DNA of 64,000 bases. Source: Halobellus litoreus (lineage in GTDB: Archaea > Halobacteriota > Halobacteria > Halobacteriales > Haloferacaceae). The position numbers were made by a program, and so were the translations under genes. Of this stretch, positions 1-64,000 are shown in pieces. Numbering within the stretch: position 1 is the first letter of the stretch; the number at the start of each line of letters is the position of its first letter. The DNA lies in assembly GCF_024464595.1 (NCBI RefSeq), contig NZ_JANHAW010000001.1:1-64000 (forward strand), in the 5' to 3' direction. The notes below the pieces were generated by a model, which worked only from the letters and a program-made list of their open reading frames with translations, was not told the origin of the DNA and ran no database searches.

Positions 1-34
1 GGAGAGAATCACCAATCATTGCGTGGTCCGTTCA

Positions 35-72
35 GTGGTTCAGTGGACACCAGACAGGTGTCACCGAACCAC
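35..72. terminator. Hairpin at the left edge, possible terminator
   Basis: GTGGTTC (35-41) pairs with GAACCAC (66-72), and GACACC (46-51) pairs with GGTGTC (57-62), around the loop AGACA. A small internal bulge (42-45 against 63-65) separates the two helices, giving 13 base pairs. It could end a transcript entering from the left or be a protein-binding palindrome. No oligo-T tract follows, so the terminator reading is tentative. Confidence 0.35.
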
Positions 73-644
73 CAAGGCTAACATCAGATCCCATCTGTAC
101 GGCGGACCGCAGGGGTGGAATCCTCATATCGTGTCCGACTCAGTCGAATCGGCGTACGGGTATAAACCCGTTGAATCCGATCCGACCGTGCGGCGTCGAT
201 CGCCGCGGGAGCCGGAGAGCGAGCGCGGACGGGGTTCAACCGCCCGCAGTCGCGGAGTGTTCTTCGCATTACTGTCTGATGCGTGGGTTGTACTTAACCT
301 CGTTGATCTCGAACGAATTTCGAAAAATTGTGGAAGATATGTGTGATCGTCTAACAACGCCAGCGAGAAGCGGATCTGTCTGAACGTTCGACCAATTGGA
401 TATTTGATCGGCGTCGAAGCCACACCTGAAGGCGGAATGATGTTCGAGCACTCGCGGGCGCGCGAAAGAAGCAACTGAACTGATCCGCTCTGAATTGGTC
501 CCCGTCCCGCTTGTGACGGGGCGTCGACGACTCGAACCGGCCCGTGAAGGGATTCGCTCCGCAGACACCGAGAGTCTACAGGGAGCTGCCGTCGCAACTG
601 AGTGCGCATCCGGTAGCCAGCGCGTTCGCGGTCCGGGTCGCCCT

Positions 645-667
645 ATTTATAACGGGGGCCTTTATAA
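645..667 (+). promoter_or_regulatory. Tandem TATA boxes of tbp
   Basis: ATTTATAA at 645-652 and TTTATAA at 661-667 lie upstream of the tbp ATG at 695. The nearer box predicts a start at about 688-692, so the message would be almost leaderless. Two boxes about 16 bp apart could give two start sites or let TBP bind its own promoter twice. Confidence 0.55.
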
Positions 668-694
668 GGGAGGGCAGAGATAATCCGACAGAGT

Positions 695-1255
695 ATGAGT
701 GCGCCGGCAGATTCAATCGAGATTCAGAACGTTGTCGCATCGACCGGTATCGGCCAGGAACTCGATCTAGAGGCCCTCGCCGAAGACCTGCCCGGAGCGG
801 ATTTCAATCCGGACAACTTCCCCGGCCTCGTCTATCGAACCCAGGAACCGAAGGCGGCGGCGCTCATCTTCCGTTCAGGGAAGATCGTCTGTACGGGCGC
901 AAAGAGCATCGACGACGTCCACGAGGCCCTCGGCATCATCTTCGAGAAGCTTCGCGGACTGAGCATTCCCGTCGACGAGGACCCGGAGATCACGGTTCAG
1001 AACATCGTTTCGAGCGCTGATCTGGGACACAACCTGAACCTGAACGCGCTCGCGATCGGGCTCGGGCTGGAAGACGTCGAGTACGAACCCGAGCAGTTCC
1101 CGGGCCTCGTCTACCGGATGGACGAGCCGGAAGTAGTCATCCTGCTTTTCGGCTCCGGAAAGATCGTCATCACTGGCGGCAAACGCACCGACGACGCGAA
1201 GACCGCAGTCGAGGAGATCGTCAAGCGGATCGACGACCTCGGCCTGCTAGGCTAG
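695..1255 (+). CDS. tbp: TATA-box binding protein (TBP)
   Basis: TBP recognises archaeal TATA boxes and recruits TFB and RNA polymerase. The 186-residue protein shows the expected internal duplication. Each half starts with a strand of the type IQNVVAS or VQNIVSS (about residues 9-15 and 99-105), and each carries FPGLVYR followed by a glycine-lysine stirrup strand (SGKIVCTGAK near 68-77; SGKIVITGGK in the second half). Length and acidity fit haloarchaeal TBPs, which often occur as several paralogs. The ATG follows two TATA boxes closely. A winged-helix regulator starts 66 bp downstream on the same strand and may be co-transcribed. Which paralog this is cannot be told from the window. Confidence 0.97.
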   Translation: MSAPADSIEIQNVVASTGIGQELDLEALAEDLPGADFNPDNFPGLVYRTQEPKAAALIFRSGKIVCTGAKSIDDVHEALGIIFEKLRGLSIPVDEDPEITVQNIVSSADLGHNLNLNALAIGLGLEDVEYEPEQFPGLVYRMDEPEVVILLFGSGKIVITGGKRTDDAKTAVEEIVKRIDDLGLLG

Positions 1256-1321
1256 CGGCGGGGAGCGGTCTCGACGGCGAGTCGATAGCGTGATAGCGGC
1301 CGAGCAGAACGGTGTAAAGCA

Positions 1322-2098
1322 ATGAACGCACGCGACGATATCGCGTTTCTGGCCGGATCGGAAATCCGAGTCGACATCCTTCGAGCGTTGCGTTCGGAGA
1401 CCGCGCGTCCGAGCGAGCTGGCGGCGGAGTGTTCGTGTGCCCGCGAGACCGCCCAACGTGCCGTCAGTGCGTTCGTGGACCGGGGATGGGCCGAAAAAGT
1501 CTCGACAGAAGAAGGATACCGTCTCACGCGCGCGGGAGAGTTGGTGGCGGGCGGCTACGACGAGTTCGAGCAGTGCGTCGTCGCCTCGAATCAGTTCCGC
1601 GACCTTCTGGCGAATCTCGGCACGATTTCGGAGCGGATCGACTGTGACATACTTTCGGAGGTAACGTACGCGCAGGCGACTGCCGAGAACCCGCACGCGC
1701 CGATCGACCGCTTTCTCGGAGTCGTCGGCGACGACCCGGTCGAGCGGTTTCACGGGATTACGCCGATCGTGAGTCGCGTGTTCAACCGGGCGGCCGGCCG
1801 AGTCATTCGTCCGGAGACAGACGTGCAACTGATCGTCGACAGGGACGTCCTCACGACGTCCGCCACCGAGTATCCGGAAGCCCTCGAACGCGCCGACGAA
1901 CTGGACGGATTCACGATGTACATCTCCGAGGAACCACTGGAGTCGGGGCTGATGGTCGTCGACGACCACGCCTACCTGGGTGCCTACGACGACGACGGAA
2001 ATCTGGTCGCGAGCGCCGACGGGGCAGAACCGGCATTCGTTTCGTGGGCAGAGGAGACGTTCGAGGAGATCCGCGAGCGGACCGCAGAGTGGTCCTGA
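1322..2098 (+). CDS. Winged-helix transcriptional regulator, FilR1/DUF1724-like
   Basis: A 258-residue cytoplasmic protein. Residues 10-75 form a winged helix-turn-helix: a hydrophobic start (IAFLAGSEIRVDILRAL), a recognition region (PSELAAECSCARETAQRAVSAFVDRG) and a wing ending in LTRAGELVAGGY. The rest, about 90-258, resembles the haloarchaeal output domain often named FilR1 or DUF1724, with a central ITPIVSRVFN segment and the DDHAYLGAYDDDG hairpin. Such regulators usually control nearby genes, but the sequence does not reveal a ligand or target. It lies between tbp and an Orc1-like gene on the same strand. The domain fold is fairly sure, the biological role unknown. Confidence 0.8.
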   Translation: MNARDDIAFLAGSEIRVDILRALRSETARPSELAAECSCARETAQRAVSAFVDRGWAEKVSTEEGYRLTRAGELVAGGYDEFEQCVVASNQFRDLLANLGTISERIDCDILSEVTYAQATAENPHAPIDRFLGVVGDDPVERFHGITPIVSRVFNRAAGRVIRPETDVQLIVDRDVLTTSATEYPEALERADELDGFTMYISEEPLESGLMVVDDHAYLGAYDDDGNLVASADGAEPAFVSWAEETFEEIRERTAEWS

Positions 2099-2233
2099 GG
2101 TCGGGGTGTCCGAGCGGACCTGCCGCGCGCGTTAGGGGCGAGATCGATTCCTGAAAAGCTCGTGTGAGCCGGTGTCACAGCAAAAAGAGTTTTACGGCCA
2201 GTGGTCCGTGTACTGTATAATTCACCGTTACCT

Positions 2234-3382
2234 ATGGACCTCACAGAGCGGATCGAACGGCGGCGAACGCGGCGGAGCAAGAACGAACTCGTCGTCGACC
2301 GCGACGCGCTGAATCCCGCAGTGCACCTCTCGGAACCGGTCGGACGGGAGACGCTCTTCGAGGCGTTGTTGAACGCGGTCGATCCGCTGTTCGACCGGGC
2401 CGTCCCGCCCAATACCTACGTCTGGGGGCCGCGAGGGTCGGGGAAGTCGGCCATCGTGACGGCACTCGTTTCAGCGCTCGACACGGAAGTTACCGGCAAG
2501 GAACCGTTTTACACGGCGACACGCGGCGGGAGCGACCGTCCGGACGTGCTCTTCGTCTACCTGGACGCGCGACGAGCGACGAGTCGGTTCCGGCTCTATC
2601 GGGAACTACTCGACAGCCTCCTCGTCGAGAGCGTCCCCGAGCGCGGCATCAGCACCGACGCCCTCCGGGAACGGATCGGCGACGTCACCGAGACGAGCGA
2701 GACAGTCCTCGTCGCCGTCGACCACCTCGGCGAGACCGGAACGCCGGATCTCGCGGATCTGTACGCCACTTTCGAACCGTTCGAGGACCTCGCCTGGATC
2801 GGCGTGGGCCGAACGTCGCCCGAAGAGCTGTCGCTCCCGATCCCGGAGCAGCAGATCCGCGTCCCGGCCTACACCTACGAACTCGTCGACGTCCTCACCG
2901 TCCGGGGTTCTCGCGGCCTCTCGCAGACGCTCGACCACGTGCACGCCCAGCGGCTCGCAGAGTGGGCCGACGGCGACGCGCACAACGCCCTGGCGGCCCT
3001 CTTCGTGGCCGCAGCCAACGCGGAGGCCGACGGTGCGACCCGGCTGCGCGACGAGGACATCGACGTCGGGACCGCAGCCGTGCCGCTCGACGGCGTTCCG
3101 ATCGGGACGGTGCTCGCGCTCTCCGACAACGAACAGCTCGTGTTGGAGCAGTTGGTCGAACGGTCGCTCCACGGCGAGGTCAGGATCGAAACCGCCGCCG
3201 AACGGATTGCGGCGCAAACGGATCTGACCGGGGGGACGGTCAAACGACTCCTGTACGAACTCGCACAGCGTGGCGTCCTGGAGCGGCACGAAGTGACTGT
3301 CGGCACGCGGATGACCGGGCGTCGACCGAGCGGGGTCGCGCTGAACTTCTCGGAACGGCTGTTCACGGCGCTCAGAGACTGA
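2234..3382 (+). CDS. Divergent Orc1/Cdc6-family AAA+ ATPase
   Basis: A 382-residue AAA+ protein of the Orc1/Cdc6 type. The Walker A motif GPRGSGKS is near residue 63, and the Walker B-like strand VLVAVDHLGE near 157 has His where initiators normally carry Glu. The last 90 residues (from DNEQLVLEQLV) look like a winged helix. I start at the ATG at 2234 because 11 preceding codons run through the TATA-like TGTATAATT at 2212-2220. The stop overlaps the glycerol kinase ATG by one base (TGATG), suggesting coupling. Unlike the gene at 12028-13230, no origin repeats lie beside it, so it may be a regulator or auxiliary initiator. The altered Walker B Glu suggests weak or altered ATP hydrolysis (inference). 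Confidence 0.8.
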   Translation: MDLTERIERRRTRRSKNELVVDRDALNPAVHLSEPVGRETLFEALLNAVDPLFDRAVPPNTYVWGPRGSGKSAIVTALVSALDTEVTGKEPFYTATRGGSDRPDVLFVYLDARRATSRFRLYRELLDSLLVESVPERGISTDALRERIGDVTETSETVLVAVDHLGETGTPDLADLYATFEPFEDLAWIGVGRTSPEELSLPIPEQQIRVPAYTYELVDVLTVRGSRGLSQTLDHVHAQRLAEWADGDAHNALAALFVAAANAEADGATRLRDEDIDVGTAAVPLDGVPIGTVLALSDNEQLVLEQLVERSLHGEVRIETAAERIAAQTDLTGGTVKRLLYELAQRGVLERHEVTVGTRMTGRRPSGVALNFSERLFTALRD

Positions 3383-4947
3383 TGACCGGGATGGCTCACC
3401 TCGGCGCGCTGGACCAGGGAACCAGTGGCACTCGATTCGTGATCTTCGATGGCGACGGGACGCCGATTGCGGAGGCGTTCACGGGTCATCAGCCGCAAAC
3501 GAGCGGCGCCGACAGGATCGAGTACGACCCGCTGAAGCTGTGGGGGTGTGCGACGGACGCGATCCGACGCGGCCTCGCCCAGGCCGATCTCGACGCGGCG
3601 GAGTTGCGCGCGCTCGGCATCTCGAGCCAACGGCAGACGGTCCTCCTGTGGGACGCCGAGTCCGGACGACCGTGTACCAGCGCACTGAGCTGGCGAGACC
3701 GCCGGACCGTGGCGCAAATCGAGGCACTCGACGAAGCGGAACGGCGGCTTATCCGAGACCGCACCGGGTTGGAACCCGACGCGTACTTCGCCGCGCCGAG
3801 CGCCAAGTGGTTGCTCGACGAGGGCGGGAAGTCCGACCGAAGATCCGGGCGAGTCGGGGGAGCAGCCGGGCGCGACAGCGATCGCCCCGAGACCGACTTG
3901 CGAGCGCGGGCCGAGCGTGGCGAAGTCCTGCTCGGGACCGTCGACTCGTGGCTGTGTTACAACCTCACCGGGAGACACGTCACGGACGTCACCAACGCCG
4001 CCCAGACGATGCTGTTCGACATCCACGAGCGCGAGTGGGACGACGAACTCCTGGCCCTGTTCGACGTTCCCCGGGCGGCCCTGCCGGTCGTTCGGCCCTC
4101 CAGCGATCCGGAGGGGTTCGGCGCGACCGATCCCGACGGCGTTCTCAACGCCGAAGTCCCGGTAACGGGCGTTATGGGCGACCAGCAAGCCGCGCTGCTC
4201 GGCCGTGTCGGCTGCGCGGAGGGCGACGCAAAGGTAACCTACGGGACGGGGAACTTCTTCCTGCAGAACACCGGTACCGAACCGGTCGACGCCGGCGGGG
4301 AGTTGCTGACGACCATCTGGTTTCAACGCGCCGGAGAAGAGCCGTACTACGGACTCGAGGGACCGGTGTTCGCGACGGGCGCAGTCCTAGAGTGGCTCCG
4401 GACGGTCGGACTGCTCGAAGACGCCGCCGGACTCGACCAGCCGGAGTGCACGGAGGGCGACGGGAGTGTCTACTTCGTGCCGGCGTTCGGCGGCCTCGGT
4501 GCGCCGGACTGGGCGACCGACGCGCAGGGTGGCGTGTTCGGCCTGCATAGAGACACCGACCGGGAGGACCTGTTGCGCGCGGCGGTCGAGGCGATCGGAT
4601 TCGGAACGCGGGCGGTGGTCGAAGCCGCCGAGAACGCCACGGGCGTCACTCACGAGCGACTCCTCGTCGACGGCGGCGCGATCCAGGACGACGAGTTCGC
4701 GCAGTGCCAGGCGGACCTGATCGACCGCACGCTGGTCAGATCGGACGTCACGCAGACGACGGCGCTCGGCGCCGGGTTCGCCGCCGGACTGGCGGTTGGC
4801 GTCTGGGACTCGCTCGATGATCTCGAACGCTGTCGGCCCACCGGCCGGACGTTCACTCCCTCCGGTGACGCCGATGCCGTCGCCGATGCGTATCGGCGCT
4901 GGCGCGACGTCGTCGAGACGGTCGCCCGAATGGGACGGATCGAATGA
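3382..4947 (+). CDS. glpK: Glycerol kinase
   Basis: Phosphorylates glycerol with ATP to sn-glycerol 3-phosphate in the cytoplasm, the entry to glycerol use, which matters for haloarchaea living with glycerol-producing algae. The 521-residue FGGY-family protein begins with the phosphate-binding hairpin ALDQGTSGTRFVIFD and carries SSQRQTVLLWD, GTVDSWLCYNLTG, GVMGDQQAALLGRVG, TYGTGNFF, FGGLGAPDW and LLVDGGAIQDDEFAQ in the expected order. About 25-30 extra hydrophilic residues (146-173) sit in the loop before GTVDSWL. The ATG at 3382 overlaps the upstream stop; a second ATG at 3391 is also possible. No glycerol 3-phosphate dehydrogenase or uptake facilitator is adjacent in this window. Confidence 0.95.
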   Translation: MTGMAHLGALDQGTSGTRFVIFDGDGTPIAEAFTGHQPQTSGADRIEYDPLKLWGCATDAIRRGLAQADLDAAELRALGISSQRQTVLLWDAESGRPCTSALSWRDRRTVAQIEALDEAERRLIRDRTGLEPDAYFAAPSAKWLLDEGGKSDRRSGRVGGAAGRDSDRPETDLRARAERGEVLLGTVDSWLCYNLTGRHVTDVTNAAQTMLFDIHEREWDDELLALFDVPRAALPVVRPSSDPEGFGATDPDGVLNAEVPVTGVMGDQQAALLGRVGCAEGDAKVTYGTGNFFLQNTGTEPVDAGGELLTTIWFQRAGEEPYYGLEGPVFATGAVLEWLRTVGLLEDAAGLDQPECTEGDGSVYFVPAFGGLGAPDWATDAQGGVFGLHRDTDREDLLRAAVEAIGFGTRAVVEAAENATGVTHERLLVDGGAIQDDEFAQCQADLIDRTLVRSDVTQTTALGAGFAAGLAVGVWDSLDDLERCRPTGRTFTPSGDADAVADAYRRWRDVVETVARMGRIE

Positions 4948-5262
4948 GTGGCGACCTGTCGCGATAGTTAGCGTCGGCTGAGAAGCTTCGGGGGGGCAGA
5001 AACTTTTATTTACGGTCCCGGATGTATGCATAATCTACATATCGCGGGCATATCCGCCGAATGTCGCGGATTTATCGGGGAACACCGGTATTCGACTAGA
5101 GACGTGTCGACGGGTAGAATATAGACAAACATAGTCATAGTTGCCGATATACTCCTAACAGGCCACAGTGAGGTCAGACCACACCGAATGCGGATATATA
5201 CCGACACCAGTCACCAATAAATTTATCACAATTTCTCACAAACCGGTTTACTGACGCTCGCT
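4948..5262. promoter_or_regulatory. AT-rich spacer with the ABC operon promoter
   Basis: No gene is seen in these 315 bp, which are much more AT-rich than their surroundings. The best promoter is AATAAATTTATC at 5215-5226, about 40 bp before the first ATG of the binding-protein gene. Further TATA-like stretches occur at 5003-5010 (CTTTTATTT) and 5192-5199 (GATATATAC). Several upstream boxes and the length suggest a regulated promoter, but I see no clear operator palindrome. Confidence 0.5.
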
Positions 5263-6495
5263 ATGGTGCCAATGAACGATCCAACAACGCGTCGAAAGGT
5301 CCTCGCATCGAGTGGTGCAATCATCGGCGGAAGCCTAGCAGGCTGTATGGGCGGCGGTAGCGGCGACGGAAGTGGAGACGGAGGCGGCGACGGAGGCGGT
5401 GGTGACTCGGGCGACGGAAGCGGCGGCGACGGAAGTGGAGACGGAGGCGGCGGTAGCTGTTCCGGCGAGACCTACGAGGTCGGCTACGGCGACTCCCAGA
5501 CGACGGTCTGTTCGGACAACTTCCCGACCGACGAGAAGCTCTACGTGTACGCCGTGCAGTCCGGCTGGATGAACTGGCCGTCGGTGATGGAGGCGTTCAA
5601 CGAACAGTACGGCGTCCAGCTCAACGACGACGACCGGTCCTCGGGAGAAGCACTGCAGGACGCACGGTCGCACGCACAGAACCCGACGCACTCCGCGTTC
5701 AACGGCGGGTACACCTTCGCGATCCAGGCGATGAACGACGGGTTGACGCAGGCGTACAAGCCGGCGAATTGGGACAAGGTGCCGGACAACGCGAAGACCG
5801 ATAACGGACACTGTACCGGCACCCGGAAGGTGACGACGGCGCTTACCTACCGGAAGGACATCTTCGAGGAGCGCGGCCTCGACGAGCCGGAGACCTGGGA
5901 GGATCTCAAGCATCCGGACATTATGCAGGACCTCGCGCTCCAGACGCCGCAGGCCGCAGTCGGTCTGGCGGCGGCCCTGTCGATCAACAACGCCTACGGG
6001 GGAAGCCTCGACGACGTCCAGCCGGTGATCGACTACTACAACACCATCCAGGAGGGCGGTGCGGAGTTCACCGACAACTTCCTGGCGCAGTTCACGAGCG
6101 GGGAGTACTCCTCGTTCATCCGGTACGACTACTCCGGGCTGGACCTGAAGTACAACGTCGAAGATCTCAGCGAGGAACAGGTCGGCGTCGCCCTCCTGGA
6201 GGGGCCCGACGGCAACGCGGGCGCGTTCAACGCGCTGTACGGCTACGCGATGCTCGCGAACGCGCCGAACCCGGAAGCGGTGAAGAAATTTATGGACTAC
6301 GTCCTCTCGCTGGAAGGCCAACAGCACTTCCTCGACGCCTACGCGCGTCCGATCCGCGCCCCCGAGATGGATATGCCCGACGAGTTCCCGGCGCAGAGCC
6401 GCTACGACGAGACGCAGTTCACCGTCGACCAGGCGGCGCTCGTCGAGAATCAGGAGTCCATCATCCAGGACATCACGCGCGGAGCCAGCATCTGA
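5263..6495 (+). CDS. ABC transporter substrate-binding lipoprotein (PotD/AfuA-like)
   Basis: Membrane-anchored binding protein of an ABC importer. The N-terminus TTRRKVLASSG resembles a Tat motif, followed by a short hydrophobic stretch and the lipobox SLAGC. A roughly 35-residue Gly/Asp/Ser linker follows, typical of haloarchaeal lipoproteins. The mature domain matches the spermidine/iron/thiamine class of periplasmic-binding folds: KLYVYAVQSGWMNWPSVMEAFNEQYG early, TYRKDIFEERGLDEPETWEDL in the middle, and NAPNPEAVKKFMDYVLSLEGQQ late. The start may be ATG 5263 or ATG 5272. It heads a tight operon (5263-9290). The substrate is unknown; the downstream O-demethylase suggests a methylated organic compound, but iron or polyamines cannot be excluded. 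Confidence 0.88.
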   Translation: MVPMNDPTTRRKVLASSGAIIGGSLAGCMGGGSGDGSGDGGGDGGGGDSGDGSGGDGSGDGGGGSCSGETYEVGYGDSQTTVCSDNFPTDEKLYVYAVQSGWMNWPSVMEAFNEQYGVQLNDDDRSSGEALQDARSHAQNPTHSAFNGGYTFAIQAMNDGLTQAYKPANWDKVPDNAKTDNGHCTGTRKVTTALTYRKDIFEERGLDEPETWEDLKHPDIMQDLALQTPQAAVGLAAALSINNAYGGSLDDVQPVIDYYNTIQEGGAEFTDNFLAQFTSGEYSSFIRYDYSGLDLKYNVEDLSEEQVGVALLEGPDGNAGAFNALYGYAMLANAPNPEAVKKFMDYVLSLEGQQHFLDAYARPIRAPEMDMPDEFPAQSRYDETQFTVDQAALVENQESIIQDITRGASI

Positions 6496-6498
6496 ACG

Positions 6499-7422
6499 AT
6501 GGCGGCCGATCAAGTATCGACAGGAACGCGGGCGGTCGAATCCGTTCGGATCACCGTCGGATCGTTGGTGTCGCCCGCGTCCGAGCGACAGCGGGAGATC
6601 AGGCGAATCGTCGCTCTTTGTCTCCCGTTCTCGGTGCTCCTGCTGTTCTCCGGCGTGTTCCCGCTGACGGAGATGTTCCGGATCAGTTTCTCCGAGAGTC
6701 GACTGGTGACCGAAGGGTTCACAGTCGAGTACTACCGGACGATGGTCACGGACCCGTACTACCGGAACATCGCGTTCAACACGCTCTGGTTCGCCGCGGC
6801 GACGACAGTCACGTCGATCGCCGTCGCCGTCCCAGTAGCGCACGCCCTCGAAAAGTACGCCCTGCCCGCGAAGTCGGTGATCCTCACGGTCCTCTCGTTC
6901 CCGAACAGCCTCCCGGGAATCGTGGCGGCGTTTATGATCATCATCCTGTTCGGTAACACCGGCATCCTCAGCAACGTGTTCGCGTTCCTCTCCGGGCAGT
7001 CGAGGATCAACGTCGCGATCGCGACGAGCGTCGGAGGGCTGTTCTTCGCGTACATCTACTCGATGATTCCGCGAGCGCTACTGCTGCTGCGCGGGACGTA
7101 CGCCGAAGTCAACACCGATGCAGAAGAAGCGGCGCGAGTGCTGGGCGCGACGCCGCTCCAGACGTTCCGCTACGTCACGCTGCCGCAGATCAAGCCGGGG
7201 CTGATCGGGGCGTCAATCCTCGTGTTCAGGACCGGACTGGCCATCTTCGGCACGGTTCTGATCCTGAAGGGCCTCCTCGTCTGGACCCTCCAGATCGATC
7301 GGGAACTGGCCCAAGGGTTCAACATCGCGCAGGCGTCGGCGATGGCGACCGTCTGGTTCGTCTTCGTCTTCGGATTCACCGTTCTGATGCTCCGCTACAC
7401 GTCCGCGGAGGTGAGCATCTGA
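6499..7422 (+). CDS. ABC transporter permease 1
   Basis: A 307-residue inner-membrane permease of the binding-protein-dependent type, with about six helices. The first spans LCLPFSVLLLFSGVFPL near residue 35. The ATPase-contact EAA loop reads EEAARVLGATPLQTFRYVTLPQIKPG (about 210-235). It starts three bases after the binding-protein stop and its end overlaps the next permease by ATGA, so translation is coupled. With the second permease it should form the heterodimeric channel. Confidence 0.92.
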   Translation: MAADQVSTGTRAVESVRITVGSLVSPASERQREIRRIVALCLPFSVLLLFSGVFPLTEMFRISFSESRLVTEGFTVEYYRTMVTDPYYRNIAFNTLWFAAATTVTSIAVAVPVAHALEKYALPAKSVILTVLSFPNSLPGIVAAFMIIILFGNTGILSNVFAFLSGQSRINVAIATSVGGLFFAYIYSMIPRALLLLRGTYAEVNTDAEEAARVLGATPLQTFRYVTLPQIKPGLIGASILVFRTGLAIFGTVLILKGLLVWTLQIDRELAQGFNIAQASAMATVWFVFVFGFTVLMLRYTSAEVSI

Positions 7423-8255
7423 TGAGCGAACGGTTCAGCCGAGGGAGCCTCTCGGCCCGGTTCGGCCGCCAGTTCGTCACACTCGTGTTGGTACTGACGC
7501 TGTTGTTCCTCGCGTTCCCCGTCGTGATGACGTTCGTCAGTTCCTTCGCGTCCGACTGGTTCGGGGTCTTCCCGACCGGGTTCGTCACCCTCGCGAACTG
7601 GGAAGACGTCATCGTCGGAACCGGCGTCGGGGCCGACGTCGCCGTCGGATCCTCGCTGGCGTACAGTACTGGCCTCGCGCTGGGCGGCGTGATAATCAAC
7701 CTCATCGTCGGCGTGCCGATCGCGTACGCAGTCGCGCGCTACGAGTTCTGGGGGCGCGACTGGGTCAACGTCTTCGCGATCCTGCCGCTGGCACCGGGGA
7801 TCATCCTGGGGGTCGCGTTCCTCCGGACGTACCCCGACCTCTCGACGTCGGGTATCGCCCTGATCATCGGCTATTCGCTGCTGAAAGCGCCGTATATGGT
7901 GATGGCCGTCCAATCGAGCTTCCAGTCGATGGATCTCCAGCAGATCGAGGAGAGCGCGCGCTCGTTGGGCGCGTCGTGGCCGCGGACGTTCCTCACGGTG
8001 ATCGTTCCGAACGCCCGCACGGGAATCATCGCGGGGTCGATCATCTCCTGGACGCTCGCCGCCGCGGAGTTCAACTTCTCGTACATCGTGTACTCGCGGG
8101 GGACGCCACCGCTGGCGATCTTCCTGTTCAACAACATCACCAACGCGTCGTTCCTGAACGCCGCAGCCGCGGTGTCGGTGTTCTTCCTACTGATCGCGCT
8201 GGTCACGATCACGCTGCAGATCATCGGTAACCGCGGAGCGGTACGGAGGATCTAA
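7422..8255 (+). CDS. ABC transporter permease 2
   Basis: A 277-residue permease with about six hydrophobic segments, the first being FVTLVLVLTLLFLAFPVVM. The EAA-type coupling loop is IEESARSLGASWPRTFLTVIVPNARTG (about 178-204). The ATG overlaps the stop of permease 1, and the ATPase gene starts three bases after this stop, so all four genes form one unit. This is the second half of the channel formed with 6499-7422. Confidence 0.92.
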   Translation: MSERFSRGSLSARFGRQFVTLVLVLTLLFLAFPVVMTFVSSFASDWFGVFPTGFVTLANWEDVIVGTGVGADVAVGSSLAYSTGLALGGVIINLIVGVPIAYAVARYEFWGRDWVNVFAILPLAPGIILGVAFLRTYPDLSTSGIALIIGYSLLKAPYMVMAVQSSFQSMDLQQIEESARSLGASWPRTFLTVIVPNARTGIIAGSIISWTLAAAEFNFSYIVYSRGTPPLAIFLFNNITNASFLNAAAAVSVFFLLIALVTITLQIIGNRGAVRRI

Positions 8256-8258
8256 CCT

Positions 8259-9290
8259 ATGTCCGAAGTTTCACTCGAACACGTCACGAAACGATTCGAC
8301 TCGACAGTCGCCGTCAACGACGTCTCCATCGACATCGACGACGGTGAAGTGATGGGTATCGTCGGCCCGTCGGGATGCGGGAAGACGACCGCGCTGCGGC
8401 TCGTCGCCGGGTTCGAGACGCCCACCGAGGGGACGATCCGGTACGACAGCGATGACGTCACTCACGTGCCACCGGAGAACCGGAACGTCGGTCTGGTGTT
8501 CCAGTCCTACGCTCTGTTCAACAATATGAGCGTGCTGAAGAACGTCACGTTCGGGCCGAAGATGCACGGCGTCGGCAAGGACGAACGTCGGGAGCGCGCC
8601 CACGAGTTGCTCGAACTACTCGACATCGAGGAACTGGCCGATCGGAACCCGAAGACGCTCTCGGGCGGCCAACAACAGCGCGTCGGTCTGGCTCGGGCGC
8701 TCGCGATCGAGCCACACATCCTGCTGCTCGACGAGCCGATGACCGGACTGGACGCCAAGTTGAAGCAGACGCTCCGCCAGGAACTCGGGCAGCTACTCGA
8801 CGATCTCGGTGTGACGACGCTGTACGTCACACACGATCAAGAGCAGGCGATGTCGATGTGTGACCGAATCGCGGTGATGAACGAGGGTCACCTCGAACAG
8901 ATCGGAACGCCGGCCGAGATCTACGAGGAACCGGCCAACGAGTTCGTCGCCGGGTTCATCGGGACGGCGAACCTGCTCGACGGAACGGTACGCGACGGGA
9001 CGCTCTCGCTCGGATTCGAGGACGTCAGGACACCCGACAGAGTCACGACGGACGGGGACGTGACCGTGCTCGTTCGGCCGGACGACATCCCTGTCGGATC
9101 GGGACCGGTCGAGGTCGAGGTGACGAACCTCTTCTACCAGGGCGAACACATCCAGGCGACTGGAGAACTCCCCGATGGTCGGGAGTTGACGCTCCGGTTG
9201 AACCGGTCCGAGACGGCAATCGGCGTCGGCGACACGGTGTCGATCGACTTCGAACCGGAGTCGCTCCACATCATCGAATCGACTCGATGA
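8259..9290 (+). CDS. ABC transporter ATP-binding protein
   Basis: The 343-residue ATPase that powers the importer. It has Walker A GPSGCGKTTA (about residue 37), a Q-loop in LVFQSYALF, the signature LSGGQQQRVGLARAL, Walker B ILLLDEPMTGLD and the switch His in TLYVTHDQEQA. After residue 230 follows a C-terminal TOBE-like beta domain (TVLVRPDDIPVGSGP), as in the PotA/FbpC/MalK group; such domains often sense regulators or stabilise the dimer. Its stop codon lies inside the first copy of a 23-bp tandem repeat (9285-9376). Confidence 0.94.
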   Translation: MSEVSLEHVTKRFDSTVAVNDVSIDIDDGEVMGIVGPSGCGKTTALRLVAGFETPTEGTIRYDSDDVTHVPPENRNVGLVFQSYALFNNMSVLKNVTFGPKMHGVGKDERRERAHELLELLDIEELADRNPKTLSGGQQQRVGLARALAIEPHILLLDEPMTGLDAKLKQTLRQELGQLLDDLGVTTLYVTHDQEQAMSMCDRIAVMNEGHLEQIGTPAEIYEEPANEFVAGFIGTANLLDGTVRDGTLSLGFEDVRTPDRVTTDGDVTVLVRPDDIPVGSGPVEVEVTNLFYQGEHIQATGELPDGRELTLRLNRSETAIGVGDTVSIDFEPESLHIIESTR

Positions 9291-9376
9291 CGAGCGCCGG
9301 ACCGGTTCGATGACGAGCGCCGGACCGGTTCGATGACGAGCGCTGGACTGGTTCGGTGACGAGTGCCGGATCACCA
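9285..9376. repeat. 23-bp tandem repeat, four copies
   Basis: Four head-to-tail 23-bp copies begin at 9285, 9308, 9331 and 9354. Copies 1 and 2 are identical (TCGATGACGAGCGCCGGACC plus GGT), copy 3 has two changes and copy 4 is the most diverged. The stop codon of the ABC ATPase lies in copy 1, so the array starts at the very end of the operon and fills part of the spacer before the demethylase gene. It may be neutral slippage, a termination zone, or a binding array. Confidence 0.85.
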
Positions 9377-9520
9377 CGTGACGGTCGCTGGGACCCGGTA
9401 GTCGCCCTCGAACTGACTCGACAAATATCATCGGATCCACGGGGCCCACTTCGGTGTCGTCGGAGCCAACCGACGTAGTCCAGTTATTTTCGAGACCGGA
9501 ATCCGCCTGTATTTACGATC

Positions 9521-9548
9521 ACTTCCCGTATTGGAAGTAATTTTTAAG
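9521..9548 (+). promoter_or_regulatory. Promoter and candidate operator of the LigM-like gene
   Basis: ACTTCC (9521-9526) and GGAAGT (9533-9538) form an inverted repeat with a 6-bp spacer, directly followed by the TATA-like ATTTTTAAG at 9540-9548. The ATG at 9572 lies about 25 bp further on, so the message is probably leaderless. A dimeric regulator on this palindrome would touch the BRE/TATA region. Confidence 0.5.
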
Positions 9549-9571
9549 TCGGTCACACTGGATGTAGACGT

Positions 9572-10915
9572 ATGCCCGAGCGAAGCCTCGAAGACGCGCT
9601 CGAATCAGCCGGTAGCCCTCTCGAACTCCTCCGCCGAAATCGCGGACGACACCCCTATCCAGTGCCGTCGGAGCACACGAACTGGATCGAGGAGGTGAAA
9701 AGCTGGCGGGAGACCTGCAGCCTGTCGGACCTCTCACATCACCAGAAAGACCTCTACGTCAGGGGTCCGGACGCGCTCGACGTGTTCGCCGACCTCGGCG
9801 TCAACGACTTCGAGGGCTTCGAGCCCGGACAGGCGAAGCAGTTCGTCGCCTGTAACACCGAGGGGTACCTCATCGGCGACGCCATCCTGTTTTACCTCGA
9901 CGACGAGGAGCTGAAGCTCACGGGGACACCGATCGCGCCCAACTGGGTCGAGTACAACCTCGAAACGGGCGAGTACGATGCGACCTCGGAGGCGGACGAG
10001 CGCTATCACGACAAGGACGAACCGCACAAGACGTTCAGGTACCAGCTCCAGGGACCGAAGGCGCTCGACGTGATGCGGGACGCCGTCGAGGGGGAGATCC
10101 CCGACATCCCGTTCTTCAACTTCGACGAGGTGACCATCGCCGACGTCGACGTGCACGCCCTGAAGCATTCGATGGCCTCGAACGTCGGCTTCGAGATCTG
10201 GGGTCCCTGGGAGGCCGGGGACGCCGTCCGCGACGCCCTCGTCGAGGCCGGTGAGGAATACGGTCTGCGACAACTGGGCGAGAAGAGTTACAAGGCGCAG
10301 GGACAGGAGAAGGGATGGATCGCCCGCCCGGTCCCGGCCATCTACGGCGACGAGATGGCGGAGTACCGAGACTGGCTCGACGACGATAGCTACGAGGCGA
10401 TCAGCACCCTGGGTGGAAGCTTCGACGCCGACGACATCTCGGCGTATTACCTCAACCCGATCGAACTGGGCTACGAGCGCTTCGTCGACTTCGATCACGA
10501 CTTCGTCGGTCGAGAGGCGGTGCGGGAGATGACCGAGGAACCGCAGCGGGAGAAGGTGACGCTCGTCTGGGACCACGAGGACGTCCTCGAACTGTTCGCG
10601 TCGCTGCTGGGGGAGGGAGAGACGTACAAGTACTTCGACCTCTCGATGCCCTACTGGGCGGTCTTCCACTACGACGAGGTGCTGAAAGACGGCGACTCGG
10701 TCGGCCTGGCGAAGTACTTCGGGTACACCTACAACGAGCGGGAAGTGCTTTCGCTTGCGCTCGTCGACGAGGAGTACGCAGAACCGGGCACGGAGGTAAC
10801 ACTCGTGTGGGGCGAACCCGACGGCGAATCGGCGAATCCGAAAGTCGAGTCGCACACGCAGACGGAAATCACCGCGACCGTCGCGCCGAACCCGTACGTC
10901 GACGCGGAGCGGTAG
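9572..10915 (+). CDS. LigM-like tetrahydrofolate-dependent O-demethylase (GcvT-fold)
   Basis: A 447-residue protein of the aminomethyltransferase (GcvT) fold. It matches the LigM type, enzymes that move a methyl group from methoxylated aromatics such as vanillate to tetrahydrofolate, rather than glycine-cleavage T-protein. The LigM-like start is clear: PYPVPSEHTNWIEEVKSWRE, then LSDLSHHQKDLYVRGPDAL (about 51-69) and AKQFVACNTEGYLIGDAILF. Later come YLNPIELGYERFVDFDHDFVGREA (about 291-314) and a C-terminal GcvT-like beta domain. The neighbouring ABC importer could deliver the substrate. Exact substrate and cofactor are not visible; other methylated compounds remain possible. Expected location: cytoplasm. 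Confidence 0.75.
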   Translation: MPERSLEDALESAGSPLELLRRNRGRHPYPVPSEHTNWIEEVKSWRETCSLSDLSHHQKDLYVRGPDALDVFADLGVNDFEGFEPGQAKQFVACNTEGYLIGDAILFYLDDEELKLTGTPIAPNWVEYNLETGEYDATSEADERYHDKDEPHKTFRYQLQGPKALDVMRDAVEGEIPDIPFFNFDEVTIADVDVHALKHSMASNVGFEIWGPWEAGDAVRDALVEAGEEYGLRQLGEKSYKAQGQEKGWIARPVPAIYGDEMAEYRDWLDDDSYEAISTLGGSFDADDISAYYLNPIELGYERFVDFDHDFVGREAVREMTEEPQREKVTLVWDHEDVLELFASLLGEGETYKYFDLSMPYWAVFHYDEVLKDGDSVGLAKYFGYTYNEREVLSLALVDEEYAEPGTEVTLVWGEPDGESANPKVESHTQTEITATVAPNPYVDAER

Positions 10916-11102
10916 CGGGGCGGGAAGGCTCGTCACGGTGATCTGACAACAAGATTTATTGTGGAATGTGCTGGAATTGTTTATTGATGGACCGGATAGC
11001 GCACGTAATCTTGATCGGGGACCTCTTACGCTCGGAATATCAGTCAGTTCTCGGCGACGGGAGAGCGAAGTCACCACCGGATGGAAGACTGCGGAGGAAC
11101 CG

Positions 11103-11912
11103 ATGAGTAGGGCCTCTCCACGGTCTTTAGAGTCGTCATACGAAGCGGCGATCCTCGACTTAGACGGGACCGTCTACCTCGGAGACCGCCTCATCGCCGG
11201 TGTCGACGAAAGCATCGCCACCCTGCGCGAAGTCGTCGGACGGGTGCTGTTTCTCACGAACAAGGCGATCGCCCGTCGACAGGACTACAGCGAGAAACTC
11301 CAGCGTCTGGGCGTCGAGGCGACCGTCGACGACGTCGTCAACTCGGGATGGGTGACGGCCCAGTACGTTCGCGAGACGTACCCCGACAGCGAGGCCTTCG
11401 TCGTGGGCGAAACGCCACTGCTCGACGAATTCCGCGACGCGGACGTCGAGACGACGACAGAGCATCCGGGAGATCTCGTCGTGGCGTCGATGGATCGGGA
11501 GTTCGACTACGAAACCCTGGACATCGCGCTTCGGACGCTCGACGGTGGCGCGCCGTTTCTGGCGACGAATCCCGACCGGACCTGCCCGACGCAGGAGGGG
11601 GCGATTCCGGACGCCGCCGGGATGATCGGCGCGATAGAGGGCGTGACCGGAGAGACTGTGGACGAAATCCTCGGAAAGCCCTCGCCGCGGATGATCGAGA
11701 CGGCGCTCGATCGGGTCGGCGTCGATCCCGAGCGCTGTCTGATGGTCGGCGACCGCATCGAGACGGACATCCGGATGGGTGAACGCGCCGGAATGACGAC
11801 CGTGCTGGTCCTCTCCGGCGTCACTGATCGTGAGACCATCGACGCCGTCGATGTCGATCCCGACTTCGTGTTGGAGTCGCTGGCCGACGTCAACGACGTG
11901 CTTGGGACCTGA
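11103..11912 (+). CDS. HAD-superfamily phosphatase, NagD/HAD-IIA type
   Basis: A 269-residue haloacid-dehalogenase hydrolase. Motif I DLDGTVYLGD (about residues 18-27) supplies the nucleophilic Asp. Motif II is LFLTNKA, with Asn replacing the more common second Asn of LTNNS. Motif III Lys is in LGKPSPRMIE, and motif IV is MVGDRIETDIRMG. A cap domain lies between II and III, as in NagD, AraL and p-nitrophenyl phosphatase-like enzymes, which dephosphorylate sugar phosphates or phosphoglycolate. I start at ATG 11103; an upstream in-frame TTG at 10959 would add 48 residues without family resemblance. It follows the O-demethylase after 187 bp, so a shared role is possible but unproven. Confidence 0.88.
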   Translation: MSRASPRSLESSYEAAILDLDGTVYLGDRLIAGVDESIATLREVVGRVLFLTNKAIARRQDYSEKLQRLGVEATVDDVVNSGWVTAQYVRETYPDSEAFVVGETPLLDEFRDADVETTTEHPGDLVVASMDREFDYETLDIALRTLDGGAPFLATNPDRTCPTQEGAIPDAAGMIGAIEGVTGETVDEILGKPSPRMIETALDRVGVDPERCLMVGDRIETDIRMGERAGMTTVLVLSGVTDRETIDAVDVDPDFVLESLADVNDVLGT

Positions 11913-12027
11913 CTCTCTCTGGGGCTATTATCCTCGGGGCTGATACCTCGGACACCGAGGTCCTGGTCACGTTCCGCGGCGCTTCTTCCCGTCTCGACCG
12001 ACTGCCTCAATCGACTCGTCAACTACC

Positions 12028-13230
12028 TCAGTCGACCTCCTCAGTCAACACGTCCTTGACGACCTGCGGGTCTTCGAGCAACTGGTGTTTGGTGTAACTC
12101 CCCTCCGCGCTGCCGCCGCTGTGTTTCGACTGTTCGATGATGTCCAGGAACGCGTGTTCTTTGAGGAGGTCGCGAACGCGCCGAAGCGAGAGCGTGTCGG
12201 ACCCCTGGCCGTCGCAGATGTTCTCGTACACGTCGTAGACGCGACTCGTGCGGAATCCCTCCTGGTGGTCGCTCGACAGCGAGAGGATCGCGAGCGCCTG
12301 CAACACGTACCGGGAGTGCGGCGTCGATCCGCGGATGAGTTCGCGGAACCGGTCGGTCTCCGCGCGCTCGCGAGCCTGTGTGACGAACTCCTCGCGGACG
12401 GTCTGTGCACCCGTCGACTGGGCGATTTCGCCCGCGTACCGGAGGATGTCGATCGCCTTTCGGGCGTCGCCGTGCTCCCTGGCGGCGAGCGCGGCCGCTC
12501 GCGGGATCGTCGAGGCGTCGAGGACATCGTCGCGAAACGCGTCCGAGCGTGCCTCCATGATCTCACGGAGTTGATTCGCGTCGTACGGCGGAAAGACGAA
12601 CTCCCGCTCGCAGAGGCTGGATTTGACCCGCTCGTCCATCCGATCCTTGTACTGGATCTTGTTGCTGATCCCGATAACGCCGAGTTTGCACTGCTCGATC
12701 TTGCCCGCTTCGCCGGCCCGGGACAGCTGCATCAGGATGTCGTCGTCGGAGAGTTTGTCGATCTCGTCGAGGAGAATGAGGACGACGTCGTACTGCGCGT
12801 CGAGGATCCGCCAGAGTCGCTTGTAGTACGTCGAGGTGCTGAGCCCCTTGTCGGGGACTTTGATCCCGGTTACGTCCGATTCGTTGACGCCGTCGGCGAT
12901 CGTCTGGACGGCCTGCGTCTCGGTGGTGTCCTGCGCGCAGTCGACGTACGCGAACGTCGCCTTCACGTCCTCTTCGCCCGCCGTGTCGACCAGCCGCTGT
13001 GAGACGTACTTCGCACAGAGTGATTTTCCGGTCCCGGTTTTCCCGTAGATGAGGACGTTACTCGGACTCTGACCGAATATCGCGGGGTTGACCGCGGCCG
13101 CGAGGTCAGATATTTCGTCGTCCCGGCCGACGATGCGTCCTTCTCCGGGGAGGTGATTGATCTCGAGCAGTTCTTTGTTAGAAAAGATGGGATCCTCTCG
13201 GGTGAAGAGGTCGTCGCTGGTGTCCGGCAT
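12028..13230 (-). CDS. orc1: Orc1/Cdc6 replication initiator
   Basis: A 400-residue AAA+ origin-recognition protein. Walker A is YGKTGTGKS near residue 62, Walker B is VLILLDEIDKL near 150, and sensor 1 is GVIGISNK near 183. The lid domain contains ARKAIDILRYAG (sensor 2 region), and a C-terminal winged helix begins near residue 300 (HSRYVLQALAILSLS). It should bind the 21-bp boxes in the adjacent origin and load the MCM helicase. I start at ATG 13230 (MPDTSDDLF) rather than the longer frame, because the upstream codons run through ORB1 and the origin. It reads away from the origin, the usual layout of haloarchaeal oriC1. ORB1 lies only 8 bp upstream of the ATG, so autoregulation is likely. 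Confidence 0.96.
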   Translation of the reverse strand: MPDTSDDLFTREDPIFSNKELLEINHLPGEGRIVGRDDEISDLAAAVNPAIFGQSPSNVLIYGKTGTGKSLCAKYVSQRLVDTAGEEDVKATFAYVDCAQDTTETQAVQTIADGVNESDVTGIKVPDKGLSTSTYYKRLWRILDAQYDVVLILLDEIDKLSDDDILMQLSRAGEAGKIEQCKLGVIGISNKIQYKDRMDERVKSSLCEREFVFPPYDANQLREIMEARSDAFRDDVLDASTIPRAAALAAREHGDARKAIDILRYAGEIAQSTGAQTVREEFVTQARERAETDRFRELIRGSTPHSRYVLQALAILSLSSDHQEGFRTSRVYDVYENICDGQGSDTLSLRRVRDLLKEHAFLDIIEQSKHSGGSAEGSYTKHQLLEDPQVVKDVLTEEVD

Positions 13231-13237
13231 ACTACAG

Positions 13238-13258
13238 GACACCGGGTTTCCGGTGAAA
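13238..13258 (-). repeat. Origin recognition box 1
   Basis: Reads TTTCACCGGAAAC-CCGGTGTC on the minus strand. It ends 8 bp before the orc1 ATG and so overlaps the orc1 promoter and start region. Confidence 0.88.
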
Positions 13259-13440
13259 TACGTTGTTATTCCCCGCCGCTCGCGGTTGGACGGGACCCGC
13301 TCGCACACCGTCGCTACCCGATGAAACCGGGGCGTTCGTTCCGCGAAGACGGGATACGCGTTCTGGATCGGCGAAGTATGTGATTCCCTGCAGACGGCAG
13401 GTACGTTGCTGGATTGAGCAGTCCGTTCCGGGTCGACACA

Positions 13441-13461
13441 CACACCACGTTTCCGGTGAAA
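13441..13461 (-). repeat. Origin recognition box 2
   Basis: Minus-strand copy TTTCACCGGAAAC-GTGGTGTG. It faces box 3 head to head across a 41-bp spacer, forming an inverted pair. Confidence 0.92.
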
Positions 13462-13502
13462 CAAGGAAAAGGGGGAGGAAGTGGATCTGAAGTGGAGGTC
13501 AA

Positions 13503-13523
13503 TTTCACCGGAAACGTGGTGTG
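13503..13523 (+). repeat. Origin recognition box 3
   Basis: Plus-strand copy identical to box 2 (TTTCACCGGAAAC-GTGGTGTG). It points toward the AT-rich centre. Confidence 0.92.
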
Positions 13524-13716
13524 GGGGTCCCGAGAGACTGGCTCGCGGAACTCCGAAACATCGGGGATGCGAGGTCGAAAACGGGGATATCGCTGCGGTG
13601 ATTCGCGTGCATAGACGGTGTACTTCAGGAATCCACGCGGTCGGAGCCGACGGTATCTTCGTTTCTGGTACCCCGACGAGCTAACTTCACTAGCGTGCGA
13701 CGGAGTCACTGGTCGG

Positions 13717-13765
13717 TAACGAAAACGAGGTATATAATTGTTGCCTTCTGAAGGTCAGAATTCGA
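13717..13765. other. Candidate DNA-unwinding element
   Basis: The most AT-rich part of the origin, with GAAAACGAGGTATATAATTG at 13721-13740. It lies about 200 bp from box 3 and from box 4, so it is almost central between the two box groups. That is where initial melting is expected. Inference from composition and position only. Confidence 0.55.
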
Positions 13766-13978
13766 AGCCGAGGGGGGTACGTCTGCGCCGGCATCCCAAC
13801 GATTGATGTCACGAAGGAAGGGGCAGTGTTCCCTGGCTAAAGAAGCCTCAGTACTCCCTACGAAACGCCTTTTCAGCCGATTGCGCTGCACGGGGTGCTG
13901 CTCGGAGACCGAAGAGTGATCGATCAGCAGCGCAGAAACGTGCCCGCTGGCGGATGACTGACGGACGGTTCAGGCGGA

Positions 13979-13999
13979 TTTCACCGGAAACCCGGTGTG
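13979..13999 (+). repeat. Origin recognition box 4
   Basis: Plus-strand copy TTTCACCGGAAAC-CCGGTGTG, sharing the CCG variant with box 1. First of three same-direction boxes on the helicase side. Confidence 0.92.
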
Positions 14000-14039
14000 C
14001 CTCTCCCGCGTCGTCGACGCCGATACGCCGCTTCATCGC

Positions 14040-14060
14040 TTTCACCGGAAACGTGGTGTG
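14040..14060 (+). repeat. Origin recognition box 5
   Basis: Plus-strand copy TTTCACCGGAAAC-GTGGTGTG, identical to boxes 2 and 3, 61 bp after the start of box 4. Confidence 0.92.
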
Positions 14061-14131
14061 TCTCTCAGAAGTCCGAACTCCCCTCTCGAAATAACCGAAA
14101 TTTGTGTCCTCGCTCCTCCATCTTCCCGGTT

Positions 14132-14152
14132 TTTCACCGGAAACACGGTGTG
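14132..14152 (+). repeat. Origin recognition box 6
   Basis: Plus-strand copy TTTCACCGGAAAC-ACGGTGTG, the last box, 92 bp after the start of box 5. Confidence 0.92.
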
Positions 14153-14287
14153 CGTGCGATGAAAGAAACGAGACGTGTGTCAGAGTCGGTCTTGACATCG
14201 TCACGGGTAACACCATCACGGACGATGCCGGAACGCAAGCACGCCGGAGTAGCTACCGATAGCACCTGTACCGGGCCAGCTACCGAA

Positions 14288-14374
14288 AGTCCCGAATCCC
14301 TGCGACGGATCCGTACCTCTGCCACAGTCCCGTACCTCTGCTACAGTCCCATACCCCCGCCAAAAGTCCCGTAT
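14288..14374 (+). repeat. AGTCCC direct repeats between origin and helicase
   Basis: AGTCCC occurs at 14288, 14326, 14345 and 14365, spaced 38, 19 and 20 bp, that is multiples of about two helical turns. Two of the copies lie in a 19-bp unit (CTCTGCCACAGTCCCGTAC at 14317-14335, repeated with two changes at 14336-14354). All precede the helicase ATG at 14443 and could be an upstream control array or an iteron-like part of the origin. Confidence 0.65.
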
Positions 14375-14442
14375 CCCACGTCATCCCAGTGCGCCCGCGA
14401 CAGTCGCAAACCGTTTCCCGGTCGGGGACCTTCCGAGAAACG

Positions 14443-16539
14443 ATGACAGACGACGAGGGCGGCGAGGAATTGGGGGGCGAAGAACGATCTGATGCGGACG
14501 AGGGCCCGCACGGGTCGGCTGTACCCGTCGACGTGGAACGCTTCCGTGACGTCTTGGAGGCCGAGGGACGCCCGCTGGTAACTGCCTCGGAAGTCGCCCG
14601 ACGGCTGAGTACGACGCAGGCAGTCGCTTCGGAGGAACTCGACCGCCTCTCCGAGTCGGGCGCGATAGAGCGCGTCAACGTCGAATCGGATCCCGTCGTC
14701 TATTTCCCGAGAGAGTGGCGCAAGCTCGCCGATCGCGAGCGAATCGTGCTGTTCCCGGAGCGCCGAGAGATCGTCGTCGACCGCCCCACACAGTACACGC
14801 GCGCGCAACTCTCCCAGTTCGCTCACCTCGTCGACTCCACCGGCGAACGGGAACGAACGACTGCGGATCGGGAGACGAACACGCGTGGGTACATTTACGA
14901 GATCAGACAGGAAGACGTCTGGCAGGCCCCGTTCGACGACGTATCCGACCTGCTTTCGATGATGCGTTCGGTTCTCCCGCGTCGATCGCCCCACTTGGAA
15001 TCGTGGGTCGAATCGCAGTGGAAACGCGCAAACCGATTCCGCCTGTTCACCCACGAGGACGGCTACGTCGTCATCGAGGCCGCTTCGGAGAGTCTGATGG
15101 GCAACGTCGCGCGCCAGAAACTCGACGAGGAGCAGTTGGTTGCGCCGATCTCCGACACGCAGAGCTGGGTCCGAGACGGGGCGGAAGCAGCGATCAAGCG
15201 GATCCTCTACGAGGCGGGGTATCCGGTCGTCGACGACCGCGACCTCGATACCGGAGACCCGCTCGATCTGGACCTGACGGTCGATCTGCGCGATTACCAA
15301 CGGGACTGGGTCGATCGATTCCTCGATCAGCGGTCGGGCGTCCTCGTCGGCCCGTCGGGCGCGGGAAAGACAGTGACGGCGATCGGGGTCCTGGCCGCGG
15401 TCGGCGGCGAGACGCTCGTGTTAGTCCCGTCGCGTGAACTCGCCTCGCAGTGGCGTCAGGAACTCCTCAGGCACACCACCCTCGACGCGGAACAGATCGG
15501 CGAGTACCACGGCGGGCAGAAGGAGATCCGTCCGGTGACGATCGCGACCTACCAGACCGCGGGAATGGACCGCCACCGCTCCCTGTTCGACTCCCGCGGG
15601 TGGGGACTGGTCGTCTACGACGAGGTTCACCACATCCCTTCGAAGATATACCGACGGAGCGCGGACCTCCAGACGAAACACCGGCTTGGACTCTCGGCGA
15701 CTCCCGTTCGAGAGGACGACAAGGAGAAGGAGATATTCACGCTAATCGGCCCTCCGATCGGAACCGACTGGTCGAAACTGTTCGACGCCGGGTACGTCCA
15801 AGAGCCGGAGGTCCAGATCCGGTATCTGCCGTGGGCCGACGACCTCGCGCGTAACGAGTGGGCGAGCGCCGAGGGACGAGACAGGCACCGAATCGCGGCG
15901 GAGAACCCGCAGAAGATCGAAGAGACTCGCCGGCTGCTCGGCGCCCACCCGGACGCGAAAGCGCTCGTCTTCGTCGACTGGCTCGAACAGGGGAAAGCGC
16001 TCGCGGAGTCGCTCGACGTTCCGTTCGTCAGCGGCGAGATGCCGCATCACCGTCGCGAGCGCGTGTTCGATTCGTTTCGGGACGGCGACCTCCGCACGCT
16101 CGTTATCTCGCGCGTCGGCGACGAGGGCATCGACCTGCCGAACGCGGAGCTCGCGATCGTCGCGTCCGGCCTCGGCGGGTCGCGACGGCAGGGCGCACAG
16201 CGCGCCGGACGGACGATGCGACCCGCCGGCGGGTCACAGGTGTACGTACTCGCCACCCGCGGGACTTCCGAGGAGGACTTCGCACAGCGACGGATGCGCC
16301 ACCTGGCTGAGAAAGGCGTTCGGGTGAAGGAGTCGGACCGTCCCCGAGAGACGGAGACGGAGGCGGAGGCGGGCGTGACCGAAGCGGTGGCGGAGGACGG
16401 AACTGACTCGTCGAGAGACGACCGAGCCGAAGCGGACGAGGACGATCAGATCGAACAGCGAACAGACGACAGACCCGAAGGTGCCGATTCAGGCACGAAC
16501 CGGTTTGTCCGAGGCGACGCCGACGACCAGGAGGAGTGA
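14443..16539 (+). CDS. XPB/Rad25-like superfamily 2 DNA helicase
   Basis: A 698-residue SF2 helicase. The N-terminal 280 residues are an accessory region with an HTH-like segment near 40-80 (PLVTASEVARRLSTTQAVASEEL). The helicase core starts with LRDYQRDWVDRFL. Walker A is GPSGAGKT (about 305), motif II is the DEVH box in LVVYDEVHHIPS, motif III is LSATPVRED, and motif VI is GAQRAGRTMRP. Archaeal XPB relatives act in DNA repair or transcription-related remodelling. The final 75 residues are acidic low complexity. I start at ATG 14443; 18 upstream codons fall in the AGTCCC repeat region. The methylase-like gene starts 9 bp after its stop, so they probably share a transcript. Position next to oriC hints at a replication-linked role (inference). 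Confidence 0.88.
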   Translation: MTDDEGGEELGGEERSDADEGPHGSAVPVDVERFRDVLEAEGRPLVTASEVARRLSTTQAVASEELDRLSESGAIERVNVESDPVVYFPREWRKLADRERIVLFPERREIVVDRPTQYTRAQLSQFAHLVDSTGERERTTADRETNTRGYIYEIRQEDVWQAPFDDVSDLLSMMRSVLPRRSPHLESWVESQWKRANRFRLFTHEDGYVVIEAASESLMGNVARQKLDEEQLVAPISDTQSWVRDGAEAAIKRILYEAGYPVVDDRDLDTGDPLDLDLTVDLRDYQRDWVDRFLDQRSGVLVGPSGAGKTVTAIGVLAAVGGETLVLVPSRELASQWRQELLRHTTLDAEQIGEYHGGQKEIRPVTIATYQTAGMDRHRSLFDSRGWGLVVYDEVHHIPSKIYRRSADLQTKHRLGLSATPVREDDKEKEIFTLIGPPIGTDWSKLFDAGYVQEPEVQIRYLPWADDLARNEWASAEGRDRHRIAAENPQKIEETRRLLGAHPDAKALVFVDWLEQGKALAESLDVPFVSGEMPHHRRERVFDSFRDGDLRTLVISRVGDEGIDLPNAELAIVASGLGGSRRQGAQRAGRTMRPAGGSQVYVLATRGTSEEDFAQRRMRHLAEKGVRVKESDRPRETETEAEAGVTEAVAEDGTDSSRDDRAEADEDDQIEQRTDDRPEGADSGTNRFVRGDADDQEE

Positions 16540-16548
16540 GCTCCCAGG

Positions 16549-18948
16549 ATGCCAGACGGAGACTCTGTCGGCGACAATGACGGCACCTCCCCGCTGCCAC
16601 GTCTCTTGGATACTGATCTGCTCGGACAGTATCGGTCGTCGCTGGAAGCGTCACTCGGCCACCCGACGATCGAGTCCGAGTTCGACGCGTGGCGAGCGTA
16701 CGTTGCCGGACGGCACGGAGACGTCTTTGCCCACCTCGCCGACGACTCGTCGGTATCGGCGGCCGCTCAGACGCTTTTCGTCGACACCCTGACCTTCGAC
16801 TTCCTGCTCACCCGACTGCTCGACGCGGTCGAAGATCGATTCGACTGTACCGTTGCCCGCCCACTCGCGGCCGACGCCTCGGTCCCGTTCGACGCGGACT
16901 TCGCATCCGTCCACGAGGTGGTTGCTGCCGAGATGTCCGTTCCGGCGGAGGCGTCTGCGTTCCGTCGGCAGGCCGTCGAGTGCGTCGAGTCGGCGTCGCC
17001 GTACGACGTCGCGGGCCTCTATCGAGAGTCCGTTTCACTCCGCACCCGGCGGGCATTCGGTCGGTACGACACGCCTCGCGGACTCGCTGAACTCGCGGTC
17101 CAAGAGGTTTTTGAGCGCTCCGCAGAGGGTGGAAGGGCGTCCGAAGCGGCCGGATCCGAATCAGAATTACGCTCCGCTGAAGAAGCCGACTCGGCCCGTT
17201 CAGCGGACATCTCGCTCGTGGTGGACCCCGGCTGTGGTGCCGGGGCTTTCCTCGGTGCGGCGGCGGCTCGGCTTGTAGCGGAGCCACGGGACGTTCCAGC
17301 CACCGAGCGAATCCGAACCATACTCGATTCCGTCCGCGGATTCGACATCGCCCCGAGTGCCGTTCGGGCTTCCCGGCTCGCGCTTATCCTCGCCGTCCGG
17401 CCGCTCCTCGAAGCGATGAACGATTCAGAGCGGGCGACCGAGGGGCGCCCGACGTTCACTCCTCGCGTCGTTCTCGGCGACGCCGCCGAAGCGACTCCCG
17501 ACAGTCCTCCGCTCGACGGGGAACGCGCCGACGCGCTGTTGATGAACCCGCCGTGGCTGACCTGGGATTCGCTGTCGGAGACGGTGAAAGACCGCTGGCG
17601 AACGGACTCGGGAGACGGCTCCGAACCGGCCTTGTTCGGCCACCGTGGTCTCGACGCCCGACTCGGTTACGCGAACGACGATCTCTCAGTACCGTACGCG
17701 CTTCGCTGTGTCCACCGATTGCTCCGCGACGGGGGCCGCGCGTCGCTGATTCTGAAGCGAGACCTCCTCATCGGTCCCGCCGGGGAACGGCTCCGGCGAT
17801 CGGACATCGGCGGGCGCTCGATCGTCTACGATCGCGTCCACGACTTCGGCTCGTTGGCCCCGTTCGCGGAGGTCGACGCGGGGACCGCGCTGTTCGCGCT
17901 CCGGATGGGCGGAAGCGGAGACCATAGCGACGTTTCTGGAACGGAACCGACGGAAGACGGGATCCCGCTGACCCGATGGTGTACTGTTTCCGAAACGAAC
18001 GCGCCAACGCCGTCACGGAACGGCGTCGATTCCTTCGAGTCGTTGTCGAGGATGCGATCGTCGTTCGATCGCACGCGGACGCACCTCGTCCCGGCCGAAC
18101 CGGGTACCCCGTCGTCGCCTTGGCTCAGTGCTGACGCCGAGAGAGCGGCGCTCGGAACGTGCACCTATCGAATTCGACACGGCGTCAAAGACGACGCGAA
18201 AGCGGTCTACGCAGTCGACGAGGAGACGATCGAGCGCCACGGTCTGGAATCCGATCACGTCTACCCGTATTTGAAATCGAAACACATCGTGAAGTACGGC
18301 CTCTTCGGTCACGACCTCCAACTCGTTCCCCAACGACGCGTCGACGAGAACAACGAGGACGAGATCCGGCGGGAGACCCCGGCGACGTACGCCTATCTGG
18401 ATGCACACCGCGATCGACTGCTCGACCGCGGCTCTTCCTGGTTCGACGGCGAGCCGTTCTACTCGCTTTTCGGGATCGGTCCGTACACGTGGGCGGAGTA
18501 CAAGGTCGTCTGGTGCCGCCTCGGATTCAAGCCGCACTTCGCCGTCGTCTCGACGGTCTCCGACTCTCTCGTCGGCGACAAGCCAGTCGTCCCGGGAGAC
18601 CACTGTATGTTCGTCGCTACCGACGACGAGCGCGAAGCCCACTACCTCTGTGCGCTTCTCAATTCCGCGCCCTATCAGCGGTGCCTCCGCGACATCTCCT
18701 CCGGGGGGAAAGCCAGCCTCTCGAAGTCGACGGTCGAGCGACTCGCACTCCCGAAATGGGACGACAGCCACCGACAGCGACGACTCGCAGCGCTGTCACA
18801 ACGAGCCCACTCGATCGTTCCCGAACACACCGACTGCTCGAAACGGGCCTACAATACCAAGACGATTCCCGAGCTGGCTTCCGTCCAGCACGAAATCGAC
18901 CGAACCGCCGAACGGTTCCTAGTTGCTGACGCCGACGGAGGAGTCTGA
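16549..18948 (+). CDS. N6-adenine DNA methyltransferase-like protein, no nuclease seen
   Basis: A 799-residue protein built like Eco57I/TaqI-class gamma-type adenine methyltransferases. SAM motif I is VVDPGCGAGAFLGAA (about residue 223), catalytic motif IV is LLMNPPWLTW (about 329), and a TaqI-like specificity domain follows residue 540 (VYPYLKSKHIVKYG, then the long segment to FAVVSTVS). The C-terminus (LCALLNSAPYQR) also matches target-recognition domains. I see no PD-(D/E)XK or HNH nuclease motif in the 220 residues before motif I, so it looks like a methylase without an obvious cutter. It follows the XPB-like gene by 9 bp beside the origin. Genome marking, defence or an origin-linked task are possible; the modified sequence is unknown. 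Confidence 0.78.
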   Translation: MPDGDSVGDNDGTSPLPRLLDTDLLGQYRSSLEASLGHPTIESEFDAWRAYVAGRHGDVFAHLADDSSVSAAAQTLFVDTLTFDFLLTRLLDAVEDRFDCTVARPLAADASVPFDADFASVHEVVAAEMSVPAEASAFRRQAVECVESASPYDVAGLYRESVSLRTRRAFGRYDTPRGLAELAVQEVFERSAEGGRASEAAGSESELRSAEEADSARSADISLVVDPGCGAGAFLGAAAARLVAEPRDVPATERIRTILDSVRGFDIAPSAVRASRLALILAVRPLLEAMNDSERATEGRPTFTPRVVLGDAAEATPDSPPLDGERADALLMNPPWLTWDSLSETVKDRWRTDSGDGSEPALFGHRGLDARLGYANDDLSVPYALRCVHRLLRDGGRASLILKRDLLIGPAGERLRRSDIGGRSIVYDRVHDFGSLAPFAEVDAGTALFALRMGGSGDHSDVSGTEPTEDGIPLTRWCTVSETNAPTPSRNGVDSFESLSRMRSSFDRTRTHLVPAEPGTPSSPWLSADAERAALGTCTYRIRHGVKDDAKAVYAVDEETIERHGLESDHVYPYLKSKHIVKYGLFGHDLQLVPQRRVDENNEDEIRRETPATYAYLDAHRDRLLDRGSSWFDGEPFYSLFGIGPYTWAEYKVVWCRLGFKPHFAVVSTVSDSLVGDKPVVPGDHCMFVATDDEREAHYLCALLNSAPYQRCLRDISSGGKASLSKSTVERLALPKWDDSHRQRRLAALSQRAHSIVPEHTDCSKRAYNTKTIPELASVQHEIDRTAERFLVADADGGV

Positions 18949-18997
18949 CGACTGTGAGCGGTTCCGGCGAACCGGCTGACGGCTCCGATGAGTAACC

Positions 18998-19004
18998 CTT
19001 AAGT
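18998..19004 (+). promoter_or_regulatory. TATA box of tRNA-Tyr
   Basis: CCTTAAG lies about 27-33 bp before the tRNA start at 19031, the expected archaeal distance to a transcription start at or just before the mature 5' end. Confidence 0.5.
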
Positions 19005-19030
19005 CCGCCAGCGGCGCTACGTTGAGTTGC

Positions 19031-19104
19031 CCGCCCTTAGCTCAGCCTGGTAGAGCAGCCGACTGTAGATCGGCTTGTCCCCCGTTCAATTCGGGGAGGG
19101 CGGA
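19031..19104 (+). tRNA. tRNA-Tyr (GTA)
   Basis: A full cloverleaf. The acceptor stem CCGCCCT (19031-19037) pairs with AGGGCGG (19097-19103), with discriminator A at 19104. The anticodon stem GCCGA/TCGGC (19058-19062, 19070-19074) encloses the loop CTGTAGA with anticodon GTA at 19065-19067. The T arm is CCCCG-TTCAATT-CGGGG. The first base pair C1-G72 is the identity element of archaeal tRNA-Tyr. No CCA is encoded and no intron is present. Confidence 0.97.
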
Positions 19105-19794
19105 CTCAATTTTCGGCCGGATTGTGGCATACCCCGAGAACCGGGTATTCGGGTTTCTCAGGTCCTGATTCGGTTGTATCCGATTCTCGAAATCGGGGTA
19201 AATATTCGGAGTTGAATTCGTGTCAAGCCGCGCCCCCCTGCAGTCTGCCGATTAGTATAGTCGAAACGGGGGGATTCGCGTGAGCTCAACGAAGGAATCT
19301 GTCGAAGGAGTCTGTCTATACTCCCGACGAGTTGCGGGATGATATCGCCCGGTTGCACACCCACCTTTTGCGCTGCGGGCTGCCGTAGGGAGCCCTCGTC
19401 TACGGCGCGCCCCAGCGCCCGCCGTACGGCCAGCGAGACGGCTTTGCCGTCTCGCGCTGGCAAAATATGGACCAAAAGCACTGCGCCACCCCCTCAGGGC
19501 GGCGTTGCCGCGTTTCGAGGTGGCGCGCTCACTGCGCTCGCTCGCGGTATGTCGGTCATCTCTACTGGCCACACCCTGAACAGAATATATTCCTTTCTAA
19601 CGATTTCAACAGAGCCGGCCGGAAGTGAAGGCGTGAGAACCGTCCACCGACATCTTTGAGTCGTCTGCTGACCAAGTAACAGTCTCGGTATGGTGTGGTC
19701 TCGGAGTCCGCATCTTCGGAGCGTGCGTACGAAGTTCAGCCAGTCTCCTCCAAGGTAGTCGGATCATCACAGTACTTGGAGACCCCTGTCGTGA
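19105..19794. other. Gene-poor region after tRNA-Tyr
   Basis: About 690 bp with no supported gene; the open frames here match no family I know. The part 19320-19560 mixes GC-rich palindromes with phrases such as CACACCCACCTTTTGCGC and CAAAATATGGACCAAAAGC, of a style I recall from accessory DNA and plasmids of haloarchaea (memory, not a search). No copy of the tRNA 3' end was found downstream, so there is no direct proof of an integrated element. Confidence 0.45.
19433..19455. repeat. Perfect 10-bp hairpin
   Basis: GCGAGACGGC (19433-19442), loop TTT, GCCGTCTCGC (19446-19455): a perfect inverted repeat within the gene-poor stretch. It could be part of a dispersed repeat or a structured RNA; no oligo-T run follows. 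Confidence 0.7.
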
Positions 19795-20172
19795 CTACTC
19801 ATCGCCCGTTTGCTGGGAGCGCTGTTCTTCGGCACGCTCACGGAGCCGCTGGATCTTCTCGAGGACCCTCTCGATGTCGATCTCGAACGCCCGGGCGGCA
19901 TACGTCACCGACACCGACGCTGTAAAATACGCCATTCGTATATCCTCATCGGCGCGTGCGACGGTTGGCGGGACGCCTCGCTTGCCACTGTTGCCCTCGT
20001 CGAATCCGCCCACCAACTCGTAGATGTCTGCGTATAGACGGGCTTTGTCGGGGTTTTCGAAGGATTTGATCCGGTAGCCCGAGCGCTCGAAGTGATACAG
20101 ATCGGGCAGCATCCGCTCCTCGTGAACAATCCGGCAATCGTTCGTGTACTCCTCAATCACGTCATCACTCAT
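19795..20172 (-). CDS. Conserved-looking hypothetical protein, 125 aa
   Basis: Function not recognised. The 125-residue soluble protein has an N-terminal part rich in charged and aromatic residues (VHEERMLPDLYHFERSGYRIKSF). The middle is YADIYELVGGFDEG, then a segment VPPTVARADEDIRMAYFTASVSVTYAARAFEID, and a C-terminal amphipathic, probably coiled-coil helix (ERVLEKIQRLRERAEEQ). It looks like a small adaptor or nucleic-acid-associated protein. Support for a real gene: a TATA-like ATTAAGAA on the minus strand about 30 bp before the ATG (around 20200-20207), coherent codon use, and a clear hydrophobic pattern. It stands alone in an otherwise gene-poor 1.5-kb patch and may be an accessory gene acquired beside the tRNA. 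Confidence 0.65.
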   Translation of the reverse strand: MSDDVIEEYTNDCRIVHEERMLPDLYHFERSGYRIKSFENPDKARLYADIYELVGGFDEGNSGKRGVPPTVARADEDIRMAYFTASVSVTYAARAFEIDIERVLEKIQRLRERAEEQRSQQTGDE

Positions 20173-20698
20173 TGCTGCTGGCCAACCTTACGACTCTGTG
20201 GTTCTTAATCAGCGCTATTATAGATCAGCCATGTATCGAGGCGTCTGAGGGGTACAACGACAGCTTCGCGAATACTCTCTCTTTGGTGCCATCGAAGTGC
20301 CGCTTCTCCTTCTTGATACTTCTCTTCGCACCCGCGTGGACAGTGCCCGCACTGTGGAGGTGAAGGCCGTGTCAGATAACAGAGATGCAAGATCCGGGCC
20401 GAGCTACCGCTCAGTGTGTAGGTAGCACCGAGTGGTCGTGTTATCAGAGGGAGGTGTGGGAAGAATTTCCCGCCGCAGTCGTTTGTGTCCGTGGCACACT
20501 CCCACATACGCAGTCGTTCTGACCACTCATCAATCAGCATTTTCACCCAGATCCTCAGTGTAATAAATCGAGTGAATCACCGGCCAGGTGCAAATTCAAA
20601 TGTAGGTAGCCGTCAGAACGACCGTATCGCTGTGTATCGGCGCGTTGCGTCAGAAATAATCAATCTCCGACACTACTTCCATACTGGCCGTCTCGATC
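20173..20698. other. Gene-poor region, possible gene remnants
   Basis: Lower G+C than the flanks. The longest frame (20205-20546, minus) has a Cys/Pro/Gly cluster but no recognisable domain and probably is not translated. A direct repeat CGCAGTCGTT occurs twice (about 20474 and 20509), and GGGAAGAATTTCCC forms a short palindrome near 20459. I see no terminal inverted repeats of an insertion sequence. Confidence 0.4.
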
Positions 20699-21418
20699 TC
20701 ACAGGAACTCCGTATTCTGCGGGCCGTTGGTGATGTGCACCTCGAAGGGTTGGGTGCCGATGTCGTCCTGTTCGACGAGATGCCAGTAGGTCTCTGCCAT
20801 CTCGTCGGGATCGAGGAACGTCTCCGCGCCCCGCTCGGGGTTCCGCTCGCGGGCCTCCGGACCGTCGATCTGGCCGTCGATGACGACGTGGGCGACGTGG
20901 ACGCCGTCGGGTCCGAACTCCTGAGCGATGTCCATCGCCATCCCGCGCGCCGCGAACTTCGCGGCCGTGAAGCCGATCGTGCCGCCGAGGCTCCGCACCG
21001 CGGAGGTAGCGCCCGTGAAAATGACTGTCCCGCCCCCCGTGTCGAGCATATCGCCGACAGCCTCCTTCGAGCAGACGAACGCGCCGCGGCCACCGACCGC
21101 CCACGCGTCCTCGAACTCCTCCACGCTCAGATCCATCAGCCCCTTCCAGGCGGCCGCGCTCGCGTGATTGACGAGCACGTCGACGGAGCCGAACTCCGCT
21201 CTGACCGTCGCGAAACCCTCTCTGATCTCCGAAACGTCGCTGAGGTCGGTCCGAACTGCGAGTCCCTCTCCCGGATCGGGGAGGTCGGCGGCTAAGTCTT
21301 CGATGAAATCCGCTGTGCGAGCGAACAGCGCTACTCGACAGCCTTCGGCAGCGAACGTTCGGGCGAGCGATTCACCCAGTCCGGGACCGACACCCGCGAT
21401 GACTGCGGTGCGTGCCAT
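20699..21418 (-). CDS. Short-chain dehydrogenase/reductase, variant active site
   Basis: A 239-residue Rossmann-fold SDR protein. The N-terminal nucleotide-binding glycine motif is GVGPGLGESLA (about residues 9-19), and VDVLVNHAS replaces the usual VNNAG. Catalytic Ser is probably in IFTGATSAV, but the YxxxK motif reads FTAAK, so the catalytic Tyr is Phe, while Lys is kept (KFAARGMA). The C-terminal region HVAHVVIDGQID is typical of a known SDR subgroup that often has this F-x-x-x-K form. An oxidoreductase with altered chemistry or a non-catalytic role is possible. Substrate unknown. It reads toward the gene-poor patch and is divergent from cutA. Confidence 0.85.
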   Translation of the reverse strand: MARTAVIAGVGPGLGESLARTFAAEGCRVALFARTADFIEDLAADLPDPGEGLAVRTDLSDVSEIREGFATVRAEFGSVDVLVNHASAAAWKGLMDLSVEEFEDAWAVGGRGAFVCSKEAVGDMLDTGGGTVIFTGATSAVRSLGGTIGFTAAKFAARGMAMDIAQEFGPDGVHVAHVVIDGQIDGPEARERNPERGAETFLDPDEMAETYWHLVEQDDIGTQPFEVHITNGPQNTEFL

Positions 21419-21644
21419 AGAAATACGTCGCTCCTCCGCTCCAAAACCGTGGTGGTGGTTCCCGTGCGGAACACCGATCGTCTTCCGGTCGGCGCTCGGC
21501 AGTCGCTTTCGACGTGATAATCGGGTTCTGCGCCCTTCAGGTGGGAACCCTGTGCCGAAGCCCCCCCGCTGTTTTCCGACGGAGGGACGACCGATTCGCT
21601 TCCCCCAGCACGACTAAACAGGCTCCCCGGCACACTGTGAAACG

Positions 21645-21950
21645 ATGCCGACTGTATACGTAACTGCTCCCCGAGACGCGGCCGCGGATCTCGCCACGTT
21701 CCTGATCGACGAGAAGCTGGCCGCCTGCGTCAACGTCGTCGACTGCGAGTCGTACTACCGCTGGGACGGAGACGTCTACGAGGGCGACGAGGAAGCGATC
21801 CTCCTCGCGAAGACGACCGCGGATCGATACCCCGAACTCAGACGACAACTCGAAGCCGAACATCCGGCCGAGGTCCCGTGTATCGAGCGCTTCGACGAAG
21901 CCGACGTGCTCGATTCGTACGCGGAATGGGTCGACAGGGAGGTGCGGTAG
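21645..21950 (+). CDS. cutA: CutA-family divalent-cation tolerance protein
   Basis: A 101-residue trimeric cytoplasmic protein of the CutA1 family, linked in bacteria to copper and other divalent-metal tolerance and structurally similar to PII signalling proteins. It covers the family's whole length: PTVYVTAPRDAAADLATFLIDEKLAACVNVV, with the conserved LAACVN; then YYRWDGDVYEGDEEAILLAKTTADRY, the central W and E-K-T segment; and EVPCIERFDEADVLDSYAEWV. It stands alone on the plus strand; the convergent dehydrogenase ends 48 bp away. Confidence 0.95.
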   Translation: MPTVYVTAPRDAAADLATFLIDEKLAACVNVVDCESYYRWDGDVYEGDEEAILLAKTTADRYPELRRQLEAEHPAEVPCIERFDEADVLDSYAEWVDREVR

Positions 21951-21998
21951 CGAACGCGTAGCGATGATCGAAAGGCGACGGGAACCGACCTCGCTCGC

Positions 21999-23669
21999 CT
22001 ACTCTCTCCCGACGTCGCCGACGACGGTCCGACTCTGCTCCCGCAGGAACTGCGGGAGGTACCAGTAGCCGCCGGCGAACTTGCTGGTCGTCCCGGACGC
22101 CTTCCAGCCCCCGAACGGCTGCGCTTGGACGAGTGCGCCGGTCGTCGCGCTCTGCTCGCGGTTCACGTAGCACATCCCCGATTCGATCCGCTCGAACCAG
22201 GTCTCGACCTCGTTTTCGTCCTCTGAAAAGAGTCCGGCACAGAGCCCGTATGTGCTGTCGTTGGCGTTGGCGATCGCCTCGTCGAGCCCCGAGACGGGGT
22301 GGATCGTCACGAACGGGACGAAGTGTTCCTCCCGTGCGAGTTCGTGGTCGTGCGGGACGCCGGTCACCACCGTCGGCTCGACGAACCGTCCGTTGGGGAG
22401 GTCCCCCGAGCGCTCCCGCCCGGTCTTCTCTCTGCCAGAGCGATCTCCGTCCGAGCCCGTGTCGCCGGAGCGCCCGTCGTCGGCGACGACAGCCCCGCCA
22501 GTCCGGACCGTGCCCACCTGCCGCGCCCGATCACAGATGTCTACGTACCGGTCGAGAGCGTCGTCGTCGATCAGCGGCGAGACGAACGCCTCGGCGGTCC
22601 GCGGTCTGTCGATCACCAACTCCTCGGTCGCCGCGACCAGTCGGTCGGTGAACTCCTCGATCACGCGCTCGTCGACGTATACGCGGCTGGTCGCCGAGCA
22701 CTTCTGTCCGCTGTACCCGAACGCGCCGTTTGTGACGCCCGAGACCGCCTTTTCGAGATCGGCGTTTGCGGTGACGATCACCGGGTTCTTTCCGCCGAGT
22801 TCGGCGATCACCGGGCCTGGTTTCTCGAGGTCGAAGAAGGTCCGACGGATGTTTCGGCCCACGGTCCTGGACCCGGTGAAGACGACGCCGGCGACGTCCT
22901 CGTGTTCGACGAGCGGTCGGCCGACTGCGCCCCCACTTCCGGTGACCAGGTTGACGACGCCGTCGGGAAGGCCGGCCTCGACGAGGATATCGACTGCCTT
23001 GTGGGCGATCAGCGACGTCGCGCTCGCGGGCTTCGCGACGGCCGTGTTCCCCGTGAGCAACGCGCCGGAGAGCATCCCGCAGAAGATGGCGAACGGGAAG
23101 TTGAACGGGCCGATCACGCCGAAGACGCCGAACGGCTCCAGGGCGTTCGTGCAGTGCTCTCCGGGCGTCGGTTCGCCCGTGTCGTACTCGTACCCGTCGT
23201 TGCGTTCGAGTTCGCGGCTGTAGAACCGGAGGAAGTCGATGCCTTCGTCTATATCCGCCATCGCCTCGGTCCGGTTCTTGCCGTTCTCGAGGGTCAACGT
23301 CGCCGCGAGTTCGAACTTCCGATTCCGCATCAGCGCTGCCGCACGTCGAAATATCTCGATCCGCTCGCTCCAGTGGGTCGCCCGCCACTCGTCGAAGGCG
23401 TCACGTGCGGCCGCGACCGCTCGGTCGACGTCGTCCGCTCCGGCCGCTGCGAACTGCCCGATTTCGAGCGTCTGATCGGCTGGACTGGTGACGGTGTACG
23501 TCTCCTCGGCGTCGACCCGCCGGCCGTCGATCAAAAGCGCGTGGGATCGCCCCAGTTCGGATTCGACCTCCGTGACTGCCTCCTCGAACGATCGGTGGAA
23601 CTCGTCGAGCGTTCCCTCCGATCGGTATGCGGCGAACGTGCGTTCGTTCTCGAAGGGTTTCGGGTCCAT
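21999..23669 (-). CDS. 1-pyrroline-5-carboxylate dehydrogenase (aldehyde dehydrogenase)
   Basis: Oxidises glutamate semialdehyde, in equilibrium with 1-pyrroline-5-carboxylate, to glutamate with NAD(P)+, the second step of proline breakdown. The 556-residue ALDH protein has the general base Glu in AELGGKNPVIV, the catalytic Cys in GYSGQKCSATSRVYV, the cofactor region VVFTGSRTVGRNI and IGPFNFPFAIFCGM. The wording of the N-terminal half (HWSERIEIFRRAAALMRNRKFELAATLTLENGKNRTEA) is that of the RocA/PruA group rather than a generic ALDH. A hydrophilic insertion of about 30 residues (near 393-423) is rich in Gly, Arg and Asp. No proline dehydrogenase is in the window. A TATA-like TTTATTAG lies about 30 bp upstream of the ATG on the minus strand (23699-23706). 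Confidence 0.87.
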   Translation of the reverse strand: MDPKPFENERTFAAYRSEGTLDEFHRSFEEAVTEVESELGRSHALLIDGRRVDAEETYTVTSPADQTLEIGQFAAAGADDVDRAVAAARDAFDEWRATHWSERIEIFRRAAALMRNRKFELAATLTLENGKNRTEAMADIDEGIDFLRFYSRELERNDGYEYDTGEPTPGEHCTNALEPFGVFGVIGPFNFPFAIFCGMLSGALLTGNTAVAKPASATSLIAHKAVDILVEAGLPDGVVNLVTGSGGAVGRPLVEHEDVAGVVFTGSRTVGRNIRRTFFDLEKPGPVIAELGGKNPVIVTANADLEKAVSGVTNGAFGYSGQKCSATSRVYVDERVIEEFTDRLVAATEELVIDRPRTAEAFVSPLIDDDALDRYVDICDRARQVGTVRTGGAVVADDGRSGDTGSDGDRSGREKTGRERSGDLPNGRFVEPTVVTGVPHDHELAREEHFVPFVTIHPVSGLDEAIANANDSTYGLCAGLFSEDENEVETWFERIESGMCYVNREQSATTGALVQAQPFGGWKASGTTSKFAGGYWYLPQFLREQSRTVVGDVGRE

Positions 23670-23795
23670 ATTTATGCATAATAATTGGGTTGAATTTCTA
23701 ATAAAGCTGCGTCACGTATCTTCGACCGCCCGCCGTTCCGGTTCGCCCGCCCGACCACCCAACACTGAATTCAGAAGAGTGCTTATGTGTACGGG

Positions 23796-24383
23796 ATGTC
23801 ACGAGTAGCAATCGTCGGCGGCGGTCCCGCCGGCCTCTCGGCTGCCCTGTTCGCGGCGAAGAACGGCCTCGAAGCGGTCGTTTTCGATACGGACGACACG
23901 TGGATGCACAAGGCGCACCTGTTCAATTACCCGGGCGTCGGCTCGCTCGACGGCTCGGCGTTTCTGCAGACCGCACGCCAACAGGCGGACGATTTCGGCG
24001 CGGAGCGCCATCAAGACGTGGAAGTCACTGACGTCGACGCCAGCGGGGACGGGTTCACCCTCACCGCCGACGGAGAGACCCACGACGCCGACTACCTGGT
24101 CCTCGCGACCGGTGCGAGTCGCGATCTCGCGGAGTCGCTCGGCTGTGCGTTCTCCGACGACGACACCGTCGAGGTCGACGTCTCGATGGAGACGAGCGTC
24201 GCAGACGCCTACGCCACGGGCGGAATGGTCCGCGCCGAGGAGTGGCAGGCGGTCATCTCCGCCGGCGACGGCGCCGCGGCGGCGCTGAACATCCTCTCGA
24301 AGGAGAAGGGCGAGCACTACCACGACTTCGACACGCCGGCCACCGCCGAGGAGGTCTTCGGCGGTATGCGCGACGAAGCCTGA
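23796..24383 (+). CDS. Small FAD/NAD(P)-dependent oxidoreductase, thioredoxin-reductase-like
   Basis: A 195-residue flavoprotein resembling a shortened thioredoxin-reductase fold. The FAD-binding motif is IVGGGPAGLSAA (residues 6-17), then VVFDTDDTWMHKAHLFNYPG. The ATG motif is DYLVLATGAS (about 107-116), and the second FAD region is VADAYATGGMVRAEEWQAVISAGDGAAAALNIL. There is no CxxC pair and the separate NADPH domain is missing; full TrxR has about 310 residues. It may work with a separate partner or be a simple flavin reductase. I start at ATG 23796 rather than 23787. It is divergent from the dehydrogenase and ends inside the inverted repeat at 24383-24464. Confidence 0.82.
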   Translation: MSRVAIVGGGPAGLSAALFAAKNGLEAVVFDTDDTWMHKAHLFNYPGVGSLDGSAFLQTARQQADDFGAERHQDVEVTDVDASGDGFTLTADGETHDADYLVLATGASRDLAESLGCAFSDDDTVEVDVSMETSVADAYATGGMVRAEEWQAVISAGDGAAAALNILSKEKGEHYHDFDTPATAEEVFGGMRDEA

Positions 24384-24464
24384 TAATGATCACTCTCACT
24401 TTTTACTGCCGAGCACTGTCCCCGTTGCCGGCGCTCGGCGGGAAGAGACGAGAGTAATCATTAT
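24383..24464. terminator. Large imperfect palindrome between convergent genes
   Basis: ATAATGATCACTCTC (24383-24397) pairs with GAGAGTAATCATTAT (24450-24464), 14 of 15 positions, and inside it CCGAGC pairs with GCTCGG. The outer arm begins at the last base of the FAD-protein stop codon. The structure could be a two-way terminator for the converging genes, or a very short mobile-element remnant (MITE-like). The run CTTTTTACT lies in the left half. Confidence 0.6.
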
Positions 24465-24530
24465 GAAGCGCTCCGGCCCCGGGAATCGCTCACTTTCCGA
24501 ACTCCCCGGTCGCCGCGTTCCGAAACCCCC

Positions 24531-27194
24531 TCACTCGCCGACGACCGCGTACACGCGCCCGGTCTGATCGGCAACGAACACCGCCCCGTGACCGAGCGCC
24601 GGCGGGGCGTCGACCCACCGGCCGAGCGCCAACTGCCAGCGGACGTCCCCGCTGGTCGCGTCGAACGCCCAGAGCGTCCCCGTGTGATCCCCAGCGTACA
24701 CCGTCTCGTCCCCGACCGCGGGCGTCGCCCGAACCGACCCGTCGGTCGACTGTCGCCACGCGACCGACCCGTCGTCGCGGTGCAGCGCGACGACCTCGCC
24801 CGCGTCCGTGCCGACGAACACGCGCCGGTCCGTCACCGATGGCCCGCCGAAGACCGCGCCGCCGACTTCCCGACGCCAGCGGCGTTCGCCCTCGACGTCG
24901 TATGCGCTCACGCGACCCGCCTCGTCGGCGACGAAGACCGATCCGTCGACTGCGGCGGGACCGGCGTGGACCCCCGCGCCCACCGACTCCTCCCAGTCGA
25001 CCACGGGGCGGGCCACTCCGCTCCCGTCGTCGGGATCGCCTTCCCCGGTGGTCGACGGTTCTCCTCCGTCCTCCCCGGTGGTCGGCGTGTTCTCACCGTC
25101 GCCGGGGGCGGTCGAATCGTCCCCCGGATCGACCGCGACGAGTCGACCGGCGGCCGTCGCGACGAACACGCGACCGGTCGACACCGCCGGCGCACCGCTC
25201 ACCGGCCCGCCGTCGTCGCCATCGCCATCGTCCGACTCCAGCGAGAGCTGCCACAGCAACTGCCCGTTGCGAGGATCGACAACGACGAATCCCGCTTCGG
25301 TCCCGACGTATGCCCGGCCGTCGGCGTAGGTGACCGGCGAGCGCAGTCGGACGTCGAGGCCGCGCTCCCAGAGCGGTTCGGGTTTCGGGAAGTCGATGTG
25401 CGGAGTCGGCGTTGCGGTCGGCTCTGCCGGCCCCGGCGTCGCGGTCGGCGTCGGCGTCGGTCGGAGTTTCCCCCGCGGTGATTCCCCGTAGTCGACCGTT
25501 CTGACGCGGAACAGCGAGCCGTCCGTGCCGCCGCCGAGAAGCGTCTCGGCCGCCGTCGAATCCGGCGCAGTTCCCGTCCTCGTCGGCGAACCGGCGCTCC
25601 CTTCGGCGTCCGTCTCCGAATCGCCCCTCATGTCCTCGAGGAAGACCGGCGTGATCGCCGGAGTGGCCGCGCCGCCGGCGAGCGACAGCTCCTGCCCCTC
25701 GGTCGCGAGGACGTCGTACGTCCCGCCGTCCCTGCTCCCGCCGGCGACGGTACGCGGCCCGACGACCGGTCCGGACATCGTCGTCGGGCGGAACGGGAAC
25801 TCCCAGCGCCGGTCCCCCGAGGATGCGTCGAGGGCGACGACGGTCCCGTACTGATCGCCGGCGTAGACGACTCCGTCCCGGAGGCGGGCGTCGAACTGGA
25901 CCGCGGCGTCGGTCTCGCGACGCCAGCTCACGCTTCCGTCCTCCCGGTCGACGGCGACGACGCCGTCGTCGGTTCCGAGGACGACATCGTCATCGGTCAG
26001 AACGGGATTCGTGCTCCCACCGGCTTCGGACTGCCATAGGACGCCCCCTTCGCGGTCCAATTTCACGGGGCCCTCCCCTAGAACAACGACGTAGATCCCG
26101 TCCGCGGCGGCGGTCGGCCCCCGCGTCACCCAGTCGCCGACCGTCCTCCGCCAGCGACGGTCGCCCGACCCCGCGCCGACGGCGTACACGGAGCCCCGAT
26201 TCGTACCGGCGTAGACGACGCCCTCGTGGTGACCGGGTGGGGCGGTCGGCGGCCCGTCGAGCGGGCGGTCCCACAGTCGCTCCCCGGACTCGCTGTCGAG
26301 TGCGACGAGCACGCCCGGTTCGCCGTCGTCCTCGTCCGTCTCCCAGCGTCTCGCGGTGGCGAAGGCGACGCCGTCGACGACGAGTGGCGGGTACGCGCGG
26401 CTGGGCGCGACCGCTTCCCAGAGCGTCTCCCCGCTCGCGACGTCGACAGCGACGACGCCGTTCGAGAACGTCCCCACGTACGCGCGCGTCCCGACGAGCG
26501 TCGGCGCGTAGAGGACGCCGCCCGGGAGTTCGATCGAGCGAACCCGTTCACCGCTCGCGGCGTCGAACACCGTCAGTCGCTCGCGCTGTGGGACGACAGC
26601 GAAGCCGGCCCCGACCGCCGGCGGGAACCGGGCGTCGGCGAGGGTCGCCCGCCAGCGGACTTCGCCCGCCGGGTCGAGGGCTGCGATTCGGCCGTCCTCG
26701 CTGACGACGTACGGGCCGTCCACTCCGTCGTTTTCGTCGCCGGCGGTGTCGCCATTTTCTGCACCCGCGCCCGGCGGCGCGCCGACCGCGGCTCCGACCG
26801 TTCCGGCGCTGTCCGTCGTCCACCTGCGGCTCGGGTCCGCGGTCGGCCCCGAGGTCTCGACGAAACCGGTGTTCCCCGCGTCCGCGCGGGCCTGTGGCCA
26901 CGGACCGACGGCTTCGGGTGTGGGTCCGAGAGCCGCGGGAGTAGGTCGGCCGTTCGATGCGTCGGTCCCGTCCGTGCCGGACCCCGACCCGGGGCTCCCT
27001 TCGGGGGTCCCCGTCCCGCCGCATCCGGCGACAGTGCCCCCGAGGGCGACGCCGAGGCTCGCGAGAAACTGCCGTCGGGTCGATGCTGTCGCTCCGTGAT
27101 CACGGGCTTCCTCGCGGTGTTGGGAAGAGATTTCGGCGTCGTCGGGCGGACTGCCGGTGGAAGATCCGTCGTTCGCGCGTGGAGGGCGTTTCAT
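24531..27194 (-). CDS. Tat-exported lipoprotein with PQQ-type beta-propeller repeats
   Basis: An 887-residue exported protein. After about 40 hydrophilic residues comes the Tat motif STRRQFLASLG, a hydrophobic stretch and the lipobox TVAGC, then a Gly/Ser/Thr/Pro linker. The rest is many WD-like blades of the PQQ/BamB type. Repeated phrases of the type VYAGD..G.V.ALDA..G...W and VFVGTDAGEVVALHRDDGSVAW occur throughout, interrupted by low-complexity loops (SPTRTGTAPDST near 535; PTPTPTATPGPAEPTATPTP near 580). I count at least two propellers by length. BamB-like proteins scaffold surface assembly; in haloarchaea the role is generally unknown. I start at ATG 27194, as the longer frame adds no similarity. 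Confidence 0.85.
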   Translation of the reverse strand: MKRPPRANDGSSTGSPPDDAEISSQHREEARDHGATASTRRQFLASLGVALGGTVAGCGGTGTPEGSPGSGSGTDGTDASNGRPTPAALGPTPEAVGPWPQARADAGNTGFVETSGPTADPSRRWTTDSAGTVGAAVGAPPGAGAENGDTAGDENDGVDGPYVVSEDGRIAALDPAGEVRWRATLADARFPPAVGAGFAVVPQRERLTVFDAASGERVRSIELPGGVLYAPTLVGTRAYVGTFSNGVVAVDVASGETLWEAVAPSRAYPPLVVDGVAFATARRWETDEDDGEPGVLVALDSESGERLWDRPLDGPPTAPPGHHEGVVYAGTNRGSVYAVGAGSGDRRWRRTVGDWVTRGPTAAADGIYVVVLGEGPVKLDREGGVLWQSEAGGSTNPVLTDDDVVLGTDDGVVAVDREDGSVSWRRETDAAVQFDARLRDGVVYAGDQYGTVVALDASSGDRRWEFPFRPTTMSGPVVGPRTVAGGSRDGGTYDVLATEGQELSLAGGAATPAITPVFLEDMRGDSETDAEGSAGSPTRTGTAPDSTAAETLLGGGTDGSLFRVRTVDYGESPRGKLRPTPTPTATPGPAEPTATPTPHIDFPKPEPLWERGLDVRLRSPVTYADGRAYVGTEAGFVVVDPRNGQLLWQLSLESDDGDGDDGGPVSGAPAVSTGRVFVATAAGRLVAVDPGDDSTAPGDGENTPTTGEDGGEPSTTGEGDPDDGSGVARPVVDWEESVGAGVHAGPAAVDGSVFVADEAGRVSAYDVEGERRWRREVGGAVFGGPSVTDRRVFVGTDAGEVVALHRDDGSVAWRQSTDGSVRATPAVGDETVYAGDHTGTLWAFDATSGDVRWQLALGRWVDAPPALGHGAVFVADQTGRVYAVVGE

Positions 27195-27274
27195 ACCGCC
27201 TTCTGTCTCGGCCGGCGATAAGTGTCTTCGGTGGAGACCGCTCCCCTGCCCTCGCCCCAGCAGTTCTTCGCCCG

Positions 27275-27754
27275 CTACTCCAGGAGTTCCTTCGTCTTGC
27301 GGTGGCGCGCGCGGAACATCGGTTCGAATCCGACGAGCGCCATCGGCGAAACGCTCCGTCCGACCGCACCGCCGGGGAGTTCGTACTCGACTTCGTCTTC
27401 GATAATGGTCTCGTCGCCGTCGGCGAGGAAGCGATGGGTGTGCACCCACTCGGCGAACGGGCCGCCGCGCATCTCGTCGCGGAAGACCGCCCGCCCGTCG
27501 CCTTCCTCGCGGTCGACGATGGCCGACGTCCATCGCTGACGCGGACCGACTCCGAAGGGCCGCATCGAGAGTCTGATCTCTGAACCGGTCTCTAAGACCT
27601 CGGGGTCGGGGTCGCCGTCGGGACCGGTAACCGACTCCACTCGGAGATTCATCCAGTCGGGCGTGAGCGCTTCGAGCCCGGAGACACGGGAGTGGAAATC
27701 CCAGACCGCCGACAGCGGCGCCGCGACGCGGGTCAGCCGTGAGTAAGTCGCCAT
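27275..27754 (-). CDS. SRPBCC (START/polyketide-cyclase-like) protein
   Basis: A 159-residue protein of the SRPBCC superfamily, small helix-grip folds that hold hydrophobic ligands. Signatures are the start YSRLTRVAAPLSAVWDFHSRVSGLEALTPDW, the central LSMRPFGVGPRQRWTSAI, and the C-terminal FEPMFRARHRKTKELL, close to the cyclase/dehydrase proteins found alone or fused to nucleoside-diphosphate-sugar epimerases. The ligand is unknown. It lies 80 bp downstream of the propeller gene's start region and on the same strand, so it could be the first gene of that unit. I start at ATG 27754. Confidence 0.82.
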   Translation of the reverse strand: MATYSRLTRVAAPLSAVWDFHSRVSGLEALTPDWMNLRVESVTGPDGDPDPEVLETGSEIRLSMRPFGVGPRQRWTSAIVDREEGDGRAVFRDEMRGGPFAEWVHTHRFLADGDETIIEDEVEYELPGGAVGRSVSPMALVGFEPMFRARHRKTKELLE

Positions 27755-28171
27755 AGTCGTAGGAACGCGCCCACCACGCAAAAACGACGTGGCCACTCGG
27801 AGGTGCTCGCTCTCAGACGTCGGCACCTCGCCGTGGGGCGACCCCCTGCCGAACGGACGTTTATATGGGAAGGAGCGGCCAGTCGGTCCGTGAGTTGAAC
27901 ACGACCCCGCGCCGCTCTGCGGTTGTTCGGCACCCCGGCGCGGGATTACGTCGAGCCGTCCGAGCGCCTCCGGTTGGGGCACGGGAACCGACCGGGTCGC
28001 CGACGGCTGTGCCGACTGTTCGCCCCCCGAAACTCCTCGGCGACCCCTCTCGACAACGACATCAACGACGCCTGCCGGAGACGCCCTCAGCGACGCGTAT
28101 CGAGGTTGCCACCGCGGCGACGGCCCGCGGTCCGACGGCGGATCTCGCCGCGTCGGGTCTGCGCGCCGACC
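27755..28171. other. Spacer with an orphan TATA-like box
   Basis: No supported gene in 417 bp. GTTTATATGGG at 27859-27869 on the plus strand is a good TATA-box match, but no gene starts behind it. It would send RNA toward the 3' end of the glucoamylase gene. It may drive a small or antisense RNA, or be chance. Confidence 0.35.
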
Positions 28172-31100
28172 TCAGAGCGTAAACCTGGCCACGCTCGTCC
28201 CGGCCGCTCGCAGGTCCCGGTCGGTGGCTGACGCCACGGTGACCTGGTTCTCGCCGTGTTCGATGTCGAGCGAGGTCTCGAAGGACCCCTCGACGGGGTC
28301 GACGAGCGCCGTCTCCGAGGGCGTCTTGACCGCGACGACCGCGGCGTCGGTCCGGCCGGAGACCACGAGCTCGTCGCCCTTGAACCGGGTACTGACCTGC
28401 AGTCGCGGTCCCGTCGGACGGTCGCGCTCGACGTAGCGCTCGCGCAGCGCCGACGGCATCTCGACCGGCCGCCCCGCGTCGATGCTGTGCGCCAGTCTGA
28501 CGAACTGTGCCATCGACCACGCGAGCGGCGTCGCCGCCCCGGTACCCTCGCCGAACGCCCAGTTGAACTCCGTGCTGTGCTCGCGGTCCCAGACCTGCTC
28601 TGCGAGCATTCTCCCCGAGTTGGCGAAACCGGCCATCGTTTCGAGCATATTCTGCGGCTCCAGCGCTGCTTCGTCGGGACCGTGCAGGAGCTCGTACTCG
28701 CCGCGCTCGCCGGTGAATATGGGCCAGAGGCGACCCTTCCCCTTGGATTCGATCGACCACGGCGCGCCCTCTTTGTCGACGGCTCGCTCGCCGTAGCCGT
28801 CGCCGTTGTAGCGGTAGAACGCCGGCCCGTGCGGCGTGTCCACGCGGAGCGTCCTGTCGACCTCGGCAACGGAGTTGCGGACGACCTCGTCGTGAGCCGG
28901 CTTGATACCGAGTCGGGTGAGTTCGAGGAAGCCGGCGTCGATGATCTCCCGCTCGTCGAGCGTCGGCCCGTTGTTCGCGAGGGTCCGCAGGTGGCCGGCG
29001 TCGGGGTCGCCGTCGCGAGTGATCCGGACGTAGTACGGCGTATTGGTGTGCCGTTCGGTCCCCGTCTCGGTCGCGGTCCACTCCTCGACCCGGTCGGTCC
29101 AGTCGTCCGCCAGCGCCTGCCAGATGAGCGCGTCGGCTTCGTGGCCCTCTTCGATGGCAATGTCCGCCGCGCAGGCGAGTCCGGCAATCTCGGCGGCGAT
29201 CGACGACGGCGAGTAACCGGCCTCCTCCTCCCAGCGCTCCTGGGCGGTCGGCGGACCGTTGCGCGCGACGTAGTCCGCCGAGCGCTTGATGTTGACGTAA
29301 CCGTACTCGGTGTCCGCGAAGTCGACGCCCCGCTCTCTGAGCATCCAGGCCATCACCTGCGGGAACGAGATGTTGTCCATCTGTTCGCCGCCCCAGCGGG
29401 TCCGCCCGTTCAGGTACGTGTTCTGCGGGATGAACCCGCGGTCGTCCTGCTGGTAGCGGTAGATGTATTCGAGCGCCAGGCGCGCCGTTTCGAGGTCGTC
29501 GACCGCCTCGAAGACCGTGAACACCTGATAGAGGTCCCGCGACCAGACGAAGTTGTAGCCGTACCCCTTCGCCTCCTCGGCGGTGACGGCCTCGCCCCAC
29601 GGCACCGACGGCGACGCGATGCCGGCACCCAGGAAGGTCTTGTCCTCGACCGCGCGCAGCGACATCAGGCACGTCTTGTACTGGTTGGCGAGGGCCTCGT
29701 CGTCGAGGACCGATTCGGGAAGCTCCTTGTCCGCGAGGAACTCGTCCCAGCTGTCGACGTATCCGCGTCGAACCGTCTCGTAGCCGCGACTGAGCGCACC
29801 CGCCGCCTCCCCGAGCGCGGCCGCCGTGTCGGCGTCCTCGGCGAACCCGAGCGCCAACCGATCGGCGACGTCCGCACCGGTGCCGATCCGTCCGACGAGG
29901 ACCACGCTTTCGTCGTCGACGCTGTCGACCGGCGTGGGTGCTTTCCCGTCGGTGAACAACTCCGAGAGGTACTCCGAGCCCGCGACGCCGACCGTCGCCC
30001 AGTCGAAGCGACCCGCGGCAGCCATCGCGGCCGCGACGCTGTACTCGGTGCCGTCTTCGTCGATGAGTAGCGGTTCAACGTCGCCGCCCTGGTCGTACGC
30101 ACTGGAGTCGCGAGCGACGAGTTGGTACCCCCCTGAGCCGCCGAGTCGGAGCCCACGATCCGTCGAGCCGGTGTTGGTGAGCGAGGCGTCCGCGACGGCG
30201 TACAGTTCGTACTCGTTGTCGTCGGTCGCCTCGAAGGCGACGTCGACGAGCAGCGCGTCGTGTTCGGGGTCGGTGACGTACTCCGCCGTCAGCCGCCACT
30301 CGTGGCCCCGGCCGTCGCCGGTCTCCGAGATCACGTGCCGGAACACCAGCGCGTCGTCGTCGACGATCTCGGCCCGGCGCTCGATCGTGTCGGCCTCGTC
30401 GTCGCGGCGCGTCTCGTTGTGCGTCCGCGCCGTGTACGCCGCCTCCTCCCCCGCGTCGACCACCAGAAAGTCCAACGTCCGGAGGTTCATCAGATCGACC
30501 CTGGGGAAGCGGACCTCGGTCAACGAGCCCTCGGTGAGCGTGAACCAGACCCGAGAGGGGTCCTCGGCGGTGTGGTCCGCCACCGTGCCGACACCGTACT
30601 TCTCGCCGGTCGTCCACCGCGGTCGTCCCGTCGGTCCCGACGGAGCCGGTTTCGGTGCCGGGAGCGCGTCCTGCGCCGCGAGCGTCCCGGTCGCGCGCAG
30701 TCGCATCGCGTGCGACCATCCGAGCGGCGTCGCGCTGTCGCGCGTCCCGTCGTCGAACGTCTGCTCCGCGAGGTAGCCCGCACCCGAACAGAACGGGCCG
30801 TCTCGGCCCAGGAGGTCGTACAGTTCCGTCGCGCGTTCGAGGAACGACTCCGCCGCGTTCGAACGGCCGTGCGCGTCGAGCAGCGTCGCCAACTCGGCGG
30901 CCGCGTTCGCGCCCCAGGCGGTCGAAACCGACCACACCTTCTCGTCGTCCTGGTCGGCGCTGCGCCAGTAGTCGCCCTCGAACCGGATCAAGCCCGCGAC
31001 CTCGCCGTCGTCGGATTCGCGGTAGAGGTCCTCCAGGGCGGTCTCCATGTGCGTTTCGAGCCGCGACAACGCCTTCGGCGGGAGTCCGTCGAGCGCGCCG

Positions 31101-32722
31101 ACGTCGTCGTAGGCGGCCAGCGCCTCGACGAGGGCGAAGGAACCCGAATCAAGTCGCGAGTCGAGGCCGCCGTCCCGAACGCGGAGCGCGTACACCTCGT
31201 ACTCGTCGTCCCACAGCCTGTCGAGGCCCTCGAAGACCGCGTCGGCTTGCGAGGCCGCGTGGTCCGCTAACTCGCCGTCGACGGGTGCCTCGGCGACCGT
31301 CGCGTACGCCTGCAGGAACGCCGCAGCGGTGTGGACGAAGCGTCCGACCATATTTTCCCAGGCGTTCTGACACGCGCTCGGGAGCCCGTCGGCCTCGAGT
31401 TCTTCGTCGAGTGCGTCGATCCCGTCTCGGACGGCGCGACGGAACCGACTCCGCTGGTCGGCGGTGAGGTCCGATCGCCGTTCGGACAGCAGCGTCGCGA
31501 GGTAGGTGACGACGCTGGCGGTCTGATCGGCCTGGTACTCGGGGCCGTCGGAGTCCTCGATTCGCGCGTTCGCCCAGCCGGGCGCCAGCGACCCGTCGAT
31601 CGCCCACACGCGGTGCGGCCACGACCCGTCGTCCAGTTGGGTCGTACAGAAGAACGATCCGACCGCAGTGAGTCGGTCGATCGCGTCCAGGCCGAGCGCG
31701 TCGTCGCTCCGCAGGAGGTGGCGCGCGCTCTCGGCCTCGTCCCGGAACCACGTGTACCCGTAGCCGCCCGAGTGCGTGTAGAACGGATCGAACTCGGGCC
31801 CGGCGATGTGTGCGCCCGACGGCGCGGTCAGGAGCGACAGCGCCCGCAAGTCCGAGCGAACCGTCTTCTGCCGGGGCGTTCCCTCGGGGACGACGATCTC
31901 AGCCCGTTCCCGGGCGGCCGCCCGGATGTCGTCCGCGCTCGTGTGCGAGAGCGCGCAGTGCCGGAGGTCCGCCAGCGCGGCCTCCCGGTCGACCTCGGCG
32001 TGATCGGAGATCTGTGTGACGAGCGTGGTCTGGACGCCGCGACCCTCCTGTTCCAGCGGGGCGGAGACGACGATGTCACCGCTGAGGTGGGTGTCCTCGT
32101 ACCGTTCGAGGACGGCGTCTCGCGGGAAGTCGAACGCGTCCGTCGAAAGCATCTCCTCGAACCGTTCGGGGACCTGCCCGCGGACGTCGTCGAGGCCGGT
32201 CGAGGCGGTGACGTAGTCGTGTTCGTTCCGGTGGAACACCTCGACGGCCTGCGTGTCGCGCGGACCCCCCTCGTCGTGGATGAGCCGACCGACCTGCGTC
32301 TCGCGGCCCTCCGGCGCGAGCGTCAGGAACGCGGTCAGGTGGGCGTCGGTCGGGATCGCCCCGCGGAGTTCGACGTGTGTGACGTGGGCTCGCCCGAGCG
32401 TGAGGTCGTACTGGTGGACGGTGTACGATCCGGCGTTGTACTCGGTCTCGACGAGGCTCGTTTCCCGGTAGTAGTGCTGTCGGACCGGTTCGAGGTCGTC
32501 GAACCAGCGGATCTCACCGTCGGCTTCGATGGCGAAGCGGGAGCGGTCGATCCCGTACAGTCCGGAAAGCGCAGACGAGTAGTCTCGCAGTGCCCCGTGT
32601 CTTCCGACGTGAACGAGCCGGTCGCCGTGCCCGGAGAGCGCGCCCTCGGTGGTGGGCAACTCGCCAGGGAATCGCCCGTCGCGGTCGCGCTTATATTCGT
32701 TCAGCACGGTCCGTAGTCTCAT
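28172..32722 (-). CDS. Tandem-domain GH15 glucoamylase-type hydrolase
   Basis: A 1516-residue protein with two complete GH15 (glucan 1,4-alpha-glucosidase) halves. Half 1: GGYGYTWFRDEAES (about 325), WENMVG (about 457) and ATPLGWSHA (about 665). After a short Pro/Ala linker, half 2 begins (WTTGEKYGVGTVADHT), with a beta-sandwich followed by YNFVWSRDLYQVF (about 1060), EEEAGYSPSSIAAEI (about 1168, the expected general acid) and ATPLAWSMA (about 1397). A C-terminal 90-residue beta domain ends the chain. No signal peptide is present, so it probably releases glucose from maltodextrin inside the cell. I start at ATG 32722. It is divergent from the GH13 amylase gene across 135 bp, fitting one glucan-breakdown cluster. 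Confidence 0.88.
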   Translation of the reverse strand: MRLRTVLNEYKRDRDGRFPGELPTTEGALSGHGDRLVHVGRHGALRDYSSALSGLYGIDRSRFAIEADGEIRWFDDLEPVRQHYYRETSLVETEYNAGSYTVHQYDLTLGRAHVTHVELRGAIPTDAHLTAFLTLAPEGRETQVGRLIHDEGGPRDTQAVEVFHRNEHDYVTASTGLDDVRGQVPERFEEMLSTDAFDFPRDAVLERYEDTHLSGDIVVSAPLEQEGRGVQTTLVTQISDHAEVDREAALADLRHCALSHTSADDIRAAARERAEIVVPEGTPRQKTVRSDLRALSLLTAPSGAHIAGPEFDPFYTHSGGYGYTWFRDEAESARHLLRSDDALGLDAIDRLTAVGSFFCTTQLDDGSWPHRVWAIDGSLAPGWANARIEDSDGPEYQADQTASVVTYLATLLSERRSDLTADQRSRFRRAVRDGIDALDEELEADGLPSACQNAWENMVGRFVHTAAAFLQAYATVAEAPVDGELADHAASQADAVFEGLDRLWDDEYEVYALRVRDGGLDSRLDSGSFALVEALAAYDDVGALDGLPPKALSRLETHMETALEDLYRESDDGEVAGLIRFEGDYWRSADQDDEKVWSVSTAWGANAAAELATLLDAHGRSNAAESFLERATELYDLLGRDGPFCSGAGYLAEQTFDDGTRDSATPLGWSHAMRLRATGTLAAQDALPAPKPAPSGPTGRPRWTTGEKYGVGTVADHTAEDPSRVWFTLTEGSLTEVRFPRVDLMNLRTLDFLVVDAGEEAAYTARTHNETRRDDEADTIERRAEIVDDDALVFRHVISETGDGRGHEWRLTAEYVTDPEHDALLVDVAFEATDDNEYELYAVADASLTNTGSTDRGLRLGGSGGYQLVARDSSAYDQGGDVEPLLIDEDGTEYSVAAAMAAAGRFDWATVGVAGSEYLSELFTDGKAPTPVDSVDDESVVLVGRIGTGADVADRLALGFAEDADTAAALGEAAGALSRGYETVRRGYVDSWDEFLADKELPESVLDDEALANQYKTCLMSLRAVEDKTFLGAGIASPSVPWGEAVTAEEAKGYGYNFVWSRDLYQVFTVFEAVDDLETARLALEYIYRYQQDDRGFIPQNTYLNGRTRWGGEQMDNISFPQVMAWMLRERGVDFADTEYGYVNIKRSADYVARNGPPTAQERWEEEAGYSPSSIAAEIAGLACAADIAIEEGHEADALIWQALADDWTDRVEEWTATETGTERHTNTPYYVRITRDGDPDAGHLRTLANNGPTLDEREIIDAGFLELTRLGIKPAHDEVVRNSVAEVDRTLRVDTPHGPAFYRYNGDGYGERAVDKEGAPWSIESKGKGRLWPIFTGERGEYELLHGPDEAALEPQNMLETMAGFANSGRMLAEQVWDREHSTEFNWAFGEGTGAATPLAWSMAQFVRLAHSIDAGRPVEMPSALRERYVERDRPTGPRLQVSTRFKGDELVVSGRTDAAVVAVKTPSETALVDPVEGSFETSLDIEHGENQVTVASATDRDLRAAGTSVARFTL

Positions 32723-32857
32723 ACACACCGACCACAGCGCGCACGACATAAGTATTGGCGGAAACGCTCCCGTCGATTCGGGAAATCACACGATAGATAG
32801 CCAGAAACTACCCACAGCGGGGCAAAGACAAAGTCCCGACGTCCCGTTCGAACCAGT

Positions 32858-34891
32858 ATGGACCATCCAGGCCCCCCTCGGTTCGTCGCGGTCGGCGAAT
32901 CCATCCAACTCGCGCCACGCGACCCCGAACCGGACGCGACGTACGAATGGCGGGTGCGCAGCGCCCCGGCGAGTAGCACAGTCGAACTCCCGAACGAGAA
33001 GCCGGTCGTGGAGTTCGTTCCGGACGCCGCGGGTACCTACGAACTCGAACTCACCGCACCGGATCAGACCCACCGACTCACCGTCAGGGCGTTCCCGGGC
33101 GAACTCGCTCCGGCCGGGAGGCCCGCCGGTGAAAGCGGCGTAAGCGGGAACAGCGGCCAGCAGAGCGGATCCGCACGACCGGTGGGTGAGAGCGGCGGCG
33201 TCTCCGGCTCCGGATCGGGAACGCATTCCGCGGGCGGCGGCAGCGGCCGTCCGCGAGTGCAACTCCACGGATCGATCGAGGGCGACGAACTCGTCGTCCG
33301 GGCCGACCCGCAGCCCCATCCCGACAGCGACACCGACCGCGACGACGTCGTTGTCGAGTTCCTGCTCGACGACCGCGACAACGTCGACGAGGATACCGTC
33401 CACGCCGAGGGCTGGGAGCTTCGGATCCCGACCTCGGCCGTGGGGGATCGCGTGCGGATCCACGGCGTCGCGGTCGCGGACGCCTACAGCGTCCCGGACT
33501 CGATCGAGTTCGTCCGCGAGGCCCTCCCCGACGGGGGTCGGTCGGGAAATGCGATCGGGGCTTCCGAGACAGCCCACGCCGATGACGACGGTGTCGTCAG
33601 GGAGACTGGGTTCGAGGTCGTCCGTCCGAACGACCCGCCGCAGTGGGCGACCGAGGTCACGCTCTATGAGGTCTACGTGCGCGGATTCACGAGCAACGAG
33701 CGACGGGACGGCGACGGGTCAGAATCCGTCTTCGAGCGGATCGAGGGGCGACTCGACTACCTGGCGGACCTCGGCGTCGACTGCCTGTGGCTGACGCCGG
33801 TGCTGGAGAACGACCACGCGCCGCACGGCTACAACATCACGGACTTCTTCAGTATCGCCGACGACCTCGGCGACCGCGAGGATTACGAGGCGTTCGTCGA
33901 GGCCGCACACGACCGTGGAATGAAGGTGCTCTTCGACCTGGTGTTGAATCACTCCGCTCGCGATCACCCGTTCTTTCGGGACGCCTACAAGAACCCCGAA
34001 TCGGCGTACTACGACTGGTACGACTGGCAGGACAGCGGCGAACCGGAGACGTACTTCGACTGGGAGTACATCGCCAACTGGAACTTCGAGAACCTCGCCG
34101 TCCGCCGGCACCTCCTCGACGCCGTGGACACGTGGTTCGAGGTCGCCGACGGGTTCCGGTGCGATATGGCGTGGGCCGTCCCCGACACCTTCTGGCGCGA
34201 ACTCCGCGACCGCGTGAAGGCCCGGGACCCGGAGTTCCTCCTCCTCGACGAGACCATCCCGTACATCGCGGACTTCCACGACGGGATGTTCGATATGCAC
34301 TTCGACACCACGCTGTACTTCACGCTGCGGCAGGTCGGTCGCGGCGACGCCGGCGCGGAGTCGATCCTCGACGCCGTCGAGCAGCGTACGACGGTCGGCT
34401 TCCCGCCGCACGCCGCGTTCATGCTCTACATCGAAAACCACGACGAGACGCGCTATCTCGTCGAGTGCGGCGACGACGCCGCGAAGGCCGCCGCCGGCGC
34501 GCTCGTCACGCTGCCGGGAGTCCCGATGCTCTACGGCGGTCAGGAACTCGGCCAGCAGGGGCGACGCGACGCGATCGCGTGGGACGACGCCCGCTCCGAG
34601 TTCCGCGAGCACTACGCGCGATTGCTCGATCTCCGCGAGGAGGTGCCCGCGCTCGGGCCCCAGGGCGCGCTCGAACGGATCGACTACGGGGCCGACACCG
34701 ACCGCGCCGTCGCCTTCGCGAGAGAGCGCGACGGCGAGTCCTACGTCTGCGTGCTGAACTTCGGCGAGTCGCCGGCGACGGTGACCCTCGACGATCGGCG
34801 CGTCGACGCCACCGACCTCGTCGCGGGCGAGTCGCTGGCGACCGCCGACGGCCTGGAAGTCGACCACGTCGCAGTCTTCCGCTCGCAGTGA
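32858..34891 (+). CDS. GH13 alpha-amylase, cytoplasmic
   Basis: A 677-residue alpha-amylase-family enzyme. Residues 1-85 are a small beta domain (FVAVGESIQL to LTVRAF), followed by a Gly/Ser-rich linker, then a second beta domain to about 215. The barrel starts at VTLYEVYVRGF. Conserved regions are DLVLNHSA (I), GFRCDMAW with the nucleophile Asp (II), LLLDETIP with the acid Glu (III) and ENHDE (IV). There is no signal peptide, so it probably acts inside the cell on imported maltodextrin or cyclodextrin, alongside the GH15 protein. The next GH13-like gene follows after 61 bp on the same strand. Exact specificity (amylase or cyclomaltodextrinase) is open. Confidence 0.9.
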   Translation: MDHPGPPRFVAVGESIQLAPRDPEPDATYEWRVRSAPASSTVELPNEKPVVEFVPDAAGTYELELTAPDQTHRLTVRAFPGELAPAGRPAGESGVSGNSGQQSGSARPVGESGGVSGSGSGTHSAGGGSGRPRVQLHGSIEGDELVVRADPQPHPDSDTDRDDVVVEFLLDDRDNVDEDTVHAEGWELRIPTSAVGDRVRIHGVAVADAYSVPDSIEFVREALPDGGRSGNAIGASETAHADDDGVVRETGFEVVRPNDPPQWATEVTLYEVYVRGFTSNERRDGDGSESVFERIEGRLDYLADLGVDCLWLTPVLENDHAPHGYNITDFFSIADDLGDREDYEAFVEAAHDRGMKVLFDLVLNHSARDHPFFRDAYKNPESAYYDWYDWQDSGEPETYFDWEYIANWNFENLAVRRHLLDAVDTWFEVADGFRCDMAWAVPDTFWRELRDRVKARDPEFLLLDETIPYIADFHDGMFDMHFDTTLYFTLRQVGRGDAGAESILDAVEQRTTVGFPPHAAFMLYIENHDETRYLVECGDDAAKAAAGALVTLPGVPMLYGGQELGQQGRRDAIAWDDARSEFREHYARLLDLREEVPALGPQGALERIDYGADTDRAVAFARERDGESYVCVLNFGESPATVTLDDRRVDATDLVAGESLATADGLEVDHVAVFRSQ

Positions 34892-34952
34892 TGCCGCCCC
34901 GTCTCCGGGTACCGCTCCGCGTCTCCGTCTCGATCAGCCCCTCTCTGTCCGT

Positions 34953-37406
34953 ATGAACTCAGACCCAGACGCCTGCCGATTACTCGAGGGACCGACCGCG
35001 GAACTGCTCGCGTGGCACCGGGGGGTGCAATCGAGTCACGACGACGACTTCGCGGCCGCGACCGAGCTGACGACCCGGTTGGGTGCGCATCTGACGACCG
35101 ATGGACACGCCGAGGTCGGTTTCTGGACGCCCGACCTCGTCGACGCCGGCGTGCCAGAATCGGCGGTGTATCTGGAGGTGCTCACGCCGCCTGCGGACCT
35201 CGATCCCGGCGCGACGGACGCCCGCGAGGTGACGTTCGACCGCTCGCGCGTTCCGCTGGAACGCGAGGGCGAATACCACTGGGGCGTCGTCGCCGGGATG
35301 CGACCCGGAACGCGCGAACGCGTCGGCTCGCTCTACCGGCTGACGTACCGGTCGGCGGACGGGGCGTGGGAGACGATCGCGGACCCGCTCGCGTACTCCG
35401 TCCCGTTCGGGCCGTTCGCGCCCGCGGAGTTCTACGACGTCGACCGACTCGACGAGACGCGCTCGGACCGACGCTACTTCGAGACCCTGGGGACCGACGA
35501 CGAGCGCGTCGCGACTACCGACGACGACGGCCTCCCGCGGATCGAACCGGCGACGAGTATGCTCGAAATCCACCCCGGAACCGCCACGAATCGCGGGTCG
35601 CTGGCCGGTCTCGCCGACGAATACGAGTCCATCGGCGAAGCGCAGCGGGGCGACGAGGACCTCGACGCCTGGCAACGGAACTTCGTCGGGTACGACGCCG
35701 TGCAACTGATGCCCGTCGAACCCCTCACCGAGAGCGAGGACTCGCCGGCGTTCTGGACGGTCGATTCGACCACAGAGGAGTCGCTGACGGCGACCGTCGC
35801 GCGCCCGGGGGCGATCAACTGGGGGTACGACATCGTCGTCTCGGCGTTCTCCGCGCCGAACCCGGCGATTCTGGAGTCCGGACGACCGGACGAACTCGTC
35901 GACCTCATCGCCGCCTGTCACGGGCTTCCGCGGCCGATCAAGGTGGTGTTCGACGTCGCGCTCGGCCACGCCGACGACCGCGGGGCGGAACTGCTCGCCG
36001 ACCGGTTCGTTCTCGGACCGGGAATGTACGGCAAGCACCTCGATTACACCGAGCCGACGGCCCGGGCGGTCTTCCTGGAGCTCCAGCGCCGGAAAATGGA
36101 CTTCGGGGCGGACGGGATCCGCGTCGACGGGGCGCAGGATTTCACCTCCTACGACCCCGAGGCCGGCGAAATGTATCACGACGACGAGTTCCTCGCGGAG
36201 ATGGACCGGGTCGTCCAGGAGGTCGCCGGCACCGAGTACCGCCCGTGGATGATCTACGAGGACGGCCGCCCGTGGCCGCGCGAGGACTGGGAACTGGCCT
36301 CCTCGTACCGCGCGCTGACCGAACAGCACCCGCACGCGTTCCAGTGGTCGCCGGTCACGTTCGCACACAACACGCCCGCGCTTCTCACGTTCTGGGCGAC
36401 GAAGTGGTGGCGTATCCGCGAAATCGGCGAGTTCGGGAGCCGGTGGATCACGGGCGTCGCGAACCACGACACCGTCCGCCGCGGGACGCAGATCGACCCG
36501 ACGACGGCGTTCACCCGGTCACCGATAAACCCGTATCTGGGCGACGGGTTCCCGGAGACCCTCGACGAGGCCTACGACAACGCCGCCGCGTCGATGCTGT
36601 TTCACGCCTTTCTCCCCGGCGTGCCGATGGACTTCGCCCACGCGAATATGCGCGCGCCGTGGGGGTTCGTCCGCGACACCGACGACACGTGGAACGTCAA
36701 AGTCGTCGCCGAGGAGGCGAACTTCCTCCACTGGCAGGTACGGGAGTCCGACTTCGCGGACGACCGGTTCTTCGAGCGGGTGAAGTCGCTCGGCTTCGAG
36801 TCGCTCGCCGAACTCCAGACGTTTATGGACGCGCTGGCGGCCGCGGTCGACGCCACGGACTACGATTTGGACGCGGTGGCGGCGATGCTGTCGGCGATCG
36901 ATCCGCCGTTCGAGGGGAGCGACGACGGCCTCACGCCCGCGGCTCTCGAAGCCTACGCCGACGCGTGGGTCCGGGACGTCGAGGCGTTTTCCACCCTCGA
37001 TCACTGGCGGGACGCGCAGGTGGAGAGACGAACGCGGTTCCGCCTGCGGACCCGGGAGTTCCGCCAGGAGCGGGAGTGGCTCCGCGGGGACCTCCGGGAC
37101 GACGAGTACTTCACCTACCGACACCCGACGGAGGGGACCGTGCTCTACTATGGCCTCCGCCGCGCGCCACCCGGGGCCCCCGACGCCGAGGAACTCCTGT
37201 TCGCGGGGAATATGGAGGGGGTCGCGGTCGAAGTCTCGCCGGACTCGCTCGCGGCCGACGCGGCGGCGGACGCGAACGCCCCGTCGATTCCGACAGACGG
37301 GTGGGACCCCGCGCTGGTCTCGGCGGGGGCCGAGGAAGTGATAGCGTCCCCACCCGCAGTGACGCTCGGAAACGCCGAGGCGGTCGTCTGGAGACGGGAG
37401 CCCTGA
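34953..37406 (+). CDS. GH13-like hydrolase, possibly glucosylglycerol hydrolase (GghA-like)
   Basis: An 817-residue cytoplasmic protein. The N-terminal 130 residues are a beta domain (HAEVGFWTPDLVDAGVPESAVYLEVLTP), then a barrel with a variant region I (VVFDVALGHADD, Gly where Asn is usual), region II GIRVDGAQDF with the nucleophile Asp, a probable acid Glu in MIYEDGRPWP, and region IV GVANHDTV. Length, the odd region I and the FHAFLPGVPMDFAHANMRAPWGF segment recall the GghA family, which splits the compatible solute glucosylglycerol into glucose and glycerol. This is family memory, not a search. It follows the amylase closely; with glycerol kinase elsewhere in the window the products could be used. 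Other alpha-glucosides are possible substrates. Confidence 0.68.
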   Translation: MNSDPDACRLLEGPTAELLAWHRGVQSSHDDDFAAATELTTRLGAHLTTDGHAEVGFWTPDLVDAGVPESAVYLEVLTPPADLDPGATDAREVTFDRSRVPLEREGEYHWGVVAGMRPGTRERVGSLYRLTYRSADGAWETIADPLAYSVPFGPFAPAEFYDVDRLDETRSDRRYFETLGTDDERVATTDDDGLPRIEPATSMLEIHPGTATNRGSLAGLADEYESIGEAQRGDEDLDAWQRNFVGYDAVQLMPVEPLTESEDSPAFWTVDSTTEESLTATVARPGAINWGYDIVVSAFSAPNPAILESGRPDELVDLIAACHGLPRPIKVVFDVALGHADDRGAELLADRFVLGPGMYGKHLDYTEPTARAVFLELQRRKMDFGADGIRVDGAQDFTSYDPEAGEMYHDDEFLAEMDRVVQEVAGTEYRPWMIYEDGRPWPREDWELASSYRALTEQHPHAFQWSPVTFAHNTPALLTFWATKWWRIREIGEFGSRWITGVANHDTVRRGTQIDPTTAFTRSPINPYLGDGFPETLDEAYDNAAASMLFHAFLPGVPMDFAHANMRAPWGFVRDTDDTWNVKVVAEEANFLHWQVRESDFADDRFFERVKSLGFESLAELQTFMDALAAAVDATDYDLDAVAAMLSAIDPPFEGSDDGLTPAALEAYADAWVRDVEAFSTLDHWRDAQVERRTRFRLRTREFRQEREWLRGDLRDDEYFTYRHPTEGTVLYYGLRRAPPGAPDAEELLFAGNMEGVAVEVSPDSLAADAAADANAPSIPTDGWDPALVSAGAEEVIASPPAVTLGNAEAVVWRREP

Positions 37407-37500
37407 TCGAGAGACCGTCCACCGACTCGGTCCCTGGAGACCGTCGACGCGTCGTCGGAAACCCACAGATACGAGTTACCCCCGTTCCTATTGCCACGTA

Positions 37501-37752
37501 GTGACAGACTCGTACGTCTGCCCGCACTGCGGGCACATCGAAGAACGCCCCTATCGGGTCCGGCTCATCGTCTTCACCTGTCCCGACTGCGGGGAGAACG
37601 GACGGTTTATTCACGCGTCCCTCGTCGACCGGCTAGACGAGGTCCCCGAACCCCAGCGCCCCGAGAACTGGGAGGAGATGCCGCTCGACGACCGACTGCA
37701 GTACGCGATCCGCGAGGGGCTCCTCGAAATGAGTTTCACCGGACCGATCTGA
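37501..37752 (+). CDS. Small zinc-ribbon protein
   Basis: An 83-residue protein from a GTG start. CPHC (about 7-10) and CPDC (about 28-31) form a two-knuckle zinc ribbon. The rest has no recognised domain: DRLDEVPEPQRPENWEEMPLDDRLQYAIREGLLEM is an acidic, helix-rich tail. Such proteins often act as adaptors in transcription, translation or DNA repair. It lies 94 bp after the GghA-like gene on the same strand and converges with the glycosyltransferase gene 54 bp away. Function unknown; the cysteine pattern makes the gene real. Confidence 0.8.
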   Translation: MTDSYVCPHCGHIEERPYRVRLIVFTCPDCGENGRFIHASLVDRLDEVPEPQRPENWEEMPLDDRLQYAIREGLLEMSFTGPI

Positions 37753-37806
37753 CGGTCGGCCGGCGCAGCGCGCCGGCCGCCACGACCGCCACCGAAGGCC
37801 CGCCGC

Positions 37807-40011
37807 TCAGGACGCGACGCGCGCGTCCGTCGCCACCGTGACGCCGTCGACGTAGTCGCCGTCCGGGCCGACCCACGTCCCCTCGTATCCGCACTCGGTC
37901 GTCAGCCGGCAGACTCGGGTCTCGGGCGGCCAGACGGCCCGCACTCCTTCCTCGGCGTCGCCGTCGACGGTAACCTCCTGTCTGTAGGTGACGCTCGATC
38001 CGCCGACGCCGACGAACGTCACGACGAGGTCGACCTCCGCCCCGTCGTCTGCGAGGGGCACGTCCCGGAAGCGCGTCCCGCCCTCGTACTCCAGGTTCTC
38101 CGCCCGCGCGGCGTCGGGGCCGATGGTCCACTCGACGGTGACGGTGTCGTTCGCCCGCGCGCCCTCGGGGACGCTGTAGCGGGCGTACCCCTCGGGCGTC
38201 TCGATGCGGACGCTCGCGGTCGTCGCCTCGCCCGGGACGCCGACGGTCGTGGTGGCCCGGACCGACTCGCCCTCGAGGACGCGGAGCCGCTGGAGGTCCG
38301 AGTTCACGGGGAAGTACGCGCCGGTCCAGTCCCCCCGGTAGGTGAACCGATACGGTGTCCGGTTGGTCGCCGCCAGGACCGCCAGGTCGCGTTCGGGACC
38401 CCCGTCGGTCGCGTAGACGACGTCGCCGTCGTAGCCGCCGCCGGAGCGGAGGTACTGGAACGGGTGCGCCTGCCAGTCGCCGTACGGATCGGGCGTGAAC
38501 ACGAGCGCGTCGTCGAAGGAGCGATCCTCGACGGGTTCGTAGGTCGCTTCCAGACTGTCGGTCCGGCGCTCGTTCGCCGCGAACGGCTCATCGACGACCG
38601 CCGCCTCCGCGGAGGCGACGACCGGCGCGGAGACGACGAGGGCGACGAGGAGCACGAGTCGGGCGCGGCGTCGCGTGGTCCGCTCGCGGAGCAGCGACCC
38701 CGCACCGCGGACGAGAAACGCGACGCCGGCCGCGCCGAACACCGCGACCGGAACGAGCGCGTCGAAGTGGTAGAACGGCCCGAGGAGGTCGATGAGGCCG
38801 TTCCGGAGTCCGTTGTGCGTCCCCCAGAAGTACGCCTCGCCGAGGAAGACCGACGGGAGGACCGCGAAGAGGACCGCCGCGACCTCACCGCTTCCCATCC
38901 CCGCAGACGGGTCGAAGCGGGTGCCCGCGCCGAGTCCGTTCCGGCCCCGCTCGCGCCACAGCGCGGCGAGGACGCCGACGCCGACCAGCGCCGTCCCCAG
39001 GAGACCCGCAGCGACCCACTCGGTGAAGAAGTACTCGACGATCCGTTCGGTCACGTCGGCCGCGAGCGCCGGCGTGTACTCCCGCTCGTAGTTGAGTATC
39101 TCTCGCGTGCCGAACCCGATGCCGTCCTCGGGCGCGAACGCGGCGTACGGAAAGACGAGGGGATCGCCGGTCACGACCGCGTTGTACGCGAGCGTCACCC
39201 CGACGAACGCCGCGCCGGGGAGCGCGACCGCGAGCGACCGGCCGAGCACGCCGTGGAACCGCGGCGTCCACCCGGAGCGTCGCCAGACTACGCCGAGCGA
39301 GACGAGCGTGTGCGCGATGAACGGGAGCGCGAACAGCACCGCCGTGTAGGGGCGGCAGAAGAACGCCAGCCCGATCGCCGTCCCCGCCGCCGCTCCCCAC
39401 TTCCGACTCCCGGTCCGCGCCGCGCGGACGTAGGCGACCGCGAACGCAACGTTCAGCATCGTCGCCGGCGCGTAGGAGAAGAACGTCGCGGAGGTGAGCA
39501 GGAACAGCGGCGATCCCGCGAGGACCGGCATCGCGAGGAGGCCGACGCGCCGGTCGAACGCGGCCGAGCCGAGGAGATAGACCCCGGCCGCGGTGGCCGT
39601 GGCGACGAGCCCCAGCGCGATGTTCCAGTCGCCGAGGAGCCGTCCGATCGCGAAGATCGCCGGCGCGACCGGCGAATACTTGCTGTACATCCGGATCTCC
39701 CCCCCGACCTCGTCGACGACGAAGAACCACGGACGCACCGCGTCCCAGGGGATGTCCCCGGGCCGAAGGAACAGTTTTGCCTCCAGGAGCATCGCGGCCT
39801 GGTAGAGGTAGACGCCCTCGTCGTCGTTGACCGAGTGGTACGGGAAGAGGTCGACCGCGAGGAAGTAGACGAGTCCGCCGACCGCGAGGGCGAGGACGGT
39901 GGCGATGACCCGCTCGGGGCGCTCACGGGCGGCGGTGACGACGGAGCGGGCGGCGGCGCGGGGAAAACGGACGGCGGCGCGGAGTCGGGAGGTGAGCTGT
40001 CGCCGCGACAC
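37807..40011 (-). CDS. Membrane GT-C-type glycosyltransferase, ArnT/PMT-like
   Basis: A 734-residue polytopic membrane protein. An N-terminal arginine-rich cytoplasmic stretch precedes about 10-12 helices up to residue 480. The first loop holds the acidic motif NDDEGVYLYQAAML (about 62-75), typical of lipid-sugar-dependent GT-C enzymes, followed by MYSKYSPVAPAIFAIG. The C-terminal 240 residues are an outward beta-rich domain. Such proteins move a sugar from a lipid carrier to surface glycoproteins or lipids. The start is only 3 bp after the stop of the iron ABC ATPase, on the same strand, so it is probably the last gene of that iron-regulated operon. Acceptor and sugar unknown. Confidence 0.8.
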   Translation of the reverse strand: MSRRQLTSRLRAAVRFPRAAARSVVTAARERPERVIATVLALAVGGLVYFLAVDLFPYHSVNDDEGVYLYQAAMLLEAKLFLRPGDIPWDAVRPWFFVVDEVGGEIRMYSKYSPVAPAIFAIGRLLGDWNIALGLVATATAAGVYLLGSAAFDRRVGLLAMPVLAGSPLFLLTSATFFSYAPATMLNVAFAVAYVRAARTGSRKWGAAAGTAIGLAFFCRPYTAVLFALPFIAHTLVSLGVVWRRSGWTPRFHGVLGRSLAVALPGAAFVGVTLAYNAVVTGDPLVFPYAAFAPEDGIGFGTREILNYEREYTPALAADVTERIVEYFFTEWVAAGLLGTALVGVGVLAALWRERGRNGLGAGTRFDPSAGMGSGEVAAVLFAVLPSVFLGEAYFWGTHNGLRNGLIDLLGPFYHFDALVPVAVFGAAGVAFLVRGAGSLLRERTTRRRARLVLLVALVVSAPVVASAEAAVVDEPFAANERRTDSLEATYEPVEDRSFDDALVFTPDPYGDWQAHPFQYLRSGGGYDGDVVYATDGGPERDLAVLAATNRTPYRFTYRGDWTGAYFPVNSDLQRLRVLEGESVRATTTVGVPGEATTASVRIETPEGYARYSVPEGARANDTVTVEWTIGPDAARAENLEYEGGTRFRDVPLADDGAEVDLVVTFVGVGGSSVTYRQEVTVDGDAEEGVRAVWPPETRVCRLTTECGYEGTWVGPDGDYVDGVTVATDARVAS

Positions 40012-40014
40012 GGC

Positions 40015-41235
40015 TCACTCGCCGTATCGGGAGTCGTCCTCGGGACGCTGTTCGCGGGGGAACCACGCGAGTTCGTGGTCGGCGTCGAGTTCGAGGTCGA
40101 CCGGTCCCTCTTTCGGGATGTTCTCGTCGTGGTTGTGCATACACTGGATCGACTCGCCGGTGTCGAGTTCGACCTCGTAGAGGAACGTCGGGCCGAGGTA
40201 CCGCCGGGCGACGACCGCCCCGCAACTCGATTCCACGCCGTCGCAGTCGAGGCGACGGACGCTCACGTCGTCGGGGCGGACGAGCAGGTCGATCCGCGTG
40301 TGATCGTACTCGGCGGCGAGACCGTGGATCTGCTCGCGCGGGACGGTTCCGAGGTCGGTCTCGACGACGTCGCCCGAGACGTAGCCCGGGACGAAGCTCG
40401 CGTAGCCCAGGAAGGCCGCGACGAAGCGCGACTCGGGGTGCTGGAAGACGCCCTCCGGATCGCCGATCTGTTCGATCTGGCCGTCGTTCATCACGGCCAC
40501 GCGGTCGGAGATGGAGAGCGCCTCCTCCTGGTCGTGGGTGACGGAAACCGCCGTGACGCCGGTCTCTTTGATGATCTGTCGAACCTCCTCGCGCATCTCG
40601 ACGCGGAGGTCGACGTCGAGGTTCGAGAACGGCTCGTCGAGGAGCAGGATCTCCGGCTCCGGGGCCAGCGAGCGCGCGAGGGCGACGCGCTGCTGTTGCC
40701 CGCCGGAGAGCTGATCGGGGTAGCTGTCGCCCTGGTCGGCCAGGTCGACGAGTTCGAGCAGCTCGTCCACGCGCTCTCGAACCTCGTCGTCGGGCCGGTC
40801 CTTCAGCCCGAACGCGACGTTCTCCCGCGCCGTGAGGTGCGGGAAGAGCGCGAACTCCTGGAAGACGACGCCGACGCCGCGTTCCTCGGGTGGGACGAAC
40901 GTCGACCCCGACACCGATCGGCCGTTCAGCCGCACCGCGCCGCCGTCGGGCTTCTCGAGGCCGGCGACCAGCCGAAGCGTCGTCGTCTTCCCACAGCCCG
41001 AGGGGCCGAGCAGCGTCAGGATCTCTCCCTCGTGGACCGACAGGGAGAGTCCCTCGACGACCGTTTCGGTCCCGTAGGACTTCCGGAGGCCGTCCAGTTC
41101 GAGGACGACGTCGCCCGCGGTGTTCGCCGCCAGGGGGCCGGTCGGCGACTCCGCGTCCGCCGGGCCGTCGCCGGCCGCCGTTTCCGAGCGCTGCTCCGTC
41201 TCCGACTCCACCGCAGTCTGCGTGCTATTTGACAT
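40015..41235 (-). CDS. Fe3+-type ABC transporter ATP-binding protein (FbpC-like)
   Basis: A 406-residue ATPase. After a polar N-terminal extension of about 45 residues come Walker A LLGPSGCGKTTTLR, the Q-loop VVFQEFALF, the signature LSGGQQQRVALARSL, Walker B ILLLDEPFSNLD and the switch His VSVTHDQEEA. A C-terminal regulatory beta domain (about 285-395) is typical of FbpC, CysA and PotA. Its start overlaps the permease 3' end by 11 bp, a coupled arrangement. With 41225-42838 and 42863-44044 it forms the importer whose promoter has a DtxR-type box. The stop is followed 3 bp later by the GT-C gene. Confidence 0.93.
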   Translation of the reverse strand: MSNSTQTAVESETEQRSETAAGDGPADAESPTGPLAANTAGDVVLELDGLRKSYGTETVVEGLSLSVHEGEILTLLGPSGCGKTTTLRLVAGLEKPDGGAVRLNGRSVSGSTFVPPEERGVGVVFQEFALFPHLTARENVAFGLKDRPDDEVRERVDELLELVDLADQGDSYPDQLSGGQQQRVALARSLAPEPEILLLDEPFSNLDVDLRVEMREEVRQIIKETGVTAVSVTHDQEEALSISDRVAVMNDGQIEQIGDPEGVFQHPESRFVAAFLGYASFVPGYVSGDVVETDLGTVPREQIHGLAAEYDHTRIDLLVRPDDVSVRRLDCDGVESSCGAVVARRYLGPTFLYEVELDTGESIQCMHNHDENIPKEGPVDLELDADHELAWFPREQRPEDDSRYGE

Positions 41236-42838
41236 CGTATCCCTCCTGTCTGAGAATCACGAGCATCGAGAGCCCCGAGACGAACAGCAAGACCAGTGCC
41301 GGCACCGCCGCCTGTCCGAAGTACCCCGATTCATACGCTGTCCAGATATGCGTGACGAGCGTGGTAAAACCCGACGGTCGCAGAAGCAGCGTCGCGGGCA
41401 GTTCCTTCATCGTCGTCAGGAACACGAGCGCCGCGCCGCCGAACAGTCCGGGGGCGACCAACGGGAGCGTGACGTACCGGAACGCGCCCGCGGAGGTCTG
41501 TCCGAGCGTCCGCGCGGCCTCCGGAAGCGCGGGGTCGACCGAGAGGAACGACGCCCGGAGCGACCCGACCGACTGCGGCAGGAAGCGGATCACGTACGCG
41601 AACACCAGGAGATACAGCGTCTGGTAGATCGGCGTCGCGTACTGGCTTCCGAAGAACACCAGCGCGAGGCCGAGGACGACGCCCGGGACGGCGTAGCCGA
41701 CGTAGCTGATCCGCTCGAAGGCCGTCGGGAGGAAGCCGTCGTACCGAGCCGAGAGGTACGCGACCGGGAGGCCGGCGACGACGGCGACGGCGGCGGCCGC
41801 GGTGGCGACGACGACGGAGTTGGTCGCGTAGGACCACTGGAACGCCAGCGACTGGTTCACCGACGCCGAGGCGGTGCCGAGCCAGGAGAGCAAGATCACG
41901 AGCGGAACGACCAGCGCGAGTCCCGCGATCGTGGCCGCGAAGCCCATCGCGGGGTAGCGCCACCTGCCGAGCGACACGACCGCCCGCGAGCGCCCGCCGG
42001 CGGTGGTCCGCTCCTCGCCCCGGACGCGGGACTCCAGCCAGAGGATGAACAGCGTCACTGCGACCAGTTGTAAGGAGAGCAGGGTGGCGGTGTCGCGGCC
42101 GAACGTCCCGAACTCGACGTAGATCACGCGCGTGAACACGTCGTAGCGCATAATCGACGGCGTCCCGAAGTCCGCGAGGACGTAGAGCCCCGCGAGCAGC
42201 GCGCCGGCGGCGACCGCCGGGCGGATCTGGGGGACCGTCACCCGCCGGAACGTCTCCCAGCGGTCGTGTTCGAGCGTCCGCGCGGCGTCGATCAGCGTCG
42301 TGTCCATCGACTTCAGTGCCGCGCGCGCCGTGATGTAGACGTACGGATACGTGTACAGCGTGAGGATCAGGACGGTCCCTTCGAGACCGTAGATCTCCGG
42401 GAGCCGTTCGATCCCGATCGGCGCGAGCAGGCGCTGGAACCCCCCCTGCGGGCCGAACGCCGAGACGAAGGCGAACGCGCCCACGTAGCTCGGGATCACG
42501 AGCGGCAGCGAGACGACGACCGTCCAGAAGCGTCGGAAGGGCAGGTCGGTCCGAACCGTCAGGTACGCGAGCGGGACGCCGATGCCCACGCAGGCGGCCG
42601 TCGTCAGCGTGACCAGAACCGCGCTGTTGAGAAAGACTTCCAGCGTCGTCGGGCGCGTAAGGAGGGCTATCGCCTCCGAGAAGCCGACGTCGAGGCCGGT
42701 CTTGACGAGCCACAGCACCGGAAGAACCACTGCGGCGGCGACGGCGGCCGCGGCGACTGAAACGCCCAGCGGGAGTCGCGTCTGCTCGTCGGCCTCGCCC
42801 GCGTCGTCGTCCGCCGTCGTCCGGTGCTCCGTGGCCAT
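41225..42838 (-). CDS. Fe3+-type ABC transporter permease, fused two-domain (FbpB-like)
   Basis: A 537-residue permease in which both halves of the channel are fused, as in FbpB/ThiP-type importers, with 12 predicted helices. Each half has a coupling loop: IDAARTLEHDRWETFRRVTVPQIRPA (about 180-205) and PEAARTLGQTSAGAFRYVTLPLVAPG (about 445-470). No partner permease gene is therefore needed. The 3' end overlaps the ATPase gene by 11 bp, and the binding-protein gene ends 24 bp upstream. Membrane part of the iron-type importer. Confidence 0.92.
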   Translation of the reverse strand: MATEHRTTADDDAGEADEQTRLPLGVSVAAAAVAAAVVLPVLWLVKTGLDVGFSEAIALLTRPTTLEVFLNSAVLVTLTTAACVGIGVPLAYLTVRTDLPFRRFWTVVVSLPLVIPSYVGAFAFVSAFGPQGGFQRLLAPIGIERLPEIYGLEGTVLILTLYTYPYVYITARAALKSMDTTLIDAARTLEHDRWETFRRVTVPQIRPAVAAGALLAGLYVLADFGTPSIMRYDVFTRVIYVEFGTFGRDTATLLSLQLVAVTLFILWLESRVRGEERTTAGGRSRAVVSLGRWRYPAMGFAATIAGLALVVPLVILLSWLGTASASVNQSLAFQWSYATNSVVVATAAAAVAVVAGLPVAYLSARYDGFLPTAFERISYVGYAVPGVVLGLALVFFGSQYATPIYQTLYLLVFAYVIRFLPQSVGSLRASFLSVDPALPEAARTLGQTSAGAFRYVTLPLVAPGLFGGAALVFLTTMKELPATLLLRPSGFTTLVTHIWTAYESGYFGQAAVPALVLLFVSGLSMLVILRQEGYDVK

Positions 42839-42862
42839 CGTCAGGTTGGTGTCCCCGGACCC

Positions 42863-44044
42863 CTAGAGGACGCCAGTGTCCCGCAGGAGATCGATCGTCC
42901 CCTCGAGGTCCGCGAGTTGTGAGAGGTCTATATCCTCGGGCGGGTTCAACTCGTCGATCGTCGGCAGTCGGCCGATCGGTTCGACCTCGGGGACCAGCGG
43001 GTACTCGAAGGTGGTCCGTGCGAAGTAGTCCTGCGCCTCCGCCGAGAGGAGGTGCCGGACGAAGTTGGCGGCCAGCGTCGAGTCCTCGGCGGTGTCGAGG
43101 ACGCAGGCCCCGGCGACGTTGAACACCGCACCCGCGTCGTTCTGCGTGAACGTGGTTCTCAGCGGGGTCGCGGTGCCGCGACGGGCCAGCACGCGCTGGA
43201 TGTAGTAGTGGTTCGTGAGGCCGGCCGAGATCTCGCCGTCGGCGACGGCGCGTGCGATCTGGAACTCGTCGCCGTACTGGCTCACGCCCAGGTCCTGCAT
43301 TCCGGTCAGCCACTCGCGGGTGGCCTCGTCGCCCTCGAGGATCCGCATCGCGGTGATGAACGCCTGGAACGAGGAGTAGGTCGGTGCCCAGCCGAGTTCG
43401 TCCTCGAAGGCGGCCGTCTCCGGGAACGCCATGATGCTGTCCGGGATGTCCGACTCGGAGAACGTGTTCGTGTTGTACGGGATCGAGCGGGCGCGGCCGG
43501 AGGTTCCGATCCAGTGGCCGTCGGGCGCCCGGAAGTTCTCCGGGACGAAGTCCAGGACCGCTTGCGGGAGTTCCTGCGTCCGGTCGCGTTGGGCCAGTGC
43601 GCCGAGCGCCCCCGCGTTCACCGAGTAGAAGACGTCCGCGGGACTGTTCTGTCCCTCCGTTTCGATCTGGTTCACCAGTTCCGCCGCGGCGTTGTAGAGC
43701 GGCCGGACGGTGAAGTCGTCGTAGCGGTCCTCGATGAACCCGACGAGTTCGCCGACGAGCGCCTCGCCGCGCCCGGAGTACAGCGTCAGTTCGCCTTCGA
43801 GATCGGGCATCTCGGCCATCGAGACGCCCGAGAGTTCGCGTTCGCCGAAGGGGGCCTGTCCGGAGCCGATCTGCTCGGGGGAACTCCCTCCCGTTCCGCC
43901 TCCCCCGCCGGTCTCCGTCTCCGTTTCCGTCTCGGTTCCGTCTCCACCCGGCGTGTTACATCCTGCGACGCCGACGATTCCGGCCGCGGCCGCGGCCTGG
44001 AGGAATCGACGGCGCGTTCGTGGGGTTCCGTTGTGTTCCTTCAT
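42863..44044 (-). CDS. Fe3+-type ABC transporter substrate-binding lipoprotein (FbpA-like)
   Basis: A 393-residue exported lipoprotein. The Tat motif is TRRRFLQAAAAAG and the lipobox is VGVAGC, followed by a Thr/Glu/Gly linker. The mature domain matches FbpA-like binding proteins: LTLYSGRGEALVGELVGFIEDRYDDFTVRPLYNA, ADVFYSVNAGALGAL, FRAPDGHWIGTSGRARSIPYN (the region that often carries ligand tyrosines or arginines), and the late SAEAQDYFARTTFEYPLV. It should bind ferric iron or a chelate at the cell surface. It heads the operon, under the palindrome at 44051-44066 and the TATA box at 44069-44076. Confidence 0.93.
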   Translation of the reverse strand: MKEHNGTPRTRRRFLQAAAAAGIVGVAGCNTPGGDGTETETETETGGGGGTGGSSPEQIGSGQAPFGERELSGVSMAEMPDLEGELTLYSGRGEALVGELVGFIEDRYDDFTVRPLYNAAAELVNQIETEGQNSPADVFYSVNAGALGALAQRDRTQELPQAVLDFVPENFRAPDGHWIGTSGRARSIPYNTNTFSESDIPDSIMAFPETAAFEDELGWAPTYSSFQAFITAMRILEGDEATREWLTGMQDLGVSQYGDEFQIARAVADGEISAGLTNHYYIQRVLARRGTATPLRTTFTQNDAGAVFNVAGACVLDTAEDSTLAANFVRHLLSAEAQDYFARTTFEYPLVPEVEPIGRLPTIDELNPPEDIDLSQLADLEGTIDLLRDTGVL

Positions 44045-44050
44045 AGTTGG

Positions 44051-44076
44051 TTTAGGCCTGCCTAAAACGTATATAC
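44051..44076 (-). promoter_or_regulatory. DtxR/IdeR-type operator and TATA box of the iron operon
   Basis: A near-perfect palindrome TTTAGG-CCTG-CCTAAA (44051-44066) matches the consensus of DtxR-family metalloregulators (TTAGG, spacer, CCTAA). It lies between the ATG (44044) and the TATA box GTATATAC (44069-44076), which is centred 28 bp before the ATG. A metal-loaded repressor on this box would block initiation, so the importer should be on when iron is scarce. Confidence 0.8.
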
Positions 44077-44089
44077 TTTCCGATACTAT

Positions 44090-45262
44090 TCAGTCGTCGG
44101 CGGCGACGACGGACTCCGCCCGTACACCCTCCGCACCGGCCAGTTCGTCCAGGCAGTCGAGCCAGTCGAGCCAGTACTCGCCGCAGTGGTTCAGGAACGC
44201 CCCGTTGTTCCACTCCGAGAAGTCGCCGTCTGCGAACGCTCGGGCCATCTCGCGGGCCGCCGTCTCCCAGGAGTCCGCGTCGTCGGCGACGTCGTCGACG
44301 ACCTCCCAGACGTGCTCGTTGAGTTCCAGTCCGGGGACTTCGTTGTTCAGGTCGTCGAACGTGGGCCGCGGGGCCTTGTTGTGCTCACAGAGCGGGTAGC
44401 CGTTGACGACGTCCTTCTCCAAGACGTCGGCGGCGCGCTTGAGGAACACGCCCGACCAGATGTCGTCGAAGCGACCGACCTCCCACTCGTTGTCGTCCAT
44501 CGGCAACTGGTAGAACGCCGGAATGACCTCCCGCTCGAAGGCGAGGTTCATCGAGCAGACGGTGAGGTACTGCCCGGGATCGGCGACGAAGTCGCCCTCG
44601 AAGTCCGCCTTCTCCGTTCGCGTCTGCGCCTGTCCCTGCAGGTCGCCGTCCATCAGGATGCGGACCGCGTCGAGGTCCGGGACGTTCGTCCAGAGGCCCT
44701 GGGAGGCGACGACGTCGGTCAGTTCCTGCCGGTCGGTCTCGACTGCTTCGTCCATCGCCGAGTAGGGGTACCCGCGGGGGTAGAGCCCGTGCTCGTCGGC
44801 GTGCTGGTAGAGGACGTTCACCCACCGCTCGTCGGAGCGAACGGACTCGACCTCGTCGGTCCGATCGAGGTTCGCCATATGCCGGCCGAAGAAGTCCCAC
44901 TCAGCGTGCGGCAGCGTGTCGTCGTCGATGAACACGCCGCGCTCGAACCGCGGGTGCGCCCACATATACAGCAGCCCGAAACTGGTCTGGGCGTGCGACG
45001 CCGCCGGGATCAGGTGCGAGAACGAGGAGAGTCCGTGCTCCTCGAACCACGCCTCCCGACGCGAACCGTCGTAGACGGCCCCGTCGACGCCCTCGTCATC
45101 GAGCATCGCTTCCATCTCCTCGACGTCGCAGAAGTCCTCCGTGACGAGGAGAACGAACAGTCGGTCGAGGTCGAACCCGTGCTCGCGAGCGTTCTCGAAG
45201 TACGCCCGCATACAGTCGTAGTCGCGGATGGTCGGCACCACGACACAGACGTCCTGCTTCAT
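44090..45262 (-). CDS. RGP/alpha-1,4-glucan-protein synthase-like glycosyltransferase (GT75)
   Basis: A 390-residue protein of the reversibly glycosylated polypeptide class (GT75). These were described as self-glucosylating proteins and UDP-arabinopyranose mutases in plants; archaeal members are uncharacterised. Signatures: the start VCVVVPTIRDYDCMRAYFENAREHGFD, the aspartate-rich metal motif VFIDDDTLP (about 123-131), RGYPYSAMD and TVCSMNLAFEREVIPAFYQLP. The DDD motif suggests nucleotide-sugar binding in the cytoplasm. The start chosen is ATG 45262; a TTG three codons earlier gives no gain. A DtxR-type box just upstream suggests iron control, unusual for a glycosyltransferase. It is separated from the iron operon by 45 bp and reads in the same direction. 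Confidence 0.82.
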   Translation of the reverse strand: MKQDVCVVVPTIRDYDCMRAYFENAREHGFDLDRLFVLLVTEDFCDVEEMEAMLDDEGVDGAVYDGSRREAWFEEHGLSSFSHLIPAASHAQTSFGLLYMWAHPRFERGVFIDDDTLPHAEWDFFGRHMANLDRTDEVESVRSDERWVNVLYQHADEHGLYPRGYPYSAMDEAVETDRQELTDVVASQGLWTNVPDLDAVRILMDGDLQGQAQTRTEKADFEGDFVADPGQYLTVCSMNLAFEREVIPAFYQLPMDDNEWEVGRFDDIWSGVFLKRAADVLEKDVVNGYPLCEHNKAPRPTFDDLNNEVPGLELNEHVWEVVDDVADDADSWETAAREMARAFADGDFSEWNNGAFLNHCGEYWLDWLDCLDELAGAEGVRAESVVAADD

Positions 45263-45274
45263 CGACTGCAACTC

Positions 45275-45290
45275 TTTAGGCCGCCCTAAA
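45275..45290 (-). promoter_or_regulatory. DtxR/IdeR-type operator before the GT75-like gene
   Basis: TTTAGG-CCGC-CCTAAA (45275-45290) has the same outer arms as the box at 44051-44066, ends about 13 bp upstream of the ATG and has the same spacer length. A clear TATA box further upstream is not visible. Shared operator design suggests the same regulator controls both genes. Confidence 0.75.
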
Positions 45291-45367
45291 AGTTCTGTCG
45301 CTCTGCGGTCGCCCCGCGCGGACGCGAAATCGCTCCCTTCTTTTCCCGGGGACCGCTGCCCGAACCC

Positions 45368-45850
45368 GTGTCGGAATCAGAAGGGTGGGTCGACGCCGCC
45401 GTCGGAGCCCGCGCTGGCCTCCTCCTCTCGGTCGCGGCCGCAGTCGCCTGGCTCTCGGGCGCGCCGGCCGTCTTCCCGAGTCTCGGTCCCACCGCGTTCG
45501 CCCTCGCGGCGGACCGCCCCGGCCCATCCGAGCGCGTCGTCGTCGGCGGGCACGCCATCGGCGTCGCCGCCGGACTTCTCGCGTATCTCGCCGTCGCCGG
45601 CCTCGTTCCGGTCCCCTCGTCGCCGCTGTCGTTCGATCCGCCCTGGCTGGCGGTGAGCGGCGTCGCCTCGGTTGCGCTCACGACGACCGGAATGCGGCGG
45701 ACTGAGCTGGTCCATCCACCGGCCTGCGCGACGACCCTCATCGTGTCCCTCGGCCTTCTGAAACCGCTTCAGGCGCTCGCGGTCGTACTACCCGCTGTCC
45801 TGTCGCTTCTGGCGGTCGACCGCGTGCTCGACGGCCGTGTTCGTCGGTGA
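45368..45850 (+). CDS. HPP-family membrane protein
   Basis: A 160-residue integral membrane protein with about four helices from a GTG start. The HPP signature is visible as TELVHPPACATTLIVSLG (about 118-135). FPSLGPTAFALAADRP near 38-53 is also typical of the family. Relatives in plants and bacteria (some fused to CBS domains) have been linked to nitrite transport and gas or ion handling, but the function here is unknown. It is divergent from the GT75-like gene and converges with the helicase gene. Confidence 0.85.
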   Translation: MSESEGWVDAAVGARAGLLLSVAAAVAWLSGAPAVFPSLGPTAFALAADRPGPSERVVVGGHAIGVAAGLLAYLAVAGLVPVPSSPLSFDPPWLAVSGVASVALTTTGMRRTELVHPPACATTLIVSLGLLKPLQALAVVLPAVLSLLAVDRVLDGRVRR

Positions 45851-46057
45851 AGTGACCCGACCGCGGTGGGACCCGCCACCGACCGAAAGACAGTGGCTGC
45901 TCCGGTCCGTTTCCCTACGAAGCGACGAATGCGGGCGCTGATCCCGAGACTGTGCGCTCGCAGGCACGGGACCGAGTCGCACGGGTGGGGCGGTTCCGAC
46001 GACGGGACGCAGGCCGCCTCGACGCCGTCGGCGAGTCCGAGTTCGGAGTGAGCCGCC

Positions 46058-48427
46058 TCACTCCGAGAGCGCGTCGAGCAACAGCACCGCCTCAGCTTTC
46101 GAGAGCGGGTCGTTCGCGTTGCCGCAGTGCGGCGACTGGACGCAGGCCGGACAGCCGTCCGCACACGCGCAGTCGTCGATCATCCGTCGGGTCCGACGCA
46201 GCAACGTCTCGACTTCGTCGTAGCCGCTCTCGGTCAATCCCACCCCGCCGGGGTAGCCGTCGTAGACGAAGATCGTCGACTGGTCGGTGTGCGGATGGTA
46301 CGGCGTCGAGAGACCGCCGATGTCGCCCCTATCGCAGAGGAACGACAGCGGGAACAGCGAGATCATCCCGTGTTCGGCCGCGTGGATGCCGCCGTTGAAG
46401 CCGTACTCGCCACCCATCTCCCGCATCGCTCGCTCGACGTCTGCCGGGACGGTAAAATACAGCGCGGTCGTCCGCAACGTCGTCTCGGGCAGATCCAGGG
46501 CCTCCTGGCCGATCGCCTCGCCGCGGCGCGGGTCGCGGCGCTCGAACCCCGTGATGCGCTTGCGCATCGTCACCTCGGCGAAGCGGACCTCGGTGTCCGG
46601 TCGGGCCGACAGCGACTTCGACGTCAGATCCGTCTCGACGGTGATCGTCTTGTCGTGAAGGACGCGGGTGTAGTAGTCCGCCCACGTCGGCTGCAGCGTC
46701 GCCGTGTCGCGATCGAGGTCGAGATCGGTCACCTCGTACGTGGTCCCCTGGTGGTGGTAGATCGCCCCCTCGTGGGCGTCGCGCAAGGCGTCGGAGAACG
46801 ACAGCGAAGAGATGACCTCGTTCGAGCGGGCGTCGAGGAGGTCGACTTCCCGGCGCTCGATCGTCCGCAGGCTCATCTCGTGCTGCGGGCTGCCGTCGCC
46901 GCTGTGCAGCCAGCGAATCCCCTCGTCCGTCTCGCGGCGTTCGAGACGGCCCGCTTCGGAGAGCGAGGCGACGACGTCCGGGAACGACTCGCCGAAGTGG
47001 CGCTCGTCGTCGGTCCGAAGCCAGTTCTCTCTGGCCGCCGAGGCGACGTGATCCGGCAGTAGTTCGTCGTTGGCGGGGTTACAGACCGCTCGTTCGGGGT
47101 CGCCGTCCCAGAACTCCTCGGGGTGTCGAAGCAGGTACTGATCCAACTGGTCCTCGCCGCCGACCAACACCACGAGCGCCTCGTCGTCGCCGCGGCCCGC
47201 CCGGCCGGCCTGCTGGAACGCCGACATCCGGGTGCCGGGGTAGCCGTCCATCAGGACGGCGTCGAGTTCGCCCACGTCGACGCCGAGTTCTAAGGCGTTC
47301 GTCGACCAGACGCCGCGGACCGAACCGTCGTGGAGCCCCGACTCGATCTCGCGGCGGCGGTCGTGGTTCAGCGCGGCCTGGTACGCCGTCACCGACGCGG
47401 CGGCGTCGTGCTCGCCGCGCTCCCTGAGGTCCTTGGCACTCTCCGTGGCGTAGCGTTCGGCCGTCTGTCTGGCCCGCGTGAACGCGAGCGTCTGGAAGCC
47501 GCGGGCCACGAAGTCGACGAAGAGCCGCTTCGTCTCGACGTGACTGGACCGGCGGCGGCCGCTGCCGCCGACGTCGTCACCGTCAGGGTTCCCGTTCCCG
47601 CCGTCGTACTCCGGCGGGTTCCACAGCAGCCAGTGTTTCGTTCCCGTCGCGCTGGCGTCGTCGTCGATCAGCCGGAACGTTTCCTCCTCCCTGCCGGTCA
47701 CCCGCGCCGCGTGCTCGACTGGGTTCCCGATCGTCGCCGAGCAGCAGACGTACTGCGGGTCGCTGTCGAAGCGTTCGCAAACGCGATTGAGCCGCCGCAG
47801 CGTCAGCGCGACGTGGCTGCCGAAGACGCCGCGATACCCGTGGATCTCGTCGATCACGACGGTTTCGAGCGAGCCGAAGAACCACTCCCAGAGGCGGTGC
47901 GCGTGCGGCAGCAGCGCGTAGTGCAGCATATCCGGGTTCGAGAGCAGAACGGTGGGACGGCGGTCCCTGACGTCGCGCTTCTCCGACTGGGAGAGCCGTC
48001 CGGTGTACCCCTCGACGGAGACCCGGCTTCCGAACCCGAGGCCGCGAGCGAGGTCCGAAAGCGTCTCCCGCTGGTCCGCGACGAGCGCGTTCTGCGGGCC
48101 GAGATACAGCGTCCGCCCGCCGTGGTCCATCGCGCGCTCGAACGCCGGGACCGTGTAGGCGAGGCTCTTGCCGCTCGCGGTCGGCGTGGCGAGCACGACG
48201 TTCTCCCCGTCGCGAACGGCGTCGATCGCGGTCGCCTGATGCCGGTAGAGGCGATCGATACCGCGGTCCGCGAGCGCCCCGGCGAGCCGCGACTCCGTCT
48301 CGACGTCCACGTGGTCGCCTGCCCGCCCCGCGACGCGACGGTGGTCCCGTATCTGCCCCGCGTAGTACGACCGGTCCTCGATCCAGCCGATGAGTTCGTC
48401 GACCGACGGGTCTTCGTCCACGGTCAC
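46058..48427 (-). CDS. MrfA/Hrq1-like DEAD-box helicase with C-terminal cysteine cluster
   Basis: A 789-residue SF2 helicase. The Q-type motif LYRHQATAIDAV precedes motif I TPTASGKS (about 83). Motif II is VVIDEIH (DEIH), motif III is CCSATIGNP, and motif VI is QQAGRAGRGDDEAL. The C-terminal third carries the DUF1998-type region ending in a cysteine cluster, CACADGCPACVQSPHCGN (about 750-768), which in Bacillus MrfA binds a metal. MrfA is a 3'-5' helicase that helps repair mitomycin-type damage, and Hrq1 of yeast acts on crosslinks. A similar repair role is likely here. It stands alone and reads toward the HPP gene. Confidence 0.9.
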   Translation of the reverse strand: MTVDEDPSVDELIGWIEDRSYYAGQIRDHRRVAGRAGDHVDVETESRLAGALADRGIDRLYRHQATAIDAVRDGENVVLATPTASGKSLAYTVPAFERAMDHGGRTLYLGPQNALVADQRETLSDLARGLGFGSRVSVEGYTGRLSQSEKRDVRDRRPTVLLSNPDMLHYALLPHAHRLWEWFFGSLETVVIDEIHGYRGVFGSHVALTLRRLNRVCERFDSDPQYVCCSATIGNPVEHAARVTGREEETFRLIDDDASATGTKHWLLWNPPEYDGGNGNPDGDDVGGSGRRRSSHVETKRLFVDFVARGFQTLAFTRARQTAERYATESAKDLRERGEHDAAASVTAYQAALNHDRRREIESGLHDGSVRGVWSTNALELGVDVGELDAVLMDGYPGTRMSAFQQAGRAGRGDDEALVVLVGGEDQLDQYLLRHPEEFWDGDPERAVCNPANDELLPDHVASAARENWLRTDDERHFGESFPDVVASLSEAGRLERRETDEGIRWLHSGDGSPQHEMSLRTIERREVDLLDARSNEVISSLSFSDALRDAHEGAIYHHQGTTYEVTDLDLDRDTATLQPTWADYYTRVLHDKTITVETDLTSKSLSARPDTEVRFAEVTMRKRITGFERRDPRRGEAIGQEALDLPETTLRTTALYFTVPADVERAMREMGGEYGFNGGIHAAEHGMISLFPLSFLCDRGDIGGLSTPYHPHTDQSTIFVYDGYPGGVGLTESGYDEVETLLRRTRRMIDDCACADGCPACVQSPHCGNANDPLSKAEAVLLLDALSE

Positions 48428-48553
48428 ACTCCCCCTGGGGTCGGTGTGATACTCACCGTTACGGTCGGCCAGGGGCCGTGGTCGCTCTCCGCCGGGGCGG
48501 CGCAGCGACGATCCGCCAGCACGGTTTTGCCCGTTCGGTCCCTCCCCTCACAT

Positions 48554-48982
48554 ATGGAGACGTACGACGCGGTACTCGTCTACGACGGCGAGTGCCCGTA
48601 CTGTTCGATCGCGGCGCGCGCGCTCGAACGCCTCGACGACGTCGGCGCGATCTCGTGGTACGACGAGGCCGCGCAGGCGTTCCTCGACGCGCAGTTCGGC
48701 GAGACCCCGTTCGCGATGTTCCTCGTCGATCGACGACGCGACCGGGTCTACGCCGGCCGGTCGGCCGCCGAGGAACTGGCCGATCGCGCTGGAACGCCCG
48801 GAATCGTGGGGTCGCTCGTTCGGGAGAACTACGACCGGATCGCGCGCGTCGTCGGCGTCGCGAGCGGTCGGGGTCGGGATCCGGACGACTATCACGAGGT
48901 CTACCCGCTCGCCGAGGACGCGGCGGCGCTGTTCGAGGAACTCGTCGCCGCGGCCGCCGAGCGGCCGGAGGCGCTGGCGTGA
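48554..48982 (+). CDS. DCC-type thiol-disulfide protein (DUF393, YuxK-like)
   Basis: A 142-residue thioredoxin-fold protein. The DCC signature is VLVYDGECPYCSIAARALERLD (about residues 7-28) with the redox CxxC in CPYC. The start is ATG 48554 (METYDAV); the upstream open frame is antisense to the helicase and promoter. Substrate unknown; DCC proteins are predicted redox partners or oxidoreductases. It overlaps the next gene by 4 bp (GTGA), so the pair is translationally coupled. Confidence 0.9.
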   Translation: METYDAVLVYDGECPYCSIAARALERLDDVGAISWYDEAAQAFLDAQFGETPFAMFLVDRRRDRVYAGRSAAEELADRAGTPGIVGSLVRENYDRIARVVGVASGRGRDPDDYHEVYPLAEDAAALFEELVAAAAERPEALA

Positions 48983-49602
48983 CGGACGATCCCGACACCG
49001 ACGAACGCGCAGCAGGACGGAACGCGCCCGCGGCTGCCCGGCGCGCCGCCGACTCCGATCGGGTCTTCGTCGTCGATCCCGACGAGATCGAAGCCGGGAC
49101 CGACCCGCTCGGGATCGGCGACGGAACCGCCCCGGTCGGGTCCTACGTGCTCGTCTATTCGCTCGGTTCGGCGGCGACGATGACGGTCGGCGCGCTCGGG
49201 GCCGCGACGTTCCCGCCCGGGACGTACGCGTACGTCGGGAGCGCCTTCGGATCGAACGGGCTCGGCCGCGTCGACCGACACCGCCGCGTTGCGTCGGGCG
49301 ACCACGACGTTACACACTGGCATATCGATTATTTCGGAAGCAATCCGGACGCGACGCTCGACAGCGTCGTCGCCGTACCACGTGAAGATGTCGAATGTCG
49401 CCTCGCGACGGAGATCGCCGACCGTCGAAGTCCGGCCGTGTCCGCACCACTCGAAGGCTTCGGGGCCTCTGACTGCGCGTGTGCGACACATTTCCTCGGC
49501 GGCGTCGATTCCGCCAGAGATGCGGATTCCCCCGCAAATTCAGAGTCCGATACGCTCGGAGTTACAGCTGTCGACGTCGCGGTGAGCGTAATTCGTTCCT
49601 AG
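48979..49602 (+). CDS. DUF123/GIY-YIG-like protein
   Basis: A 207-residue protein from a GTG overlapping the upstream stop by 4 bp. The N-terminal 45 residues are hydrophilic. The DUF123 core follows: GSYVLVYSLG, FPPGTYAYVGSAFGSNGLGRVDRHRR (including the Y-V-G of the GIY-YIG hairpin and the Arg pair), and THWHIDYFGSN (the family's HWHIDYL motif), then the late ASDCACATHF. In some archaea and bacteria the domain is fused to endonuclease III, suggesting DNA contact. No catalytic proof is available. The link to the DCC gene is not explained. Confidence 0.85.
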   Translation: MTDDPDTDERAAGRNAPAAARRAADSDRVFVVDPDEIEAGTDPLGIGDGTAPVGSYVLVYSLGSAATMTVGALGAATFPPGTYAYVGSAFGSNGLGRVDRHRRVASGDHDVTHWHIDYFGSNPDATLDSVVAVPREDVECRLATEIADRRSPAVSAPLEGFGASDCACATHFLGGVDSARDADSPANSESDTLGVTAVDVAVSVIRS

Positions 49603-49985
49603 AAATCGGACGGCTCTCGATAGGGCAGAGTAGTCTCCGGAAAATTACGGTCCGTACCAGTCCGGGCAAGGCTGGCACGGCTCCGCAACTGCGCCCGTGG
49701 CTGTCGATACAGCCACTATCCGACCCACACGCGTATCGTGATGGTCGGTAGTAAGACGCACAGATTGCCGGTTGTCAGAGGCACCCCGGCAAGAAATAAT
49801 TCGCCGCCCTGATATTTATAACCTCCTACTTATGTGAACGAATATGAAGAATCTGCCGTCGGAACAACAGCAGATATCCTATCGAACCTAAGATACGTAG
49901 CTTTAATTCATATACTAAACGATAGATTATAGATACGAAAAGAAAAACAGTTGCAGAGCCCTATACGTGTGATATATTCGGACGC
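49603..49985. other. AT-rich spacer with a promoter-like box
   Basis: No supported gene; the last 190 bp are very AT-rich. GATATTTATAACC at 49811-49823 is a strong TATA box. About 21 bp after it, ATG at 49844 opens a 15-codon frame (49844-49891), and no longer gene follows on the plus strand. Possibly a small RNA, a mini-peptide or only a relaxed region between convergent genes. Confidence 0.4.
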
Positions 49986-50999
49986 TCAACCGAACATTCC
50001 GGTCGACATATATCGCTCGCCGCTGTCCCAAAAGACGGTGATCACGAGGGGGCACTCCCGGGAGGGAGTGTCGACTGACTCGTCCGTCTCGGCCGCGTCC
50101 GTTTCGGCGGTCGCGGCGGACTCCGTCGTCCCGATGACGTACCCAGGGTCGGGGACGCGGCAGTCCGCATCGGGATCGGCGAGCCGTTCCGCAACGCGCT
50201 TGGCGGCGAGATTCGACGCGCCCGAGGACTGCCCGACGAGGATCCCCTCCTCTCGGGCCAGCCGCCGACACTCGGCCTCGGCGTCCTCGATAGTGACGGT
50301 CTCGACGTCGTCGATGAGGTCGGTGTCGAGGTTCGGACTGACGAAGCCCGGGCCCATCCCCTGGAAGTCGTCGATTCCGGGTTCGCCGCCGGAGAGGACC
50401 GCGTTGTCAGCGGGTTCGACGGCGACGATCTCCATCTCGGGGAACGCCTCGCGGAGCCGACGGCCGATTCCGGTGATCGTTCCGCCGGTCCCGACGCCCG
50501 CGACGAGGGCGTCGACGGTCCGGTCGCCGATCTGTTCGAGTATCTCCTCGCCCGTGGTCAGGTAGTGGGCTTCGGGATTGGCCGGATTCTCGAACTGCCG
50601 GAGTTGAATCATCCCCTCGTCTTCCTCCAGTTCGTCCGCGCGGTCCTTTGCGTTCGAGATGTCGCCGTCGACGAGTTCGATGTCCGCGCCGTAGGCCTTC
50701 ATAATCGACCGTCGCTCCGGCGACTTCGATCCGGGCATCACGACCGTCAGATCGTATCCCTTCGCGGCCGCGACGACCGCGAGACCGATCCCGGTGTTCC
50801 CGCTCGTGGGTTCGACTAAGGCGTCGCCGGGTTCGATCTTGCCCTCCCGTTCGGCCCGTTCGACCATCGCGAGCGCGGGACGGTCCTTCGCCGACCCGCC
50901 CGGGTTCTTCGATTCGATCTTCGCGGCGACTTCTGCGCCCGCGGGCGAATCGACGCGGACCAGCGGCGACCCGATCGTCTCTAGGACGTTCGCGTTCAT
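49986..50999 (-). CDS. cysK: Cysteine synthase (PLP-dependent)
   Basis: Combines O-acetylserine (or a phospho form in some archaea) with sulfide to give cysteine. The 337-residue fold-type II enzyme binds PLP at Lys in NPGGSAKDRPAL (about 38-43), with the phosphate loop GVGTGGTITGI, substrate loop PTSGNTGIG (about 66-74) and late LVGQSSGASN. Near residues 286-318, between the last helices, is an acidic insertion (SAATAETDAAETDESVDTP) not expected in bacterial CysK. The start is ATG 50999; the longer frame goes into the divergent promoter shared with the thioredoxin gene. No serine acetyltransferase is nearby. Confidence 0.92.
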   Translation of the reverse strand: MNANVLETIGSPLVRVDSPAGAEVAAKIESKNPGGSAKDRPALAMVERAEREGKIEPGDALVEPTSGNTGIGLAVVAAAKGYDLTVVMPGSKSPERRSIMKAYGADIELVDGDISNAKDRADELEEDEGMIQLRQFENPANPEAHYLTTGEEILEQIGDRTVDALVAGVGTGGTITGIGRRLREAFPEMEIVAVEPADNAVLSGGEPGIDDFQGMGPGFVSPNLDTDLIDDVETVTIEDAEAECRRLAREEGILVGQSSGASNLAAKRVAERLADPDADCRVPDPGYVIGTTESAATAETDAAETDESVDTPSRECPLVITVFWDSGERYMSTGMFG

Positions 51000-51127
51000 C
51001 GGGCGTACGTTCGTCACTGGGGCACAAGACGGTGACGACGCCGGCCAGACGGTGCCGCTATCGGCCACGCGTGGCGCTTCGACACGGCACCGCGGGGTTT
51101 ACGCCCTCGGCCGTCCTACGGGGCGAT

Positions 51128-51520
51128 ATGTCAGACGCCGACGCCGAAACCGAAGCCGGAACGCTCGAAACGATGCGGCCGAACCCCGCGTGGGATCCCG
51201 ACTCCTACGCTGACGCCGTCGAAGCACTCTCGGCGGACGGGCTGGTCTTTCGCGTCTGGGGCGGCGACTGGTGCGGCGACTGTCGCGGGCAACTTCCCGA
51301 CTTCGGGGCCGCTCTCGATGCGGCGGACGTCCCCGAGGAGCGAATCCACCACTACCCCGTCGAGAAAGAAGACGACGGTAGCAAGATCGGGCCGCTCGTC
51401 GAGGAGTACGGGATCGAACTGATCCCGACGGTCGTCGTCGAGCGCGACGGCGAGGAGGTCGCCCGCTACGTCGAGGACGAACGTATGCCGATCGCGGTGT
51501 ATCTCGCGGAACGGCTGTAA
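51128..51520 (+). CDS. Thioredoxin-family protein
   Basis: A 130-residue soluble thioredoxin-fold protein. The active site is WCGDC in FRVWGGDWCGDCRGQLPDF (about 40-58), as in some archaeal thioredoxin-like proteins and unlike the usual WCGPC. The cis-proline is in ELIPTVVVERDGEEV. The start at ATG 51128 removes 32 upstream codons that overlap the cysK promoter region. It is divergent from cysteine synthase and may help keep thiols reduced. The 3' side is followed by the hairpin and T-run at 51689-51705. Confidence 0.85.
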   Translation: MSDADAETEAGTLETMRPNPAWDPDSYADAVEALSADGLVFRVWGGDWCGDCRGQLPDFGAALDAADVPEERIHHYPVEKEDDGSKIGPLVEEYGIELIPTVVVERDGEEVARYVEDERMPIAVYLAERL

Positions 51521-51688
51521 TCGCCCTGTTCACACCAAAGCGCCACTTTTTGGCGTTTCCTGGCCCGGTTGAAACTAAGAGTCTCGTCGGCGTAGCAGAG
51601 ACTGAAATATCAACGAATCGGGGACGAGTGGTCGACAAACTGATTCGCGGCGAACAGGCGCTCGACGACCTACACGACAGTTCGGCGT

Positions 51689-51705
51689 CGTAGTTTTTTT
51701 CTACG
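51689..51705. terminator. Hairpin and T-run between convergent genes
   Basis: CGTAG (51689-51693), TTTTTTT (51694-51700), CTACG (51701-51705). The seven-T tract is a good archaeal termination signal for plus-strand transcription from the thioredoxin gene. On the minus strand it is an A-tract. A similar hairpin-like run (GCGCC...TTTTTGGCG) occurs at 51537-51555. Confidence 0.6.
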
Positions 51706-51716
51706 CGGGCGACTCG

Positions 51717-53987
51717 CTACGACTCGCCGTCACCGTCACCGGATTCGTCGCCGACATCCGGAATCGAGACGTCGTTGCCGTCGATCGAGACGTCGCCGTC
51801 AACCGATTCGCCGATCGATTCCTCCCCGTCCCCGAACCACCCGAACGCCGCCGACAGCGAGTGGGTCGGCGGCGAACACGTGCGACCTTCGCAGACGTAG
51901 ATGGTCGGCTCGCCGTCGCGCATCTCTCTCCCCTTCCAGACCGCGGGAATCTCGCCGGTCCCCAAGCGGTCGATCCAGTCAGCCAGTTCGTCGTCGGTCG
52001 GCGGCCGCGGCGAGACGATCGAATCGGGCAGGTACGTCGTCGCCAGCGAGTCCCGGGAGCGTTCGGGGAGCGGAACCGACCCGTCGACCGACTCCGCGGC
52101 GATCACGACCTCGGTCCCGCCGCGAGCGCGTCTATCGGCCGCGAGCGCCAGCGAGACGTGTTCGAGGGGGCCGCCGCGGATCCGGTTCGCGTGGGTGTCG
52201 AGCACCGCGCCGGCGATCTCGCTGAATCCTTCCCCGGGGGCGAAGGCGTCGAGACTCAGGAGCAGCGAGGTCGCCACACCGGTGCTGGACGGCGTCGACT
52301 GATCCTGTAACTCCTGCGGTCGGGTGACGAGCGACTCGCCCTCCGCGGGCGTCATATACAGCGTGCCGGCGTCGGCGTCGTAGAACTCCTCGACGACGAC
52401 GCGGGCCAGATCCAGCGCGAACGCGAGGTGATCGACCGCTCCGGTGGTCTGATAGAGGTCGAACGCGCCGCGAGCGAGGAACGCGTAGTCGTCGAGGTAC
52501 CCTTCGCCCTTCACGTCGCCGTCCTTGTAGCGGCGGGCGAGACGCGCTTGCTCTCTATCCCACAGGTGTTCGCGGACGAACGAGAGAGCGTCTGTCGCCA
52601 GTTCGGTGTAGGCGTCGTCGCCGAGGATCAGTCCCCCGCGGGCGAGACTCGAAATCGCGAGGCCGTTCCACGACGCCAGGATCTTCTCGTCGCGGGCGGG
52701 GCGAACGCGCTCCTCGCGCGCCTCGAACATCGCGGCCCGGGCGTCGTCGAGGCGGTCGACGATCTCTGACTCCTCGCAGTCGTACGCGTCGGCGAGGTTC
52801 GGAATCGACGCGTTCACCGTGAGGACCGTCTCGCCCTCGAAATTGCCCGCTTCGGTCACGCCGAACCGCTCGATGGCGATTTCGGCCGTCCGTTCGTCGT
52901 CGATGGCGTCCTCGACCGCCGCGGGCGTCCAGACGTAGTACTTGCCCTCCTCGCCCTCGCTGCGGGCGTCGAGGGTGCTGTAGAAGCCGCCCTCGTCGTG
53001 TCTGAACTCCCGGTCGAGGAAGTCGAACGTCTCGCGGGCGATAGTGCCGTACGCCTCCCGGCCGGTGAGCTGGTACGCCGCGAGGTAGACCCGCGGGAGT
53101 TCGGCGTTGTCGTACAGCATCTTCTCGAAGTGCGGGACCGTCCACTCTCGGTCGGTGGCGTACCGGTGGAAGCCGCCGCCGACGTGGTCGTAGATGCCGC
53201 CGGCCGCCATCGCGTCGAGCGTCGTCGTCGCCGCCGAGAGCGCTTCCTCGGAGCCGGATCGAAGATGCGACCGGAGCAGCGCCTCGATCCGCCCCGGCTG
53301 GGGGAACTTCGGCCCGCCGGAGCCGAAGCCGCCGTACTCTCGGTCGGTCGCACGGAGGGCTGACTTCGCGACGTCTCCGAGTATGTCGTCGTCGACCCCT
53401 TCGCGGTCGTTGTCGACGTCGCCGGCGGGTTCCGACCCGCCCGCGGCGGTCGTCTCCAGGTTGTCCCGGAGCGCGTCGGTCCACTGCTCGGCGCGGTTCT
53501 CCATCTCCTCGCGGTTCGCTTCAGACTGCCAGGAGTCCGCGAAGGAGCGACAGACGTCCAGAAATCCGGGCACGTTCCCACGCCGGGGGTTCTCGGTCTT
53601 CGGGAAGTAGGTGCCGACGTAGAACGGCTTGCCCTCGGGGGTGAGCCAGACAGACAGCGGCCACCCGCCGCCGCCGGTGACGAGCTGGCAGATCGTCTGA
53701 TACACCCGGTCGAGGTCCGGGCGCTCCTCGCGGTCGACCTTGATCGGGACGAAGGAGTCGTTGAGGACCGACGCGACTTCCTCGTCCTCGAAGCTCTCCT
53801 CGGCCATCACGTGACACCAGTGGCACGCCGAGTAGCCGATCGAGAGGAAGATGGGTCGATCGGTCGCCCGCGCGGCGGTCAGCGCCGCGTCGTCCCACGG
53901 CTGCCAGTGGACCGGGTTGTCGGCGTGTTGCCGGAGGTACGGGCTCTCCTCCTCGTCGAGCCGGTTTCGCGAAAGCGGATCGTCCAT
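51717..53987 (-). CDS. YyaL/SSP411-type protein with thioredoxin-like domain
   Basis: A 756-residue protein of the DUF255 family (YyaL in bacteria, SSP411/spermatogenesis-associated protein 20 in animals). The N-terminal thioredoxin-like domain begins ESPYLRQHADNPVHWQPW and has CHWC in SIGYSACHWCHVMAEESF. The C-terminal 500 residues form an (alpha/alpha)6 barrel like N-acylglucosamine epimerases, with KYYVWTPAAVEDA and KILASWNGLAI. The enzymatic role is unknown. The last 35 residues are an acidic tail. The start is ATG 53987. Confidence 0.9.
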   Translation of the reverse strand: MDDPLSRNRLDEEESPYLRQHADNPVHWQPWDDAALTAARATDRPIFLSIGYSACHWCHVMAEESFEDEEVASVLNDSFVPIKVDREERPDLDRVYQTICQLVTGGGGWPLSVWLTPEGKPFYVGTYFPKTENPRRGNVPGFLDVCRSFADSWQSEANREEMENRAEQWTDALRDNLETTAAGGSEPAGDVDNDREGVDDDILGDVAKSALRATDREYGGFGSGGPKFPQPGRIEALLRSHLRSGSEEALSAATTTLDAMAAGGIYDHVGGGFHRYATDREWTVPHFEKMLYDNAELPRVYLAAYQLTGREAYGTIARETFDFLDREFRHDEGGFYSTLDARSEGEEGKYYVWTPAAVEDAIDDERTAEIAIERFGVTEAGNFEGETVLTVNASIPNLADAYDCEESEIVDRLDDARAAMFEAREERVRPARDEKILASWNGLAISSLARGGLILGDDAYTELATDALSFVREHLWDREQARLARRYKDGDVKGEGYLDDYAFLARGAFDLYQTTGAVDHLAFALDLARVVVEEFYDADAGTLYMTPAEGESLVTRPQELQDQSTPSSTGVATSLLLSLDAFAPGEGFSEIAGAVLDTHANRIRGGPLEHVSLALAADRRARGGTEVVIAAESVDGSVPLPERSRDSLATTYLPDSIVSPRPPTDDELADWIDRLGTGEIPAVWKGREMRDGEPTIYVCEGRTCSPPTHSLSAAFGWFGDGEESIGESVDGDVSIDGNDVSIPDVGDESGDGDGES

Positions 53988-54145
53988 ACGCCCCGTTGGG
54001 CCGTAGGCGGGAAAAGCCGTGTGACCCGGCGCGCGGTCAATGGCTTACCCGTCGGTCGACCGTGCCGGCGGAACGAGCACGTACGTGCATATCGAAGGAC
54101 CAAAAAAGAGCAACCTTTACACTCTCCTGTGTATGTGCTCCGGGT

Positions 54146-55444
54146 ATGCCCAACTCGGAGACAGTGCTTCTCGTCGGCGGCGGCGGCCGCGAGCACGCGA
54201 TCGCCCGTGCGCTGGCCGCAGATCCGGCGTGCGACCTCTACGCGTGTGCGAGCAACCGAAACCCCGGAATCACGGCGCTCGCGTCGGGGTTCGAGACGAT
54301 CGAAGAGACCGCCGTCGAGGCGGTCGTCGCGTACGCGACCGAGGTCGACGCCGACCTCGCCGTGATCGGCCCCGAGTCCGCCCTGGAAGCCGGCGTCGCC
54401 GACGCGCTCGACGAGGCCGGCGTCTACGCCTTCGGGCCCGACGCCGAGGCCGCCCGCATCGAGACGGACAAGGCCTTCCAGCGGGAGTTTATGGAATCGG
54501 AGTCGATTCCGGGCTGTCCCGACTACGCCGTCTTCGAGGATATGGAAGCCGCCTGCGAGTACATCGACGAGTACGACGGTGACCTCGCGGTCAAGCCCGC
54601 CGGCCTCACCGGCGGCAAGGGCGTGAAGGTCATCGGCGATCAGGTGGACCGGGAGGGCGCAAAGGAGTACCTCCGCGAGAACGACTACGACGAGGTCGTC
54701 CTCGAAGAGCGCCTCGTCGGCGAGGAGTTCACCGTCCAGGCGTTTGTCGCGAACGGCGACGTGCGGCCGACGCCGGCCGTCCAGGACCACAAGCGCGCCT
54801 ACGAGGGCGACGAGGGGCCGAACACCGGCGGGATGGGAAGCTACAGCGACGCCGGGCCGGAACTGCCGTTTATGACGAGCGAGGAGTACGCCGCGGCCGT
54901 CGATATCCTCGAAGCGACCGTCGACGCGCTCCCCGAGTACAAGGGCGTCCTCTACGGCCAGTTTATGCTGACCGTCGACGGGCCGAAGGTCGTCGAGTTC
55001 AACGCCCGTTTCGGCGACCCCGAGGCGACGAACACGCTTCCCGTCCTCCGCACGTCGTTCCTCGACGTCCTCACGGCCGCCCGCGACGGCGAGTCGCTGC
55101 CGCGACTCGAATTCGACGGCGAGGCCACCGTCTGCAAGTACGCCGTCCCCGACGGCTATCCCACGAACCCCAAGAGCGGGGCGAAGATCACCGTCGACGA
55201 GGACAGCGTCGGCGACGCGCTCCTGTTCTACGCCAGCGTCGACGAGCGCCCCGACGGCCTCTACACGACGACCTCCCGATCGTTCGCGGTCGTCGGCGTT
55301 GACGATTCCATCGAGGCGGCCGAACGGCAGGCCGAGGACGCCCTCGCCGCCGCGGGCGACGGCCTCCGCGTCCGCCACGACGTCGGGAAGGCGGACCTCG
55401 TCCAGCGTCGGATCGACCATATGAACGAACTCCGCGGGAACTGA
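54146..55444 (+). CDS. purD: Phosphoribosylamine-glycine ligase (GAR synthetase)
   Basis: Catalyses the ATP-dependent joining of phosphoribosylamine and glycine, the second step of purine synthesis. The 432-residue ATP-grasp enzyme starts LLVGGGGREHAIARAL. It has VIGPESALEAGVAD, the grasp loop VKPAGLTGGKGVKV (about 150-163), DHKRAYEGDEGPNTGGMG (about 220-237) and the metal-binding VVEFNARFGDPEA. The start is ATG 54146; other codons upstream run through a TATA-like CCTTTACAC (about 54111-54119), which fits a leaderless or short-leader message. No other pur genes are adjacent. Confidence 0.96.
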   Translation: MPNSETVLLVGGGGREHAIARALAADPACDLYACASNRNPGITALASGFETIEETAVEAVVAYATEVDADLAVIGPESALEAGVADALDEAGVYAFGPDAEAARIETDKAFQREFMESESIPGCPDYAVFEDMEAACEYIDEYDGDLAVKPAGLTGGKGVKVIGDQVDREGAKEYLRENDYDEVVLEERLVGEEFTVQAFVANGDVRPTPAVQDHKRAYEGDEGPNTGGMGSYSDAGPELPFMTSEEYAAAVDILEATVDALPEYKGVLYGQFMLTVDGPKVVEFNARFGDPEATNTLPVLRTSFLDVLTAARDGESLPRLEFDGEATVCKYAVPDGYPTNPKSGAKITVDEDSVGDALLFYASVDERPDGLYTTTSRSFAVVGVDDSIEAAERQAEDALAAAGDGLRVRHDVGKADLVQRRIDHMNELRGN

Positions 55445-55535
55445 GCGGGCGCCGCTCTGCTGTCGTCACCGACGGGGCGACCGCCGCGGCGCGAAACGAG
55501 CGAACCTTTTGATACTTCGCGCCTAACGGGCAGTC

Positions 55536-56153
55536 GTGAGCGAGGACGACGCCCGAGACGCCGAAGAGGGCGACGATCGAGAGACGAACGCACCTGACGG
55601 CCGAGACGCCGACGGATCGGGCCGCGGAGCAGACGCAGAGAGCAGACACGGCCGCGTCGAACGTCACCCGACGCCGGGGCCGATGAACTCCCTGCGGCGC
55701 TGGACCGACGTGAAGCCGGTCTGGCGGGTCGCGCTCAACTACCTCCTCGTGTGGGTCGCGCGCGTCGCCCCCTCGCTGCGGGTCCGGAACTGGGCCCTGC
55801 GCCGACTGGGCGTGACCGTCGGCGAGGGCGTCTCCTGGGGGCTGGAGGCCACGCCGGACGTGTTCTGGCCGGAACTGATCACGCTCGGCGACCACGCCGT
55901 CGTCGGCTACGACGCCGTCATCCTCTGTCACGAGTTCTTACAGGACGAGTACCGCACGGGCGAGGTCGTCGTCGGCGAGCGCGCGATGATCGGCGCGAAG
56001 GCGGTGATCCTCCCCGGCGTGCACATCGGCGCGGGCGCGCAGGTGGCGGCGAACTCGCTCGTCACGCGCGACGTACCTCCGAACGCGACCGTCGCCGGCG
56101 TGCCAGCGCGCCCGATGGGAGACGACGACGCTGCGGGCGACGCCGATGAGTGA
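55536..56153 (+). CDS. Left-handed beta-helix acyltransferase
   Basis: A 205-residue hexapeptide-repeat transferase, predicted trimeric, acetylating a sugar or small molecule. The beta-helix part (about 98-190) has hexapeptide turns such as LITLGDHAVVGYDAVILCHEF, VVVGERAMIGAKAVILPGVHIGAGAQVAANSLVTRDVPPNATVAGVPARPM. A catalytic His is likely in LCHEFL. Residues 50-95 hold a segment with hydrophobic character (VALNYLLVWVARVAPSLRV) that may contact the membrane. The GTG start at 55536 gives a long acidic N-terminus; ATG 55683 is an alternative. Acceptor unknown. Confidence 0.82.
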   Translation: MSEDDARDAEEGDDRETNAPDGRDADGSGRGADAESRHGRVERHPTPGPMNSLRRWTDVKPVWRVALNYLLVWVARVAPSLRVRNWALRRLGVTVGEGVSWGLEATPDVFWPELITLGDHAVVGYDAVILCHEFLQDEYRTGEVVVGERAMIGAKAVILPGVHIGAGAQVAANSLVTRDVPPNATVAGVPARPMGDDDAAGDADE

Positions 56154-56180
56154 GCCGCCCTTCTCACTCGATCACGCGGC

Positions 56181-56555
56181 TCAGGAGAGACGCTCTCTGA
56201 GGCGCTCGACCCCTTCGCGGTAGACGAACGCGTACGCCAACGGGTAGGCGACGACGAGTCCGCCGGCGAGATAGCGGAGTTGCGTCAGCGGGTCCGGCGG
56301 TCCGAACACCGCCCCCGCGGCCGCCAGGGCGTGTGCCGCGGCGACCGCACGAAACGCCCGCTCGCGCTTGCTCTGCGCCGTCTCTTCGTCGCCCCGGCGG
56401 CGGAGGGCCGACCGAATCAGTGCCAGCGACACGACGAGGCTCGTGACGAGGAAGCCGACGCCGAACAGGACGTAGAGCGGGAACTGCGAGACGGGTGTCC
56501 CCTGCAGCGGAAGGGAAAACGGGAGCAGCGAGACGGGCGACATCACCCGGTTCAC
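56181..56555 (-). CDS. Small membrane protein beside mscS
   Basis: A 124-residue membrane protein with about three helices: LPLYVLFGVGFLVTSLVVSLALI (about 26-48), AVAAAHALAAAGAVFG and LAGGLVVAYPLAYAFVYR. The middle loop is basic (SALRRRGDEETAQSKRERAFR). No family recognised. The GTG start at 56555 overlaps the mscS stop (GTGA), giving a coupled third gene in the dacZ-mscS operon. ATG 56543 is an alternative start. Context suggests a role in osmotic or membrane-tension response, not shown by the sequence. Confidence 0.72.
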   Translation of the reverse strand: MNRVMSPVSLLPFSLPLQGTPVSQFPLYVLFGVGFLVTSLVVSLALIRSALRRRGDEETAQSKRERAFRAVAAAHALAAAGAVFGPPDPLTQLRYLAGGLVVAYPLAYAFVYREGVERLRERLS

Positions 56556-57427
56556 TCCCGGATGCGGACGATGCCTTCCTCGAAGACGGTGCTGTTCGGG
56601 ACGATGAACTCCTCGCCGTCGTTCTCGACGTGCGTCACGAAGAGGTTCACCTCCTGGACGATGCCGCGCTTCTCGCCGATCTCGATCTCGTCGCCGATCG
56701 CGTAGGGCTGATTCAACAGGAGATACGACCCCGCGGCCCCGGATTTCAGCAGGTCCGAGAGCGCGATTGCCGCGAGGAGCACGAGCGCGAAGAGGTACAC
56801 GGCGAGCAGCACGACGAGCGCCAGCGTGGCGACCCCCAGTTGCGACAGCGCGATCAGGACGGCCACGTAGAAGACGGTGAACTTCGCGAGTCGGGGGAAC
56901 ACCCCGATCTGCGGGAGCTTGATTCCGGTGAGTCGCTCACTGACGACGATATGGACCTTGTCGCCGACGACGACGCCGACGATGAGGATGACGACCGCGA
57001 AGAACAGTTGCGGGAGGAACCCGACCGTCCCGGCCCAGAAACTCGCTGCGACCGTGACGTGGGCGACCGACAGCACGGCGAGGAAGGTGACTCCGAGCAC
57101 GAAAAACCGCACTAGCGTGCCGAGCACCTCGACCGTCGAGGTTTCGAACTCCCGTGCGGTCCGCTCGAAGGCCGTTCCCTCGATCGCGCCCGGGACCCCG
57201 ACCCGGACCAGGAGGCGCTTCGTCAGCGTTCCGAGGACCATCGCGGCGACGACGCCCACGACGACGACGATCAGGGCGGCCCAGACCCACTGCGGCACCG
57301 CGGCGAAGAGTTCGGCGAAGCGGTCCAGGTCGATCTGCAACGCCGCCGCGCTCTCCGCTCCGAGACCGACGCTCGCCGGTCCGTGCGCTCGGCTCGTCAC
57401 CGCCGTTCCCGTCAGCGATCCCGGCAT
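56552..57427 (-). CDS. MscS-type mechanosensitive channel
   Basis: A 291-residue small-conductance mechanosensitive channel homolog that would release solutes during sudden dilution. About four or five helices cover residues 30-215. The beta domain follows: LLNQPYAIGDEIEIGEKRGIVQEVNLFVTHVENDGEEFIVPNSTVFEEGI, the strongest MscS signature. The ATG overlaps the dacZ stop (ATGA, 57425-57428), and the 3' end overlaps the next small membrane gene, so three genes are coupled. c-di-AMP controls osmolyte handling in many microbes, which makes regulatory linkage plausible. Confidence 0.92.
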   Translation of the reverse strand: MPGSLTGTAVTSRAHGPASVGLGAESAAALQIDLDRFAELFAAVPQWVWAALIVVVVGVVAAMVLGTLTKRLLVRVGVPGAIEGTAFERTAREFETSTVEVLGTLVRFFVLGVTFLAVLSVAHVTVAASFWAGTVGFLPQLFFAVVILIVGVVVGDKVHIVVSERLTGIKLPQIGVFPRLAKFTVFYVAVLIALSQLGVATLALVVLLAVYLFALVLLAAIALSDLLKSGAAGSYLLLNQPYAIGDEIEIGEKRGIVQEVNLFVTHVENDGEEFIVPNSTVFEEGIVRIRE

Positions 57428-58242
57428 CAGTACTCCTCCGGATCGATCTCCAGAATGATCTGTCCGCCCTTGAAGGCTCTGACGAGGCCGTCAGACTCCG
57501 AGAGGACGATGGCCGTCGCGTTCGTATCACGGGTGATCGCCGCGCCCGCCATGTGGCGCGCGCCGAGCCCTTTCGGGATGTCGACGCCCTCGGCGGCGGG
57601 TTCGAGGTAGCGGTAGGCGCTGACGATCTTCCCCGAGTCGCTGATGACGAACGCGCCGTCCAGCCGGGAGAACTCCTTGAGCATCACGTTCACGATGGGG
57701 TCGCCGACGTGGACGTGGGACTTCTCGAAGGGGTTGTACGACAGCGGTCGAGACTTGTTCATCACCTTTCCGGCGTCGCCGACGACGAACAGCGCGCCGA
57801 CGGGCTTGCCCTTCTGGCCCTTCTTTCCCAGTTCGATCGCCACCTCGAAGACGTCCCGAATGACGCTCGGATCCGCCCGGGAGTTCGCGAACAGGTCGTA
57901 GATGCCGGATCGCATCGCCTCTTCGACCCGCACGCGGACCACGCCGTCGGGGTCGCCGTCGAAGATCCGCACGCTGCAGGCGACCACGTCGCCCTCCTCG
58001 ACGAGGTCCTGTTCGAGCGCCCCTTCGACCCCGAATCTGATCCGGTCGCGGACGTTGTCGAACTCCAGCGGCAGTTCCACGTACGTCTCGGCGTCGACGG
58101 CGTTCGCGGGCGCGACGACGACCAACTGCTCGTCGATATCGGCGTCGGCGAACCGCTCGTAGTGGGAACTGCTCGGCGAGAAGAGAAACACGCTCTCGAT
58201 GTCCGACACGACATCTCCCAGCAGGTCCGATAGCGCCGACAT
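57427..58242 (-). CDS. dacZ: Diadenylate cyclase DacZ (c-di-AMP synthase)
   Basis: Makes cyclic di-AMP from two ATP. The 271-residue protein has the DisA/DAC catalytic domain in its C-terminal half. The two hallmark motifs are RLDGAFVISDSG (DGA near 195) and GLGARHMAGAAIT, in which RHM stands where bacterial enzymes have RHR. The N-terminal 110 residues form the archaeal accessory domain (HYERFADADIDEQLVVVAPANA). It heads a three-gene operon with mscS and a small membrane protein. In Haloferax volcanii c-di-AMP levels are known to affect osmotic balance. Confidence 0.93.
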   Translation of the reverse strand: MSALSDLLGDVVSDIESVFLFSPSSSHYERFADADIDEQLVVVAPANAVDAETYVELPLEFDNVRDRIRFGVEGALEQDLVEEGDVVACSVRIFDGDPDGVVRVRVEEAMRSGIYDLFANSRADPSVIRDVFEVAIELGKKGQKGKPVGALFVVGDAGKVMNKSRPLSYNPFEKSHVHVGDPIVNVMLKEFSRLDGAFVISDSGKIVSAYRYLEPAAEGVDIPKGLGARHMAGAAITRDTNATAIVLSESDGLVRAFKGGQIILEIDPEEY

Positions 58243-58400
58243 TAGCGTGTCTACACTTCCAGCGCTGTAAAGCGTTGTGGGACGTTCTCGCCAGCGATAT
58301 CAGTCTTGCACTCGGCTGACAACCGTCTGACGCTGCGGTCCGACGTGATCGCGGCGGATCCTGCACCCCCGCGACGGCGGCCGTCCGGCGTTTCGGCCGC

Positions 58401-59867
58401 TCAGTACGACTTCGCGAAGTACGCGGTCTCGACCGCGTCGCCGTCGCAGATCGCACAGTCGGCGTCGTGGTGGATCTCCGCCTCCTCGTCGTCGAGCGGG
58501 ACCATCACGATCTCGGCGGCGATCTGGTCTTTGATCTCGGTCTCGCAGTCCTCGTCGCCGCACCACGGCGCTTTCACGTAGCCACCGTGCTGACCGATCG
58601 TTCCCAGGATGTCGGCGCGAGAGTCGGCCTCGCGGACGTTCGATTCGAGGTTTTCCTCGGCGGCGGCGTACAGTTTCGCGTAGACCTCGTCGAAGTGCGA
58701 CTCGACGGTCTCGGCGATGTCCTCGCGGTCGACCTCCGTCGACTCGCCGTCGGGGCGGTGCACGAGCGTGACGGTCCCGTCGTCGGCCTCGTTGGGGCCG
58801 ATCTCCATCCGAACGGGGACGCCCTTCAGCTCCCACTCGTTGAACTTGAAGCCGGGGTTGCGCTCGTCGCGGTCGTCGAGTTCGACGCGGATCCCCGCCT
58901 CTTCGAGGTCCTCGGTGATTCCCTCGGCGTACTCCAGGACGTCTTCTTTCGTGTCGGCCTGCCAGATCGGGACGACGACGATCTGCTCGGGGGCGATCGC
59001 CGGCGGCAACACGAGGCCCTGATCGTCCGAGTGCGTCATAATGAGCGCGCCGATGGCCCGCCAAGAGAGGCCCCAGGAGGTGGTGTGAGCGATCTGTTCG
59101 TCCTCGTCCTCGTCGGTATAAGTGATGTCGAACGCCTCCGCGAAGGAGGTCCCGAGGTAGTGTGAGGTCGCCCCCTGAACGGACTTGCCGTCGGGCATCA
59201 GCGCCTCGACGGTCGTCGTCGTGTCCGCGCCGGGGAACTTGTCGTGTTCGGGCTTCGCGCCGCGCAGGACGGGCATCGCGAGCAGGTCCTCGTAGGTGTC
59301 CTCGTACTGGTCGAGACGGCGCATCGTCTCCGCCCACGCGTCGTCACGCGTCGCGTGCGCGGTGTGGCCCTCCTGCCAGAGGAACTCCTTCGTCCGGAAG
59401 AACGGCTTCGTCTCCGTCGCCTCCCAGCGGACGACCGAGACCCACTGATTCACTCGCAGGGGGAGGTCCCGGTGGCTTCGCACCCACCGGGAGATGTAGG
59501 GCGTGATGATCGACTCCGAGGTCGGTCGGACCGCCAACGGCTCTTCTAACTCCTCTTGGCCGGCGCGGTCGACCCACGCGACCTCGGGGTCGAATCCCTC
59601 GACGATGTCCTTCTCCTGTTCGAGGTAACTCTCGGGGATGAACATCGGGAAGTAGGCGTTCTGGACGCCCGTGTCCTTGAACAGGCCGTCGAGATGGCCC
59701 TGGATTCGCTCCCAGAGCTCGTACGCCCGGGGTCGGGTGACGATGAAGCCGCTCATCCCCTCGGGCGCGTAGTTCGCGAGGTCGGCTTTCTGGACCACTT
59801 CGGCGTACCACTCGCCGGTGTTGTACTCTTTCGACTCGGTGATGCCGAGTTCCTGCTCGTCGCTCAT
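58401..59867 (-). CDS. proS: Prolyl-tRNA synthetase, archaeal type
   Basis: Charges tRNA-Pro with proline. The 488-residue class II synthetase begins with LGITESKEYNTGEWYAEVVQKADLANYAP. Motif 2 is found near QWVSVVRWEATETKPFFRTKEFLWQEGHTAH, and motif 3 near SWGLSWRAIGALIMTHSDDQGLVLPP. An anticodon-binding domain follows (QIVVVPIWQADTKED). The end holds a zinc-type cysteine group (CGDEDC, CAICDGD) and terminates in the Tyr typical of the archaeal/eukaryal form. The start is ATG 59867, supported by a TATA box GATTTAAGAC on the minus strand about 28 bp upstream. A huge upstream in-frame extension is a compositional artefact. Confidence 0.97.
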   Translation of the reverse strand: MSDEQELGITESKEYNTGEWYAEVVQKADLANYAPEGMSGFIVTRPRAYELWERIQGHLDGLFKDTGVQNAYFPMFIPESYLEQEKDIVEGFDPEVAWVDRAGQEELEEPLAVRPTSESIITPYISRWVRSHRDLPLRVNQWVSVVRWEATETKPFFRTKEFLWQEGHTAHATRDDAWAETMRRLDQYEDTYEDLLAMPVLRGAKPEHDKFPGADTTTTVEALMPDGKSVQGATSHYLGTSFAEAFDITYTDEDEDEQIAHTTSWGLSWRAIGALIMTHSDDQGLVLPPAIAPEQIVVVPIWQADTKEDVLEYAEGITEDLEEAGIRVELDDRDERNPGFKFNEWELKGVPVRMEIGPNEADDGTVTLVHRPDGESTEVDREDIAETVESHFDEVYAKLYAAAEENLESNVREADSRADILGTIGQHGGYVKAPWCGDEDCETEIKDQIAAEIVMVPLDDEEAEIHHDADCAICDGDAVETAYFAKSY

Positions 59868-59890
59868 TACGTATTTCGAGCCCCAGGGCG

Positions 59891-59900
59891 GTCTTAAATC
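59891..59900 (-). promoter_or_regulatory. TATA box of proS
   Basis: GATTTAAGAC on the minus strand, centred about 28 bp before the proS ATG, indicating a leaderless message and fixing the start codon choice. Confidence 0.6.
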
Positions 59901-60012
59901 TCCCTGAACTGGTGACGGTTCTGTCCCGTAACGAGAGTAATCGGTGTCAGCCGACCAGTTAGCGCAAGCTAGTTGACAGTAGGCGACGTAGATAGCGTTG
60001 GGTGAGAGTACT

Positions 60013-60570
60013 ATGTTAACACGCCGCACAAACGTCCGAGCCGAACTGGAGCGGGCCGACGGCGGTGGCGGCACAACGGCGGGTGCGCGCGACAGTGGAG
60101 ACGACGCGCCGTCCGAAACCCGGATCGAACTGTGGCGCAAGCCCGTTAAAACCGGTGGACTGAACGAGTTCGCACGAGTCGAAGAACGCCTTCGCACGCT
60201 GGCCGAGTGTGAGCATATCGACGCCGTCGCCGTGAAAACTTGGGATCGATACGTCGACACCGCCGAGGGAAGCCGCGACGACGAGGGACCGCGAGCGACC
60301 CTCGAACGGCTCCGTCGATACACGGGTCGGGATGCGAAACTGGAATCGGAGGGATCGCCCGCGTACCACCCGCGCATCGCGGGACGAGGCCGACTCGGTC
60401 CTCGAACCGATGCAGCGCGGATTCCGCGGGCCGCGCTCGTGGAGTTCGAAGACGGGAGCATAACCAACGTCACGCTCGCGGACGAGCGAACGGGCTGTCT
60501 CACCGAGCGCCTGAAGCAGATCGCCGAGCGGGGAGGGTCCCAAGCGGACTCGGACCTCACTCCGGAGTGA
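60013..60570 (+). CDS. Conserved-looking haloarchaeal hypothetical protein
   Basis: A 185-residue soluble protein with no recognised domain. The central part RIELWRKPVKTGGLNEFARVEERLRTLAECEHIDAVAVKTWDRYVD has an ordered pattern of helices and strands, and ALVEFEDGSITNVTLADERTGCLTERLKQIAE near the end looks like a small alpha-beta unit. A low-complexity loop (DGGGGTTAGARDSG) lies near residues 20-35. I choose ATG 60013 (MLTRRTNV). The last 14 bases overlap the opposite gene ending at 60557, so the two are convergent. Confidence 0.62.
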   Translation: MLTRRTNVRAELERADGGGGTTAGARDSGDDAPSETRIELWRKPVKTGGLNEFARVEERLRTLAECEHIDAVAVKTWDRYVDTAEGSRDDEGPRATLERLRRYTGRDAKLESEGSPAYHPRIAGRGRLGPRTDAARIPRAALVEFEDGSITNVTLADERTGCLTERLKQIAERGGSQADSDLTPE

Positions 60571-61060
60571 CCGCGAACGGGCTCTCCGTCTCGCGCCACT
60601 CCCACCCGGGGAGCCGGGTCTGAAACCCCGCCGCCAACGCCGCGTCGAGGTCGTCGATTCCGGCACCGCCCTCGCTGTGCGTCGCCACGTCTGCGACGTG
60701 AAACGTCGCCTGCGCGAGCAGTGACAGCGGCGTCCCGCCCGCGACGGTCGCGGCGAGCTCCCGGCCCAGCACCTCGTCGACGACGAAGCCCGGGTAGTCG
60801 CCTTCGACGTCGAGACTCCGGAGCAGCGCGACGTACGCGGCGGCGTTGACGGCGACGTCGCCGTCGGCGAAGACCGTCGCGACCTCCTCGCGGTACGCCG
60901 CGGCCGACACGCGGGCGACGTCGGTCTCGAACAACTCGCCCAGGCGCGCTCGCGTCTCGTTGATGACCGGAACGATCTCCTCGGCCCGGTCTGCCACCCA
61001 CTCGGCCTCGCTCGCGACGCGGTTCGGCGTGATCTCGATACCGTCGCTCGTGATACCCAT
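60557..61060 (-). CDS. Hypothetical alpha-helical protein
   Basis: A 167-residue protein not assigned to a family. The start is IEITPNRVASEAEWVADRAEEIVPVINETRARLGELF, then VAVNAAAYVALLRSLDVEGDYPGFVVDEVLGRELAATVAGG and SLLAQATFHVADVATHSEGGAGIDDLDAALAAGFQTRLPGWEW. It is mostly helical and acidic. It lies between a TATA-rich spacer upstream of fttA and the convergent gene ending at 60570. Codon bias fits real coding DNA. Confidence 0.65.
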   Translation of the reverse strand: MGITSDGIEITPNRVASEAEWVADRAEEIVPVINETRARLGELFETDVARVSAAAYREEVATVFADGDVAVNAAAYVALLRSLDVEGDYPGFVVDEVLGRELAATVAGGTPLSLLAQATFHVADVATHSEGGAGIDDLDAALAAGFQTRLPGWEWRETESPFAVTPE

Positions 61061-61101
61061 ATCGCAACGCAGGTCGCGCCGGGGTTTCGGTTTTGCGAAG
61101 G

Positions 61102-61332
61102 CTTTTATACAGAGGCGGGACTACTTCGCTCCAAGCGGGTTCTCCCTGCCTCTCAGCAGCCAGGACCGCAGACATAGTCGTACACTACGCACTACGTTCG
61201 TCCTATGCGCTCTCACCTGACATCGCCGTCTCCCCGCGTCGACGGAGTGTTCGTCCTGCCGGGTTCGCTGCGGAGGTCGGGTACCCCGACCAATCAGCTG
61301 TCGTCGGCGATCACGACGGAACGCTCTCAGTT
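61102..61332 (+). promoter_or_regulatory. Promoter and long leader of fttA
   Basis: GCTTTTATAC (61101-61110) is a strong TATA box, yet the conserved start codon lies at 61333, which implies a leader of about 200 nt, unusual in haloarchaea. In the leader, GGTCGGG (61275-61281), TAC, CCCGACC (61285-61291) form a perfect 7-bp hairpin. FttA cleaves nascent RNA and might control its own message here. Confidence 0.5.
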
Positions 61333-63249
61333 ATGAGTTCAGTAGACACGCAACTCGAGGAGTTGAAAGCAGAGATCAAGGCGGAGTTGCCGGCCGACAT
61401 CTCGGTGACGGACGTCACATACGAAGGCCCGGAACTGGTCATCTACACGCGCGATCCGAAGCGGTTCGCCCGAAACGGCGACCTGATCCGCGACCTCGCG
61501 GGGAAACTCCGCAAGCGGATCACTGTCCGACCCGATCCCGTCGCGCTGTCGCCGCCGGAGCGGGCCAGAGACCGAGTCATCGACGTCCTCCCCGAGGAGG
61601 CCGGCGTCACCGACCTCGACTTCCACGAGGACACCGGCGAGGTCGTCATCCAGGCCGACAAGCCCGGAATGGTCATCGGCCGAAACGGGGCGACGCTCCG
61701 AGAGATCACCCGGGAAGTCGGATGGACGCCCCAGGTCGTCCGGACGCCGCCGATCGAGTCCTCGACGGTATCGAACGTCCGCAACTTCCTCAGACAGGAG
61801 CGCGAGGACCGACGACAGATCCTCGAACGCGTCGGCCGACAGATCCACCGGGAGGAACTCGCCAACGAACAGTGGGTCCGGATCACGATGCTCGGCTCCT
61901 GTCGCGAGGTCGGCCGCTCGTCGTTCATCCTCTCGACGGCCGAGACCAGGATTCTGGTCGACTGCGGCGAGAAGCTGGGGTCCGGTGAATCACCGTATAT
62001 GCAGATTCCCGAAGCGCTCGGTGCCGGGGCGAACTCGTTCGATGCGATCGTTCTCACGCACGCGCACCTCGATCACTCCGCGCTCGTCCCGCTGCTCTAC
62101 AAACACGGCTACGACGGCCCGATCTACACGACCGAACCGACGCGGGACCTGATGGGGCTGCTCCAACTCGACCACCTCGACGTGGAGACCAAAGCGGGTC
62201 GGACCCCGCCGTACGACCCGGAGATGGTCCGCGAGGCGATCAAACACACCATCCCCATCGAGTACGGCGACGTCACCGACATCGCACCCGACGTCAAGTT
62301 GACGCTCCACAACGCCGGACACGTCCTCGGCAGCGCCATCGCGCACTTCCACATCGGCGACGGGCTCTACAACGTGGCGTTCTCCGGCGACATCCACTAC
62401 GGGGAGACGAGGCTGTTCGACGGCGCGGTCAACGACTTCCCCCGCGTCGAGACGCTCGTCCTGGAGTCGACGTACGGCGGCCGGAACGACTACCAGACCG
62501 ATCAGGAGGACTCCGAGCGCAAACTGATCGAGGCGATCAACGAGACGCACGACCGCGGCGGCACCGTCCTCGTCCCGACCGCGGCAGTCGGCCGCGCCCA
62601 AGAGTTGATGCTCGTCCTCGAGGAGGCGATGCGAGCGGGGAAGATACCCCGTATGCCCGTCCACCTCGACGGGATGATCTGGGAGGCGACGGCGGTCCAC
62701 ACGACCTACCCCGAGTACCTCCGGTCCGACCTCAACGACCGCATCTTCGGGGAGGAGGACAACCCGTTCCTCGCCGGGGCGTTCAACCACGTCGACGGCG
62801 GCGACGAGGAACGCCGGGACGTCGCCGATGGCGACCCCGCCATCGTCCTCTCGCCATCCGGAATGGTTACCGGCGGACCGATCCTGTCGTGGCTCCGCCA
62901 CGTCGGTCCAGACCCGGACTCTCGGCTCGTCTTCGTCGACTACCAGGCGCAGGGCACCCTCGGTCGACGGCTCCAGAACGGGCTGACTGAGGTCCCGATC
63001 GACGACGGCGTCGGGCGCTCGGAGACGGTCCAACTGGAGGCGGACGTGGACACGTTCGACGGCTTCTCCGGTCACGCCGACCGCCAGGGGCTCGAAAACT
63101 TCGTGAAGACGATGAACCCCCGTCCCGAGAAGATTCTCTGCGTCGACGGCGACGAACGCGCCGTTCAGGACCTCTCCTCCGGCCTGTACCACGACTACCA
63201 CCTGCGGACGTTCACGCCGAAGAACCTCGAAACGTTCCGGTTCCGGTGA
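61333..63249 (+). CDS. fttA: Transcription termination factor FttA (aCPSF1), beta-CASP ribonuclease
   Basis: Archaeal CPSF73 homolog that cleaves nascent RNA and ends transcription. The 638-residue protein has an N-terminal KH region (about residues 1-155) whose second domain contains [14 protein letters not shown]. The metallo-beta-lactamase domain follows with [23 protein letters not shown] and FSGDIHYG, then the beta-CASP domain. The late [13 protein letters not shown] is the conserved C-type motif. The start is ATG 61333 ([12 protein letters not shown]). The longer frame back to 61093 is the leader. Confidence 0.96.
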
Positions 63250-63328
63250 CGGACGGGGGCACAGCCGTCCTCGGTCGCGAGCGGGATGCCGACGAACCTT
63301 CTTATCCGAGTGCGACGACAGTCCCCGT

Positions 63329-63727
63329 ATGCGCCTCGCGCTGATCGCGCACGACGAGAAGAAGCCCGACATCATCGAGTTCGCGGAGAGCCGTCTCGAC
63401 GACCTCGAACGGTTCGAGCTGATGGCGACGGGGACGACCGGCAAGCGACTGCAGGAGGCGACGGGCCTCGACATCGAGCGCAAACAGTCGGGACCGATCG
63501 GCGGCGACATGCAGATCGGCGCAGAGATCGCCGACGGCAACTGCGACGGGGTCGTCTTCCTCCGCGATCCGCTGACGGCGCAACCGCACGAACCGGACAT
63601 CAGCGCGCTGTTGCGCCTCTGCGACGTGCATTCGATCCCGCTGGCGACGAACCTCGCCAGCGCCGACGCCGTTCTCGACGAACTCGTGCGCGTTCTCGAC
63701 GGCGAGGAGCGGCCGGAGTCCGGATAA
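63329..63727 (+). CDS. mgsA: Methylglyoxal synthase
   Basis: Converts dihydroxyacetone phosphate to methylglyoxal and phosphate, a bypass of lower glycolysis. The 132-residue protein covers the whole family. [14 protein letters not shown] (about 5-18), [15 protein letters not shown] with the phosphate-binding TGTTG, and [19 protein letters not shown] (with the catalytic Asp) followed by [23 protein letters not shown]. Haloarchaea use it in glycerol and dihydroxyacetone breakdown, which fits glpK in this window. A TATA-like CCTTCTTATCC lies about 27-37 bp upstream of the ATG. Confidence 0.95.
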
Positions 63728-63885
63728 GCCCGCGCCAGCGAGGAGCGGCCGCAGTCTCGGTACGGCTTCGACGACCGTGGCCCTCTCTAGTCGCGGCTGA
63801 GTCGCGAGGACGGCGTCACTCGCGAAATATCAGCGCTGAAAACTGTGTCGCGGGACTTAATCCGGTGACCACGCAACGGGTCACT

Positions 63886-64000
63886 ATGGACCGTCGCTCC
63901 GGGTCGACCGACATCACTCGCCTCCTCGCCGTCGCGCTGGTCTGTGCTGTCGTCGTCGCCGGCGTTCCCCCGGCGTCGGCGCAGTCTGGCGAGACCGGCG
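63886..64000 (+). CDS. Secreted protein, N-terminal part (cut by window edge)
   Basis: Only the first 38 codons are present. They encode a Sec signal peptide: positive start (MDRRSG), hydrophobic core LLAVALVCAVVVAGV and a probable signal peptidase I site after PPASA. A TATA-like CTTAATC lies about 25 bp before the ATG. The mature protein is outside the window, so function cannot be told. Confidence 0.7.
   Translation, partial: MDRRSGSTDITRLLAVALVCAVVVAGVPPASAQSGETG

Follow-up and report, generated by a model that had tools for sequence, protein, structure and literature searches.

The origin locus and its neighboring genes

The window analyzed here is a stretch of 64,000 nucleotides (positions 1-64000 of a 1.51-Mb contig) from the 3.86-Mb genome of Halobellus litoreus (Haloferacaceae). 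It carries, at 13238-14152, a cluster of 21-bp boxes directly upstream of an orc1/cdc6 gene of the oriC1 family. The gene (12028..13230, - strand) encodes a 400-aa initiator with Cdc6_lid (8e-20), Cdc6_C (2e-17), and AAA domains in Pfam, and its nearest solved structures are 2qby_A (1.8e-62) and 2v1u_A (1.5e-59), so the earlier identification of this neighbor as Orc1 was correct. The protein is 99% identical to that of Halobellus rarus and 88-99% identical to the oriC1-linked Orc1 of Haloferacaceae. The cluster is flanked on the other side by an XPB/Rad25-like helicase gene (14443..16539, + strand; ERCC3_RAD25_C, 1e-24), which also adjoins the origin in Halobellus, Haloferax, Halogeometricum, and Salinigranum loci. 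A 799-aa protein near the origin (16549-18948) has zero Pfam matches at 1e-3 and contains an NPPW motif suggestive of an adenine DNA methyltransferase; its conservation of 44-68% is far below that of the neighboring helicase. A second Orc, 57% identical to Orc1, is encoded elsewhere (G000:C4:22011-23180; L027 3227-3853) with an inverted array of a different box family, TTTACAGCGGCAACGAGGGGTGTG, upstream of it, and this is probably a second origin.

Six matches to TTTCACCGGAAACNNGGTGTG are found in the window, whereas 100 dinucleotide shuffles gave 0.01 on average and never more than 1, which rules out chance repeats as their source. The sequence-only reading had placed these near-identical boxes correctly and had counted three variable positions, which are positions 14, 15, and 21. 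Box 1 (13238-13258, - strand) lies 28 bp upstream of the orc1 ATG. Box 2 (13441-13461, - strand), the inner box of the left arm, and box 3 (13503-13523, + strand) form an inverted pair, 62 bp start to start, and box 3 is followed by GGGGG. The spacer between them (13462-13502, + strand), AAAAGGGGGAGGAAGTGG, is G-rich and resembles the G-rich enhancer repeat within the ORBs of the Haloarcula hispanica oriC1 (PMC3936714); in many relatives, the other strand of this spacer is pyrimidine-rich. Boxes 4 (13979-13999, the inner box of the right arm), 5 (14040-14060), and 6 (14132-14152) are direct repeats on the + strand. The inverted pair and the common direction of boxes 4-6 had both been noted before and are borne out.

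Boxes 3 and 4 are separated by 455 bp, and the lowest GC content between them is at about 13733-13762, a stretch that contains TATATAATTGTTG and is a candidate duplex unwinding element. The AT-rich center proposed near 13740 thus exists, but it is weak in the source species (33% GC in the lowest 30 bp and 48% GC in the lowest 100 bp). Five of the six boxes point their TTTCACC end toward it, box 3 being the single exception, and the three-plus-three placement is therefore not a simple symmetric one. GC skew within the window, in 4-kb windows, shows a weak turn near the origin, at about 14000-18000, where mostly positive values give way to negative ones.

Conservation of the origin and of the promoter box

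The upstream regions of 65 related orc1 loci usually carry the same boxes in a shared order. Toward orc1, the distal boxes, which share one direction, come first; a long gap with the GC minimum follows, then box 3 in the same direction, box 2 in the opposite one, and finally box 1. A comparison with related origins had been suggested for the window, and the arrangement of box 1, box 2, inverted box 3, AT-rich stretch, and boxes 4 onward recurs in Halobellus, Haloferax, Halogeometricum, Salinigranum, Halegenticoccus, and Natrinema. In almost all of the related origins that were compared, the GC minimum lies in the gap from box 3 to box 4, which indicates that the AT-rich center, at the same place in relatives, is a conserved feature. 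In 27 loci, boxes 2 and 3 are spaced by either 61-65 or 73-74 bp, and these two classes differ by roughly one turn of the helix. Strict helical phasing of the pair is a hint only, since Haloferax dominates the sample and Halorubrum departs widely from this spacing.

Unlike the ORBs of some other haloarchaea, the boxes of the window, and the 343 boxes of the family, do not regularly end in an extended G-string on the 3′ side. Scored as GGGG within 12 nt of a box, with the GGTGTG box end (possibly the G-string of older papers) uncounted, a G-string accompanies 19 of the 343 boxes and, in the window, only box 3. Named Haloferacaceae origins are also without it, and its absence looks like a lineage difference. 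In the remaining respects, the locus has what an oriC1 is expected to have: several near-identical ORBs, some of them inverted, and an AT-rich element flanked by them, though a weak one. This arrangement matches the published haloarchaeal oriC1 family (PMC3528665, PMC3936714, PMC4010727). Positions 13238-14152 are almost certainly an oriC1-type chromosomal replication origin of Halobellus, and the comparison with relatives strongly supports a predicted Orc1-dependent mode of action with two arms around an unwinding element. By itself, such an origin is of an already known kind, the conserved haloarchaeal oriC1 beside orc1.

Box 1 behaves differently from the other boxes. In each of the 65 related loci, box 1 keeps a distance of 24-30 bp from the start codon of orc1, on its upstream side. 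This holds also in L116, where the remaining boxes are at -3.2 to -3.7 kb, and in L104, L120, and L128, where none of them was found within 6 kb upstream. In Halorubrum and relatives (these four loci and L106, L115, L125, and L136), the origin boxes are 0.5-3 kb from orc1 or were not found upstream while box 1 stays, and there may be insertions in the origin region of these loci. A start-codon distance that remains constant when the other boxes are kilobases away suggests that box 1 probably belongs to the promoter of orc1 and not to a loading arm. As leaderless mRNAs are common in haloarchaea, the position of box 1 overlaps the orc1 core promoter. Box 1 is likely to be an autoregulation box of orc1, and autorepression would be the simplest reading. 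Of the two-armed origin with three boxes on each side, the Orc1-linked architecture shared with relatives is retained, but box 1, as a probable promoter element, and the reversed box 3 depart from it.

Solitary boxes distant from the origin

Two further exact copies of the box are present in the source genome, on the same contig at C1:180769-180789 and C1:358157-358177, 167 and 345 kb from the origin. We refer to such solitary copies as satellites. One of the two is located downstream of gyrA, in the convergent gap between gyrA and an arginase-family gene, and the other is located beside bcp, next to GINS51 and the primase gene priS, on the cdc48 side. No orc gene is found at either site.

The two sites are conserved in position. 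The gyrA-junction box is present in 14 genomes, ten of Halobellus and four from two other genera, and the bcp-junction box in 24 genomes of many genera, at syntenic sites. Pairwise identity averages 0.96 and 0.94 across the satellite boxes compared to 0.28-0.38 in the 40-bp flanks, while the two N positions vary as freely as they do at origins. This pattern is a clear footprint, and we are highly confident that the satellites are under selection.

Across genomes, 48 satellite sites with 0-1 mismatch were collected, with gene context taken from a codon-based gene caller that was checked on the window. They comprise 25 convergent, 18 tandem, and 4 divergent sites and 1 unclear one, and none is inside a gene. 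A control with the reversed pattern gave 0 matches in the source genome and in all genomes searched; this result, together with the lack of 0-1-mismatch sites within genes, rules out chance matches. Most two-mismatch matches outside the known junctions were left out because 8 of 22 were inside genes. One two-mismatch copy, probably intragenic, is located near the end of another contig (G000:C5:121909-121929).

Satellites are few and close to the origin. Genomes that carry them have one to four, 50-460 kb from the origin, compared to 6-10 boxes at the origin itself. In nine complete chromosomes, 16 of 16 sites are within 31% of the half-chromosome from oriC1, and merging of orthologous junctions leaves nine independent sites (KS p = 2.7e-7 versus a uniform distribution). 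Their positions differ between genera, and they are almost confined to Haloferacaceae. In G029, G034, G039, and G091, oriC1 is present and no satellite is found at 0-1 mismatch; in G014, G015, and G087, a satellite is found only at 2 mismatches. Other neighbors of satellites include ndk, dnaJ, TrkA/DHH, and amino-acid genes, and no single regulon is apparent from neighbors so varied.

Dormant or relic origins would be expected to combine at least two ORBs with an AT-rich element and to lie, in most cases, next to an orc gene. No partner box was found within 400 bp of the satellites, except at L163, nor was an AT-rich element, the GC minimum being within background. The satellites are not origins of this kind, and dormant origins are ruled out for lack of both elements.

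Loss of Orc1 and of the satellites

Satellites are found in 31 of the 38 genomes that have an oriC1-type box cluster, compared to 1 of the 16 that lack this Orc1 (p = 2.6e-7). The bcp-junction box shows the same tendency (24/36 versus 0/11; p = 8e-5). These p values overstate independence because the species are related, but the direction is consistent. Genomes without an oriC1-family Orc1 include G004, G012, G017, G018, G020, G024, G031, G038, G044, G045, G047, G085, G097, and G102, all Haloferacaceae and mostly 97-99% complete. In several Orc1-less Haloferacaceae, identity of the best Orc is about 36-56%, and a matching box cluster was not found; the single-contig G018 has only one Orc-like match (36-44% identical) at E <= 1e-40. 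Several of the Orc1-less genomes are assembled in 1-5 contigs with 97-99% completeness. Assembly masking is ruled out as the cause of the missing gene, as there are no long N runs at the helicase neighbor (only 120 N in one genome) and a truncated orc1 with a stop persists in G005.

Two Halobellus genomes without an intact orc1, G004 and G005, are informative at the level of single sites. Both retain the gyrA-arginase neighborhood. Neither has a satellite box at the gyrA-arginase or bcp junction, where the best match has 8-9 mismatches, as in random sequence. G005 retains only residues 283-400 of Orc1, with an internal TAA stop, and this remnant is accompanied by three ORB-like boxes with 1-2 mismatches (L388 4889-5248; G005:C4:39888-40247), which has the appearance of a decaying oriC1 unit. 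oriC1 was reported to be conserved in all 15 haloarchaeal genomes analyzed (PMC3528665). The natural joint loss of orc1 and satellites shows that this origin, despite its reported conservation, can be lost.

A possible system for control of initiation

Collectively, these results can be accommodated in one explanation, which we consider reasonably probable as a whole: an oriC1 origin, autorepression through box 1, and satellite Orc1 sites that limit re-initiation. Orc1 would bind box 2 on one side of the AT-rich stretch near 13740 and boxes 4-6 on the other, and would recruit the MCM helicase into this stretch, and box 3 would pair with box 2 as its inverted partner. Orc1 on box 1 would most likely repress orc1. 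The same Orc1 is predicted, with a high degree of probability, to bind the solitary satellites because these share the sequence of the origin boxes. Soon after forks pass, the satellites would most likely take up or alter Orc1, and re-initiation would thereby be limited. Taken separately, this role of the satellites in controlling initiation is tentative, and we would put it slightly short of even. Two points count against titration: relative to 6-10 origin boxes, one to four satellites offer a small capacity if Orc1 is not scarce, and haloarchaeal cells are polyploid.

Stated more broadly, the odds lean modestly toward an undescribed chromosome-wide initiator system of Haloferacaceae, in which one to four solitary, origin-proximal, intergenic Orc1 boxes, selected only while Orc1 is present, act together with a promoter box and either regulate initiation or organize the origin domain. 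No earlier description of origin-distant Orc1 boxes that are solitary, conserved in position, and dependent on the initiator was found in the open-access literature, which was the scope of the search. The exact sites for mutation are now known.

Several other readings of the satellites have to be weighed. First, they may be parS-like anchors at which the origin domain is organized or segregated by Orc1 or by some partner, for example a condensin loader. parS sites have a distribution that resembles that of the satellites, which are solitary, short, and few, occur in both orientations and mostly between gene ends, and all lie in the origin-proximal third of each half-chromosome; anchoring would fit this distribution nearly as well as initiation control. 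However, archaeal Orc1 is not known to be linked to segregation or to the loading of SMC, no protein that spreads or bridges has been identified, and the same evidence is equally compatible with titration. We regard anchoring as rather unlikely.

Second, the locus may be an ordinary oriC1 only, with distal boxes that are relics of former origins or neutral leftovers. The origin architecture and its linkage to Orc1 are indeed textbook (PMC3528665, PMC4010727), haloarchaeal origins in variable regions do decay (PMC4441112), and some satellite positions differ between genera. A neutral relic, however, would hold neither 94-96% identity in the box amid flanks at about 30% nor a restriction to intergenic sites. 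Moreover, the satellites vanish specifically in genomes that lost Orc1, and they lack the partner box and AT-rich stretch expected of a relic origin, which makes this reading improbable.

Third, Orc1 may use the satellites as transcriptional control sites for gyrA, priS/GINS51/bcp, and other genes. The two commonest neighbors are replication genes (gyrA, and bcp of the priS-GINS51 neighborhood), and box 1 is itself on the orc1 promoter. Against this, only 4 of the 48 sites are between divergent genes and many other neighbors are unrelated metabolic genes. Transcriptional control fits poorly with satellites of which about half are convergent, downstream of both neighbors, and it is quite improbable. 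Finally, bidirectional transcription terminators that act at the RNA level and resemble the box by chance would suit the convergent locations, the T-rich GTTTA that precedes the bcp box, and the partial dyad CACC...GGTG, but they can practically be dismissed, given the same 19 constrained and two free positions as in origin boxes, only two exact copies genome-wide outside oriC1, and the absence of the box from Orc1-less relatives with the same gene junctions.

Comparison with known systems

Compared to the haloarchaeal oriC1 linked to orc7, cdc6A, or orc1 in Halobacterium, Haloferax, and Haloarcula, the origin in the window shares the location upstream of a conserved orc1, the conserved neighborhood, and the multiple inverted ORBs around an AT-rich region with a G-rich stretch inside the inverted pair. 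It differs in having six boxes rather than a minimal pair and in its weak AT-rich center. In Haloarcula hispanica, the G-run at the end of the ORBs was reported to be essential (PMC3936714), whereas the box family of the window is without an extended G-run. The ORB2-DUE-ORB3 arrangement of the Sulfolobus oriC1 (PMC12141716) likewise has Orc1 boxes of opposite polarity flanking an AT-rich element, but it spans about 130 bp, compared to 455 bp between boxes 3 and 4 in the window, where box 3 is an extra inverted box.

For how archaea keep an origin from firing twice, the literature covered here gave one published model, in which the initiator is titrated by boxes clustered next to another origin (oriC2D of Haloarcula hispanica; PMC3936714). 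Like the satellites, oriC2D has Orc/Cdc6 boxes outside an origin, which are proposed to titrate the initiator (Cdc6E). It is, however, a cluster of 11 boxes directly beside cdc6E, whereas the satellites are single, 50-460 kb away, and related to oriC1 and Orc1.

A further parallel in logic is with datA/DARS of Escherichia coli (PMC4585315), which are also non-coding initiator sites off the origin at a conserved distance from it. The satellites are distant from the origin, non-coding, and conserved in position, with initiator binding predicted from their sequence. Their dependence on the cognate initiator is seen comparatively, in 31/38 versus 1/16 genomes and in their loss from Orc1-less Halobellus. 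They differ from datA/DARS in being single Orc1 boxes for an archaeal initiator, with no cluster or accessory site seen. If the proposed explanation is true, archaea share the two-part logic of bacteria, in which distant initiator sites are combined with an autoregulated initiator gene.
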